This document shows, piece by piece, positions 1 to 36,001 of a DNA stretch of 36,001 nucleotides. Position 1 is the stretch's first letter, and every line of letters starts with the position of its first letter. The notes below the pieces were generated by a model. That model saw only the letters and a program-made list of their open reading frames with translations. It did no database searches and was not told the DNA's origin. The translations under genes were made by a program, and so were the position numbers. The DNA comes from Desulfovibrio sp. (GTDB lineage Bacteria; Desulfobacterota; Desulfovibrionia; Desulfovibrionales; Desulfovibrionaceae), in NCBI GenBank assembly GCA_031273845.1, contig JAISRC010000042.1, forward strand, positions 1-36,001, read 5' to 3'.

Positions 1-8
1 AATATTTA

Positions 9-79
9 TAACATACTGAAATTATTATATACGGCTTTCATTGATCGGATTTGCTATATATAAAAATATCAGTATGTTA
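9..79. repeat. AT-rich inverted repeat downstream of ruvB
   Basis: TAACATACTGA at 9-19 pairs perfectly with TCAGTATGTTA at 69-79 (11 bp) around an AT-rich interior that itself holds TATATA runs on both sides. It lies about 50 bases past the ruvB stop, in the direction of ruvB transcription. It could be a loose transcription end structure or part of an element that continues outside the window. There is no clean T-run, so a classical intrinsic terminator is not supported. Confidence 0.5.
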
Positions 80-128
80 CAGAAAATACATGCTTAAAGT
101 CCGACAAACTCCTAGAGCAGGATCGGCC

Positions 129-1103
129 TCAGCCGAGCCGGTTCATGTGTCGGTAAGCTTTGGCGGTAGCTACGCGCCCGCGCGGCGTGCGCTTGAGAAA
201 GCCGCTTTGTATGAGATACGGCTCGTAAATATCCTCAATGGTGCGCACATCTTCGCTGCATGCCACGGCAAGGGTTTTCAGGCCGGCAGGACCGCCCCCG
301 TAATATTCGATGAGCACGGAAAGCAGTTTCCTGTCCATCTGATCCAGGCCGCTCTCGTCCACATCCATACGCGCCAGCGCATCCGCGGCCTCCGTTTCGC
401 CGATGCCGGCAGATCCCCCGACAGCGGAAAAATCCCGCACCCGGCGCAGGAGACGATTGGCGATACGCGGCGTGCCGCGCGACCTGCGGCCTATCTCAAG
501 CGCGCCTTCTTCCGTGATGCTCACGCCGAGAATGCGCGCCGTGCGCTTGACGATGCGCGCTAGTTCCCCCGGCGAATAAAATTCCAGGCGCTGAATGACC
601 CCGAAGCGGTCCCGCAAAGGCGAAGACAGCAGGCCGATGCGCGTTGTGGCCCCCACGAGGGTAAAAGGATCCAGGTCTATTTTGACTGTGCGCGCCCCCG
701 GTCCCTGGCCTATGACCAGATCCAGCTTGAAATCCTCCAGAGCCGGGTACAGCACTTCTTCCACGGCTATCGGCATACGGTGGATTTCGTCTACAAAGAG
801 AATATCGTTGCGGGCAAGATTAGTGAGTATGGCCGCCAGATCGCCGCTGCGCTCCAGCACCGGCCCGGACGTGGAAACCATATTGACGCCCAGTTCGGAA
901 GCCATGATCTGGGCCAGGGTGGTTTTGCCGAGGCCCGGGTTGCCGTGAAAAAGCACATGATCCAAAGCCTGTCCGCGTTCCCTGGCAGCTTGAAGATAGA
1001 CCTTCAGATTAGCGCGCAGTTCTTCGTGCCCGATAAACTCGTCCAGTTTTCCGGGTCTGAGTTGTTCATCCGAAAGAACGGCGCCGCCTGTATCTCCCGG
1101 CAT
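129..1103 (-). CDS. ruvB: Holliday junction branch-migration helicase RuvB
   Basis: This is the AAA+ motor that, with RuvA, drives branch migration of Holliday junctions in recombinational repair in the cytoplasm. In its 324 residues one can see Walker A GNPGLGKT (residues 54-61), Walker B followed by DEIHR (about 100-106), the sensor GATTR, the arginine-finger region SPLRDRFG and a C-terminal winged-helix ending in [15 protein letters not shown]. Walker A has Asn where most RuvB proteins have Pro (GPPGLGKT), a mild variation. The start ATG overlaps the ruvA stop as TAATG, so the two are translationally coupled. Length is normal for the family. ruvC is not in the window. Identification is near certain from full-length family hallmarks. 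Confidence 0.97.
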
Positions 1104-1708
1104 TATGCCCTGCTCCGCGCCAGAGTTTTAAGAGCGGCGCGCAACGCGCCGCTCACGTCCAAGTCTTTTTCCTTATCCAGTACCCGCTTCACGGTATTGA
1201 CGGCCTGCTCCTCATCATAGCCCAAGTTGATCAGGCCGGCTACAGTATCCGACAGAACGCCGTCGGGCTTTGCCGCATAGCCTGTCGCAACAGCGGATGC
1301 CTCGCCTTTCAGTTTGTATTTCAGATCCAGAAAAATCTGCTGGCCGGTTTTTTTGCCTATGCCGGAAACCCGTGTCAGGGCCAGAACATCGTCTGCAGCG
1401 ATCAAGCGGCGCAGATCGTCGGGGCTGAACACGGAGAGTATGGACATGGCCGTGCGCGGCCCCACTCTGGCAATGGATATGAGGACAAGAAAGACCTGGC
1501 GCTCGTCCCAGGATTCAAAGCCGAACAGTTCAAGGGAATCCTCGCGCACGACGGTTGCCGTGAAAAAGCGCGTTTCCCCGCCCTGCGCGGGCAATCTTGA
1601 GAAGGTCGGGGCACTCAGGTTGACTTCATAGCCGACCCCGCCGGAGGTGAGGATCACGCATGCGTTTTCCGCAAGTCCGGCCAGTTTTCCTTCAATACAG
1701 GCAATCAT
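1103..1708 (-). CDS. ruvA: Holliday junction-binding protein RuvA
   Basis: RuvA binds the four-way junction as a tetramer and loads RuvB. The 201 residues show the N-terminal OB-fold start [11 protein letters not shown], the two helix-hairpin-helix motifs (around residues 70-120, including [17 protein letters not shown]) and a C-terminal three-helix RuvB-binding domain ([19 protein letters not shown]). Length matches the usual 190-205. It overlaps the end of the upstream glycosyltransferase gene by 17 bases and shares TAATG with ruvB, so the three genes are probably one transcript. Confidence 0.97.
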
Positions 1709-2753
1709 GCTTTCCTCGTGTCAGCAGTTTGGGGCGGACGTCGTCCCATACCTCGTCCGGGCTTATGTCCCGCATGCAGCGATGATGCTTCAGCGGACAA
1801 GCCGACGGTCCATGCAGGCCGCAGGGCCGGCAAGGCAAGTCTTTCTGAATCACTGTGGAAGCTTCCCCGCGCGGGAAAAACCCAAATTTTTCCACAGTCG
1901 GCCCGAATACGGCCGTGACCGGTCTTCGTTGCGCCCAGGCCAGATGCATGGGGCCGGAATCGTTGCCGAGATAACAGGACAGCCTGCCCAGAAAAGCCGC
2001 GAGATCCGGCAAGGGCAGGCGGCCTCCGAAATCGTGCAGGCGGCCTGCATCATCCACTCCGCGGCCGCCCCGCCTGCCTGAAATCATCGCGCGCACAGCC
2101 TGCGACAAGGCTTCTTCGCCTTTCCCGGCAAAAAGCAGCACGGACGCGCCGTGCGCCAGCGCCCTTGCCCCGATTTCCGCGTAATATTCGGCTGGCCAGC
2201 GCTTTGTCGCCCAGACCGATCCTGGGTGCATCCCCAGAACCGGACCCGGTATATGAGCAAAAAAATCTTCGGCCTTGCGGGCCGATTCCGGCCCCAGAGC
2301 GATTTCCGGCCAATCGGCGAGTGGGCCCTCGCCCAGAGGACGCAACAGTTCAAGCAGGCGTTCTATTTCGTGCAGTTCCCCGAAGCGCCTGTCCGCCGTC
2401 CGGGTATAAAATATTCTGTTCCAAGCGGGGCGGGCGTAACCTATGCGTTCCCTTGCCCCGGACAGGGCGGCGATGACGCCGCTCCTGAAGCTGCCGTGGG
2501 CGGAAATCCAGAGATCATGGCGGCGTGCGGCAACGCGCCGCGCCTGGGCGACAATGCCGGCGGGGGAACGCCCGCCCTTAGCGTAGCCGAAGACGGCGCC
2601 GACGTCAGGATGCGGACGGAAAAGCCCTTCAAGGCCGCCGCGCACATAAAAATCCGTTTCGGCATCCGGAAAACGCAGGCGCAGGCTCCGGATCAGGGGC
2701 AGGGTCAGCACGGCATCGCCTAGAAAGGCCGTGTTCCATACGGCTATGCGCAT
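1692..2753 (-). CDS. Glycosyltransferase family 9 protein, heptosyltransferase II-like
   Basis: Probably transfers heptose to the lipopolysaccharide inner core on the cytoplasmic face of the inner membrane. The 353 residues have the family layout: N-terminal RIAVWNTAFLGDAVLTLPLIRSL (acceptor-side Rossmann domain, with the GD residues), then the nucleotide-sugar half with GMHPGSVWATKRWP, LLFAGKGEE, and the hallmark GNDSGPMHLAWA followed by AVFGPT. The Cys-rich tail CRPCGLHGPSACPLKHHRCM is typical of WaaF/WaaQ relatives. The start is supported by AAGG seven bases upstream. It overlaps ruvA by 17 bases. WaaF, WaaC and WaaQ cannot be told apart here, so no symbol is given. Family assignment is secure; exact acceptor is inferred. 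Confidence 0.85.
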   Translation of the reverse strand: MRIAVWNTAFLGDAVLTLPLIRSLRLRFPDAETDFYVRGGLEGLFRPHPDVGAVFGYAKGGRSPAGIVAQARRVAARRHDLWISAHGSFRSGVIAALSGARERIGYARPAWNRIFYTRTADRRFGELHEIERLLELLRPLGEGPLADWPEIALGPESARKAEDFFAHIPGPVLGMHPGSVWATKRWPAEYYAEIGARALAHGASVLLFAGKGEEALSQAVRAMISGRRGGRGVDDAGRLHDFGGRLPLPDLAAFLGRLSCYLGNDSGPMHLAWAQRRPVTAVFGPTVEKFGFFPRGEASTVIQKDLPCRPCGLHGPSACPLKHHRCMRDISPDEVWDDVRPKLLTRGKHDCLY

Positions 2754-2829
2754 CCTTTCGCCTTATCCGTCTTCATGCCTTTTGCCTTTTTGCGGAAACG
2801 CGACCGATCGGAAATATGCTCACGGCATT

Positions 2830-2851
2830 GCCGGGAGTCAAGCGAAAATCT
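2830..2851 (+). repeat. 22-bp dispersed motif, copy 1
   Basis: GCCGGGAGTCAAGCG, three purines (AAA), then ATCT. The same motif with GGG in the variable position occurs at 24641-24662. Both copies are intergenic and follow a small GC hairpin (here ACGGCATTGCCGG). Function unknown. Confidence 0.5.
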
Positions 2852-2875
2852 GAAAAAATCCTCGCAAGTTCAGTC

Positions 2876-2911
2876 CAACAAAAACGGCATGGGAAAATCC
2901 CATGCCGTTTT
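2876..2911 (-). terminator. Strong intrinsic terminator of the acyl-CoA dehydrogenase operon
   Basis: A perfect 14-bp stem (AAAACGGCATGGGA, 2881-2894, against TCCCATGCCGTTTT, 2898-2911) with a 3-base loop. Read leftward, the stem is followed by a run of U residues (TTTTTG). It lies 26 bases past the acyl-CoA dehydrogenase stop. The rightward T-run is also fair, so it may act in both directions. Confidence 0.85.
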
Positions 2912-2936
2912 GTTGAATACTTTGTGCTCTGAAAGA

Positions 2937-4073
2937 CTAAGCGAGTATGTTGCCGGAAATGACCATGCGCTGTACTTCGCTCGTGCCTTCGTAGATTTCC
3001 GTGATCTTGGCGTCACGCATGAAGCGCTCCACCGGATAAGAGCGGGTGTAGCCGATGCCGCCGTGTATCTGCACGGCTTTGGTCGTTACCCACATGGCGG
3101 CTTCAGAGGCAAAGAGCTTGGCCATGGCGGCTTCCAGACTGTACTTGCCGCCGGCATCCTTGGCCTTGGACGCCTGGTAGGTGAGCAGGCGCGCGGCTTC
3201 GGTGCGGGTGGCCATATCGGCGAGCATCCACTGAATGCCCTGGTTGGCGGCGATGGGTTTGCCGAACTGCTGACGCTGTTTGGCATACTCAATAGCCGCT
3301 TCCAAAGCTCCCTGGGCGATGCCGAGGGCCTGGGAAGCGATGCCTATGCGCCCGCCGTCCAGGGTCTGCATGGCGATCTTGAAGCCCTCGCCTTCCTTGC
3401 CGATCAGGTTATCCTTGGGAACTTTGCAGTCTTTCAGGATTATTTCCGTAGTGGAGGATGCGCAGATACCCAGCTTGTCTTCCACCTGTCCCACGGAGAA
3501 TCCGGGGAAGCCCTTTTCAACGATAAATGCGGAAATGCCCTTGAGACCCTTGGATTTGTCCGTCATGGCGAACACAATAAAGGTTTCTGCAACGCCGCCG
3601 TTGGTGATGAAAACCTTGGCGCCGTTGATCACGTAGTTATTGCCTTCCAGCTTGGCTTCAGACTTCTGCGAGGCGGCATCGGTGCCGGCGCCCGCTTCCG
3701 TGAGGCAGAAAGCGCCCAGTTTGCGGCCGGTGGCCAGATCGGGCAGATACTTCTTTTTCTGCTCTTCCGATCCGAATTTCAAAATCGGGAAAGCCCCGAG
3801 GGAAACGTGCGCGGAAAGGATGACGCCGTGCGTGGCGCAGACCCTTGAAAGCTCTTCGACAGCGACGCTGTAGCTGAGATTGTCCCCGCCGCCGCCTTCG
3901 TACTGTTCAGGAATAGTAAGGCCGAAGAGACCCAGTTCCGCCATGCGCTTTGTCGTCGCGGCGGGAAAAGTGTGCTTCTTGTCGATTTCGGCGGCAATGG
4001 GCTTTACTTCATTTTCCGCGAATTCCCTGACCATGTTCTTAATCAGTTGTTGATCTTCCGTAAGCAGACTCAT
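2937..4073 (-). CDS. Acyl-CoA dehydrogenase (short-chain type)
   Basis: An FAD enzyme that oxidises a short-chain acyl-CoA to the 2-enoyl-CoA. From the chosen start MSLLTEDQQ it has 378 residues, the usual size. Visible hallmarks are the FAD-binding [15 protein letters not shown], the central FVITNGG/AFIVEKG beta domain, and the C-terminal [15 protein letters not shown], which carries the catalytic Glu of the butyryl/short-branched-chain subgroup. The start at 4073 is preferred over an upstream one because GGAGG sits five bases before this ATG. It is the last gene of a leftward permease-hydratase-dehydrogenase operon and is followed by a strong terminator. The electron-transfer flavoprotein it would need is not in the window. 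Chain length is not readable from sequence. Confidence 0.92.
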
Positions 4074-4175
4074 TTTTACCTCCAGACAAATGTCCGTTAT
4101 GTTGGTGACAACACAGAAGCCGCACCCGCGGTCCCTGCGCAAGAAAGCATGTGCTTCGGCGTTGCGTTGAACGCG

Positions 4176-4589
4176 CTATACATCGAACAACAACAGGGCT
4201 TCGCCTTCCACAACGACTTCGCCCTTCTGGTTTTCTACCCGGTTTTTCATGGTCACGCGCTTTTTGGCATCGTCCTTTTCCTGCACTTCGCCCCAAGCCG
4301 TCAGGGTGTCACCCAGAAAAACCGGCCGGCGGAATTTGAGGGTCTGGCTCATATACACGGCTCCCTGACCGGGGATAAGCGTACCGTGAACCGCGCTGAT
4401 CAGTCCGGCGCTGATCATGCCGTGGGCGATCCTCCGCCCGAAGCGGGTAGTCTTGGCAAACCCCTCGTCAAGGTGCAATGGGTTGTTGTCGTTGCTCACA
4501 TCGGCGAATTTTTCCACCACATCGGATGTGATCAGCTTGCTGATGCTGTCTTTCTCTCCCACCTTCAAGGTGTCATAAGTCCATGCCAT
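4176..4589 (-). CDS. MaoC-family (R)-specific enoyl-CoA hydratase
   Basis: A 137-residue single hot-dog domain protein. The hydratase-2 signature is clear: FADVSNDNNPLHLDEGFAKTT followed by GRRIAHGM, with the catalytic Asp and His of PhaJ-like enzymes. Such proteins reversibly hydrate trans-2-enoyl-CoA to (R)-3-hydroxyacyl-CoA in the cytosol. Its neighbours, a GntP-type permease upstream and an acyl-CoA dehydrogenase 100 bases downstream, suggest use of a short hydroxy acid or fatty acid. It could instead act on another acyl thioester, since MaoC domains are versatile. Confidence 0.88.
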   Translation of the reverse strand: MAWTYDTLKVGEKDSISKLITSDVVEKFADVSNDNNPLHLDEGFAKTTRFGRRIAHGMISAGLISAVHGTLIPGQGAVYMSQTLKFRRPVFLGDTLTAWGEVQEKDDAKKRVTMKNRVENQKGEVVVEGEALLLFDV

Positions 4590-4669
4590 TTGCTTCTCCT
4601 TGTGTTCGGGAGCCTCCGGCGCGGGAACAAGGCCGGTCGCCCGGCCGTCGGAGGCTCCGGTGCGATTTG

Positions 4670-6064
4670 TTACGAATTGAGGCCGAGTACGGTCCAGATC
4701 AGAATCAGCAACAAGGTTGTGGCGAAAGGAATTACCACAGTGCTCATGCCGATGTCGGGATAGGATTTTTTATGGGTCAGGCCGCAAATGGCCAGCAGGG
4801 TAATGACGGCGCCGTTGTGCGGCAAAGAGTCAAAGCCGCCTGAGGACATGGCCGCCACGCGGTGTAACAGGCCGGGGTCGATACCCACGGCGTTGCCCCA
4901 TTCAAGAAAACGCGGGCCCATGGCTTCCAGAGCGATGCTCATGCCGCCGGAAGCGGACCCGGTAATGCCGGCCAGAACGTTGACCGTCAATGCCTCGGAC
5001 AAGAGCGGCGTGCCGGGGTCGATGCTCAGGAGGAAGTCGCGCACCGCGCTGAAACCGGGCAACGAGCTGACCACATTGCCGAAGCCGGTTTCCGAGGCCG
5101 TGTTCATGATGGCCAGCAGAGAACCTATGGCGCCGCCGTTCAGTGCCGCCTGCAGATTGCCGCGGGCTTTGAACTGCCTGGATGCGAAAAGGACGCTCAG
5201 GATAATGCCCACGATAAGGGAGATGACCAGAGCCCAGTTGGCGACGGGTATCGTCGCGGCGGCCAGGGGAACCGCCTTGTAGGCCGCCATTATGGACGCG
5301 TCCCAACTGCCGATGATTTTAGTGAGGATGAAGTTGAGCACCAGCACCACGACCAAGGGCAACGCGGCCACGGCGGGCGACAATTCGGGCACGCCATCGT
5401 CGAAGTTGATTTGGGCGCGGGTGTCTTCATCGCCGTAACCTTCGCCCGCGGCCAGCATTTTTCTTTTGCGCCACTCAAGCCAGGTCACGGCGGATACGAA
5501 GATGATCACCGTGCCGCAAAGGCCGAAAACGGGCGCGGCAAAGGCTGTCGTGCCGAAATATTTGGCCGGAATGATGTTCTGGATCTGCGGAGAACCGGGT
5601 ACGGCCGTCATGGTGAAACCGAAAGCGCCCAAGGCGATGCAACCCGGCAGCAGGCGCCGGGGGATGCCGCCTTCCTTGAACAGGGCGTTGCCGAAAGGAT
5701 ACACGGCAAAGGCCACCACGAACAGGCTGACGCCGCCGTATGTCAGAACCGCGGCCGCCAGCACTACTGCCAGAATGCCGCGCTCAGGACCGAGCTTCTG
5801 GGCGATGAAACGCGCCACGGAACGAGCCGCTCCGCTTTCTTCCATTACCTTGCCGAAAACAGCGCCCAAGAGGAATACAGGAAAGAAATTCTTCACATAG
5901 ATCACGGCTCTGGCCATGAACAATTCGCTGTATTCCGGGAGAAGATGGTGTCCCGCGGTCGCAGCGGCGACAAGAGCGCATACCGGCGCAAAGAGAATCA
6001 CCGAGTAGCCTTTGTAGGCTATGTACGTCAGCAGCAGCAAAGCAAAAATGATTCCGATAACCAT
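4670..6064 (-). CDS. GntP-family organic anion permease
   Basis: A 464-residue inner-membrane protein with about a dozen hydrophobic segments spread over its full length. The N-terminus (IIFALLLLTYIAYKGYSVILFAPVCALVA), the VFGKVMEESGAARSVARFI segment, the TAVPGSPQIQNIIPAKYFG loop and the SGGFDSLPHNGAVITLLAICGLTHKKSY segment resemble the GntP (gluconate/D-3-hydroxybutyrate) permease superfamily. First gene of the leftward operon; followed by the MaoC hydratase after 80 bases. Substrate is inferred from context only: a short hydroxy acid would suit the two acyl-CoA enzymes, but gluconate-type sugar acids are not excluded. The start is the ATG at 6064, with an AAGGAG-type site just upstream. Confidence 0.85.
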   Translation of the reverse strand: MVIGIIFALLLLTYIAYKGYSVILFAPVCALVAAATAGHHLLPEYSELFMARAVIYVKNFFPVFLLGAVFGKVMEESGAARSVARFIAQKLGPERGILAVVLAAAVLTYGGVSLFVVAFAVYPFGNALFKEGGIPRRLLPGCIALGAFGFTMTAVPGSPQIQNIIPAKYFGTTAFAAPVFGLCGTVIIFVSAVTWLEWRKRKMLAAGEGYGDEDTRAQINFDDGVPELSPAVAALPLVVVLVLNFILTKIIGSWDASIMAAYKAVPLAAATIPVANWALVISLIVGIILSVLFASRQFKARGNLQAALNGGAIGSLLAIMNTASETGFGNVVSSLPGFSAVRDFLLSIDPGTPLLSEALTVNVLAGITGSASGGMSIALEAMGPRFLEWGNAVGIDPGLLHRVAAMSSGGFDSLPHNGAVITLLAICGLTHKKSYPDIGMSTVVIPFATTLLLILIWTVLGLNS

Positions 6065-6389
6065 ACGCTCTCCTTGAAAAAAATTAAGGAATTATTTGAC
6101 CGTCCGTTGCCCGTCGATACGCAATGAAGGCCCCTTTCTTTCTTGTCCCGACGGTGCTCCGAGCGCTCCGGCGGCCTTTCGACCGCGTCCGGCAGCAACC
6201 AACCGCTGTTCTGTGCCTTCTGGCATATTCCGAGCCGTTAATCAAGTACCCTGAGAAATTTTTCTGAGCATCAGACACGCAGCAGCCCCGCTCCGGTTGT
6301 GCATATTGATAATGTATATCGACAGCTTCGTTGACAGCCTTTTACCTTCTGTATTAGAAATTCGACAATTTCCCACATGGAGGGCGAAC
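6065..6389. promoter_or_regulatory. Divergent intergenic region between the permease operon and adk
   Basis: A 325-base stretch with no supported gene. It must hold the leftward promoter for the permease operon and the rightward one for adk. The best visible promoter is the one listed at 6331-6357. No convincing operator could be named; several short GC dyads occur around 6150-6180. Confidence 0.4.
6331..6357 (+). promoter_or_regulatory. Candidate sigma-70 promoter for adk
   Basis: TTGACA (6331-6336), 15 bases, then TATTAG (6352-6357). The -35 is perfect; the -10 matches four of six and the spacer is short. Transcription would start around 6364, which leaves a leader of about 25 bases before the TTG start at 6390 and excludes the longer reading frame that begins at 6297. 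Confidence 0.4.
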
Positions 6390-7061
6390 TTGAATATTCT
6401 CTTTTTCGGTCCCAACGGAAGCGGCAAGGGAACGCAGGGCGCGTTGATGAAACAAAAATTCAACCTCGCCCATATCGAATCCGGAGCAATTTTCCGCGAA
6501 CACATCGGCAAAGGCACGGAACTGGGCAGGCAGGCCAAGGCGTATATTGACCGGGGCGATCTGGTGCCCGACGCGATCACCATACCGATGGTCCTGGAAA
6601 CACTGAAACATAACGGCGCAAAAGGCTGGCTGCTGGACGGCTTCCCGCGCAACGTGTTTCAGGCCGAGAAACTTTGGGAAGCCATGCAGGCATCCGGTTT
6701 CACCTTGGATTATGTCGTCGAAATACTGCTCCCGCGCGAAACGGCCGGGAAGAGGATCATGGGGCGGCGCATCTGCGAAGCGGACACCAATCATCCCAAC
6801 AACATCCACATCGCCCCCATACAACCCGAAAACGGCAGATGCCGCGTCTGCGGCTGCAAACTTTCCGCGCGCTCCGACGATCAGGATGAAAAGGCCGTCA
6901 ACAAACGCCACGACATCTACTATGACGACAAAAACGGCACACTGGCGGCGGCCCGCTTTTTCAAGGTTCTGGCCGCGCAGGGAAAGTGCCGGTATATTGA
7001 AGTGGACGGGGAGGGAGACATTAGCGCCGTCAAGGAAAAACTCCTGACGGAACTTGCATGA
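6390..7061 (+). CDS. adk: Adenylate kinase with Cys-His-Cys-Cys metal site
   Basis: Converts AMP + ATP to 2 ADP. The TTG start at 6390 is chosen because GGAGGG lies five bases upstream and the protein then begins MNILFFGPNGSGKGTQ, with the P-loop at residues 7-15. The AMP-binding SGAIFREHI and LLDGFPRN segments follow. The LID domain carries C129-X5-H135-X15-C151-X2-C154, the spacing and numbering reported for the Zn/Co/Fe-containing adenylate kinase of Desulfovibrio gigas. Length is 223 residues. It stands alone, not next to secY as in many bacteria. A longer frame starting at 6297 exists, but it begins upstream of the likely promoter. Confidence 0.95.
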   Translation: MNILFFGPNGSGKGTQGALMKQKFNLAHIESGAIFREHIGKGTELGRQAKAYIDRGDLVPDAITIPMVLETLKHNGAKGWLLDGFPRNVFQAEKLWEAMQASGFTLDYVVEILLPRETAGKRIMGRRICEADTNHPNNIHIAPIQPENGRCRVCGCKLSARSDDQDEKAVNKRHDIYYDDKNGTLAAARFFKVLAAQGKCRYIEVDGEGDISAVKEKLLTELA

Positions 7062-7096
7062 TGACAGCTTTTGAATGCCTCTTAAGACATCTATAA

Positions 7097-7310
7097 GGAA
7101 ATGCTGATTCACTTTTCTGAGGCGGCTCTGCCTCCCCAGGTTCCCCCGGCAGAGATGACTTGCTCAAATTTCTTCGCCCTCACCTGGTTCGGGACAAACG
7201 CCCCCTGCATCCCTGACTGGTATTTCGGCAGGTCATATTGAGGGGGATCCGGGGGAAATCTTTTTCCCCGGCGTGGGTCGGGGATAGAGTCCCGATTCAT
7301 CAGTGCTTCC
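7097..7310 (-). mobile_element. 214-bp inverted-repeat element (MITE-like), copy A
   Basis: Begins GGAAATGCTGATTCA and ends TCATCAGTGCTTCC, which are imperfect terminal inverted repeats. Its reverse complement aligns end to end with copies B (11302-11515) and C (18850-19073), and it has the same length as B. The flanks ATAA and TGAA do not form a clean 4-bp duplication, unlike B and C, so this copy may be old. It encodes nothing recognisable and lies between adk and the nap operon. Confidence 0.8.
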
Positions 7311-7396
7311 TGAATCTGCGAATGTTATTGTCGCACGAAATCATTGAGAGATAATGTATTTCAGACATTAAAAGCATTCTTCGGTCAACATTCTCT

Positions 7397-7522
7397 ACAG
7401 CATTTTACGCTTGAGATAGTTGCTTACGGCGGGCAAAGCCCGCCTGCAACTATCTCGCTGCAGAGACTTGCAGGCAAATCTCTGCAGGGCAGTGTATACA
7501 TTTTCAAAGGTAAACTGCCCTG
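7397..7522 (+). repeat. Mosaic hairpin repeat, modules Y and X
   Basis: Module Y starts ACAGCATTTTACGCTTGAG and contains nested hairpins: AGATAGTTGC pairs with GCAACTATCT around the stem GGCGGGC-AAA-GCCCGCC. A second hairpin, GCAGAGA...TCTCTGC, follows at about 7460-7485. Module X (7485-7522) is CAGGGCAGT...ACTGCCCTG. The same order of modules is seen at 13900-14022. From 7523 to 7760 I see no gene or recognisable element, apart from a weak dyad AGTCAT...ATGACT. Confidence 0.75.
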
Positions 7523-7760
7523 ATGCACATATCAATAAGAACCGCGCAATCTCCAACTCCCAACAAAGAACTGGGTTGAAAAAACCGACAACAAAGTCAT
7601 AGTGTAGAATCATAATGACTCCAATTTTTGGCTTGTCGCCGCATGCCGCCCGCGCATGACGGCCGTGAGGACCGCAGGATCCATCGGAGGACGCAGCAGA
7701 AATACCGGCAGGAGAGGCCGGGAGGCGGACACAAGACATTGCCCGTCCCCTCTATCTGAA

Positions 7761-7890
7761 AGCAATTTGATTTTGAGACGCCTCCTTCGGCGCTTAACGG
7801 CGAAACACGCTTTCGCCTGCGCCCGCAGGGCGGGCGGTGGTGCTTCGCGCTTATGCCGCCCGAGCATTCTCAACTTTGAAATGCTTCAGG
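7761..7890 (+). repeat. Mosaic hairpin repeat, modules Z and W
   Basis: Begins AGCAATTTGATTTTGAGACG, runs through a GC-rich part with CGGGCGGTGGTGCTTCGCGC, and ends with the W hairpin around GAGCATTCTCAACTTTGAAA at 7862-7890. A diverged relative of the whole unit lies at 14025-14143, and its second half is repeated at 20817-20875. It ends about 50 bases before napC, so any nap promoter must lie within or next to it. Confidence 0.65.
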
Positions 7891-7942
7891 TACCGTTTTC
7901 ATCCACGGTCCCGATGCGCGCATAATCAAGCGGGGTTTATCC

Positions 7943-8539
7943 ATGCCTGAAAAAAAGAACGCATACCGTTGCGCGGCCGGCTTTGCCGTCGCATTGGCGC
8001 TGTTCTGCGGCATATCCTATACGCTGCTCTCCGCCACTTCCACAATGTCCTTCTGTTCCGCCGCCTGCCACGAAATGGGAGAGCAGGCAACGGAACTGCG
8101 TTTTTCCGCGCATGCCGCGGACAAGGACGGCAAAGCCGTCAGTTGCGCCCGATGTCATATCCCTGTGGGCTTCGGGCCGAAATACCTGACCGTAAAAACC
8201 TATTCCGGGCTCAAAGATCTGTATGCGCATCTGTTCAGGAGCGGAACGGTTCTGCACAGGGCAAAACTGCAGGAAACAGCTCGCCGCTTTATTGACGACG
8301 ACAACTGCCTGGACTGCCATGCCGACCTGTACAAGGACGCCCGTGGAGAACAGGCGATATCTGATCTGGGCCGGATATCCCACGATGCCTATACGGGAAA
8401 AAACGGGCAGGCCGTAAGCAACTGCGCCGGCTGCCACATCAATATCGCGCATCTTCCGGAATTCGACCGCAGGCTTGAAGTGAACAAGCTTTTCGCCGAG
8501 CGCATCAAAAACAAGGAGGCGCTGCGCAATGCGGATTAA
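7943..8539 (+). CDS. napC: NapC/NirT-type tetrahaem quinol dehydrogenase
   Basis: A membrane-anchored cytochrome c that oxidises quinol and passes electrons to periplasmic partners. One N-terminal membrane helix (about residues 12-31) is followed by four haem sites in 198 residues: C38-S-A-A-C42-H43, C68-A-R-C-H, C122-L-D-C-H and C161-A-G-C-H. The first is CX3CH, not the usual CX2CH; the codons read cleanly, so this is not a frame error. The Met just after it (HEM) fits the haem-1 Met ligand region of NrfH/NapC proteins. It is the first gene of napCMADGH and overlaps napM by 11 bases. The order matches the nitrate reductase cluster of Desulfovibrio desulfuricans. The ribosome-binding site is weak. 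Confidence 0.9.
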   Translation: MPEKKNAYRCAAGFAVALALFCGISYTLLSATSTMSFCSAACHEMGEQATELRFSAHAADKDGKAVSCARCHIPVGFGPKYLTVKTYSGLKDLYAHLFRSGTVLHRAKLQETARRFIDDDNCLDCHADLYKDARGEQAISDLGRISHDAYTGKNGQAVSNCAGCHINIAHLPEFDRRLEVNKLFAERIKNKEALRNAD

Positions 8540-8978
8540 CATGAAAACATCCGCCCTGGCCGCCGCTCTCATCCTCATCGGCATCGGAGGATTTTTCCTC
8601 TATCTGGACAAGGCCTTCCCCGAGGTGCGCTGCGAAGGCGCCCATCTTGCCGCGCCGGAAGGCTATGAGGATTGCCTGAGCTGCCACGCCAAGGTGACGG
8701 CCAAGGTCGCCCAAGACTGGAATGAATCAAAACACGGAGTTATGCTGGTAAAATGCGTGGTCTGCCACGGCGAGCCCGACGGCAAAGGTTCCATACCTTT
8801 TGCCGCCCGCCCCGATCAGAACATGATCTGCTCCCGTTGCCACGATCCGGCCATGCAACGGATGACGGACAAATTCGGAGGAGGCCTGGACTGCAACACC
8901 TGCCATCCGCGCCACCAGAACCCGATGCATGCCGATTCCTATCAAAGCACAACCGCTTCCGGCAAAACCTCTTTCTAG
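8529..8978 (+). CDS. napM: Periplasmic tetrahaem cytochrome c NapM
   Basis: A 149-residue cytochrome with an N-terminal signal or anchor (residues 6-26) and four CX2CH haem sites: 49-53, 76-80, 101-105 and 122-126. In Desulfovibrio desulfuricans the gene in this place is napM, thought to relay electrons between NapC and NapA, since no NapB is present. AAGGAGG at 8513-8519 lies nine bases before the ATG at 8529, inside the end of napC; an in-frame ATG at 8541 is a possible alternative. The tight spacing on both sides puts it in the nap operon. Confidence 0.88.
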   Translation: MRINMKTSALAAALILIGIGGFFLYLDKAFPEVRCEGAHLAAPEGYEDCLSCHAKVTAKVAQDWNESKHGVMLVKCVVCHGEPDGKGSIPFAARPDQNMICSRCHDPAMQRMTDKFGGGLDCNTCHPRHQNPMHADSYQSTTASGKTSF

Positions 8979-9039
8979 TTTCCCGACGGGAAAGGGAAGA
9001 GCGCGGGAGCAAGCCCCCGGAAAGCGGAAGGAGAAATTT

Positions 9040-11301
9040 ATGAGTGTATCCAGACGGGAATTCCTGAAAGGTTCCGCTGCAGCCATAGCCCTGAGCATGG
9101 TCGGCAGCCCCTGCCTCGCCGCCGCGAGCAAAGAAGACGGCGTGGACAAATGGGTAAAGGGAGTATGCCGATACTGCGGCACAGGTTGCGGCGTGCTGGT
9201 CGGCGTCAGAGGCGACAAAGCCGTAGCCGTCAAAGGCGACCCCCACAACCACAATGCCGGCCTGCTCTGCCTCAAAGGGTCCATGCTCATCCCGGTCATT
9301 TACGCCCCGGACCGCATCACCGAACCCATGATCCGCAGAGGCGGCAAAAAAAGTCCCTTCGAAAAAGTATCCTGGGACGAAGCGCTGGAGTTCGCGGCAA
9401 AACCTTTCCGCGAAGCTCTGGCCGCCGCGGGGCCTTCGTCCGTAGCCTACTACGGCTCCGGTCAGGCGCTGACCGAAGAATCATACCTGGCCAACAAAAT
9501 CTGGAAGGCCGGCTTCAAAACCAACAATGTGGACGGCAACCCCCGCCTGTGCATGGCATCGGCCGTGGCCGGCTACCTGACCACTTTCGGCAAAGACGAA
9601 CCCATGGGCACCTATGACGACATCGACGCCGCCACGTGCTTTTTCATTATCGGCTCCAACACCTCCGAAGCTCATCCAGTGCTCTTCCGCCGCATAGCCC
9701 GGCGCAAGGAGAGCTCCCCCGATGTCAAGATCATCGTGGCCGACCCGCGCCGCACCAACACCTCGCGCATCGCGGACATGCACATTACCTTCACCCCCGG
9801 CACAGACCTCGCTTTGCTCAACGGCATGGCTCACGTGATCATCAGGGAAGAACTGGACAACCAGCGATTCTACGGACGTTACGTAAACTTCCTGGATAAC
9901 GAGGGCAAGCCGGTCACCTTTGAAAATTACAGAACATTCCTCGCCGACTACAGCCCGGAAAAGGTGGAGCGGATCTCCGGGGTTCCCGCGGCCGATGTGG
10001 TCAAGGCCGCCAAAATATTCGCCGAATCCTCAGCCTCCCTGTCCCTGTGGTGCATGGGCATCAACCAGCGTATACGCGGCGTATGGGCCAACAACCTGAT
10101 CCACAACCTGCATCTGCTCACCGGGCAAATCGGACGCCCCGGCGCTTCCCCGCTTTCCCTCACGGGACAGCCCAACGCCTGCGGCGGCGTGCGCGACACA
10201 GGTTCCCTGGCCCACCTGCTGCCCGCCGGACGCATGGTGGCCAACGAAAAACACCGCAACGAGATGGAAGATTTCTGGGGCGTCCCCAGAGGCACCATTC
10301 AACCCAAGATGGGCCTGCACACGATTGCCCTGTTTGAAGCCATGGCCAAAGGTGACGTCAAGGCGACCTTCATACACTGCACCAACCCGGCTCATACCTT
10401 GCCCGACCTGAACAAACTGACCAAAGGCCTGGAAACGGCCTTTGTGGCTCAGACGGAATGCTTCATGGACGCGGAAACCCTGAAATACGCCGATGTGGTC
10501 TTCCCGGCCGCCTTCTGGTGCGAGACCGAAGGGGTTTACGGCTGTACCGAGCGCCGTTACGCCATTACCGAACAGGCAGTCAAACCCATGGGCAACTGCC
10601 GCCCGGCCGTGCAGATACTCATGGACTTCGCCGCAAAGGCGGGCGTTGATCCGAAACTCTTCCCGTACAAAAATGCGGCGGATATCTGGGAGGAATGGAG
10701 GACCTTGAGCAAAGGATCTCCATACGACTTCTACGGCATAACACGGGCCAGACTGAAGAAGGAATCCGGGATCAAGTGGCCCTGCCCTACCGAAGACCAT
10801 CCGGGGACCAGACTGCGCTATGTGCGCGGTGACGACCCGCTCGTGCCGGCCGATCATCCGGACCGCATCTTTTTCTACGGACGCCCGGACGGAAAAGCCG
10901 TTATTTTTCTGCGCCCCTATGCCCCGCCCTTTGAACCGGCCGACAAGGAGTATCCTTTCGTCCTGACCACCGGCCGGGTCATAGATCACTGGCACACCGC
11001 CACCATGACCGGTAAGGTGCCCGAACTGCAGAAGGCCTACCCTTCCGCCTATGTGGAAATCAACCCCGAGGACGCGAAAAAGCAGATGATCAACAACGGC
11101 GACCCGGTGGTTCTGGAAACAAGACGCGACAAAATGACTTTCCCGGCCAGAATCACGGATACCTGCATGCCCGGCCTTGTGTTCTGCCCCTTTTTCGACA
11201 AAAAACTGCTGGTGAACAAACTTTTCCATGATGCTGCCGACAATGCGTCCCGAGAGCCGGAATACAAAATCTGCGCCACAAAGGTGTACAAACAGATCTA
11301 A
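9040..11301 (+). CDS. napA: Periplasmic nitrate reductase catalytic subunit NapA, monomeric type
   Basis: Reduces nitrate to nitrite at a molybdenum bis-MGD centre in the periplasm. The start at 9040 follows AAGGAG by six bases and gives 753 residues, the size of the monomeric Desulfovibrio enzyme and shorter than the NapAB type. A twin-arginine signal is present (SRREFLKGSAAAIALSMVG, cleavage near AAA at 27-29). The [4Fe-4S] ligands are C43-X2-C46-X3-C50-X26-C77, and the Mo ligand is C171 in NPRLCMASA. The C-terminal MGD-binding domain contains LTTGRVIDHWHTATMTGKVP. There is no napB in the operon. The stop codon TAA is the end of a CTAA sequence that is duplicated on the far side of the inserted element B. 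Confidence 0.97.
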   Translation: MSVSRREFLKGSAAAIALSMVGSPCLAAASKEDGVDKWVKGVCRYCGTGCGVLVGVRGDKAVAVKGDPHNHNAGLLCLKGSMLIPVIYAPDRITEPMIRRGGKKSPFEKVSWDEALEFAAKPFREALAAAGPSSVAYYGSGQALTEESYLANKIWKAGFKTNNVDGNPRLCMASAVAGYLTTFGKDEPMGTYDDIDAATCFFIIGSNTSEAHPVLFRRIARRKESSPDVKIIVADPRRTNTSRIADMHITFTPGTDLALLNGMAHVIIREELDNQRFYGRYVNFLDNEGKPVTFENYRTFLADYSPEKVERISGVPAADVVKAAKIFAESSASLSLWCMGINQRIRGVWANNLIHNLHLLTGQIGRPGASPLSLTGQPNACGGVRDTGSLAHLLPAGRMVANEKHRNEMEDFWGVPRGTIQPKMGLHTIALFEAMAKGDVKATFIHCTNPAHTLPDLNKLTKGLETAFVAQTECFMDAETLKYADVVFPAAFWCETEGVYGCTERRYAITEQAVKPMGNCRPAVQILMDFAAKAGVDPKLFPYKNAADIWEEWRTLSKGSPYDFYGITRARLKKESGIKWPCPTEDHPGTRLRYVRGDDPLVPADHPDRIFFYGRPDGKAVIFLRPYAPPFEPADKEYPFVLTTGRVIDHWHTATMTGKVPELQKAYPSAYVEINPEDAKKQMINNGDPVVLETRRDKMTFPARITDTCMPGLVFCPFFDKKLLVNKLFHDAADNASREPEYKICATKVYKQI

Positions 11302-11515
11302 GGAAGCACTGATTTAATCGGGGCGCCGCCTCGAACCCCGCCGGGGAAAATGACTTCCCCCGGACCCCCTCAAATATAACCTGCTGAAATATTTATTTGT
11401 GGTGCAGGGGCCGTTCGTCCCGAACCAAGTGAGGGCGAACAAATTTGAGCAAGGCGCCCCTGCCGGGGGAGTTTGAGGGGGTGGAGCCTCCTCAAAGAAA
11501 TAAATCAGCGTTTCC
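11302..11515 (+). mobile_element. 214-bp inverted-repeat element (MITE-like), copy B, inside the nap operon
   Basis: Terminal inverted repeats GGAAGCACTGATTTA (left) and, read from the right end, GGAAACGCTGATTTATT. It is flanked by perfect 4-bp direct repeats, CTAA at 11298-11301 and CTAA at 11516-11519. The left CTAA includes the napA stop codon, so insertion left napA intact but pushed napD away by more than 210 bases. A 4-bp YTAR-type target and GGAA-starting ends recall IS5-group elements, but there is no transposase gene, so the family is inferred. Confidence 0.85.
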
Positions 11516-11520
11516 CTAAG

Positions 11521-11594
11521 GGAATGTTGCCGCGGGCCGGCTGCAGGCGGGCTTTGCCCGCCGCAAGCAACTGTCTCAAACGTAACATGCCTGT
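11521..11594 (-). repeat. Truncated module Y between element B and napD
   Basis: Read on the minus strand this begins ACAGGCATGTTACGTTTGAG and continues through the GGCGGGC-AAA-GCCCGCC stem, then loses similarity after the first hairpin. It ends 28 bases before the napD start. It lies directly next to copy B, separated only by the target duplication. Confidence 0.7.
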
Positions 11595-11622
11595 AATCGG
11601 TGTTTCCCCGGAAAGGATCATT

Positions 11623-11862
11623 ATGGCTGTAACAGGTTTTCTCCTGCATACCCTGCCCGGACACAGCGAACAGGTGGAGGCCGAGGCCGCCGCCTTTCCG
11701 GAAATCACCACTTACGGCGTCCACCAGGGCTGTTATATCGCCGCCGTCGCTGAGGCGCCGGGCACTGAAATGGAAAGACTTCTCACACGCGTACAATGCA
11801 TTGAAGGCGTACTTGCCGCCTACATCACCTCCATGACCGTGGAAGACGAGCTTGAACCGTAA
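11623..11862 (+). CDS. napD: NapD, chaperone for the NapA twin-arginine signal
   Basis: A 79-residue cytoplasmic ferredoxin-fold protein that binds the NapA signal peptide and holds back export until cofactor insertion is done. It has the family pattern: N-terminal strand MAVTGFLLHTLPGHSEQVEAEAAAFP, then TYGVHQGCYIAAVAE and the C-terminal GVLAAYITSMTVEDE. The start at 11623 is preferred because AAAGGA lies about six bases upstream; the longer frame would begin inside repeat B. Stop overlaps the napG start as TAATG. The gene lies between napA and napG as in Desulfovibrio desulfuricans. Confidence 0.88.
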   Translation: MAVTGFLLHTLPGHSEQVEAEAAAFPEITTYGVHQGCYIAAVAEAPGTEMERLLTRVQCIEGVLAAYITSMTVEDELEP

Positions 11863-12365
11863 TGCCGATACCGCCCTTCCTGCGTCCGCCGGGCGTACTT
11901 TCCGAAAAAGATTTCAAGGCGCGTTGCATTTCATGCGGGTGTTGCGCCCAAGTCTGCAATTATGCCTGTATTGAACTGACGCCTGATTATTTCATCTTCG
12001 GCGGCGAAACTCCAAAAATTTTTCAGCGCCGAAGCCCCTGTTTTCTGTGCATGAAATGCGCCGCCGCCTGCCCGACGGACGCCTTGCGCAATGTTGCAGC
12101 GGAGGATGCGGGCATGGGCACAGCCTTTCTTGATCGCAGGCATTGCGTGGATTATCAGACGCAAAGCGGCATCATGTGCTGGACCTGTTATGAACGCTGC
12201 CCCCTGAAAGGAACGGCGATTTACCTGCACGGCGGCTATGTCCCGGCAGTCAGGCCGGAGAAATGCGCCGGCTGCGGTGTCTGCGAGTATGTGTGCCCCG
12301 TCGGGGCCGTCAAAGTAACTCCGGCGCGCCTGCTTCCGGCGAAAAACGGGAAAGGGCGCCGATGA
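11862..12365 (+). CDS. napG: NapG-like four-cluster ferredoxin without a Tat signal
   Basis: A 167-residue Fe-S protein with four Cys clusters: 22/25/28/32, 60/63/66/70, 95/106/109/113 and 135/138/141/145. The start FLRPPGVLSEKDFKARCISCG matches the point where mature NapG begins after its signal (RLRPPGA...). Normal NapG proteins carry an upstream Tat signal; here the ATG at 11862 overlaps the napD stop, and an in-frame TGA at 11853-11855 rules out any longer N-terminus. So the protein as encoded is probably cytoplasmic, or rides on a partner. It overlaps napH by ATGA. NapF is an alternative name, but the sequence and the place before napH favour NapG. Confidence 0.82.
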   Translation: MPIPPFLRPPGVLSEKDFKARCISCGCCAQVCNYACIELTPDYFIFGGETPKIFQRRSPCFLCMKCAAACPTDALRNVAAEDAGMGTAFLDRRHCVDYQTQSGIMCWTCYERCPLKGTAIYLHGGYVPAVRPEKCAGCGVCEYVCPVGAVKVTPARLLPAKNGKGRR

Positions 12366-13192
12366 TTTTTCGTTCGCTGCGTTTTTGGCGCCGTCTTCTG
12401 CAGTGCGGCGTTGCCGGGGCTTTCATCCTGATCCCCTTTCTGAACCGCGAAGGAATACATGTCCTGTCCGGCAATTTTTTTGCGTTCAACTTCGCCGGAA
12501 TGCCGCTTTCCGATCCGCTGGCCGCCGTCCAGGTGTTTGCCGGAACCTTTTCCGTCACCCCTTCCCTGCTTGTCGGGGCGGGCTTTGCCCTGGCGGCGGC
12601 CCTGCTTCTCGGCCCTGTCTTTTGCGCCTGGATCTGCCCGTACGGATTGCTGTCCGAAATCATCCACAAGCGGCCGGCCCGACGCCCCGCCTTTCTCCCG
12701 GTTCTTCCCTTTCAGCCTTTCACCGTCAAAACAGCCGTTGTCGGCGCGGGGATTGCGGCCGTCCTCCTTGTTGCCCCCGTTCCCCTGCTCAACCAATTGT
12801 CCATGCCGGGATGGTATTCGCGGGCCATGCAGCACCTTGCCCTGTACGGAGAGCTTCTGCCGGGGGCAGTGCTCCTGCCGGCCGCCGTGTGCTCGCTTGA
12901 AACCCTGTCGGCCAGGCGCCTCTGGTGTATCTATCTCTGCCCCCAGTCCGTCCTGCTTGCGCTTGCCGGCGCGCTGCTGCCAAGACGTCTGCGGGTATGC
13001 TTCAGGCGGAGTACATGCACATGCAGGGCCGATGATCGCCCCTGTCTTGCCGCGTGTTCTCTTAAGCTGAACCCGCGCTCGGACGGCGCGGGACCGGGGT
13101 TGCAGTGTACCAACTGCGGCGACTGCGTTGATGTTTGCCGGGATAAGGGCCGCGCGCTCAATTTTGCTGTCAAAAAGGCGGGAAAAGGGTAA
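12362..13192 (+). CDS. napH: NapH, membrane quinol-oxidising ferredoxin-type protein
   Basis: With NapG this is thought to move electrons from quinol towards NapA. From the ATG overlapping the napG stop it has 276 residues. Four or so membrane helices are visible (about residues 13-28, 65-95, 122-142 and 165-200). Two CX3CP motifs, CAWICPYG and CIYLCPQS, are NapH hallmarks. The C-terminus carries Cys groups CTCRADDRPCLAAC and CTNCGDCVDVC for Fe-S clusters. Last gene of the nap operon; no clear terminator follows. The reading frame is open further upstream inside napG, but the ATGA coupling makes 12362 the natural start. Confidence 0.9.
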   Translation: MIFRSLRFWRRLLQCGVAGAFILIPFLNREGIHVLSGNFFAFNFAGMPLSDPLAAVQVFAGTFSVTPSLLVGAGFALAAALLLGPVFCAWICPYGLLSEIIHKRPARRPAFLPVLPFQPFTVKTAVVGAGIAAVLLVAPVPLLNQLSMPGWYSRAMQHLALYGELLPGAVLLPAAVCSLETLSARRLWCIYLCPQSVLLALAGALLPRRLRVCFRRSTCTCRADDRPCLAACSLKLNPRSDGAGPGLQCTNCGDCVDVCRDKGRALNFAVKKAGKG

Positions 13193-13209
13193 AAAAGTAC
13201 ATTTGCCTC

Positions 13210-13345
13210 GGGAATGCGGCAGGGCAATCGAATGAAAAAATATAACAGCTTGAAATAACAAGAATTTTTAAATCAGGACGTCAAAAAATTTATCTTGATA
13301 TTTCAATGGATTGTCAGATTCATGCGATTGCCCTGGGGAATGCGG
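13210..13345. mobile_element. 116-bp miniature element with inverted ends and 10-bp direct repeats
   Basis: The core, 13220-13335, starts CAGGGCAATCGAATGA and ends TCATGCGATTGCCCTG: 15 of 16 positions form terminal inverted repeats. It is flanked on both sides by GGGAATGCGG (13210-13219 and 13336-13345), a perfect 10-bp direct repeat. The interior is AT-rich, unlike its surroundings, and has no ORF. This is the layout of a non-autonomous transposable element with a target-site duplication. A 10-bp duplication would suit IS4-like transposases, but the family is not proven. It sits between napH and the promoter of the RNA-binding protein gene. Confidence 0.75.
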
Positions 13346-13354
13346 ATTTTCACG

Positions 13355-13440
13355 TTGACGCAACACAAAAAAATGTGCTAGGGCTTTTGCGACCAAACGC
13401 GCTGTTTCGGCAGTCGGTTTGCCGGAGACTACAGCGCGTT
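13355..13440 (+). promoter_or_regulatory. Candidate promoter and stable leader hairpin of the RRM gene
   Basis: TTGACG at 13355-13360 is a good -35, but the -10 region (TGCTAG, about 13376) is poor. The downstream hairpin is clear: AACGCGCTGT (13396-13405) pairs perfectly with ACAGCGCGTT (13431-13440), with an inner CGGCA/TGCCG stem. It would lie at the start of the transcript, about 30 bases before the start codon, and could control stability or translation of an RNA-binding protein gene. Confidence 0.5.
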
Positions 13441-13469
13441 AATAATTTCTGTTGAGAGGATTTTTTTCA

Positions 13470-13745
13470 ATGGCAAAGTCTTTATATGTGGGCAATCTGC
13501 CCTGGTCGGCAACGGAAGAAGAGGTACGCAACCTGTTTGCGGTCCACGGCAGCGTAAAATCGGTCAACCTGGTCAGTGACCGGGATACAGGTCGCGCCCG
13601 CGGGTTCGGTTTCGTTGAAATGGAAGATGAGGACGCTCTTAAAGCGGTGCAGGCACTGGACGGTACGAGTTTCGGCGGACGCAGTCTGCGCGTGAACGAG
13701 GCACAGCCCAAACAGCCGCGGTCTCCCCGCCAGGATCGTTACTGA
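13470..13745 (+). CDS. Single-RRM RNA-binding protein
   Basis: A 91-residue protein with one RNA recognition motif and a short basic tail (PKQPRSPRQDRY). RNP2 is LYVGNL (residues 5-10) and RNP1 is RGFGFVEM (44-51), with the aromatic residues that stack on RNA. Such small cyanobacterial-type RBPs are often cold- or stress-regulated, which is family knowledge and not shown here. The ATG at 13470 is preferred: GAGAGGA lies nine bases upstream and the protein begins MAKSLYVGN as in relatives. It stands alone, with a hairpin leader before it and an intrinsic terminator after it. Confidence 0.93.
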   Translation: MAKSLYVGNLPWSATEEEVRNLFAVHGSVKSVNLVSDRDTGRARGFGFVEMEDEDALKAVQALDGTSFGGRSLRVNEAQPKQPRSPRQDRY

Positions 13746-13765
13746 GCACAGGCTTAAGGTGCTTG

Positions 13766-13794
13766 AACCGCCGTGCATTACGCACCGGTTTTTT
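13766..13794 (+). terminator. Intrinsic terminator of the RRM gene
   Basis: AACCG-(CC bulge)-GTGC, loop ATTAC, GCAC-CGGTT, with six T residues at 13789-13794. It starts 20 bases after the stop codon. Confidence 0.7.
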
Positions 13795-13864
13795 GTAAAT
13801 GCGCCGGCCCGGTTTGCGCACCGGCGTGAAGCACTTTGTTCCTGAGACGTACCGTACGGCGTTT

Positions 13865-14022
13865 TAGGGCAGGTATTTTTTTTAAAGTTACTCTGCCCTA
13901 GAGTGCTTTACGCTTGAAATTGTCGCTTACGGCGGGCAAAGCCCGCCTGCTCCAATCTCGCGGCAAGGATTTGCCAGCAAATCCTTGCAGAGCAGTATAC
14001 ATTTTCAATGTTAATCTGCCCT
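13865..14022 (+). repeat. Mosaic hairpin repeat, modules X-Y-X
   Basis: Module X (TAGGGCAG...CTGCCCTA, 13865-13900), then module Y (13900 onward, AGAGTGCTTTACGCTTGAA, with the GGCGGGC-AAA-GCCCGCC stem and a perfect 12-bp palindrome GCAAGGATTTGC/GCAAATCCTTGC at about 13963-13988), then a second X ending CTGCCCT at 14022. The Y-X part aligns over about 120 bases with 7397-7522. Confidence 0.75.
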
Positions 14023-14024
14023 AA

Positions 14025-14143
14025 GGCAATTTGCTTTGGGTCGCTCCCTCCGGCGTTCGACTGACGAAACGCGGTTCCGTCTGCGACTTCGGGGCAGGCG
14101 GTACCGCTTCGCACTTTCGTTGCCTGCTCTAAAACCCTGAGTT
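14025..14143 (+). repeat. Mosaic repeat, module Z (diverged)
   Basis: Starts GGCAATTTGCTTTGGGTCGC and includes GGCGGTACCGCTTCGCAC. It is a diverged relative of 7761-7890 and directly follows the X-Y-X block. No gene is visible in 13795-14277. Confidence 0.55.
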
Positions 14144-14231
14144 TATCCGCAACCTTGTGCGCTTGCGCAGATGTTGCCGCGTTCAGCCGCGCCTTGATCC
14201 CGAAAAGTTGCGCATCCGCCAGTCCGGCTCG

Positions 14232-14251
14232 CCTGCGCTTGCGGGTTTTTT
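14232..14251 (+). terminator. Weak hairpin with T-run
   Basis: CCTGC-GCTT-GCGGG (one G-T pair) followed by six T residues. Only a five-pair stem, so low confidence. No gene ends just upstream. Confidence 0.3.
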
Positions 14252-14277
14252 AAATGCGACGGAACGGTACGATAGCC

Positions 14278-14490
14278 ATGATAAACGAACACCTCCTCAA
14301 TCTGCTGGAAAAACATCTATGCCTACTGGCACAATTCGACTTTGCCGATCAGGTCAGGGCACTCCGCGCCGAGCACGCGCTTCTGCTGAAGGAAAACGCC
14401 GCCATGCGCGCCGAACTTGGCCGCTACGCGGAAAAATGCCGGCAGGACCCTGCACTTGAGGCGCGTTCAGGGCTGAATTGCGATCAATAG
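14278..14490 (+). CDS. Small hypothetical helical protein (doubtful)
   Basis: A 70-residue frame, MINEHLLNLLEKHLCLLAQ onward, with heptad-like Leu/Ala spacing over residues 3-50 that would form a helix or coiled coil, and no membrane segment. I do not recognise the family. It has no clear ribosome-binding site and lies between repeat blocks, so it may be chance. In its favour, the composition looks like a real soluble helical protein and it does not overlap another gene. A start at 14254 would add eight residues. Confidence 0.4.
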   Translation: MINEHLLNLLEKHLCLLAQFDFADQVRALRAEHALLLKENAAMRAELGRYAEKCRQDPALEARSGLNCDQ

Positions 14491-14503
14491 AGCAGATCAA
14501 CTG

Positions 14504-14610
14504 TGGAAAAATATACCCGCCCTGCGGGTTTGCCTGCAAACCCATGCAACGGGCAGGCTACAGGCAGGCATTGCCCGCCGCAGGCAATTGTCTCAAGCGT
14601 AAAATGCTGT
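14504..14610 (-). repeat. Mosaic hairpin repeat, module Y, inverted
   Basis: Read on the minus strand: ACAGCATTTTACGCTTGAG, then a GGCGGGC-containing stem, then a hairpin GGGTTTGC-AG-GCAAACCC. It is in the opposite orientation to the copies at 7397 and 13900 and lies just past the fbp stop. Confidence 0.7.
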
Positions 14611-14643
14611 AGGCAGTTTGATTTTGAAACGTGCTTTTTTCGG

Positions 14644-15669
14644 CTATTTCAGCATATTGATCACATGCTGCACATCGTTCTTGGAGCCGATAAAAAGCGG
14701 CACGCGGGTGTGCAGCGTATCCGGAGTGATTTCCAGAATGCGCCGGTGCCCGTCCGATGCCATGCCCCCGGCCTGTTCAGCCAGCATGGACATGGGCGCT
14801 GCTTCGCACATCAGCCGCAGTTTGCCTCTGGGCTGGTCGGGATTTTTGTAGTCCAAGGGGTACATGAATATGCCTCCCTTGAGCAGGGTGCGGTGGAAAT
14901 CCGCCACAAGCGAGCCGACATAGCGGTGCGAATAGGGCTTGCCTCCGGGATTGTCGCTGCCCTTGAAGGAGGCTACGGCAAGAGCCGTTTTTTCATCCCA
15001 GTATGAGGCGTTGCCCTCATTGACCGAGTATATCTTGCCCGTATCCGGAATCGTCATGTTGTTATGGGAGAGCAGAAACTCCCCGACGCTGGGGTCCAGG
15101 GTAAAAGCATGCACCCCCTGCCCTGTGGTGTAGACAAGCATCGTGGACGGCCCGTAAAGCACATAACCGGCCCCGGCCTGCTTGTAGCCCGGTTGCAGCA
15201 CATCGGACGCGGCGACATCCTGATCGGAAGAGGAGATGCGCCGCAGTATGGAAAAAATGGTACCGACATTGATGTTGACGTCAATGTTGGAGGACCCGTC
15301 CAAGGGATCGAAAATCAGGATGTATTCACCGCGCTTGAGGCCGTCAGGAATGTTGATGACATCGGCGTTTTCTTCCGAGGCCATGGCGCACAGCACCCCG
15401 CTTCTCTGCAGACGGTGGATCAGGATGCGGTTGGCGTAATCATCCAGTTTCTGCACATCCTCGCCCTGAACATTGACTTCGCCCGTACCGCCGAGAACAT
15501 CCAGAAGCCCCGCCTTGTTCACATTCCTGGCGATAAGCTTGGCCGCCAGAATCAGGTCGTAAAGGAGCCGCGTGAAATTACCCGTTGCCGTCGGAGACTG
15601 CTTCTGATGCAGAAGCAGATGCTCGGTAACCGTGACTTGCCTGTGTTGCGGCGCTGTTTCCGCAGACAT
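14644..15669 (-). CDS. fbp: Fructose-1,6-bisphosphatase, class I
   Basis: Hydrolyses fructose 1,6-bisphosphate to fructose 6-phosphate in gluconeogenesis. The 341 residues show the metal-binding EEN segment (ASEENADV), the class I signature [21 protein letters not shown]-type region, the NEGN motif ([10 protein letters not shown]), [14 protein letters not shown] and the substrate-binding [11 protein letters not shown]. The start at 15669 is chosen because AAGGGGGG lies about four bases upstream; a much longer Arg-rich frame upstream is antisense-like noise. It is the last gene of the leftward operon from pgsA, 61 bases after the lipoprotein gene. Confidence 0.96.
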
Positions 15670-15730
15670 AAGCCCCCCTTGGGCGGATGGCCGCCCGGCC
15701 TGCCGGATATATACACCCGGTCGGGTTACG

Positions 15731-16708
15731 TCAGAACTGCGCTCCGGGCGTGTCCACAAGCGCCGGGTTCTCCCCCGGCGCCGGCGCCGAGGTAGGCGCC
15801 GTTTCGTCCGGACGCACGACAACTGCTCCGTCCTTGACCTCTTTATCATCCCCGGGCATTGCCGCGCCGGCAGGCGCAACGCCCGTATCCTTCTTTTCCT
15901 CCGCCGGGGCCGGGCTTTCCGCGGGCGCGCGGGGCGCTTCACCGGGAACGGCGTTTACCGGCACGGCATAGACCAGAGGCAGATTGCCTATATAGCGGGT
16001 GATCCAGAAAAACGCGGATTCGCCCACGCCGGTCAGACCGCTCGACCTTTCTTTCAGGATCGCCTCCCAGTCTTCACCGGCCGCCGCGCCGCCGGCGAAA
16101 CGCCCCGGCCAGACGACTCCCGCAGGCGTGATCATGGAGAACGCCCCCGGATCGGGACTCAGGGACGCCAGAACAGCCGGATCAAAATGAGCGACGATAA
16201 TCCCGCGCATTTCCTCGCCCGCATACACAGGATTGCCGACGTAGATTTCCGGAGCCGACTTGTCCATCTGCACATAAGCCCGGAGCATGCCGGGCCGCTG
16301 TTTGGGATCGGCTTCCAGCAAAGGCCCCGCATCAAATTCTTTGGCAAAATATTCCGGATACCTGGCGTTGACGACGCCGTCCCCGCCGACCAGAGCCACT
16401 CCCGAAATCCAGGGGAAACTCTGTATCATCTGCAAGGCCCATTGCTGGTCTGGGCTGTTGTCGCTGTTTTCCATAGCCCGGATCAGCCGGACGATTTCGG
16501 CGTCCACACTGCTCACGGCCTCGCCCAAAGCCAGCTCATAGCCCTCGCGCCCGCCCTTGTCGTCTATGTCCAAGGTGGCCGGGGTATTCAGGTAGGCGGT
16601 ATACTGCCTCCTGGTAAACTTCCAGGAATCCTTGAGCATCTGATTTGACTCGCAAGCGCTTAAAAACACAAGGGGACACAGTAAAAGCAAGGGTAAAATA
16701 CAACGCAC
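15731..16708 (-). CDS. Predicted lipoprotein with a Cache-like sensor region and Pro/Ala-rich tail
   Basis: I do not recognise a named family. With the GTG start at 16708 (GGGAG six bases upstream) the protein is 325 residues and begins [19 protein letters not shown], a textbook lipoprotein signal with lipobox LSAC. A TTG start at 16750, overlapping the upstream stop, would add 14 residues and is possible. Residues about 30-245 look like an extracytoplasmic alpha/beta sensor fold ([19 protein letters not shown], then [23 protein letters not shown], then [13 protein letters not shown]), similar in pattern to Cache domains; this is inference. The last 70 residues are disordered and rich in Pro, Ala and Glu. 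Fifth gene of the pgsA-fbp operon. Confidence 0.75.
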
Positions 16709-16746
16709 TGCATACTCCCGGACAGCATCGGCGACCAGACGGAAAA

Positions 16747-17664
16747 TCAACGGGCCCTCGCCTCAAGACGTTCGGCCAGAGATTCGACCAAGGACAATGA
16801 TTCAAACAGATTGACTATCTTGCTGCTTTCTCCCGCAAAGGCGCTCCCTTTTTCCTCGCGCCCGGCCTGGTCGGCGGCGCCGGCCATGCAATGAGTGAGT
16901 TCTTCCACCCTGGCTTCAAGGGAAGGTCTGTCGCCGGGCAACGCGGATTGCAGCAATTCCCGATAAATATCAAGAGCGCCGGAAAAATCTCCCTGCTCGG
17001 CGAGCACTTCGGCCATGGACCGGGTGCGCAGGGAAAAACCTTCGTCCGCATCTTCATAGTCGTCGGCTCCGGCGCTTTCCTCCTGCTCATCTTCCTGCGC
17101 CGGAGAGGAAAGCAGGGCGCGGATCTCCCGGCTGCCGGACAGGGAAGCCGGGTCGGATCCGCCACCGGTCCCGGTCACGCCGCCGGAACGTTCCGGCGGC
17201 GGGGTCGGCTCCGTATCGGGCGCGCGTTTCTCCGGCAACACCCCGGCCGCGCCGTCCGCAAGCACGGCATGCAGACCGTGTTCTATAATTCTGCCCCAGC
17301 CGATATCTTTTCCCTGCAGCGCAGCGGCGAAAAAACGCATGGCCAGGGCCGCGTCCTGCATGGCCGGATCTGCGGAAATGCTTTCGCTCCATGCCGACCA
17401 GAAGCCGGGATAAGCGGCGAAAAGATGCTCCAGACCGTCTATTTCCGTGGACAATTCCTTGTCCGAGCGCTGCATGTGCAGAAGTTCCACCAACAAAAGA
17501 CGCGCTTCAACATGGTCCGGGTGACGCAACAGGCCCTGGCGAAGCACGGCAACCGCATCCTCCGTCTGCCTGTCCGCGGCAAGCAGCTTTGCCAGAGGAA
17601 AAAAAACCCGTGAACCGGGTTCGAGTTCAAGGACTTCCCTGTACCATTCAATTTTTTGCTTCAT
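16747..17664 (-). CDS. Tetratricopeptide-like protein of unknown function
   Basis: A 305-residue soluble protein. The first 110 residues look like TPR helices (WYREVLELEPGSRVFFPLAKLLAADRQTEDAVAVLRQGLLRHPDHVEARLLLVELL). A low-complexity acidic and Gly/Pro linker spans roughly 145-205. Then comes another TPR-like unit, MAEVLAEQGDFSGALDIYRELLQ, a pattern seen in Desulfovibrio TPR proteins, and a helical tail. No signal peptide, so probably cytoplasmic. It overlaps ftsB by 17 bases and the lipoprotein frame by up to 4, so it belongs to the same transcript. GGAG lies nine bases before the start. Role unknown. Confidence 0.75.
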   Translation of the reverse strand: MKQKIEWYREVLELEPGSRVFFPLAKLLAADRQTEDAVAVLRQGLLRHPDHVEARLLLVELLHMQRSDKELSTEIDGLEHLFAAYPGFWSAWSESISADPAMQDAALAMRFFAAALQGKDIGWGRIIEHGLHAVLADGAAGVLPEKRAPDTEPTPPPERSGGVTGTGGGSDPASLSGSREIRALLSSPAQEDEQEESAGADDYEDADEGFSLRTRSMAEVLAEQGDFSGALDIYRELLQSALPGDRPSLEARVEELTHCMAGAADQAGREEKGSAFAGESSKIVNLFESLSLVESLAERLEARAR

Positions 17665-17974
17665 TTACCGGTGCTCCAGGGACTTCGCCTGTTTCTTCCA
17701 TGGGAAATATATACAGTATTTCATTCCCACGAACAAAGTTGAGACGGTTGCGTATCATTTTTTCAATGTATTTCGCATCAGACTGCAATAGACGTATTTC
17801 CCGGCTGAGTTCCAGATTTTGTTCACCGGCAGCCGCTATGCGGCTTTCCAGAGTATCGCAGCGCTCTCGCAGTTCCATATACGCTATCGCACCGCTCTTG
17901 CCCCAGACAAGGTTGTAGGCAAGCACAAAATTCAGCAACAGAGAAAAAACAAGGACGATGCGGCGCGCAAACAT
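17648..17974 (-). CDS. ftsB: FtsB/DivIC-type septum formation initiator
   Basis: A small bitopic division protein that links FtsL and FtsQ in the divisome. From ATG 17974 it has 108 residues: a short cytoplasmic Arg pair, one membrane helix (about 5-25, IVLVFSLLLNFVLAYNLVW), a coiled coil (about 32-70) and the DivIC-type end EKMIRNRLNFVRGNEILYIFP. The ATG overlaps the stop of the upstream gene as TAATG, which decides the start over a GTG ten codons earlier. Family is clear; whether it works as FtsB or a close relative is inferred. Confidence 0.85.
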   Translation of the reverse strand: MFARRIVLVFSLLLNFVLAYNLVWGKSGAIAYMELRERCDTLESRIAAAGEQNLELSREIRLLQSDAKYIEKMIRNRLNFVRGNEILYIFPMEETGEVPGAPVNEAKN

Positions 17975-18246
17975 TACTGCAAGAGCCTTGTCTTTGAAGC
18001 GCACTCTATTTCGGCCGTGTCCAGAGTATCTTTGAGCTCAGAGAGAAAACGGCCTGTCGCCGCCTCTATCCGGCAGACGTCATGCTCATCCACACTGACT
18101 TGTTCGAGACGCGCCACCACTTTCTTGAGTACTGTGAATTCGTTCTGCAGCGCCGGTCCGAGATGTGTACGCCCGAGGTCGTTTTCAAGTTCCAGGATGG
18201 TGACGAGGCAATTACGCAGACGACTGTTCAAAGGATCAATATTCAT
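17974..18246 (-). CDS. Small conserved-looking helical protein between pgsA and ftsB
   Basis: A 90-residue protein, MNIDPLNSRLRNCLVTILELENDLG onward, that appears all helical with Leu/Val heptads and no membrane segment or signal. I do not recognise the family. The start at 18246 overlaps the pgsA end by 11 bases; its stop shares TAATG with ftsB. Tight coupling to a divisome gene suggests a role near division or membrane synthesis, but that is inference. The ribosome-binding site is poor, which fits translational coupling. Confidence 0.7.
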   Translation of the reverse strand: MNIDPLNSRLRNCLVTILELENDLGRTHLGPALQNEFTVLKKVVARLEQVSVDEHDVCRIEAATGRFLSELKDTLDTAEIECASKTRLLQ

Positions 18247-18823
18247 GGCGGCCCGCGTCCCGTGCCGGGCCGAAGGGCGCACCCTTCCGGTCCCGGCGGA
18301 AATTTCTGAAATAATTATACCCGGAGAATATCGTCAGTGCCAGGGAAATGTAAAGGATAATCATGCCTATGTCGTGAACGGCTATGCCCGGCAGATCATA
18401 GTGAAGAATCAGTATGTCGAGGGCGATGATCTGCATGACGGTCTTGAATTTGCCGTGCCTGTCGGCGGCGATGACCACTCCGTCTTCGACGGCCACGGCG
18501 CGCAGGCCCGTCACCAGAATATCGCGTCCGACAATGATCACCGCTATCCAGCCTGGGACCCAGCCGTTCTGCACCAGCATGATCAGGGCCGAGGTAACCA
18601 GAACTTTGTCGGCAAGGGGGTCAAGAAATTTGCCCAGACTGGTAATCTGGTTTGTCTTTCTTGCAAGCCTCCCGTCCAGAAGATCGGTAAAACCGGCTGC
18701 AGCGAAAAGCAGGGCGGCCGCAAAACAGGTCCAGACGCCGGGAAACATCAGCAGGACGACTATCAAAGGCACTATCGCAATGCGGCTGATGGTCAGCCGA
18801 TTGGGAAGGTTGAACTTCATCAT
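18236..18823 (-). CDS. pgsA: CDP-diacylglycerol-glycerol-3-phosphate 3-phosphatidyltransferase
   Basis: Makes phosphatidylglycerol phosphate in the inner membrane, the committed step to phosphatidylglycerol and cardiolipin. The 195 residues begin NLPNRLTISRIAIVPLIVVLL, contain four to six membrane helices, and carry the CDP-alcohol phosphotransferase motif DLLDGRLARKTNQITSLGKF-LDPLADK (the DGxxARx8Gx3Dx3D pattern). Two consecutive ATGs start the gene; the second (18820) is equally possible. First gene of the leftward operon that ends with fbp. The C-terminus RKGAPFGPARDAGRHEY is hydrophilic. Confidence 0.95.
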   Translation of the reverse strand: MMKFNLPNRLTISRIAIVPLIVVLLMFPGVWTCFAAALLFAAAGFTDLLDGRLARKTNQITSLGKFLDPLADKVLVTSALIMLVQNGWVPGWIAVIIVGRDILVTGLRAVAVEDGVVIAADRHGKFKTVMQIIALDILILHYDLPGIAVHDIGMIILYISLALTIFSGYNYFRNFRRDRKGAPFGPARDAGRHEY

Positions 18824-18849
18824 CGCGCGTCCCGGCTGAAGTGCATTTG

Positions 18850-19073
18850 GGAAACACTGATTTATTGATTTATTTAATCGGGGATCTGCCCCGAACCTCG
18901 CCGGGGAAATTACTACAAGATTTTGTCCGCCTTCACTTCGTTCAGGACGGACAGGCCCCGGACCCCCTCAAATATGACCTGCCGAAATATCCTATCGGGG
19001 TGCAAGGGAATGATTCCCCTGTCGGGGGAGTCTGAGGGGCGGAGCCACTTCAGAGAAATAAATCAGCATTTCC
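18850..19073 (+). mobile_element. 224-bp inverted-repeat element (MITE-like), copy C
   Basis: Ends GGAAACACTGATTTATT (left) and, read from the right, GGAAATGCTGATTTATT. Flanked by a perfect 4-bp direct repeat TTTG (18846-18849 and 19074-19077). It aligns along its length with copies A and B and is 10 bases longer because GATTTATT is doubled near the left end. It lies in the 315-base gap between pgsA and mrp, upstream of pgsA and downstream of mrp; nothing else is seen in that gap. Confidence 0.85.
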
Positions 19074-19138
19074 TTTGCATCCGACTCTGCAAGCATACAC
19101 TGCGGCTCTCCTTCGCGCAATGCAAAAAAACACGCGCT

Positions 19139-20113
19139 TCACCCTGCCGCAAGGGCAAAATCGACGGCTTCACCCGCCCGGCAGCGTGCCGCCACTTCAA
19201 CGGACAGAGCCGCGAAACCGCGCTTGGCCGCGCAGTCGCCGTCGCACAGCGCCAGAGGCCTGCCCAGGTCGGCGCTCAGCACCGCCGCCGGGTCCAAAGC
19301 TATTTCCCCGAGAAAGGGGATGCCGTTTTCTTCCGCCAACATCCTGCCTCCGCCTTTCTTGAAGAGCCGGATGTCTCCGCCGCAGTGAGGACAGCAAAGC
19401 CCGCTCATGTTCTCCACCAGTCCCAGAATTTTCCCGCCCGCCGTCCTCAAAAAACTCAAGGCCCTGCGTACGTCGGCCAGGGACAGTTCCTGCGGGGTCG
19501 TCACCATCACGGCAAGGATGTCGGGAATGTTTTTCAGCACGGTCAGGTGTTCATCCCCGGTGCCGGGCGGGGAATCAATGATCAGGAAGTCGAGCTCCCC
19601 CCACTCCGTTCCCCCGATAAAGCGCAGGACGGCAGCCGATTTTTTGGGGCCGCGCCAGATGACGGCTTTGTCCCTGTCCGGGAGCATGGAAGCCAGGGAA
19701 ATGAAATGCAGATTCGGCATGAATTCTACCGGGATAAGTCTCCCGGTCACCTCGTCCGCCCGCACGGCGCAGGCGCGGCTGCCGAGCAGGCCGGCCACGC
19801 TCGGGCCGTGCATGTCCACATCCATGATGCCGACCTTGCAGCCTTCAAGGGCCAGAGCCGCCGCCACATTCACGGCCACTGAGCTTTTCCCGACCCCGCC
19901 CTTGCCGCTCATCACAAAGAGCTTATACTTGACCGACGTGAGGGCAAGGGAAAGACCGGACCGGCGCTGTTCCGCCGTTGCCTGCCCCTTGCCCGGCAAG
20001 GCCGGGCACGAGGCGCAACCGGCACCCTCCGGTTCCGCCGTTCCGCAGGCGCCGCGGACGGCGCACGCCGCAACTCCGCTGCCGCATTCCCTCGCAAAAC
20101 GCCCTATTTCCAC
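19139..20113 (-). CDS. mrp: Mrp/NBP35-family P-loop ATPase (Fe-S carrier)
   Basis: A cytosolic ATPase that holds and transfers [4Fe-4S] clusters to target proteins. The 324 residues have the deviant Walker [12 protein letters not shown] (residues 68-78), Mrp signature [14 protein letters not shown]-like segment ([13 protein letters not shown]), and the CPHCGG pair (CXXC) that bridges a cluster in the dimer. The N-terminal 40 residues hold five Cys (10, 17, 23, 33, 36), a Cys-rich extension that could bind a further cluster; spacing does not match classical NBP35. The GTG start at 20113 lies inside the end of pcm (10-base overlap) with GGGAG upstream. Confidence 0.9.
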
Positions 20114-20745
20114 CCGTGTGCTCCCTTGAGATCCACAAAGGCAACGGGGGCATCGGTTTCAACGCTCACGCCGCCTCCTTCCTTACGTACCACAGCCAAA
20201 TGTTGGTTCCGCCCCCTGCCTCCCACGGGGATGACCATGACACCCGGATCCGCGAGTTGCTCGACCAAGGGGGCGGGAACATCGGGGCCGCCCGCCGTCA
20301 CAATGATCCTATCGTAAGGCCCGGCTTCCGGCCAGCCCTCGGTGCCGTCGGCGAGTTTGAGCCGGACGGAGCGGCAGCGCAGTTTGACCAGCAGACTCCC
20401 GGCGCTTGCGTACAAGTCCGGCAAGCGTTCCACGGAATACACGGAGAGGCCCATTGCACAGAGCACAGCCGCCTGGTAACCTGAACCGGTGCCTATTTCC
20501 AGAACGCTCATGCCCGGAGACGCCCGCAGCAAGGAGGACATCAGGGCAACGATATAGGGTTGGGAAATGGTCTGGCCGCAGGCTATGGGCAGGGGGATAT
20601 TTTCATAGGCCTGGGAGTATAGGGCGTCTTCCACAAAGAGATGACGGGGAACCTTGCGCATGGCGGCGAGAACGGCAGGGTCGGCAATCCCCTGGCCCGT
20701 TATAGTCTTCACCATGCGGTCACGGCTTATCTTGAACCTGTCCAC
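20104..20745 (-). CDS. pcm: Protein-L-isoaspartate O-methyltransferase
   Basis: Repairs isoaspartyl residues in aged proteins using S-adenosylmethionine. The 213 residues show the N-terminal [37 protein letters not shown] segment typical of PCMT, SAM motif [16 protein letters not shown], and [22 protein letters not shown]. Length is normal. It overlaps mrp by 10 bases and probably shares its transcript. The next gene upstream, nadB, is separated by repeats. Confidence 0.95.
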
Positions 20746-20783
20746 GCCCCGGCTCCCGCCGGCCTTTCAAGGCCTTTTTCATT

Positions 20784-20875
20784 ACAGCATGTTACGCTTG
20801 AGCTTGTCGCTTACGGCGGGCGGCGGCGCTTCGCGCTCACGCCGCCTGAGCATTTTCAACGTTGAAATGCTCAGG
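20784..20875 (+). repeat. Mosaic hairpin repeat, modules Y (5' part), Z (3' part) and W
   Basis: ACAGCATGTTACGCTTGAG and the rest of the 38-base Y start (20784-20821) run directly into the second half of module Z (GGCGGCGGCGCTTCGCGC) and the W hairpin, CCTGAGCATTTTCAAC pairing with GTTGAAATGCTCAGG at 20845-20875 (one bulge). This copy joins parts that are separate elsewhere, so it reads as a recombined unit. It lies between nadB and pcm. Confidence 0.7.
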
Positions 20876-20910
20876 ATTTTCACTTGAAAAGAAAAAGTCT
20901 TTTTTTGGAA

Positions 20911-22491
20911 TCATACCCGGTGATGGCAACCGATATCCCTGGTGTTGCGCAGGGCGGCCTGGGTAATCAGATAGGCCGTCCGGCAACCGTGGAAAAGATC
21001 CAGCACGGCGCGGGACAAGGGGGTGCTCCTGTAAAAGTCGTGAATATTGCGGGAAAGATCGCGCAGTTCCTCAAAAGCGCGGGCAAGGCGGGGACCTGTA
21101 CGCGTTATGCCCACATAATTCCACATGGTGTTGTGTATGGTGGCCCAGTCCTGCGCAATGAGGGCCGGGTCGTCATTGCGCTCGTCGCCCTGGACCTTCC
21201 AGTCCTCTATCTCGCCGTAGAGGCGCTTGCACGGCGCCGGGCCTTCCCTGATAAGCGCCGCGATGTCGTCCCCGGCGGCCTTGCCCCAGAGCAGGGCTTC
21301 CAGCAGGGATGTGCTGGCGAGACGGTTGGCTCCGTGCACGCCGGTACAGGCGCATTCGCCCACGCTGTACAAACGGTTCAGGCTGGTGCGGCCTTTGAGA
21401 TCCACGAGGATGCCGCCGCAAAAATAATGGGCGGCCGGGACCACAGGTATGGGTTCCGAGCGGATGTCTATGCCGCGCTCCAGGCAGTTTTGCAGAACCG
21501 TCGGGAAGCGCTCCTCCAGCTTGTGCCTGACCCCGCCGAGGTCAAGGAACACGCAGGGTTCGCCGTTGCGCAGCAACACGTCTACTATGGAACGCGAAAC
21601 TATGTCGCGCGGGGCAAGATCGCCCCTGGAGTCGTAGCGTTCCATAAAATAGTCGTTCTTGCCCGCGAAGAGTCTGGCCCCTTCACCGCGCATGGCTTCG
21701 GTGATCAGGAAACGGCGCGGTTCGGCATAGAACAGCGTGGTCGGGTGAAACTGCATGAATTCCATGTTCATGAGCCGGACCATGGCCCGCGCGGCCATGG
21801 TAATGCCGGAGCCGGTGGCGGCGCGGGAATTGGAAGAATGCAGGTAGACCCGGCCGGCGCCTCCCGTAGCCAGCACCGTGACGTCGGCCAGCATGGTTTC
21901 CACGATGCCCGTCGCTTCGTTCAGCACATAGGCTCCGCAGCACCGGTTTTCCAGTTGATAACGGTAGGTCATGCCGCGGCTGTGGTGGTGTGAGGTCAGA
22001 AGATCCACGGCGGAGCAGCCGTCGCATATCTCAATATAAGGGTCGTCGCGCACGGCCTGATACACGCTCTCCATGATGCTCCGGCCGGTATGGTCGGCGC
22101 AGTGCAGGATGCGGGCCGAGGAGTGTCCGGCCTCGCGCGTCAGATCCCGGCAGGAAGCGTCCTTGCGGTCAAAAGGTACGTCCAGCCGGTCTATGAGTAT
22201 CTCGTCAACGGCTTTCGGGCCTTCCACGGCCAGAAATTTCACGGCTTCGGGGTTGTTGATGCGGTGTCCCGCCGTCATGATGTCTTCTTCAAGCCGTGCC
22301 GCATCGCCCTTGTCGGAAGAACGATAGATGATCCCGCCTTGGGCCAGAACGGAATTGGCGGGCTGGGCTTCGCTTCCGGAAGAAAGAAGCCTGACTTCGA
22401 TGCCCTGTCCGGCAAGCCGCAGAGCGGTGATGCAACCGGCCAGGCCCGCGCCGATGATCAGCACGCTGTGCCGGCTTCTCTGTATCCGCAT
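20911..22491 (-). CDS. nadB: L-aspartate oxidase
   Basis: FAD enzyme that oxidises L-aspartate to iminoaspartate, the first step of NAD synthesis; in anaerobes fumarate can be the acceptor. The 526 residues show the N-terminal dinucleotide fold VLIIGAGLAGCITALRLA, SVLAQGGIIY, the FAD/active-site part EFMQFHPTTLF and RGEGARLF, then VPAAHYFCGGILVDLKGRTSLNRLYSVGECACTGVHGANRLASTSLLEALLWG. Last gene of the leftward nadC-nadA-nadB operon, 18 bases after nadA. Succinate dehydrogenase flavoprotein is excluded by length, context and the LAQGG segment. Confidence 0.96.
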   Translation of the reverse strand: MRIQRSRHSVLIIGAGLAGCITALRLAGQGIEVRLLSSGSEAQPANSVLAQGGIIYRSSDKGDAARLEEDIMTAGHRINNPEAVKFLAVEGPKAVDEILIDRLDVPFDRKDASCRDLTREAGHSSARILHCADHTGRSIMESVYQAVRDDPYIEICDGCSAVDLLTSHHHSRGMTYRYQLENRCCGAYVLNEATGIVETMLADVTVLATGGAGRVYLHSSNSRAATGSGITMAARAMVRLMNMEFMQFHPTTLFYAEPRRFLITEAMRGEGARLFAGKNDYFMERYDSRGDLAPRDIVSRSIVDVLLRNGEPCVFLDLGGVRHKLEERFPTVLQNCLERGIDIRSEPIPVVPAAHYFCGGILVDLKGRTSLNRLYSVGECACTGVHGANRLASTSLLEALLWGKAAGDDIAALIREGPAPCKRLYGEIEDWKVQGDERNDDPALIAQDWATIHNTMWNYVGITRTGPRLARAFEELRDLSRNIHDFYRSTPLSRAVLDLFHGCRTAYLITQAALRNTRDIGCHHRV

Positions 22492-22509
22492 CTTGCCTCC
22501 GGTCCGGCG

Positions 22510-23601
22510 TCAGGCACAACGCTCCAGCATGCGTTCAAGGGCGGCTCTTGCCGGCGCCTGCAGTTCACAGCCTATTTTTACCTTGCAGGGAGATTCTTCC
22601 CCGGCATCTTCCGCCCGGTTCAACGCTTCCAAGGCGGCGCACAGGGAATCTTCGGTCGTCTGGGCCATGTGGGTGCATGCGCTTTCCACCAGGGGCAGCA
22701 CCGTCAGTCTTTCCTCGTGCCGGCGCGCAAGGCGCTCCACAAGGTTTATCTCCGTGCCGACGCCGATGACCGCATCGTCCGGCGCTTCATCAATATGACG
22801 GATGAGGAAGGCGGTGGAACCCACCGCATCCGCCGCCGCGACCACTTCCGGAATGCATTCCGGATGAACCGCGATTTTCGCGCCGGGATGCTCCGCACGG
22901 AGTCTCTCCACCTGGCGCAGGTTGAAGCGCGTATGTATGGAGCAAAAACCGGGCCAGAGAATCAGTCGCGCCCCGTCCGCGGCGGTCACGTCCAGATCGT
23001 CCCCTCCCCTGCTTATGCGCGCGGTATGCAGATCTTCCGCGGACAGGCCGAGGGCGTCGGCCGTATTGCGCCCCAAATTTTTGTCGGGGAGGAAAAGAAC
23101 GGCGTCCCCTTCCTTCAATGCCCACTCCAGCATGGTCCCGGCGTTGGCCGAGGTACAGACAGCGCCGCCGAACTCTCCGGCTACGGCTTTTACCCCCAGG
23201 GAGGAATTCACGTAGGTCAGGGGGATGACCTTGCGCCCGTTGCGGGTCAAGCGCTTCATTACCTTGCGCAGCAGTCCGGCCGGAGACATGAGGGCCATGC
23301 TGCATTCGGCCGAAGGCTCCGGCAGATGGACCTGCACGCTTTTCCCGGCAAGCAGCGCGGCGGACTCGGCCATGAAATACACCCCGCAAAACATTATATA
23401 GCGCGTTTCAAGCATCGCGCACCTGCGGGCCAATTCAAGGGAATCCCCGCACAGATCGCAGTGGGCGACCACCTCGTCGGCCTGGTAATGATGCCCCACC
23501 AGGGTCAGGTCGGCGCCGAAGCGGACGCGCAGCTCCTCGATCCTGTCGCCGCGTTTCCGCCCGGATGCGGCGCTCTCCGGCATTCCGGCCTTCGGGTTCA
23601 T
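22510..23601 (-). CDS. nadA: Quinolinate synthase
   Basis: Condenses iminoaspartate with dihydroxyacetone phosphate to quinolinate, using a [4Fe-4S] cluster. The 363 residues contain GHHYQADEVVAHCD, CGVYFMAESAALL (first cluster Cys), YVNSSLGVKA, AVCTSANAGTML (second Cys), LFLPDKNLGRNTA, FCSIHTRF, HPEC and the third Cys in VESACTHMAQTTEDSL. It starts with an ATG that overlaps the nadC stop by four bases (ATGA). Length fits the family. Confidence 0.96.
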   Translation of the reverse strand: MNPKAGMPESAASGRKRGDRIEELRVRFGADLTLVGHHYQADEVVAHCDLCGDSLELARRCAMLETRYIMFCGVYFMAESAALLAGKSVQVHLPEPSAECSMALMSPAGLLRKVMKRLTRNGRKVIPLTYVNSSLGVKAVAGEFGGAVCTSANAGTMLEWALKEGDAVLFLPDKNLGRNTADALGLSAEDLHTARISRGGDDLDVTAADGARLILWPGFCSIHTRFNLRQVERLRAEHPGAKIAVHPECIPEVVAAADAVGSTAFLIRHIDEAPDDAVIGVGTEINLVERLARRHEERLTVLPLVESACTHMAQTTEDSLCAALEALNRAEDAGEESPCKVKIGCELQAPARAALERMLERCA

Positions 23602-24485
23602 CGGCTTGTCCGCATGCTGAAATCGGCGGCGGGCGCCGAATGCGTGAGTCTGCCCACGGAGATGAAATCCGCCCTGCGCTTTCCGCCGGCCAGGGCAAAA
23701 CTCCTGATGTTGTCCAAGTCAATTCCTCCGCTTATTTCGACTTCCACATGGGGAGGCAGCCTGTCAAGCATGTTTCCTATCATTTCAGGACTCATGTTAT
23801 CAAGCATTATGCGTGAAACCTCGCAGGCGGCGGCTTCCAGGGCTTCCTCAATTGTCCGGCATTCGACTTCCACCGGTACGGAAGAGCCGAGGCGCGAGCG
23901 CAGGCGTTGTACGGCGGGAGTGATGCCGCCCATGGCTTCTATATGGTTGTCCTTGAGCATGGGCAGTTCGTAAAGGGTTTTGCGGTGATTGCAGCCCCCG
24001 CCCGCCGACACGGCGTACTTGTCCGGATAACGTAGGCCCGGCGCGGTCTTGCGCGTGTCCAGGAGACGCACCCCGGTGCCTTCAAGGGCCCGCACATAGC
24101 TGCGCGTCAGGGCGGCTATGCCTGAAAGCCGGCACAAAAAATTCAGAATCACGCGCTCCGCCCGCAAAATTACGCGCGCACTCCCCTCGACAGAGGCCGC
24201 CCTTGTGCCCGCGCAAAGCTCATCTCCGTCTTCCGCGTATGCCGATGTTTTCCACGCGCCCGGCTCCAGCACGGCTGTTTCGGCCAGGATCACGGGCAAG
24301 AGGGGCAGACCGGCAAGGACCGTGTCCTCTTTGGCGATTATTTCGGCGCGCAATACGTCGCGGACGCCGAAAACGGCGTTGCCGGCGACATCGGCGCCGT
24401 CTTCCGCCAGGGCTTCCCTGACGGTCCGCATCAGATGATCACGGGCGGGACCCGTGAAAAAATCATCGAAAGAAGCTCTCGGCAT
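23598..24485 (-). CDS. nadC: Nicotinate-nucleotide pyrophosphorylase (carboxylating)
   Basis: Converts quinolinate and PRPP to nicotinate mononucleotide. Visible hallmarks in 295 residues: RVILNFLCRLSGIAALT, DTRKTAPGLRYPDKYAVSAGG (substrate-binding Arg/Lys), GGGCNHRKTLYE, MLKDNHIEA, the VEVEC segment with catalytic Glu, and the C-terminal EISGGIDLDNIRSFA. First gene of nadCAB. The start is the ATG at 24485; its promoter must lie in the 327-base gap shared with mgtE. Confidence 0.96.
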   Translation of the reverse strand: MPRASFDDFFTGPARDHLMRTVREALAEDGADVAGNAVFGVRDVLRAEIIAKEDTVLAGLPLLPVILAETAVLEPGAWKTSAYAEDGDELCAGTRAASVEGSARVILRAERVILNFLCRLSGIAALTRSYVRALEGTGVRLLDTRKTAPGLRYPDKYAVSAGGGCNHRKTLYELPMLKDNHIEAMGGITPAVQRLRSRLGSSVPVEVECRTIEEALEAAACEVSRIMLDNMSPEMIGNMLDRLPPHVEVEISGGIDLDNIRSFALAGGKRRADFISVGRLTHSAPAADFSMRTSR

Positions 24486-24812
24486 GGATTGTGTACGACC
24501 GGCTTAAATGATACTGTTGCATAATATTTCAATTCACACCCGGTTCCGCCGCCGGCCGACCGACTCCGTCCCGGCAGGCAAAAAAGCCGGGCTGTTTTCC
24601 TTTCCCCCGGATAGGATGGGGGGAATGTGCCCCCGGCAAGGCCGGGAGTCAAGCGGGAATCTCCCTGAAGGGAGAGCTTTCAAACCGTAAAGGAATTTTC
24701 GGCGAAGCCGAAATACTGTGCGGCATAGACCCGGCTTCGTCAAGGGTTCTTGTCCCCGGTTCAGTGTCCCCGGTTTTTTTTCTTTTTTCCCATCTTCCTC
24801 AACGAGTTGCCG
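24486..24812. promoter_or_regulatory. Divergent nadC/mgtE intergenic region with serial hairpins
   Basis: No gene is supported in this 327-base gap. Three short stems follow each other: CCGGCAAGGCCGG (about 24634-24645), TCTCCCTGAAGGGAGA (24660-24675) and TTTCGGC-GAA-GCCGAAA (24697-24713). They would be in the leader of mgtE if transcription starts to their left. I could not match them to a known Mg-sensing riboswitch. Promoters for both genes should be here but none is clear. Confidence 0.4.
24641..24662 (+). repeat. 22-bp dispersed motif, copy 2
   Basis: GCCGGGAGTCAAGCG, GGG, then ATCT; matches 2830-2851 at 19 of 22 positions. It follows a CCGGCAAGGCCGG hairpin and overlaps the next hairpin, TCTCCCTGAAGGGAGA. 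Confidence 0.5.
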
Positions 24813-26177
24813 ATGAGCAAAAATTTTTTCGGGATGCCCTCCTCAGAAAAGCCGCCGGAACAGACCGGGACGGCAAAGCTTCCTCCGGACGGAAATCCCG
24901 ATGGGCCGGGCGCCGACCTGTATCATCCGGCGGATATGGCCGAACACCTGGAACACTTGAGTCTCAAGGAACAGGTGGATCTGCTGACGGCCCTTCCCCT
25001 TGAGGAGGCCGCGGAAGCAGTTGCCGAACTGGACGAACACATCCGCGTGGAATTGCTGGAGAACCTGGACACGGACACGGCGGCGGGCATCGTGGGGGAA
25101 ATGTCCCCGGACGACGCCGCGGATGTCCTGGACGAACTTGACGAAGACCACAGCGACGCCCTGTTGAGCAAGCTGCACAGGGCGGACGCGGAAGAGATAC
25201 GCAGCCTCATGGCCTTTGACCCGGAAACGGCGGGCGGGGTCATGAATACGGAAATAATCATTCTGGAACAACACATTTCCGCCGACGAAGCCATACGCAA
25301 AATACGCGCGGAACTGGCCGACAAAGAGATACCCTATTACGCGTACATCGTGGACGGCAACGACGTACTCACCGGCGTACTTTCTCTGCGCGATCTCATG
25401 CTCTGCCCGCCCGGCATGCCGCTGAAGGACGCCCTGAAAGACAGGGAGCCGATCTCCGTCACCTTTGACACGGACCGCCAGGAAGTCGCCCGGGTCATCG
25501 GCCGCTACAATTTCATGGCCCTGCCCGTTGTGGACCGTGAAGGGCGGCTTCTGGGAGTCATTTCCCACGACGACGTGATAGACATCATCAACGATCTGGC
25601 CGGCGAGGACATGCTGGGCATGGTGGGCGCGGGGCTGGACGAAAGCCCCGAAACCCCCTGGCTGGAATCGGTGAAAATGCGCCTGCCCTGGCTCATCGTC
25701 AATATGCTGAACTCCGCTCTGGCGGCCTGCGTCGTCTACCTGTTCGACGGAACCATTGAGCAGATGGCCGTGCTGGCCGTCTTCATGCCCATGGTGGCCA
25801 ACCAGGCAGGCAACACCGGGCAACAGGCGCTGGCGGTGATGATCCGCACTCTGGCCACGGACAAATTCTCGCGTCGCAAAGCATGGAACGCCGTGCGGCG
25901 CGAAGGTAAAATCGGCCTTGCCAACGGCCTTATTCTGGGTATACTGATTCTGGCGTCCTTATCGCTTCTTACGGGGCGGACGGATCTGGCCGGAGTCATG
26001 GCCGCGGCGCTCCTGACGGACATGGTGCTGGGCGCGCTGGCCGGCGCATCCATCCCCGTGCTCCTCAAGGAAATGGGGCGCGACCCGGCGCAGGCTTCAA
26101 GCATCTTTTTGACGGCAATCACGGACGGAGCGGGTTTTTTTCTTTTCCTCGGGCTGGCGACCCTCTTTTTGTTGTGA
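24813..26177 (+). CDS. mgtE: Magnesium transporter MgtE
   Basis: A Mg2+-gated Mg2+ channel of the inner membrane. From ATG 24813 the protein has 454 residues, the family length. Domains in order: an N-terminal superhelical domain (about 40-140, with the DDAADVLDELDEDHSDALL acidic repeats), a pair of CBS domains (about 145-265, YYAYIVDGNDVLTGVLSLRDLM and ALPVVDREGRLLGVISHDDVIDII), and five membrane helices containing FMPMVANQAGNTGQQALAV and the terminal ITDGAGFFLFLGLATLFLL. A start at 24750 would add a Phe-rich stretch unlike relatives. Followed after 63 bases by the hybrid kinase gene. Confidence 0.95.
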   Translation: MSKNFFGMPSSEKPPEQTGTAKLPPDGNPDGPGADLYHPADMAEHLEHLSLKEQVDLLTALPLEEAAEAVAELDEHIRVELLENLDTDTAAGIVGEMSPDDAADVLDELDEDHSDALLSKLHRADAEEIRSLMAFDPETAGGVMNTEIIILEQHISADEAIRKIRAELADKEIPYYAYIVDGNDVLTGVLSLRDLMLCPPGMPLKDALKDREPISVTFDTDRQEVARVIGRYNFMALPVVDREGRLLGVISHDDVIDIINDLAGEDMLGMVGAGLDESPETPWLESVKMRLPWLIVNMLNSALAACVVYLFDGTIEQMAVLAVFMPMVANQAGNTGQQALAVMIRTLATDKFSRRKAWNAVRREGKIGLANGLILGILILASLSLLTGRTDLAGVMAAALLTDMVLGALAGASIPVLLKEMGRDPAQASSIFLTAITDGAGFFLFLGLATLFLL

Positions 26178-26240
26178 CCGCGTCCGCCGCCGAAGCGCAA
26201 CGGGTTTGAAAATGTTCCCCGCAACAGGCGCGGACGGCGC

Positions 26241-28397
26241 ATGCCGTCAAAGATCATAAAACAGCAAAAATACCTTGCCATGACTGACGCAGACAGCGAA
26301 ACCGGGCTCGGCACACAGTCGGAGCATGACGATATCGACGCCTCCCAAAAGCGCGGCATCTTCCGGTTGCGCGTCTTTACGCTGTTGCTGGCTTCGGGCT
26401 GGACGGCGTGCATCCTGTTTTCCCTGTGGTACAACATAGAGCAAGTGGAAAAGCACGCTCTGGATTCGGCCCGGATACAGGCGCGCACGCTGCTCGGCAA
26501 AGACATAGACTCCCTGTACAACGGCATTTTTACCCAGGCCGCGCAGGAGGCGGCCCCGACCGCCGGCCGGCCGGCGGACAGCGCCGAAACTCTGCGGCAG
26601 CTCGACGACATGCTCGCCCGGTTGAACCCCGCCTACATGGCGATCATCATGCACGAGATGGGCAACCGGAACCGGAGCGCCATGGGGCATATCACAAGCA
26701 GGACGCCTTTCAACGACAAAAACGCCCCGGACGCATGGGAGTCCGAAGCGCTGGCGCGTCTGGAAAAAAACCATGCGGACGAAGTCAGCGACAGGGTGCG
26801 GACAGACGGGGTTGACTCCATACGTCTGATGCGCGGCTTGACTACGGCGGAAAGCTGCCTCGCCTGCCACACTTCGCAGGGATACGCCGTGGGCGAGTTG
26901 TGCGGAGGCATCAGCACGGCGGTACCCGTCGGCCCCTATCTTGAGGCCGCGGAGGCCGCCGAAAAAACCATCTTCATGTCGCTTGTTCTGTTGTGGTGCG
27001 CCGGCATCGTCGGCATCGGCGTATGTCTGCACCATATTTCCGGCGACATGCAGGTCAGGTACAAGGCCGAGTCCGCCCTGGCCGCCCTGGCCTCAAACCT
27101 CGAACTGCGCGTCGCCGAACGCACGGAGGAACTGAGAATACGCAAGACGGAAGCCGAAGAGGCAAACCGCGTCAAAAGCAGCTTCCTCTCGCGCATGAGC
27201 CATGAAATGCGCACGCCGATGAACGCCATCATCGGCATGACCGGCATCGCCAAATCCACCCCCAGCGCCGAAAAAAAGGAAGACTGCCTGAACAGGATAC
27301 AGGATGCCGCCAAACACCTTCTGGGCGTCATCAACGATATTCTGGACATGTCCAAAATTGAAACGGGAAACTTTGAACTGTTCTTTGATGAATTTTCGTT
27401 CTCCGAGATGATTGATCGCGCCATCGTGCTCTTTGCCTTCAAAATAAGCGAAAAAAGACAAAATATCACGGTCGGTCTGGACGAAAAAATACCGCAACAG
27501 ATCATTTCGGACGAACAGCGCCTTACCCAGATTTTCACAAATCTGCTTTCCAACGCCGTAAAATTCACCCCGGAGCAAGGAACGATAAGCGTCAACGCCG
27601 CACTTGAAGCCGAAACCGACAACATCTGCCTGATCCGCATCGCGGTTTCCGATACCGGCATAGGAATCTCGCCCGAAGTGCAGAGAAAGCTTTTCCGCCC
27701 CTTCGAGCAGGCGGATGCCGGATCTTCCCGCAGGTTCGGCGGGACCGGGCTGGGTCTTGCCGTTTCCAAGCATATCGTCGAATTGATGCACGGAGATATC
27801 CGGGTCGAGTCCGAGATCGGAAAAGGTTCCACATTCTCTTTCAGCTTTACGGTTGAGCGGGCGCCCGCCCCGGAAAGCGCCGGCGGCCGGACCGGGCAGG
27901 ATGCCGGCGCCGTCGAGCCGGAAGACTCCGCCGCTCCGGGCGCGGATGCCGGCACGGAAAGATCCGGTGACGGCGAGCCGTCCGTGCCGGACAGGGTGCG
28001 CGGATGCAGGCTGTTGCTTGCCGAAGATGTGGAGATAAACCGCGAGATCATGCTGGCCGTCATGGAGCCGGCCGAGGCCGCCGTCACCTGCGCGGAAAAC
28101 GGCCTGGAGGCCGTCAAGCTGTTCAGTGACAACCCCGGCGCCTTTGATCTCATTCTTATGGACATCAACATGCCGGAAATGGACGGCTATGAGGCCACGC
28201 GGCGCATCCGCGCCCTGGGCCTGCCCGAGGCCGCGACAATACCCATTGTGGCCATGACCGCCAACACCTTCCGTGAAGATGTGGAAAGCTGCCTTGAGGC
28301 CGGCATGAACGACCATATCGCCAAACCGATCAATACCGAAGAATTGTTCGAAAAACTGCAAAAACACCTGCCCGGAAATACCCCGCCGGCCGCCTGA
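26241..28397 (+). CDS. Hybrid histidine kinase with periplasmic haem-binding sensor domain
   Basis: A 718-residue two-component sensor. Order: membrane helix (about 44-63); periplasmic domain (64-243) of the DUF3365/Tll0287-like type with a c-type haem site C206-L-A-C209-H210 followed by [12 protein letters not shown]; second helix (244-263); HisKA with phospho-acceptor His321 in [12 protein letters not shown]; HATPase with [16 protein letters not shown] and [10 protein letters not shown]; a flexible Pro/Ala/Gly linker (541-585); and a receiver domain with [10 protein letters not shown] and phospho-acceptor Asp641 ([12 protein letters not shown]). Covalent haem points to sensing of redox state or a diatomic gas; the signal is inferred. 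No separate output protein is next to it; the downstream metallophosphoesterase starts 4 bases later. An alternative start is ATG 26280. Confidence 0.92.
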
Positions 28398-28401
28398 GAA
28401 T

Positions 28402-29556
28402 ATGAGCATGCTGCACATCGTCGGGGGACTCGTCTTTTTCTATCTGCTCTTCAGGCTGATTCTCCCCCTGCCCGCGAGCTGCCCGGTCAAAATTGCTGCG
28501 GCGCTCGCCCTGCTGCTTGCCACTCAACAGCACGTTCTGGCCCGCGCCTTTTTCGGGGGCCTGAGTTCGCCGGAACTGCCGCGTCCGGTTCTGATAGTGC
28601 AGAGTCTGCTCCTGGTATCTTCACTGTTTCTTTTTCTGCTGGTTCTGTTGCGTGATGCGGCCGCGCTTCTCCCGCGCGCGGCGCGGCGCATTGCGGGACG
28701 GTCAGGCGAACGGGGCGGAGGCGGCTTTTCCCCCGGCAGGCGCATTTTCCTGGGCACCTGCCTGGCTGTGATCCCGGCCGCTTACGGCATACGCGGCGGG
28801 ATAACAGTCCCGCAGGTGCGCGCAACGCAAAGCTCCCTGCCGAGGTTGCCTGCCGAACTCGACGGCCTGCGCATAGCGCACATCAGCGACCTGCACATAG
28901 GGCCCCTGTTGCTGCAGAAATGGACGGAGGCCGTTGTGGACACCGTCAACGGGCTGGAACCGGACCTGATAGTCGTTACCGGGGATATCGTGGACGGCCT
29001 GCCCTCAAGACGGGCGGAAAGCGTTGCGCCTTTGAAAAAATTGCGGGCGCGGCACGGGGTTTTTGCCTGCGCCGGCAACCACGAGTATTACTCGAATTTT
29101 CGAGCATGGATGCGCGCCTTTTCCGCTCTGGACATGGACATGCTTCTGAACGAGCGGCGCGTGCTGAACATCGGGGGCCGGCAACTGATCATGGCCGGAG
29201 TGACCGACATCGCCGCGGCCCGTTTCGGCCTGCCTCTGCCCGACCGCGATGCGGCCCTGGACGGCGCGCCGGAAGACGCCGTGCGCATACTTCTGGCCCA
29301 CCGGCCTTCGGACGCGGCGGACAACGCCGCCTCCGGCGTTGACCTGCAGCTTTCCGGGCATACCCACGGCGGGCAGATACTGGGCCTGAGGCGGATTGTC
29401 GCCGAATTCAACGAAGGTTATCTCTACGGCTGGTATCAGGTGCAGGGAATGCGCCTTTATGTCGGTTCCGGCGCGGGGTTGTGGAACGGCTTCCCGGTCC
29501 GTCTGGGCGTACCTTCGGAAATAGCGCACATAACATTGCGTTGCGACGGAGTCTGA
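28402..29556 (+). CDS. Membrane-anchored metallophosphoesterase (YkuE/YaeI-like)
   Basis: A 384-residue protein with three or four N-terminal membrane helices (about 4-22, 30-48, 62-84 and 114-130) and a C-terminal calcineurin-like domain facing the periplasm. Metal-binding motifs are complete: D163-L-H165 (ISDLHIG), GD195IVDG, GNH227E, an HRPS loop and SGHTHGGQ. Relatives act on phosphodiester or pyrophosphate bonds, for example UDP-diacylglucosamine, but substrate cannot be read here. It starts only 4 bases after the hybrid kinase stop, so the two are likely co-transcribed; a functional link is unproven. Confidence 0.88.
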   Translation: MSMLHIVGGLVFFYLLFRLILPLPASCPVKIAAALALLLATQQHVLARAFFGGLSSPELPRPVLIVQSLLLVSSLFLFLLVLLRDAAALLPRAARRIAGRSGERGGGGFSPGRRIFLGTCLAVIPAAYGIRGGITVPQVRATQSSLPRLPAELDGLRIAHISDLHIGPLLLQKWTEAVVDTVNGLEPDLIVVTGDIVDGLPSRRAESVAPLKKLRARHGVFACAGNHEYYSNFRAWMRAFSALDMDMLLNERRVLNIGGRQLIMAGVTDIAAARFGLPLPDRDAALDGAPEDAVRILLAHRPSDAADNAASGVDLQLSGHTHGGQILGLRRIVAEFNEGYLYGWYQVQGMRLYVGSGAGLWNGFPVRLGVPSEIAHITLRCDGV

Positions 29557-29633
29557 GCACGAATAACTTTGTTCTCTTTTACGGTCCATTGAAAGTTTGC
29601 TTTTCAATACGCATGTCAATACAATGCGCTGCA

Positions 29634-29655
29634 CATTTTCAACTTTGAATGCTCC
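29634..29655 (+). repeat. Partial W hairpin module upstream of ileS
   Basis: CATTTTCAACTTTGAATGCT matches the core of the W hairpin at 7862-7890 and 20845-20875. A separate stem, ATTGAAA/TTTCAAT at 29588-29608, lies just before it. The gap 29557-29689 holds no gene. Confidence 0.45.
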
Positions 29656-29689
29656 GGTTTTCCGCTGAAACACCGGGCATGGAGCAACC

Positions 29690-32527
29690 ATGAGCGAGCC
29701 CGTCAAAGCCGACTACAAAAAATCCTTGAATCTGCCCCGGACCTCTTTTCCCATGAAAGCCGACCTGACCCGGCGCGAACCGGAAATCCTGAAGCGTTGG
29801 GAAGAGGATGACGCATACGGGCACATGGTGAAATCCGGCGGACAAAGGGGGGTATTCGTCCTGCACGACGGCCCGCCCTATGCCAACGGGCATATACATC
29901 TGGGCACCGCTCTCAACAAGATACTCAAGGATATTATCGTAAAGTCCCGCAATATGCAGGGATTCCGCGCGGAATTCGTGCCCGGCTGGGACTGTCACGG
30001 CTTGCCTATTGAACTCAAGGTGGAACAGGAACTCGGAGAAAAAAAACGTAACCTGCCCCCCCTGGTGGTGCGCGGGGCTTGCCGTCAATACGCATACAAG
30101 TGGCTGAACATACAGCGTGACGAATTCAAGCGCCTGGGTGTGCTCGGCGTGTGGGACAAGCCGTATATCTCCATGGACCCGGAGTATGAAGCGGTCACGG
30201 CCCGGGAACTCGGCAACTTTATGGCCGGCGGGTCGGTAACCCGCAGCAAGAAACCCGTTCACTGGTGCAGTTCCTGTCGTACGGCGCTGGCCGAGGCAGA
30301 GGTGGAATACCATGACCGCAGTTCGCCCTCCATATATGTGCGTTTTCCCGTCAAAGACGAGAAACTCAAACAATATGTGCCGGAAGCCGTTCCCGGACAT
30401 ACATACATTGTCATCTGGACCACCACCCCCTGGACCATACCGGACAATACGGCCGTGGCCGTGCATCCGGATTTCGACTATGTGCTGGTCCGGGTGGAAG
30501 GCGAATATTACATACTGGCCGATGAACGCTTCGACGAATGCCGGAGGCTCTTCGGCTGGCTCAACGCCGAGAGCCTGCACAGGGTAAAGGGCGGGAACCT
30601 CAAGGGTCTTGTCGCGGAACATCCCTTTTACGGCCGCCCGTCCCCGGTGGTGACCGCCGGGCACGTCACGCTTGACGCCGGTACGGGCGTGGTGCATACC
30701 GCCCCCGGTCACGGACGTGAAGACTATGACGCCGCCCTTGCCGCCGGATTGGAAATCCTGTCGCCCATGGACGACGACGGCCGTTTTTTCCCGGATGTGC
30801 CCTTTTTCGGGGGCATGAGCGTGGATGAAGCCGACCCGGCCGTCATAGACAAGCTCAACTCCGTCGGCTGCCTGATCCGCGAAGACAGGATCCGGCATTC
30901 CTACCCGCACTGCTGGCGTTGCAAAAAGCCGGTCATTTTCCGGGCCACGACCCAGTGGTTCATCAGCATGGAAGCCGACTACCTGCGCGAAAGGGCGTTA
31001 AAAGCCGTCCGCAAGGACGTGCGCTGGATTCCGGCCTGGGGGGAGGAACGTATCTATTCCATGATTGAACATCGCCCTGACTGGTGTATTTCACGCCAGC
31101 GCACCTGGGGTGTGCCCATTGTCGCGCTTATCTGCCGCTCCTGCGGCACGGCCTGGCATGACGCCGCCTGGAGCAGGGAGATCGCGGACCGTTTCGCCGC
31201 GTACCCGACGGGCTGCGATTACTGGTTTGAGGCCCCTCTGGAGGAAATAGTCCCCGCCGGGCTTGCCTGCCCGCGGTGCGGCGCCGCGGAATGGAGGCGG
31301 GAGACGGATATTCTCGATGTATGGTTCGACTCCGGAACCAGTTTTGCCGCTGTTCTGGAGCAACGCCCGGAATGCCGTTTTCCTGCCGATATGTACCTGG
31401 AAGGCTCGGATCAGCACCGCGGCTGGTTCCATTCCTCCCTTCTCGTGTCCATGGGAACGCGGCGTGTGCCTCCTTACAGGGAAGTTCTGACGCACGGCTA
31501 CGTTGTGGACGGGGAAGGCAGGAAAATGTCCAAGTCCGGCGGCAACGTCATTGTGCCGGACGAGGTCATTTCACGCTACGGCGCGGAAATCCTGCGCCTG
31601 TGGGTATCTTCCGTGGATTACCGCGAGGATGTGCGCATATCGGACGAGATACTGAAACGTCTGGTGGACGCCTACCGCCGCATCCGCAACACCTGCCGTT
31701 ATCTGCTCGGCAACCTGTATGATTTCGGCAGGGAAGACATGACGGCCGATGCGGACATGGACCCGCTGGACCGGCACGCCCTCGACATGGTCAGCCGCGC
31801 ACACCGGGAAATACAGGCCGCCTATGAAAGTTACGAATTCCACAAGGTATTCCATACCCTGCACAATCTCTGCGTCAGCGATCTGTCGGCCTTCTATCTG
31901 GACGTGATCAAGGACCGTCTGTACGCTTCCGCTCCCCGGAGCCGGGAACGCAGATCCGCCCAGACGGCCCTGTACCGCATACTGCTTATTCTGACGGCGG
32001 ATATGGCGCCGGTTCTGTCGTTCACGGCCGAGGAAGTTCTGTCCGGTCTGCCTGAAGCCCTGAAGCCGGAGGTCGGGACCGTATTCGCCCTGTCCGGCGG
32101 CGAGTCGGACACGCTCTATCTGGGCGCGGAAGATGTCGCCCGCAGGCAGACCCTGCTGAATGTACGCTCGGAAATTACGCGGGCCATAGAGCCTTTGCGC
32201 AAGGCCGGGCAAATAGGCCATGCCCTGGATACGGAAGTGACGCTTTACGCCGGCAATGCCCTGGCCGGGGATTTGCCGGCCCTGGGGATGGACCTGCGCG
32301 CGCTGTTCATTGTCTCCGGTTTTGCCTTGCGACCCCTGGAAGATGCGCCTGCGGAGGCTGTCCGGGCGGAGAACCTCGACGACCTGCGGATTCTTGTCCG
32401 CCCTGCCGCCGGGGTGAAATGCACACGCTGCTGGATATACAGCAGGGAACTCGGTTCCGATCCGGCGCACCCGGATCTGTGTCCGCGCTGTGCGGCTGTT
32501 TTGCGGGAAGCGGAGGACGGGGCATGA
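29690..32527 (+). CDS. ileS: Isoleucyl-tRNA synthetase
   Basis: Charges tRNA-Ile. The 945 residues have the class I motifs [16 protein letters not shown] (HIGH-type) and [10 protein letters not shown] (KMSKS), the CP1 editing domain between them ([20 protein letters not shown] and [15 protein letters not shown]), the C-terminal anticodon domain, and a zinc site CTRCW...CPRC near the end. The start ATG 29690 has GGAGC nearby. No T-box leader is seen. lspA, which often follows ileS, is not present; the gene stands alone with repeats on both sides. Confidence 0.98.
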
Positions 32528-32576
32528 AAACCGGTCAAACACCTGCCTTTGACCATAATCCGCCGCGCTTCTTCGC

Positions 32577-32645
32577 TTGTCATTCTGAACCCTGCGGAAG
32601 CCTCAGAGCAGGTTCCGCGAAGCGCAACTTTCTTGTCATTCTGAA
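32577..32645 (+). repeat. Paired TTGTCATTCTGAA repeat downstream of ileS
   Basis: TTGTCATTCTGAA occurs twice, at 32577-32589 and 32633-32645, the second followed by TGAAGCGGAGCGGAG. This is close to a widespread bacterial intergenic repeat (TCATTCTGAA then GAAGCGAAG-like). The rest of the 205-base gap to the next stop codon shows no gene; TGAAAATGCTC near 32674 may be a remnant of module W. Confidence 0.55.
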
Positions 32646-32732
32646 TGAAGCGGAGCGGAGTGTTGAAAATGCTCTAATAATATAGCTCTGCCCATAATTT
32701 TGCAATTTTGAATTAAAAATGAACCCGCCCGG

Positions 32733-34337
32733 TCAGGGTTTGAACGCATCCCTGCCGTAAACGTCGTCAAAACGCACTATGTCGTCTTCACCCAGGTAGG
32801 CGCCCGTCTGGATCTCAATAATTTCCAACGGGATACGTCCGGGATTTTCCAGCCTGTGGGTGGTCCCCAAGGGTATGTAGGTGGATTCATCCTCCTTGAC
32901 GATGCGCTCCGTATCGTCAACGGTTATTCGGGCCGTGCCGCGCACCAGCACCCAGTGTTCGGCCCTGTGGTGGTGCATCTGCAGGGAAAGCACCCCGCCG
33001 GGGTTGACGACGATGCGCTTCACCTGGAAGCGGTCGCCCAGCACCAGGGTTTCAAAGTGCCCCCAAGGGCGAAACACGCGCAGATGGGTGTCCGTTTCCG
33101 GGCGTCCGCATTTTTTCAACTCGTCAAGCAGGAGCTTGACGTCCTGGCTGCGGTTGCGCGGCATCACCAGCACGGCATCCGCCGTTTCCACCACGCTGAT
33201 GTCCTCCAGACCCAGGGCGGCCACCAGCCTGTGACTGCCGTGCAGGTAGCAGTTCCGGGTCTGAAGCTGCACCACGTCGCCCATCGCCGCATTCCCGCAG
33301 TCGTCTCTGGAAGCGGCCTCATAAAACGATTCCCACGAGCCCATATCGCTCCAGCCGGCCTTGAGCCTGACCATGCAGGCCTTGTCCGTGCGCTCCATGA
33401 CCGCGTAATCCACTGAAATATCCGGACAGGCGGCGAAATCGCCGGCGGAAAACCGGATAAAGTCCAGATCTCTGCTCCGCTTCCGCCATACGGAAAGGCA
33501 GACCCTGTGAACATCGGGCGCATGGGCGGCCAGTTCCTCAAGATACAGCGAAGCTCTGAACATGAACATGCCGCTGTTCCAGAAACATCCGCCTTCCGCC
33601 AGCAGTGCCCCGGCTTCCGCCCTGTCCGGCTTCTCCACAAAGCGCGCGACGGCAAAGACGCCCGGCAGAATTTCCTCTCCCTGCCGGATATAGCCGAAGC
33701 CCGTTTCCGGCCCTGTCGGCTCCACGCCGAAGACCACCGCCCTGCCTGCTTTCGCCCCCACGCGGGCCTGAAGCACGGCTTCCGCAAAGGCTTCCTGCGG
33801 GGAGATGACATGGTCGGAACTCAGGGCCAGAAGCAGAGGGTCCCCGCCCTCCTCCAGCGCGGCCAGCGCTCCGAGGGCAATGGCCGGAGCTGTGTTGCGC
33901 CCGACGGGCTCCAGCAGTATGGATGCGCGGGAAGCCGCCTCCAGGCCGGGCGTGCGCCCCTGTTCCTGCAACACCGCCGCAGCCAGAAAACGGTGTTTCT
34001 CGTTGCAGATCACTATGGGAGGGGCGCAGCCCGGCAGGGTCAGCGCGCGGGCCGAGGTCTGCGCGAACAGGCTGTCCCCTCCCATATCCATAAATTGTTT
34101 GGGATAAAGGCCGCGGGAAAGGGGCCAGAGGCGGGTGCCGCTGCCCCCGCTCAATATCAGGGGGCGGATTTGTTCCGCTTCTCCCCCGGCCGGCATGCCG
34201 GGAGCCGCGTTTCGCGTTGACGGCGTATGTTCCGCCGCGTTGTTCATTGTCGGTGTGCGCTCCGCCGTATTGCGCTTTGACGATCTGCGTTTCGCCGCGT
34301 TGTGCTTTGTCGATGCGCGTTCCGGCGCGCTCAGCAT
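32733..34337 (-). CDS. manC: Bifunctional mannose-1-phosphate guanylyltransferase/mannose-6-phosphate isomerase
   Basis: Makes GDP-mannose, a precursor of O-antigen or exopolysaccharide. With the start at 34337 (GGAG just upstream; ATGCTGA overlaps the mtaD stop) it has 534 residues, about 55 longer than usual. The extra N-terminus holds four 10-residue repeats (6-45). Then come the nucleotidyltransferase domain (RPLILSGGSGTRLWPLSRG, FVEKPDR, GCFWNSGMF) and the C-terminal cupin of type II phosphomannose isomerase (FRPWGHFETL, VVNPGGVLSLQMHHHRAEHWVLVRGTA, IPLGTTHRLEN). A downstream ATG (residue 48 in MPAGGEAE) could give the usual length, in which case the repeats would be untranslated. Confidence 0.93.
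   Translation of the reverse strand: MLSAPERASTKHNAAKRRSSKRNTAERTPTMNNAAEHTPSTRNAAPGMPAGGEAEQIRPLILSGGSGTRLWPLSRGLYPKQFMDMGGDSLFAQTSARALTLPGCAPPIVICNEKHRFLAAAVLQEQGRTPGLEAASRASILLEPVGRNTAPAIALGALAALEEGGDPLLLALSSDHVISPQEAFAEAVLQARVGAKAGRAVVFGVEPTGPETGFGYIRQGEEILPGVFAVARFVEKPDRAEAGALLAEGGCFWNSGMFMFRASLYLEELAAHAPDVHRVCLSVWRKRSRDLDFIRFSAGDFAACPDISVDYAVMERTDKACMVRLKAGWSDMGSWESFYEAASRDDCGNAAMGDVVQLQTRNCYLHGSHRLVAALGLEDISVVETADAVLVMPRNRSQDVKLLLDELKKCGRPETDTHLRVFRPWGHFETLVLGDRFQVKRIVVNPGGVLSLQMHHHRAEHWVLVRGTARITVDDTERIVKEDESTYIPLGTTHRLENPGRIPLEIIEIQTGAYLGEDDIVRFDDVYGRDAFKP
34213..34332 (-). repeat. Four 30-bp tandem repeats at the 5' end of manC
   Basis: Units at 34213-34242, 34243-34272, 34273-34302 and 34303-34332, diverged but clearly of one period. 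Translated they give ERASTKHNAA, KRRSSKRNTA, ERTPTMNNAA and EHTPSTRNAA, so the frame is kept (10 codons per unit). Because 30 is a multiple of 3, copy-number change would not shift the frame. Confidence 0.85.
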
Positions 34338-35674
34338 TTCTCCGATACCCACTGCTTCAGTTTCTCCGCTTCTCTGCACAGTTCAGGAAAATCCAGGGTT
34401 TTGAAAACGCCGTCTTCGTACAATATGCGCCCTTCCGCCATGCTCAGGCGCACTTCAAATCCGCTTGCCGCATAGACGATGTGGGAGAAGGGGTTGTACA
34501 GCGGCAGGAAATTGGGCGAATGAAGGTCAAGGGCGACAAGATCCGCCGGCCCGCCGGGAAAGATACGCCCCAGTCCCGGCCAGGACAGGGCGGCAGCGCT
34601 GCCCGTGGTCGCCATATCCAGCACCGCTGCGGCCGGACAGACCGTGGGATCCCGGCTGTACCCCTTGTGCAGCAAGGCGCAGGCGCTCATTTCCGCAAAC
34701 ATGTTCAGAGCGTTGTTGCTTGCCGCTCCGTCCGTGCCCAGGCCGGGCAGGATGCCGCGCCGGAGCATGGCCGGAACCGGCGCGACGCCCGAAGCCAGCT
34801 TCATGTTGCTGCGCGGGTTGTGTACAACCTGCGCCCCCGAGGCGGCTATCATGTCGAGTTCATCCTCGTCAGGGACAACGCAGTGGATCAGGGTCGTCGT
34901 CGGCCGCAACAGGCCGAGATCGCGGCAGTATGCCACCGGCCCTTTGCCGTGGGCCTTGCGGCAGTCTTCCGCCTCGCCGGCGGTTTCCGCAACGTGCAGA
35001 TGCAGGGGTAGGCCGAGTTCGTCCGCCAGATCCAGGCAGGAGCGCAAAATTTTTTCGCCCGTAGTGTAAACGGTATGCGGCATGACCGCAACGCGCAACC
35101 GGCTGTGTCCCCTGAAGCGCTCCGCCTGTCCGCGCACCTTGTCAAAGGCCTGTTCCGCCGAGGCCGAGGCCGGCGTGGGAAAGCCGAATACGGCCTCGCC
35201 CATGAGACAGCGCAGCCCGGCCCTGTCCACGGCCGCCGCCACGGCGTCCTCAAACAGATACATGTCGGCAAAGGCCGTGCAACCTGTGCGGATCAGTTCC
35301 GCGCAACCGATCAGCGCCCCGAGTTCCACTATCTCCGGGGTGAGGCGCCGTTCCCTGGGAAAAATACAGCGCGTCAGCCATTCCTTCAGCGGCAGATCGT
35401 CCGCCGAACCGCGGAGAAAGGTCATGGCGATGTGGGTATGGGCATTGACCAGACCGGGCAGGATCAGGGATCTGCCGAGGTCCAGACGGCGTTTCGCCTT
35501 GCGGTCCGCCGACCCGGTGCGGGTTCCGACGGCGATGACCCGTCCGCCGCTTACGGCAAGGGCCGCGTCTTCAATTATGCGGTGCCCGGAAATCCCGGCC
35601 GCCGGAGACGCCGAGGCGATCAGGTAATCGGCGCTGATCAGCAGATCGCAGTCGTATTTCGCGGCATCGCCCAT
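34331..35674 (-). CDS. mtaD: Amidohydrolase, MtaD-like S-adenosylhomocysteine/methylthioadenosine deaminase
   Basis: Likely deaminates S-adenosylhomocysteine or 5'-methylthioadenosine to the inosine form in the cytosol. The 447 residues show the amidohydrolase metal site NAHTHIAMTFLRG (HxH), PHTVYTTGEKILRSCLDLA, LHLHVAETAGE, the HCV segment with metal His, HNPRSNMKLASG, and GTDGAASNNALNMFAEM with the catalytic Asp. AGGAG lies five bases before the start. It overlaps manC by 7 bases. Related SsnA/guanine-deaminase-type enzymes are possible, so the substrate is inferred from the SAH-deaminase-like motifs. Confidence 0.88.
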   Translation of the reverse strand: MGDAAKYDCDLLISADYLIASASPAAGISGHRIIEDAALAVSGGRVIAVGTRTGSADRKAKRRLDLGRSLILPGLVNAHTHIAMTFLRGSADDLPLKEWLTRCIFPRERRLTPEIVELGALIGCAELIRTGCTAFADMYLFEDAVAAAVDRAGLRCLMGEAVFGFPTPASASAEQAFDKVRGQAERFRGHSRLRVAVMPHTVYTTGEKILRSCLDLADELGLPLHLHVAETAGEAEDCRKAHGKGPVAYCRDLGLLRPTTTLIHCVVPDEDELDMIAASGAQVVHNPRSNMKLASGVAPVPAMLRRGILPGLGTDGAASNNALNMFAEMSACALLHKGYSRDPTVCPAAAVLDMATTGSAAALSWPGLGRIFPGGPADLVALDLHSPNFLPLYNPFSHIVYAASGFEVRLSMAEGRILYEDGVFKTLDFPELCREAEKLKQWVSEKC

Positions 35675-35725
35675 AAAACTCCTGTCCTGTGTTTATTCCA
35701 GGGCATTGTGTAATTTTGAAATGCG

Positions 35726-36001
35726 CTAAAACTCAAGTTTCAGTTGCAGGCTCCCTGTCACGCCCTCACGCATTCCCGTATAGCCCTGCACACCGAGGTC
35801 CAGACTCAGGGGCGCTTCTTCGCCGCCGATCAGGGTCACGCCTATCTCGCCTGCCACTGTGGACCCTGTGAGGTCGGGCGCTTCTATGCTCCTGCCGTAT
35901 GTGGTCGCCTTCGCTTCCCCGCTGAACTCATACTCATAGGCCGCGCCCACATAGGGAGCGACATGCTCGTTCACGGCAAAGGTGAACCGGCCTCCGCCGC
36001 G
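35726..36001 (-). CDS. Autotransporter beta-barrel domain protein, 3' end (partial)
   Basis: Only the last 91 codons lie in the window; the frame stays open to 36001. The visible part, GRFTFAVNEHVAPYVGAAYEY onward, alternates polar and hydrophobic residues in beta strands (VAGEIGVTLIGG, LSLDLGVQGYTGMREGVTGSLQLKLEF) and ends in Phe, the outer-membrane insertion signal. This is the C-terminus of a type Va autotransporter-like barrel. The passenger is outside the window. GTG at 35974 is an internal Val codon, not the start. It lies 51 bases upstream of mtaD on the same strand. Confidence 0.8.
   Translation of the reverse strand, partial: RGGGRFTFAVNEHVAPYVGAAYEYEFSGEAKATTYGRSIEAPDLTGSTVAGEIGVTLIGGEEAPLSLDLGVQGYTGMREGVTGSLQLKLEF

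Follow-up and report, generated by a model that had tools for sequence, protein, structure and literature searches.

Anatomy of the element

The window (the whole stretch of Desulfovibrio sp. DNA analysed here, 36,001 nucleotides) carries, upstream of a gene for an RRM-domain RNA-binding protein, a short sequence with inverted ends enclosed between two direct repeats. Is this a transposon and, if so, which transposase would move it? An earlier note had proposed a miniature element with inverted ends and 10-bp direct repeats, and all of these are present: the inverted arms (CAGGGCAATCGAATGAA and TTCATGCGATTGCCCTG) extend over 17 nt with one mismatch, and the direct repeat GGGAATGCGG agrees at 10/10 positions (Table 1). 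The element, at 116 bp far below the length of a transposase gene, encodes nothing. We are confident that it is a non-autonomous transposon (MITE) of ISAs1 type, mobilised most probably by an ISAs1-family transposase.

Table 1. Features of the element and of the neighbouring RRM gene (window coordinates)
Feature	Position	Strand	Basis
Left target-site duplication copy, GGGAATGCGG	13210-13219	.	Homologous position in relatives holds one copy
MITE, ISAs1-type, non-coding, 116 bp, 32% GC	13220-13335	+	About 40 relatives in the genome, 25-copy alignment, families in other species
Left terminal inverted repeat, CAGGGCAATCGAATGAA	13220-13236	+	Identical tips on ISAs1-family insertion sequences
Left subterminal box, TTTCAAGCTGTTA, motif TTTCARNNNNTTR, IHF-like	13243-13255	-	Motif count over 110 ends
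Right subterminal box, TTTCAATGGATTG, same motif as left box	13301-13313	+	Motif count over 110 ends
Right terminal inverted repeat, CAGGGCAATCGCATGAA	13319-13335	-	Identical 16-bp tips on complete 1271-bp insertion sequences
Right target-site duplication copy	13336-13345	.	10/10 match to the left copy
TTGACG, presumed -35 of RRM gene	13355-13360	+	Conserved upstream of RRM genes in relatives
RRM-domain RNA-binding protein, 91 aa, neighbouring gene outside the element	13470-13745	+	Pfam PF00076, 2.7e-22

Copies and target duplications in the same genome

A whole-genome search with the 116-bp core, as the earlier note had suggested, returned 45 matches, some of them the reverse match of one palindrome, which correspond to about 40 distinct sites with a full or partial relative; the nearest other copy is 94% identical. 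The 10-mers flanking the 26 full-length copies agree at nine or more positions in 19 cases and at all ten in 13, and the repeat has a different sequence at each copy. As a control, the left flank of each copy was paired with the right flank of different copies; agreement never exceeded 7/10, so that none of the 650 pairings reached at least 9/10. Because the copies' own flanks match (19/26) and the mismatched pairings do not (0/650), we read these sites as many independent insertions, each with a 10-bp staggered cut. With about 40 copies in hand, the pairing of element and flanking repeats is therefore not a product of chance. Target-site preference is weak, with G at the first duplication position and T avoided at some others, and a strong target motif was rejected since no position reaches more than 0.31 bits over 31 sites. 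Open frames spanning the copy sites are long even at a clearly intergenic site, the window's own, and so do not tell genic from intergenic copies.

The earlier note had also set the element apart from another repeat family, correctly, as a separate family starts near 13.9 kb. This second, larger family (window 13899-14025) gave 64 genome matches (282 first-look candidates), many copies being 87-94% identical over ~125 bp, and several contigs terminate within it.

Insertion sequences with the same ends

The 16-bp tip CAGGGCAATCGMATGA (allowing at most one mismatch) occurs in 10 of the 17 close genomes searched. Two of these, G008 and G009, are species of the same genus, where the tip starts ISAs1-family insertion sequences truncated at contig ends, the first frame of which reads MAERLSIAIIEHFEDMPDPRQQ. 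The source genome itself has a decayed relative of this frame on contig 96 (MSERISIAIIDHFQDLPDPRQQ) and a frame-broken element on contig 136, both matching the ISAs1 model NF033564. In that genome (93% complete, 191 contigs) we found the broken pieces on these two contigs and no intact ISAs1 element bearing these ends; the lack of an intact transposase source in an incomplete genome weakens the claim of current mobility, not that of type. In another genome (G005:C92), a 625-bp remnant has the same ends, between which lie broken ISAs1 transposase pieces; its flanks show no matching target duplication.

The earlier note had further proposed looking for insertion sequences that combine these ends with a 10-bp duplication, and a genome scan retrieved, from bins of Azonexus and Novosphingobium, complete ISAs1 elements of 1271 bp that carry these tips and are flanked by the perfect 10-bp duplications CGTGAAGCCC and GCCAGTGAGA. 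Their transposases match NF033564 at 1.6e-120 and 6.7e-118, and that of Azonexus, the one tested, also matches PF13808 and PF01609. The two elements (L189:3170-4440 and L209:3694-4964) have 18-bp identical ends and are 76% identical to each other; their bins belong to different proteobacterial classes. It is because the same ends, with identical 16-bp tips, stand on ISAs1 insertion sequences in G008, G009, Azonexus and Novosphingobium that we file the MITE as ISAs1-type. ISAs1-family elements duplicate 8-10 bp of their target; the duplications are 10 bp in the window, 8-10 bp in the MITE copies of relatives and 10 bp in the complete insertion sequences. The interior of the MITE is unlike that of the partner insertion sequences, and a simple deletion derivative of those seen was rejected on this ground.

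Judging from these shared ends, mobilisation would occur in trans. An ISAs1-family DDE transposase, encoded elsewhere, would recognise the 16-17-bp ends (CAGGGCAATCGMATGAA), cut the element out and join it to staggered nicks 10 bp apart, the repair of which would leave a duplication of 10 bp, or of 9 bp in some hosts.

A family of near-fixed length in other genomes

The same tips bound elements of 111-116 bp in G002, G006, G008, G017 and G140, and in Candidatus Adiutrix Kf353_bin84; several of the host records are Desulfovibrio sp. bins (Nm470_bin82, Roe453_bin138, Iy174_bin20 and Iy174_bin55). The middles of these elements are unlike that of the window copy. The ISAs1-type MITE family thus keeps a near-fixed length (111-116 bp) across other Desulfovibrionaceae and Candidatus Adiutrix. 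The family is new, the kind of element known. The open-access literature searched, which has partial coverage, yielded no description of an ISAs1-type MITE in Desulfovibrio, and the present family adds one to bacteria for which none was found described. A scan of IMG/VR with the end-plus-box pattern (see next section) gave no match.

In Candidatus Adiutrix the duplications are of 9 bp rather than 10 bp at 4/4 copies (L185, L197, L202 and L203). Adiutrix is a termite-gut symbiont, and this together with the bin names suggests an insect-gut setting. At one locus (L147, G017:C17:4700-5200), a MITE at 196-306 with the duplication CGGGCATTGT is followed 125 bp further on, at ~431, by another end-like sequence flanked by CAGGCATTGT; the insertion may be nested or in tandem.

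Conserved subterminal boxes

The 13-bp motif TTTCARNNNNTTR, read towards the tip, lies about 23 bp inward from each tip. With at most one mismatch the motif is found at 105 of the 110 ends of 55 full-length elements and in 4% of shuffled stretches, the 110 ends not being independent since the copies are related to each other. For most of the 55 elements the box played no part in the selection, which went by overall similarity or only by the tips; the pattern used to gather the Adiutrix and G140 elements contains part of it. In the motif, positions 1-5 hardly vary, A or G stands at position 6 in 102/108 boxes and at position 13 in 106/108, and positions 7-9 are free to vary. Between families whose middles can no longer be aligned, the box persists. 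At 18 of the 19 ISAs1-type ends compared, which have identical tips, the best match to the box has 2-5 mismatches. Betaproteobacterial hits from the genome scan were rejected as evidence on the box, because these insertion-sequence ends had been chosen by a pattern already containing TGAAAT.

The motif agrees with the published IHF consensus, WATCARNNNNTTR (PMC9820253), at 8 of 9 specified positions, the sole departure being T instead of A at position 2 (104/108 boxes). Six DNABII (HU/IHF) loci are present in the source genome, none scoring above the curated himA or hip cut-offs. We postulate, as a plausible idea somewhat short of probable, that a host protein of the IHF/HU bending type binds the two boxes and folds the element during transposition. 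Such folding would account for the conservation of length and boxes alongside a diverging middle.

The boxes could instead be a second binding site of the transposase, which we consider possible but rather less than an even prospect. Their fixed distance from both tips and their near invariance would fit any protein that contacts the ends; however, the box is mostly missing from ISAs1-type ends with identical tips, which the transposase must also recognise. From this comparison of ends, we would slightly favour the host bending protein. Extending the host-protein reading, we offer tentatively, and as an unlikely rather than an expected outcome, that the ~115-bp MITE lineage has evolved, just inside its ends, a mirror-image pair of host-factor sites which the insertion sequences supplying its transposase lack; that an IHF/HU-type bending protein would fold its ends together and make it a better substrate than its parent; and that the lineage has passed between distant insect-gut Desulfovibrio and Candidatus Adiutrix. 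Boxes and fixed length together offer a testable case of a transposon's parasite improving its ends with a host-protein site, and the conserved boxes are the single feature worth a bench test.

Boxes and interior also bear on the family of the transposase. Neither is common to the ISAs1 elements compared, and the source genome has no intact ISAs1 partner that we found, as would be expected if a transposase outside the ISAs1 family moved the MITE and the ends were the same by chance. We regard this as very improbable, given that complete ISAs1 elements share 16-18 identical end bases and the same 10-bp duplication, and that ISAs1 pieces lie between such ends in G005, G008 and G009.

Comparison with known elements

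The published ISAs1 member ISArsp11 has ends CAGGGCTGATGCAAAGTCG (CAGGGCTGATGC...) and the 10-bp repeat GGAACAGCAC (PMC6305408). The element described here resembles ISAs1 insertion sequences such as this one in ends that begin with CAGGGC and in a 10-bp target duplication, and the insertion sequences with matching ends encode NF033564 transposases. It differs from them in its length of 116 bp, in encoding nothing, in its interior and in its paired subterminal boxes. Correia elements (NEMIS/CREE) of Neisseria are likewise short, palindromic, multi-copy MITEs, often near genes, and for one inserted at mtrCDE a bona fide IHF site has been reported (PMC10969869); they have other ends and another size, whereas the present element has two IHF-like boxes, one per end, and an ISAs1-type mobiliser. 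QMITE1 of Coxiella, which carries an IHF-like site (PMC5896051), and Chunjie of Geobacter are MITEs too, present in multiple copies and equipped with inverted ends and direct repeats. These differ in size, at ~400 bp for QMITE1 and 178-235 bp for Chunjie, and ISAs1 is not mentioned in the sources that describe them (PMC5896051, PMC10969869).

The insertion site at the RRM gene

The description of this locus in the earlier note as a clean transposition footprint is borne out by the copy number, by 10-bp duplications that differ from copy to copy and by the RRM promoters of relatives, which lack the insert. In other species of the genus, the RRM genes have the promoter-like TTGACG and no element, and the target position holds one copy, AAATGCGT or AAATGCGC. 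When the window flanks are joined with a single GGGAATGCGG, the repeat aligns to one AAATGCG(T/C) sequence in these relatives, at the same distance from TTGACG, the comparison being one between different species. The orthologous site, which the earlier note had wished to see compared, is thus empty in relatives, with a single AATGCG-containing sequence at the target, and no filled site at the RRM gene, which that note would have counted against transposition, was present among the related genomes examined.

It is extremely improbable that a conserved regulatory RNA, or a hairpin acting in cis on the RRM gene, is flanked by the repeat by chance: the element is an extended imperfect palindrome, for which a 23-pair consensus hairpin is predicted from the 25-copy alignment, but both sides have changed in 0/23 pairs with a covariation term of about zero, the only Rfam match is to a microRNA family and sub-threshold (20.2 bits against a gathering score of 100), copies sit at unrelated places between different 10-bp repeats, and the RRM promoters of relatives do without the element. 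A structured regulatory RNA, which the earlier note had named as an outcome that would speak against its reading, was rejected on the first two of these grounds, the lack of compensatory changes and the sub-threshold Rfam match. For annotation, the implication is that neither the 10-bp repeats nor the hairpin in front of the RRM gene should be entered as regulatory features without tests.

The footprint had been placed 10 bases before the -35 of the RRM gene. The adjacency holds and the distance does not, as 9 bases separate the end of the duplication from TTGACG; the right subterminal box lies 41 bp upstream of this hexamer. An influence of the element on the RRM gene, as suggested in the earlier note, is conjectural. 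No sigma-70 promoter using TTGACG at this position was scored.

A paralog of the RRM gene on contig 156 (L045, G000:C156:6300-7400), 79% identical at the DNA level, also has a ~115-bp MITE copy upstream, in the opposite orientation and without a target duplication. This copy ends 19 nt upstream of the paralog's TTGACA, the same offset as in the window. This would fit two separate insertions into one position, and also a single ancestral insertion that was inverted afterwards.
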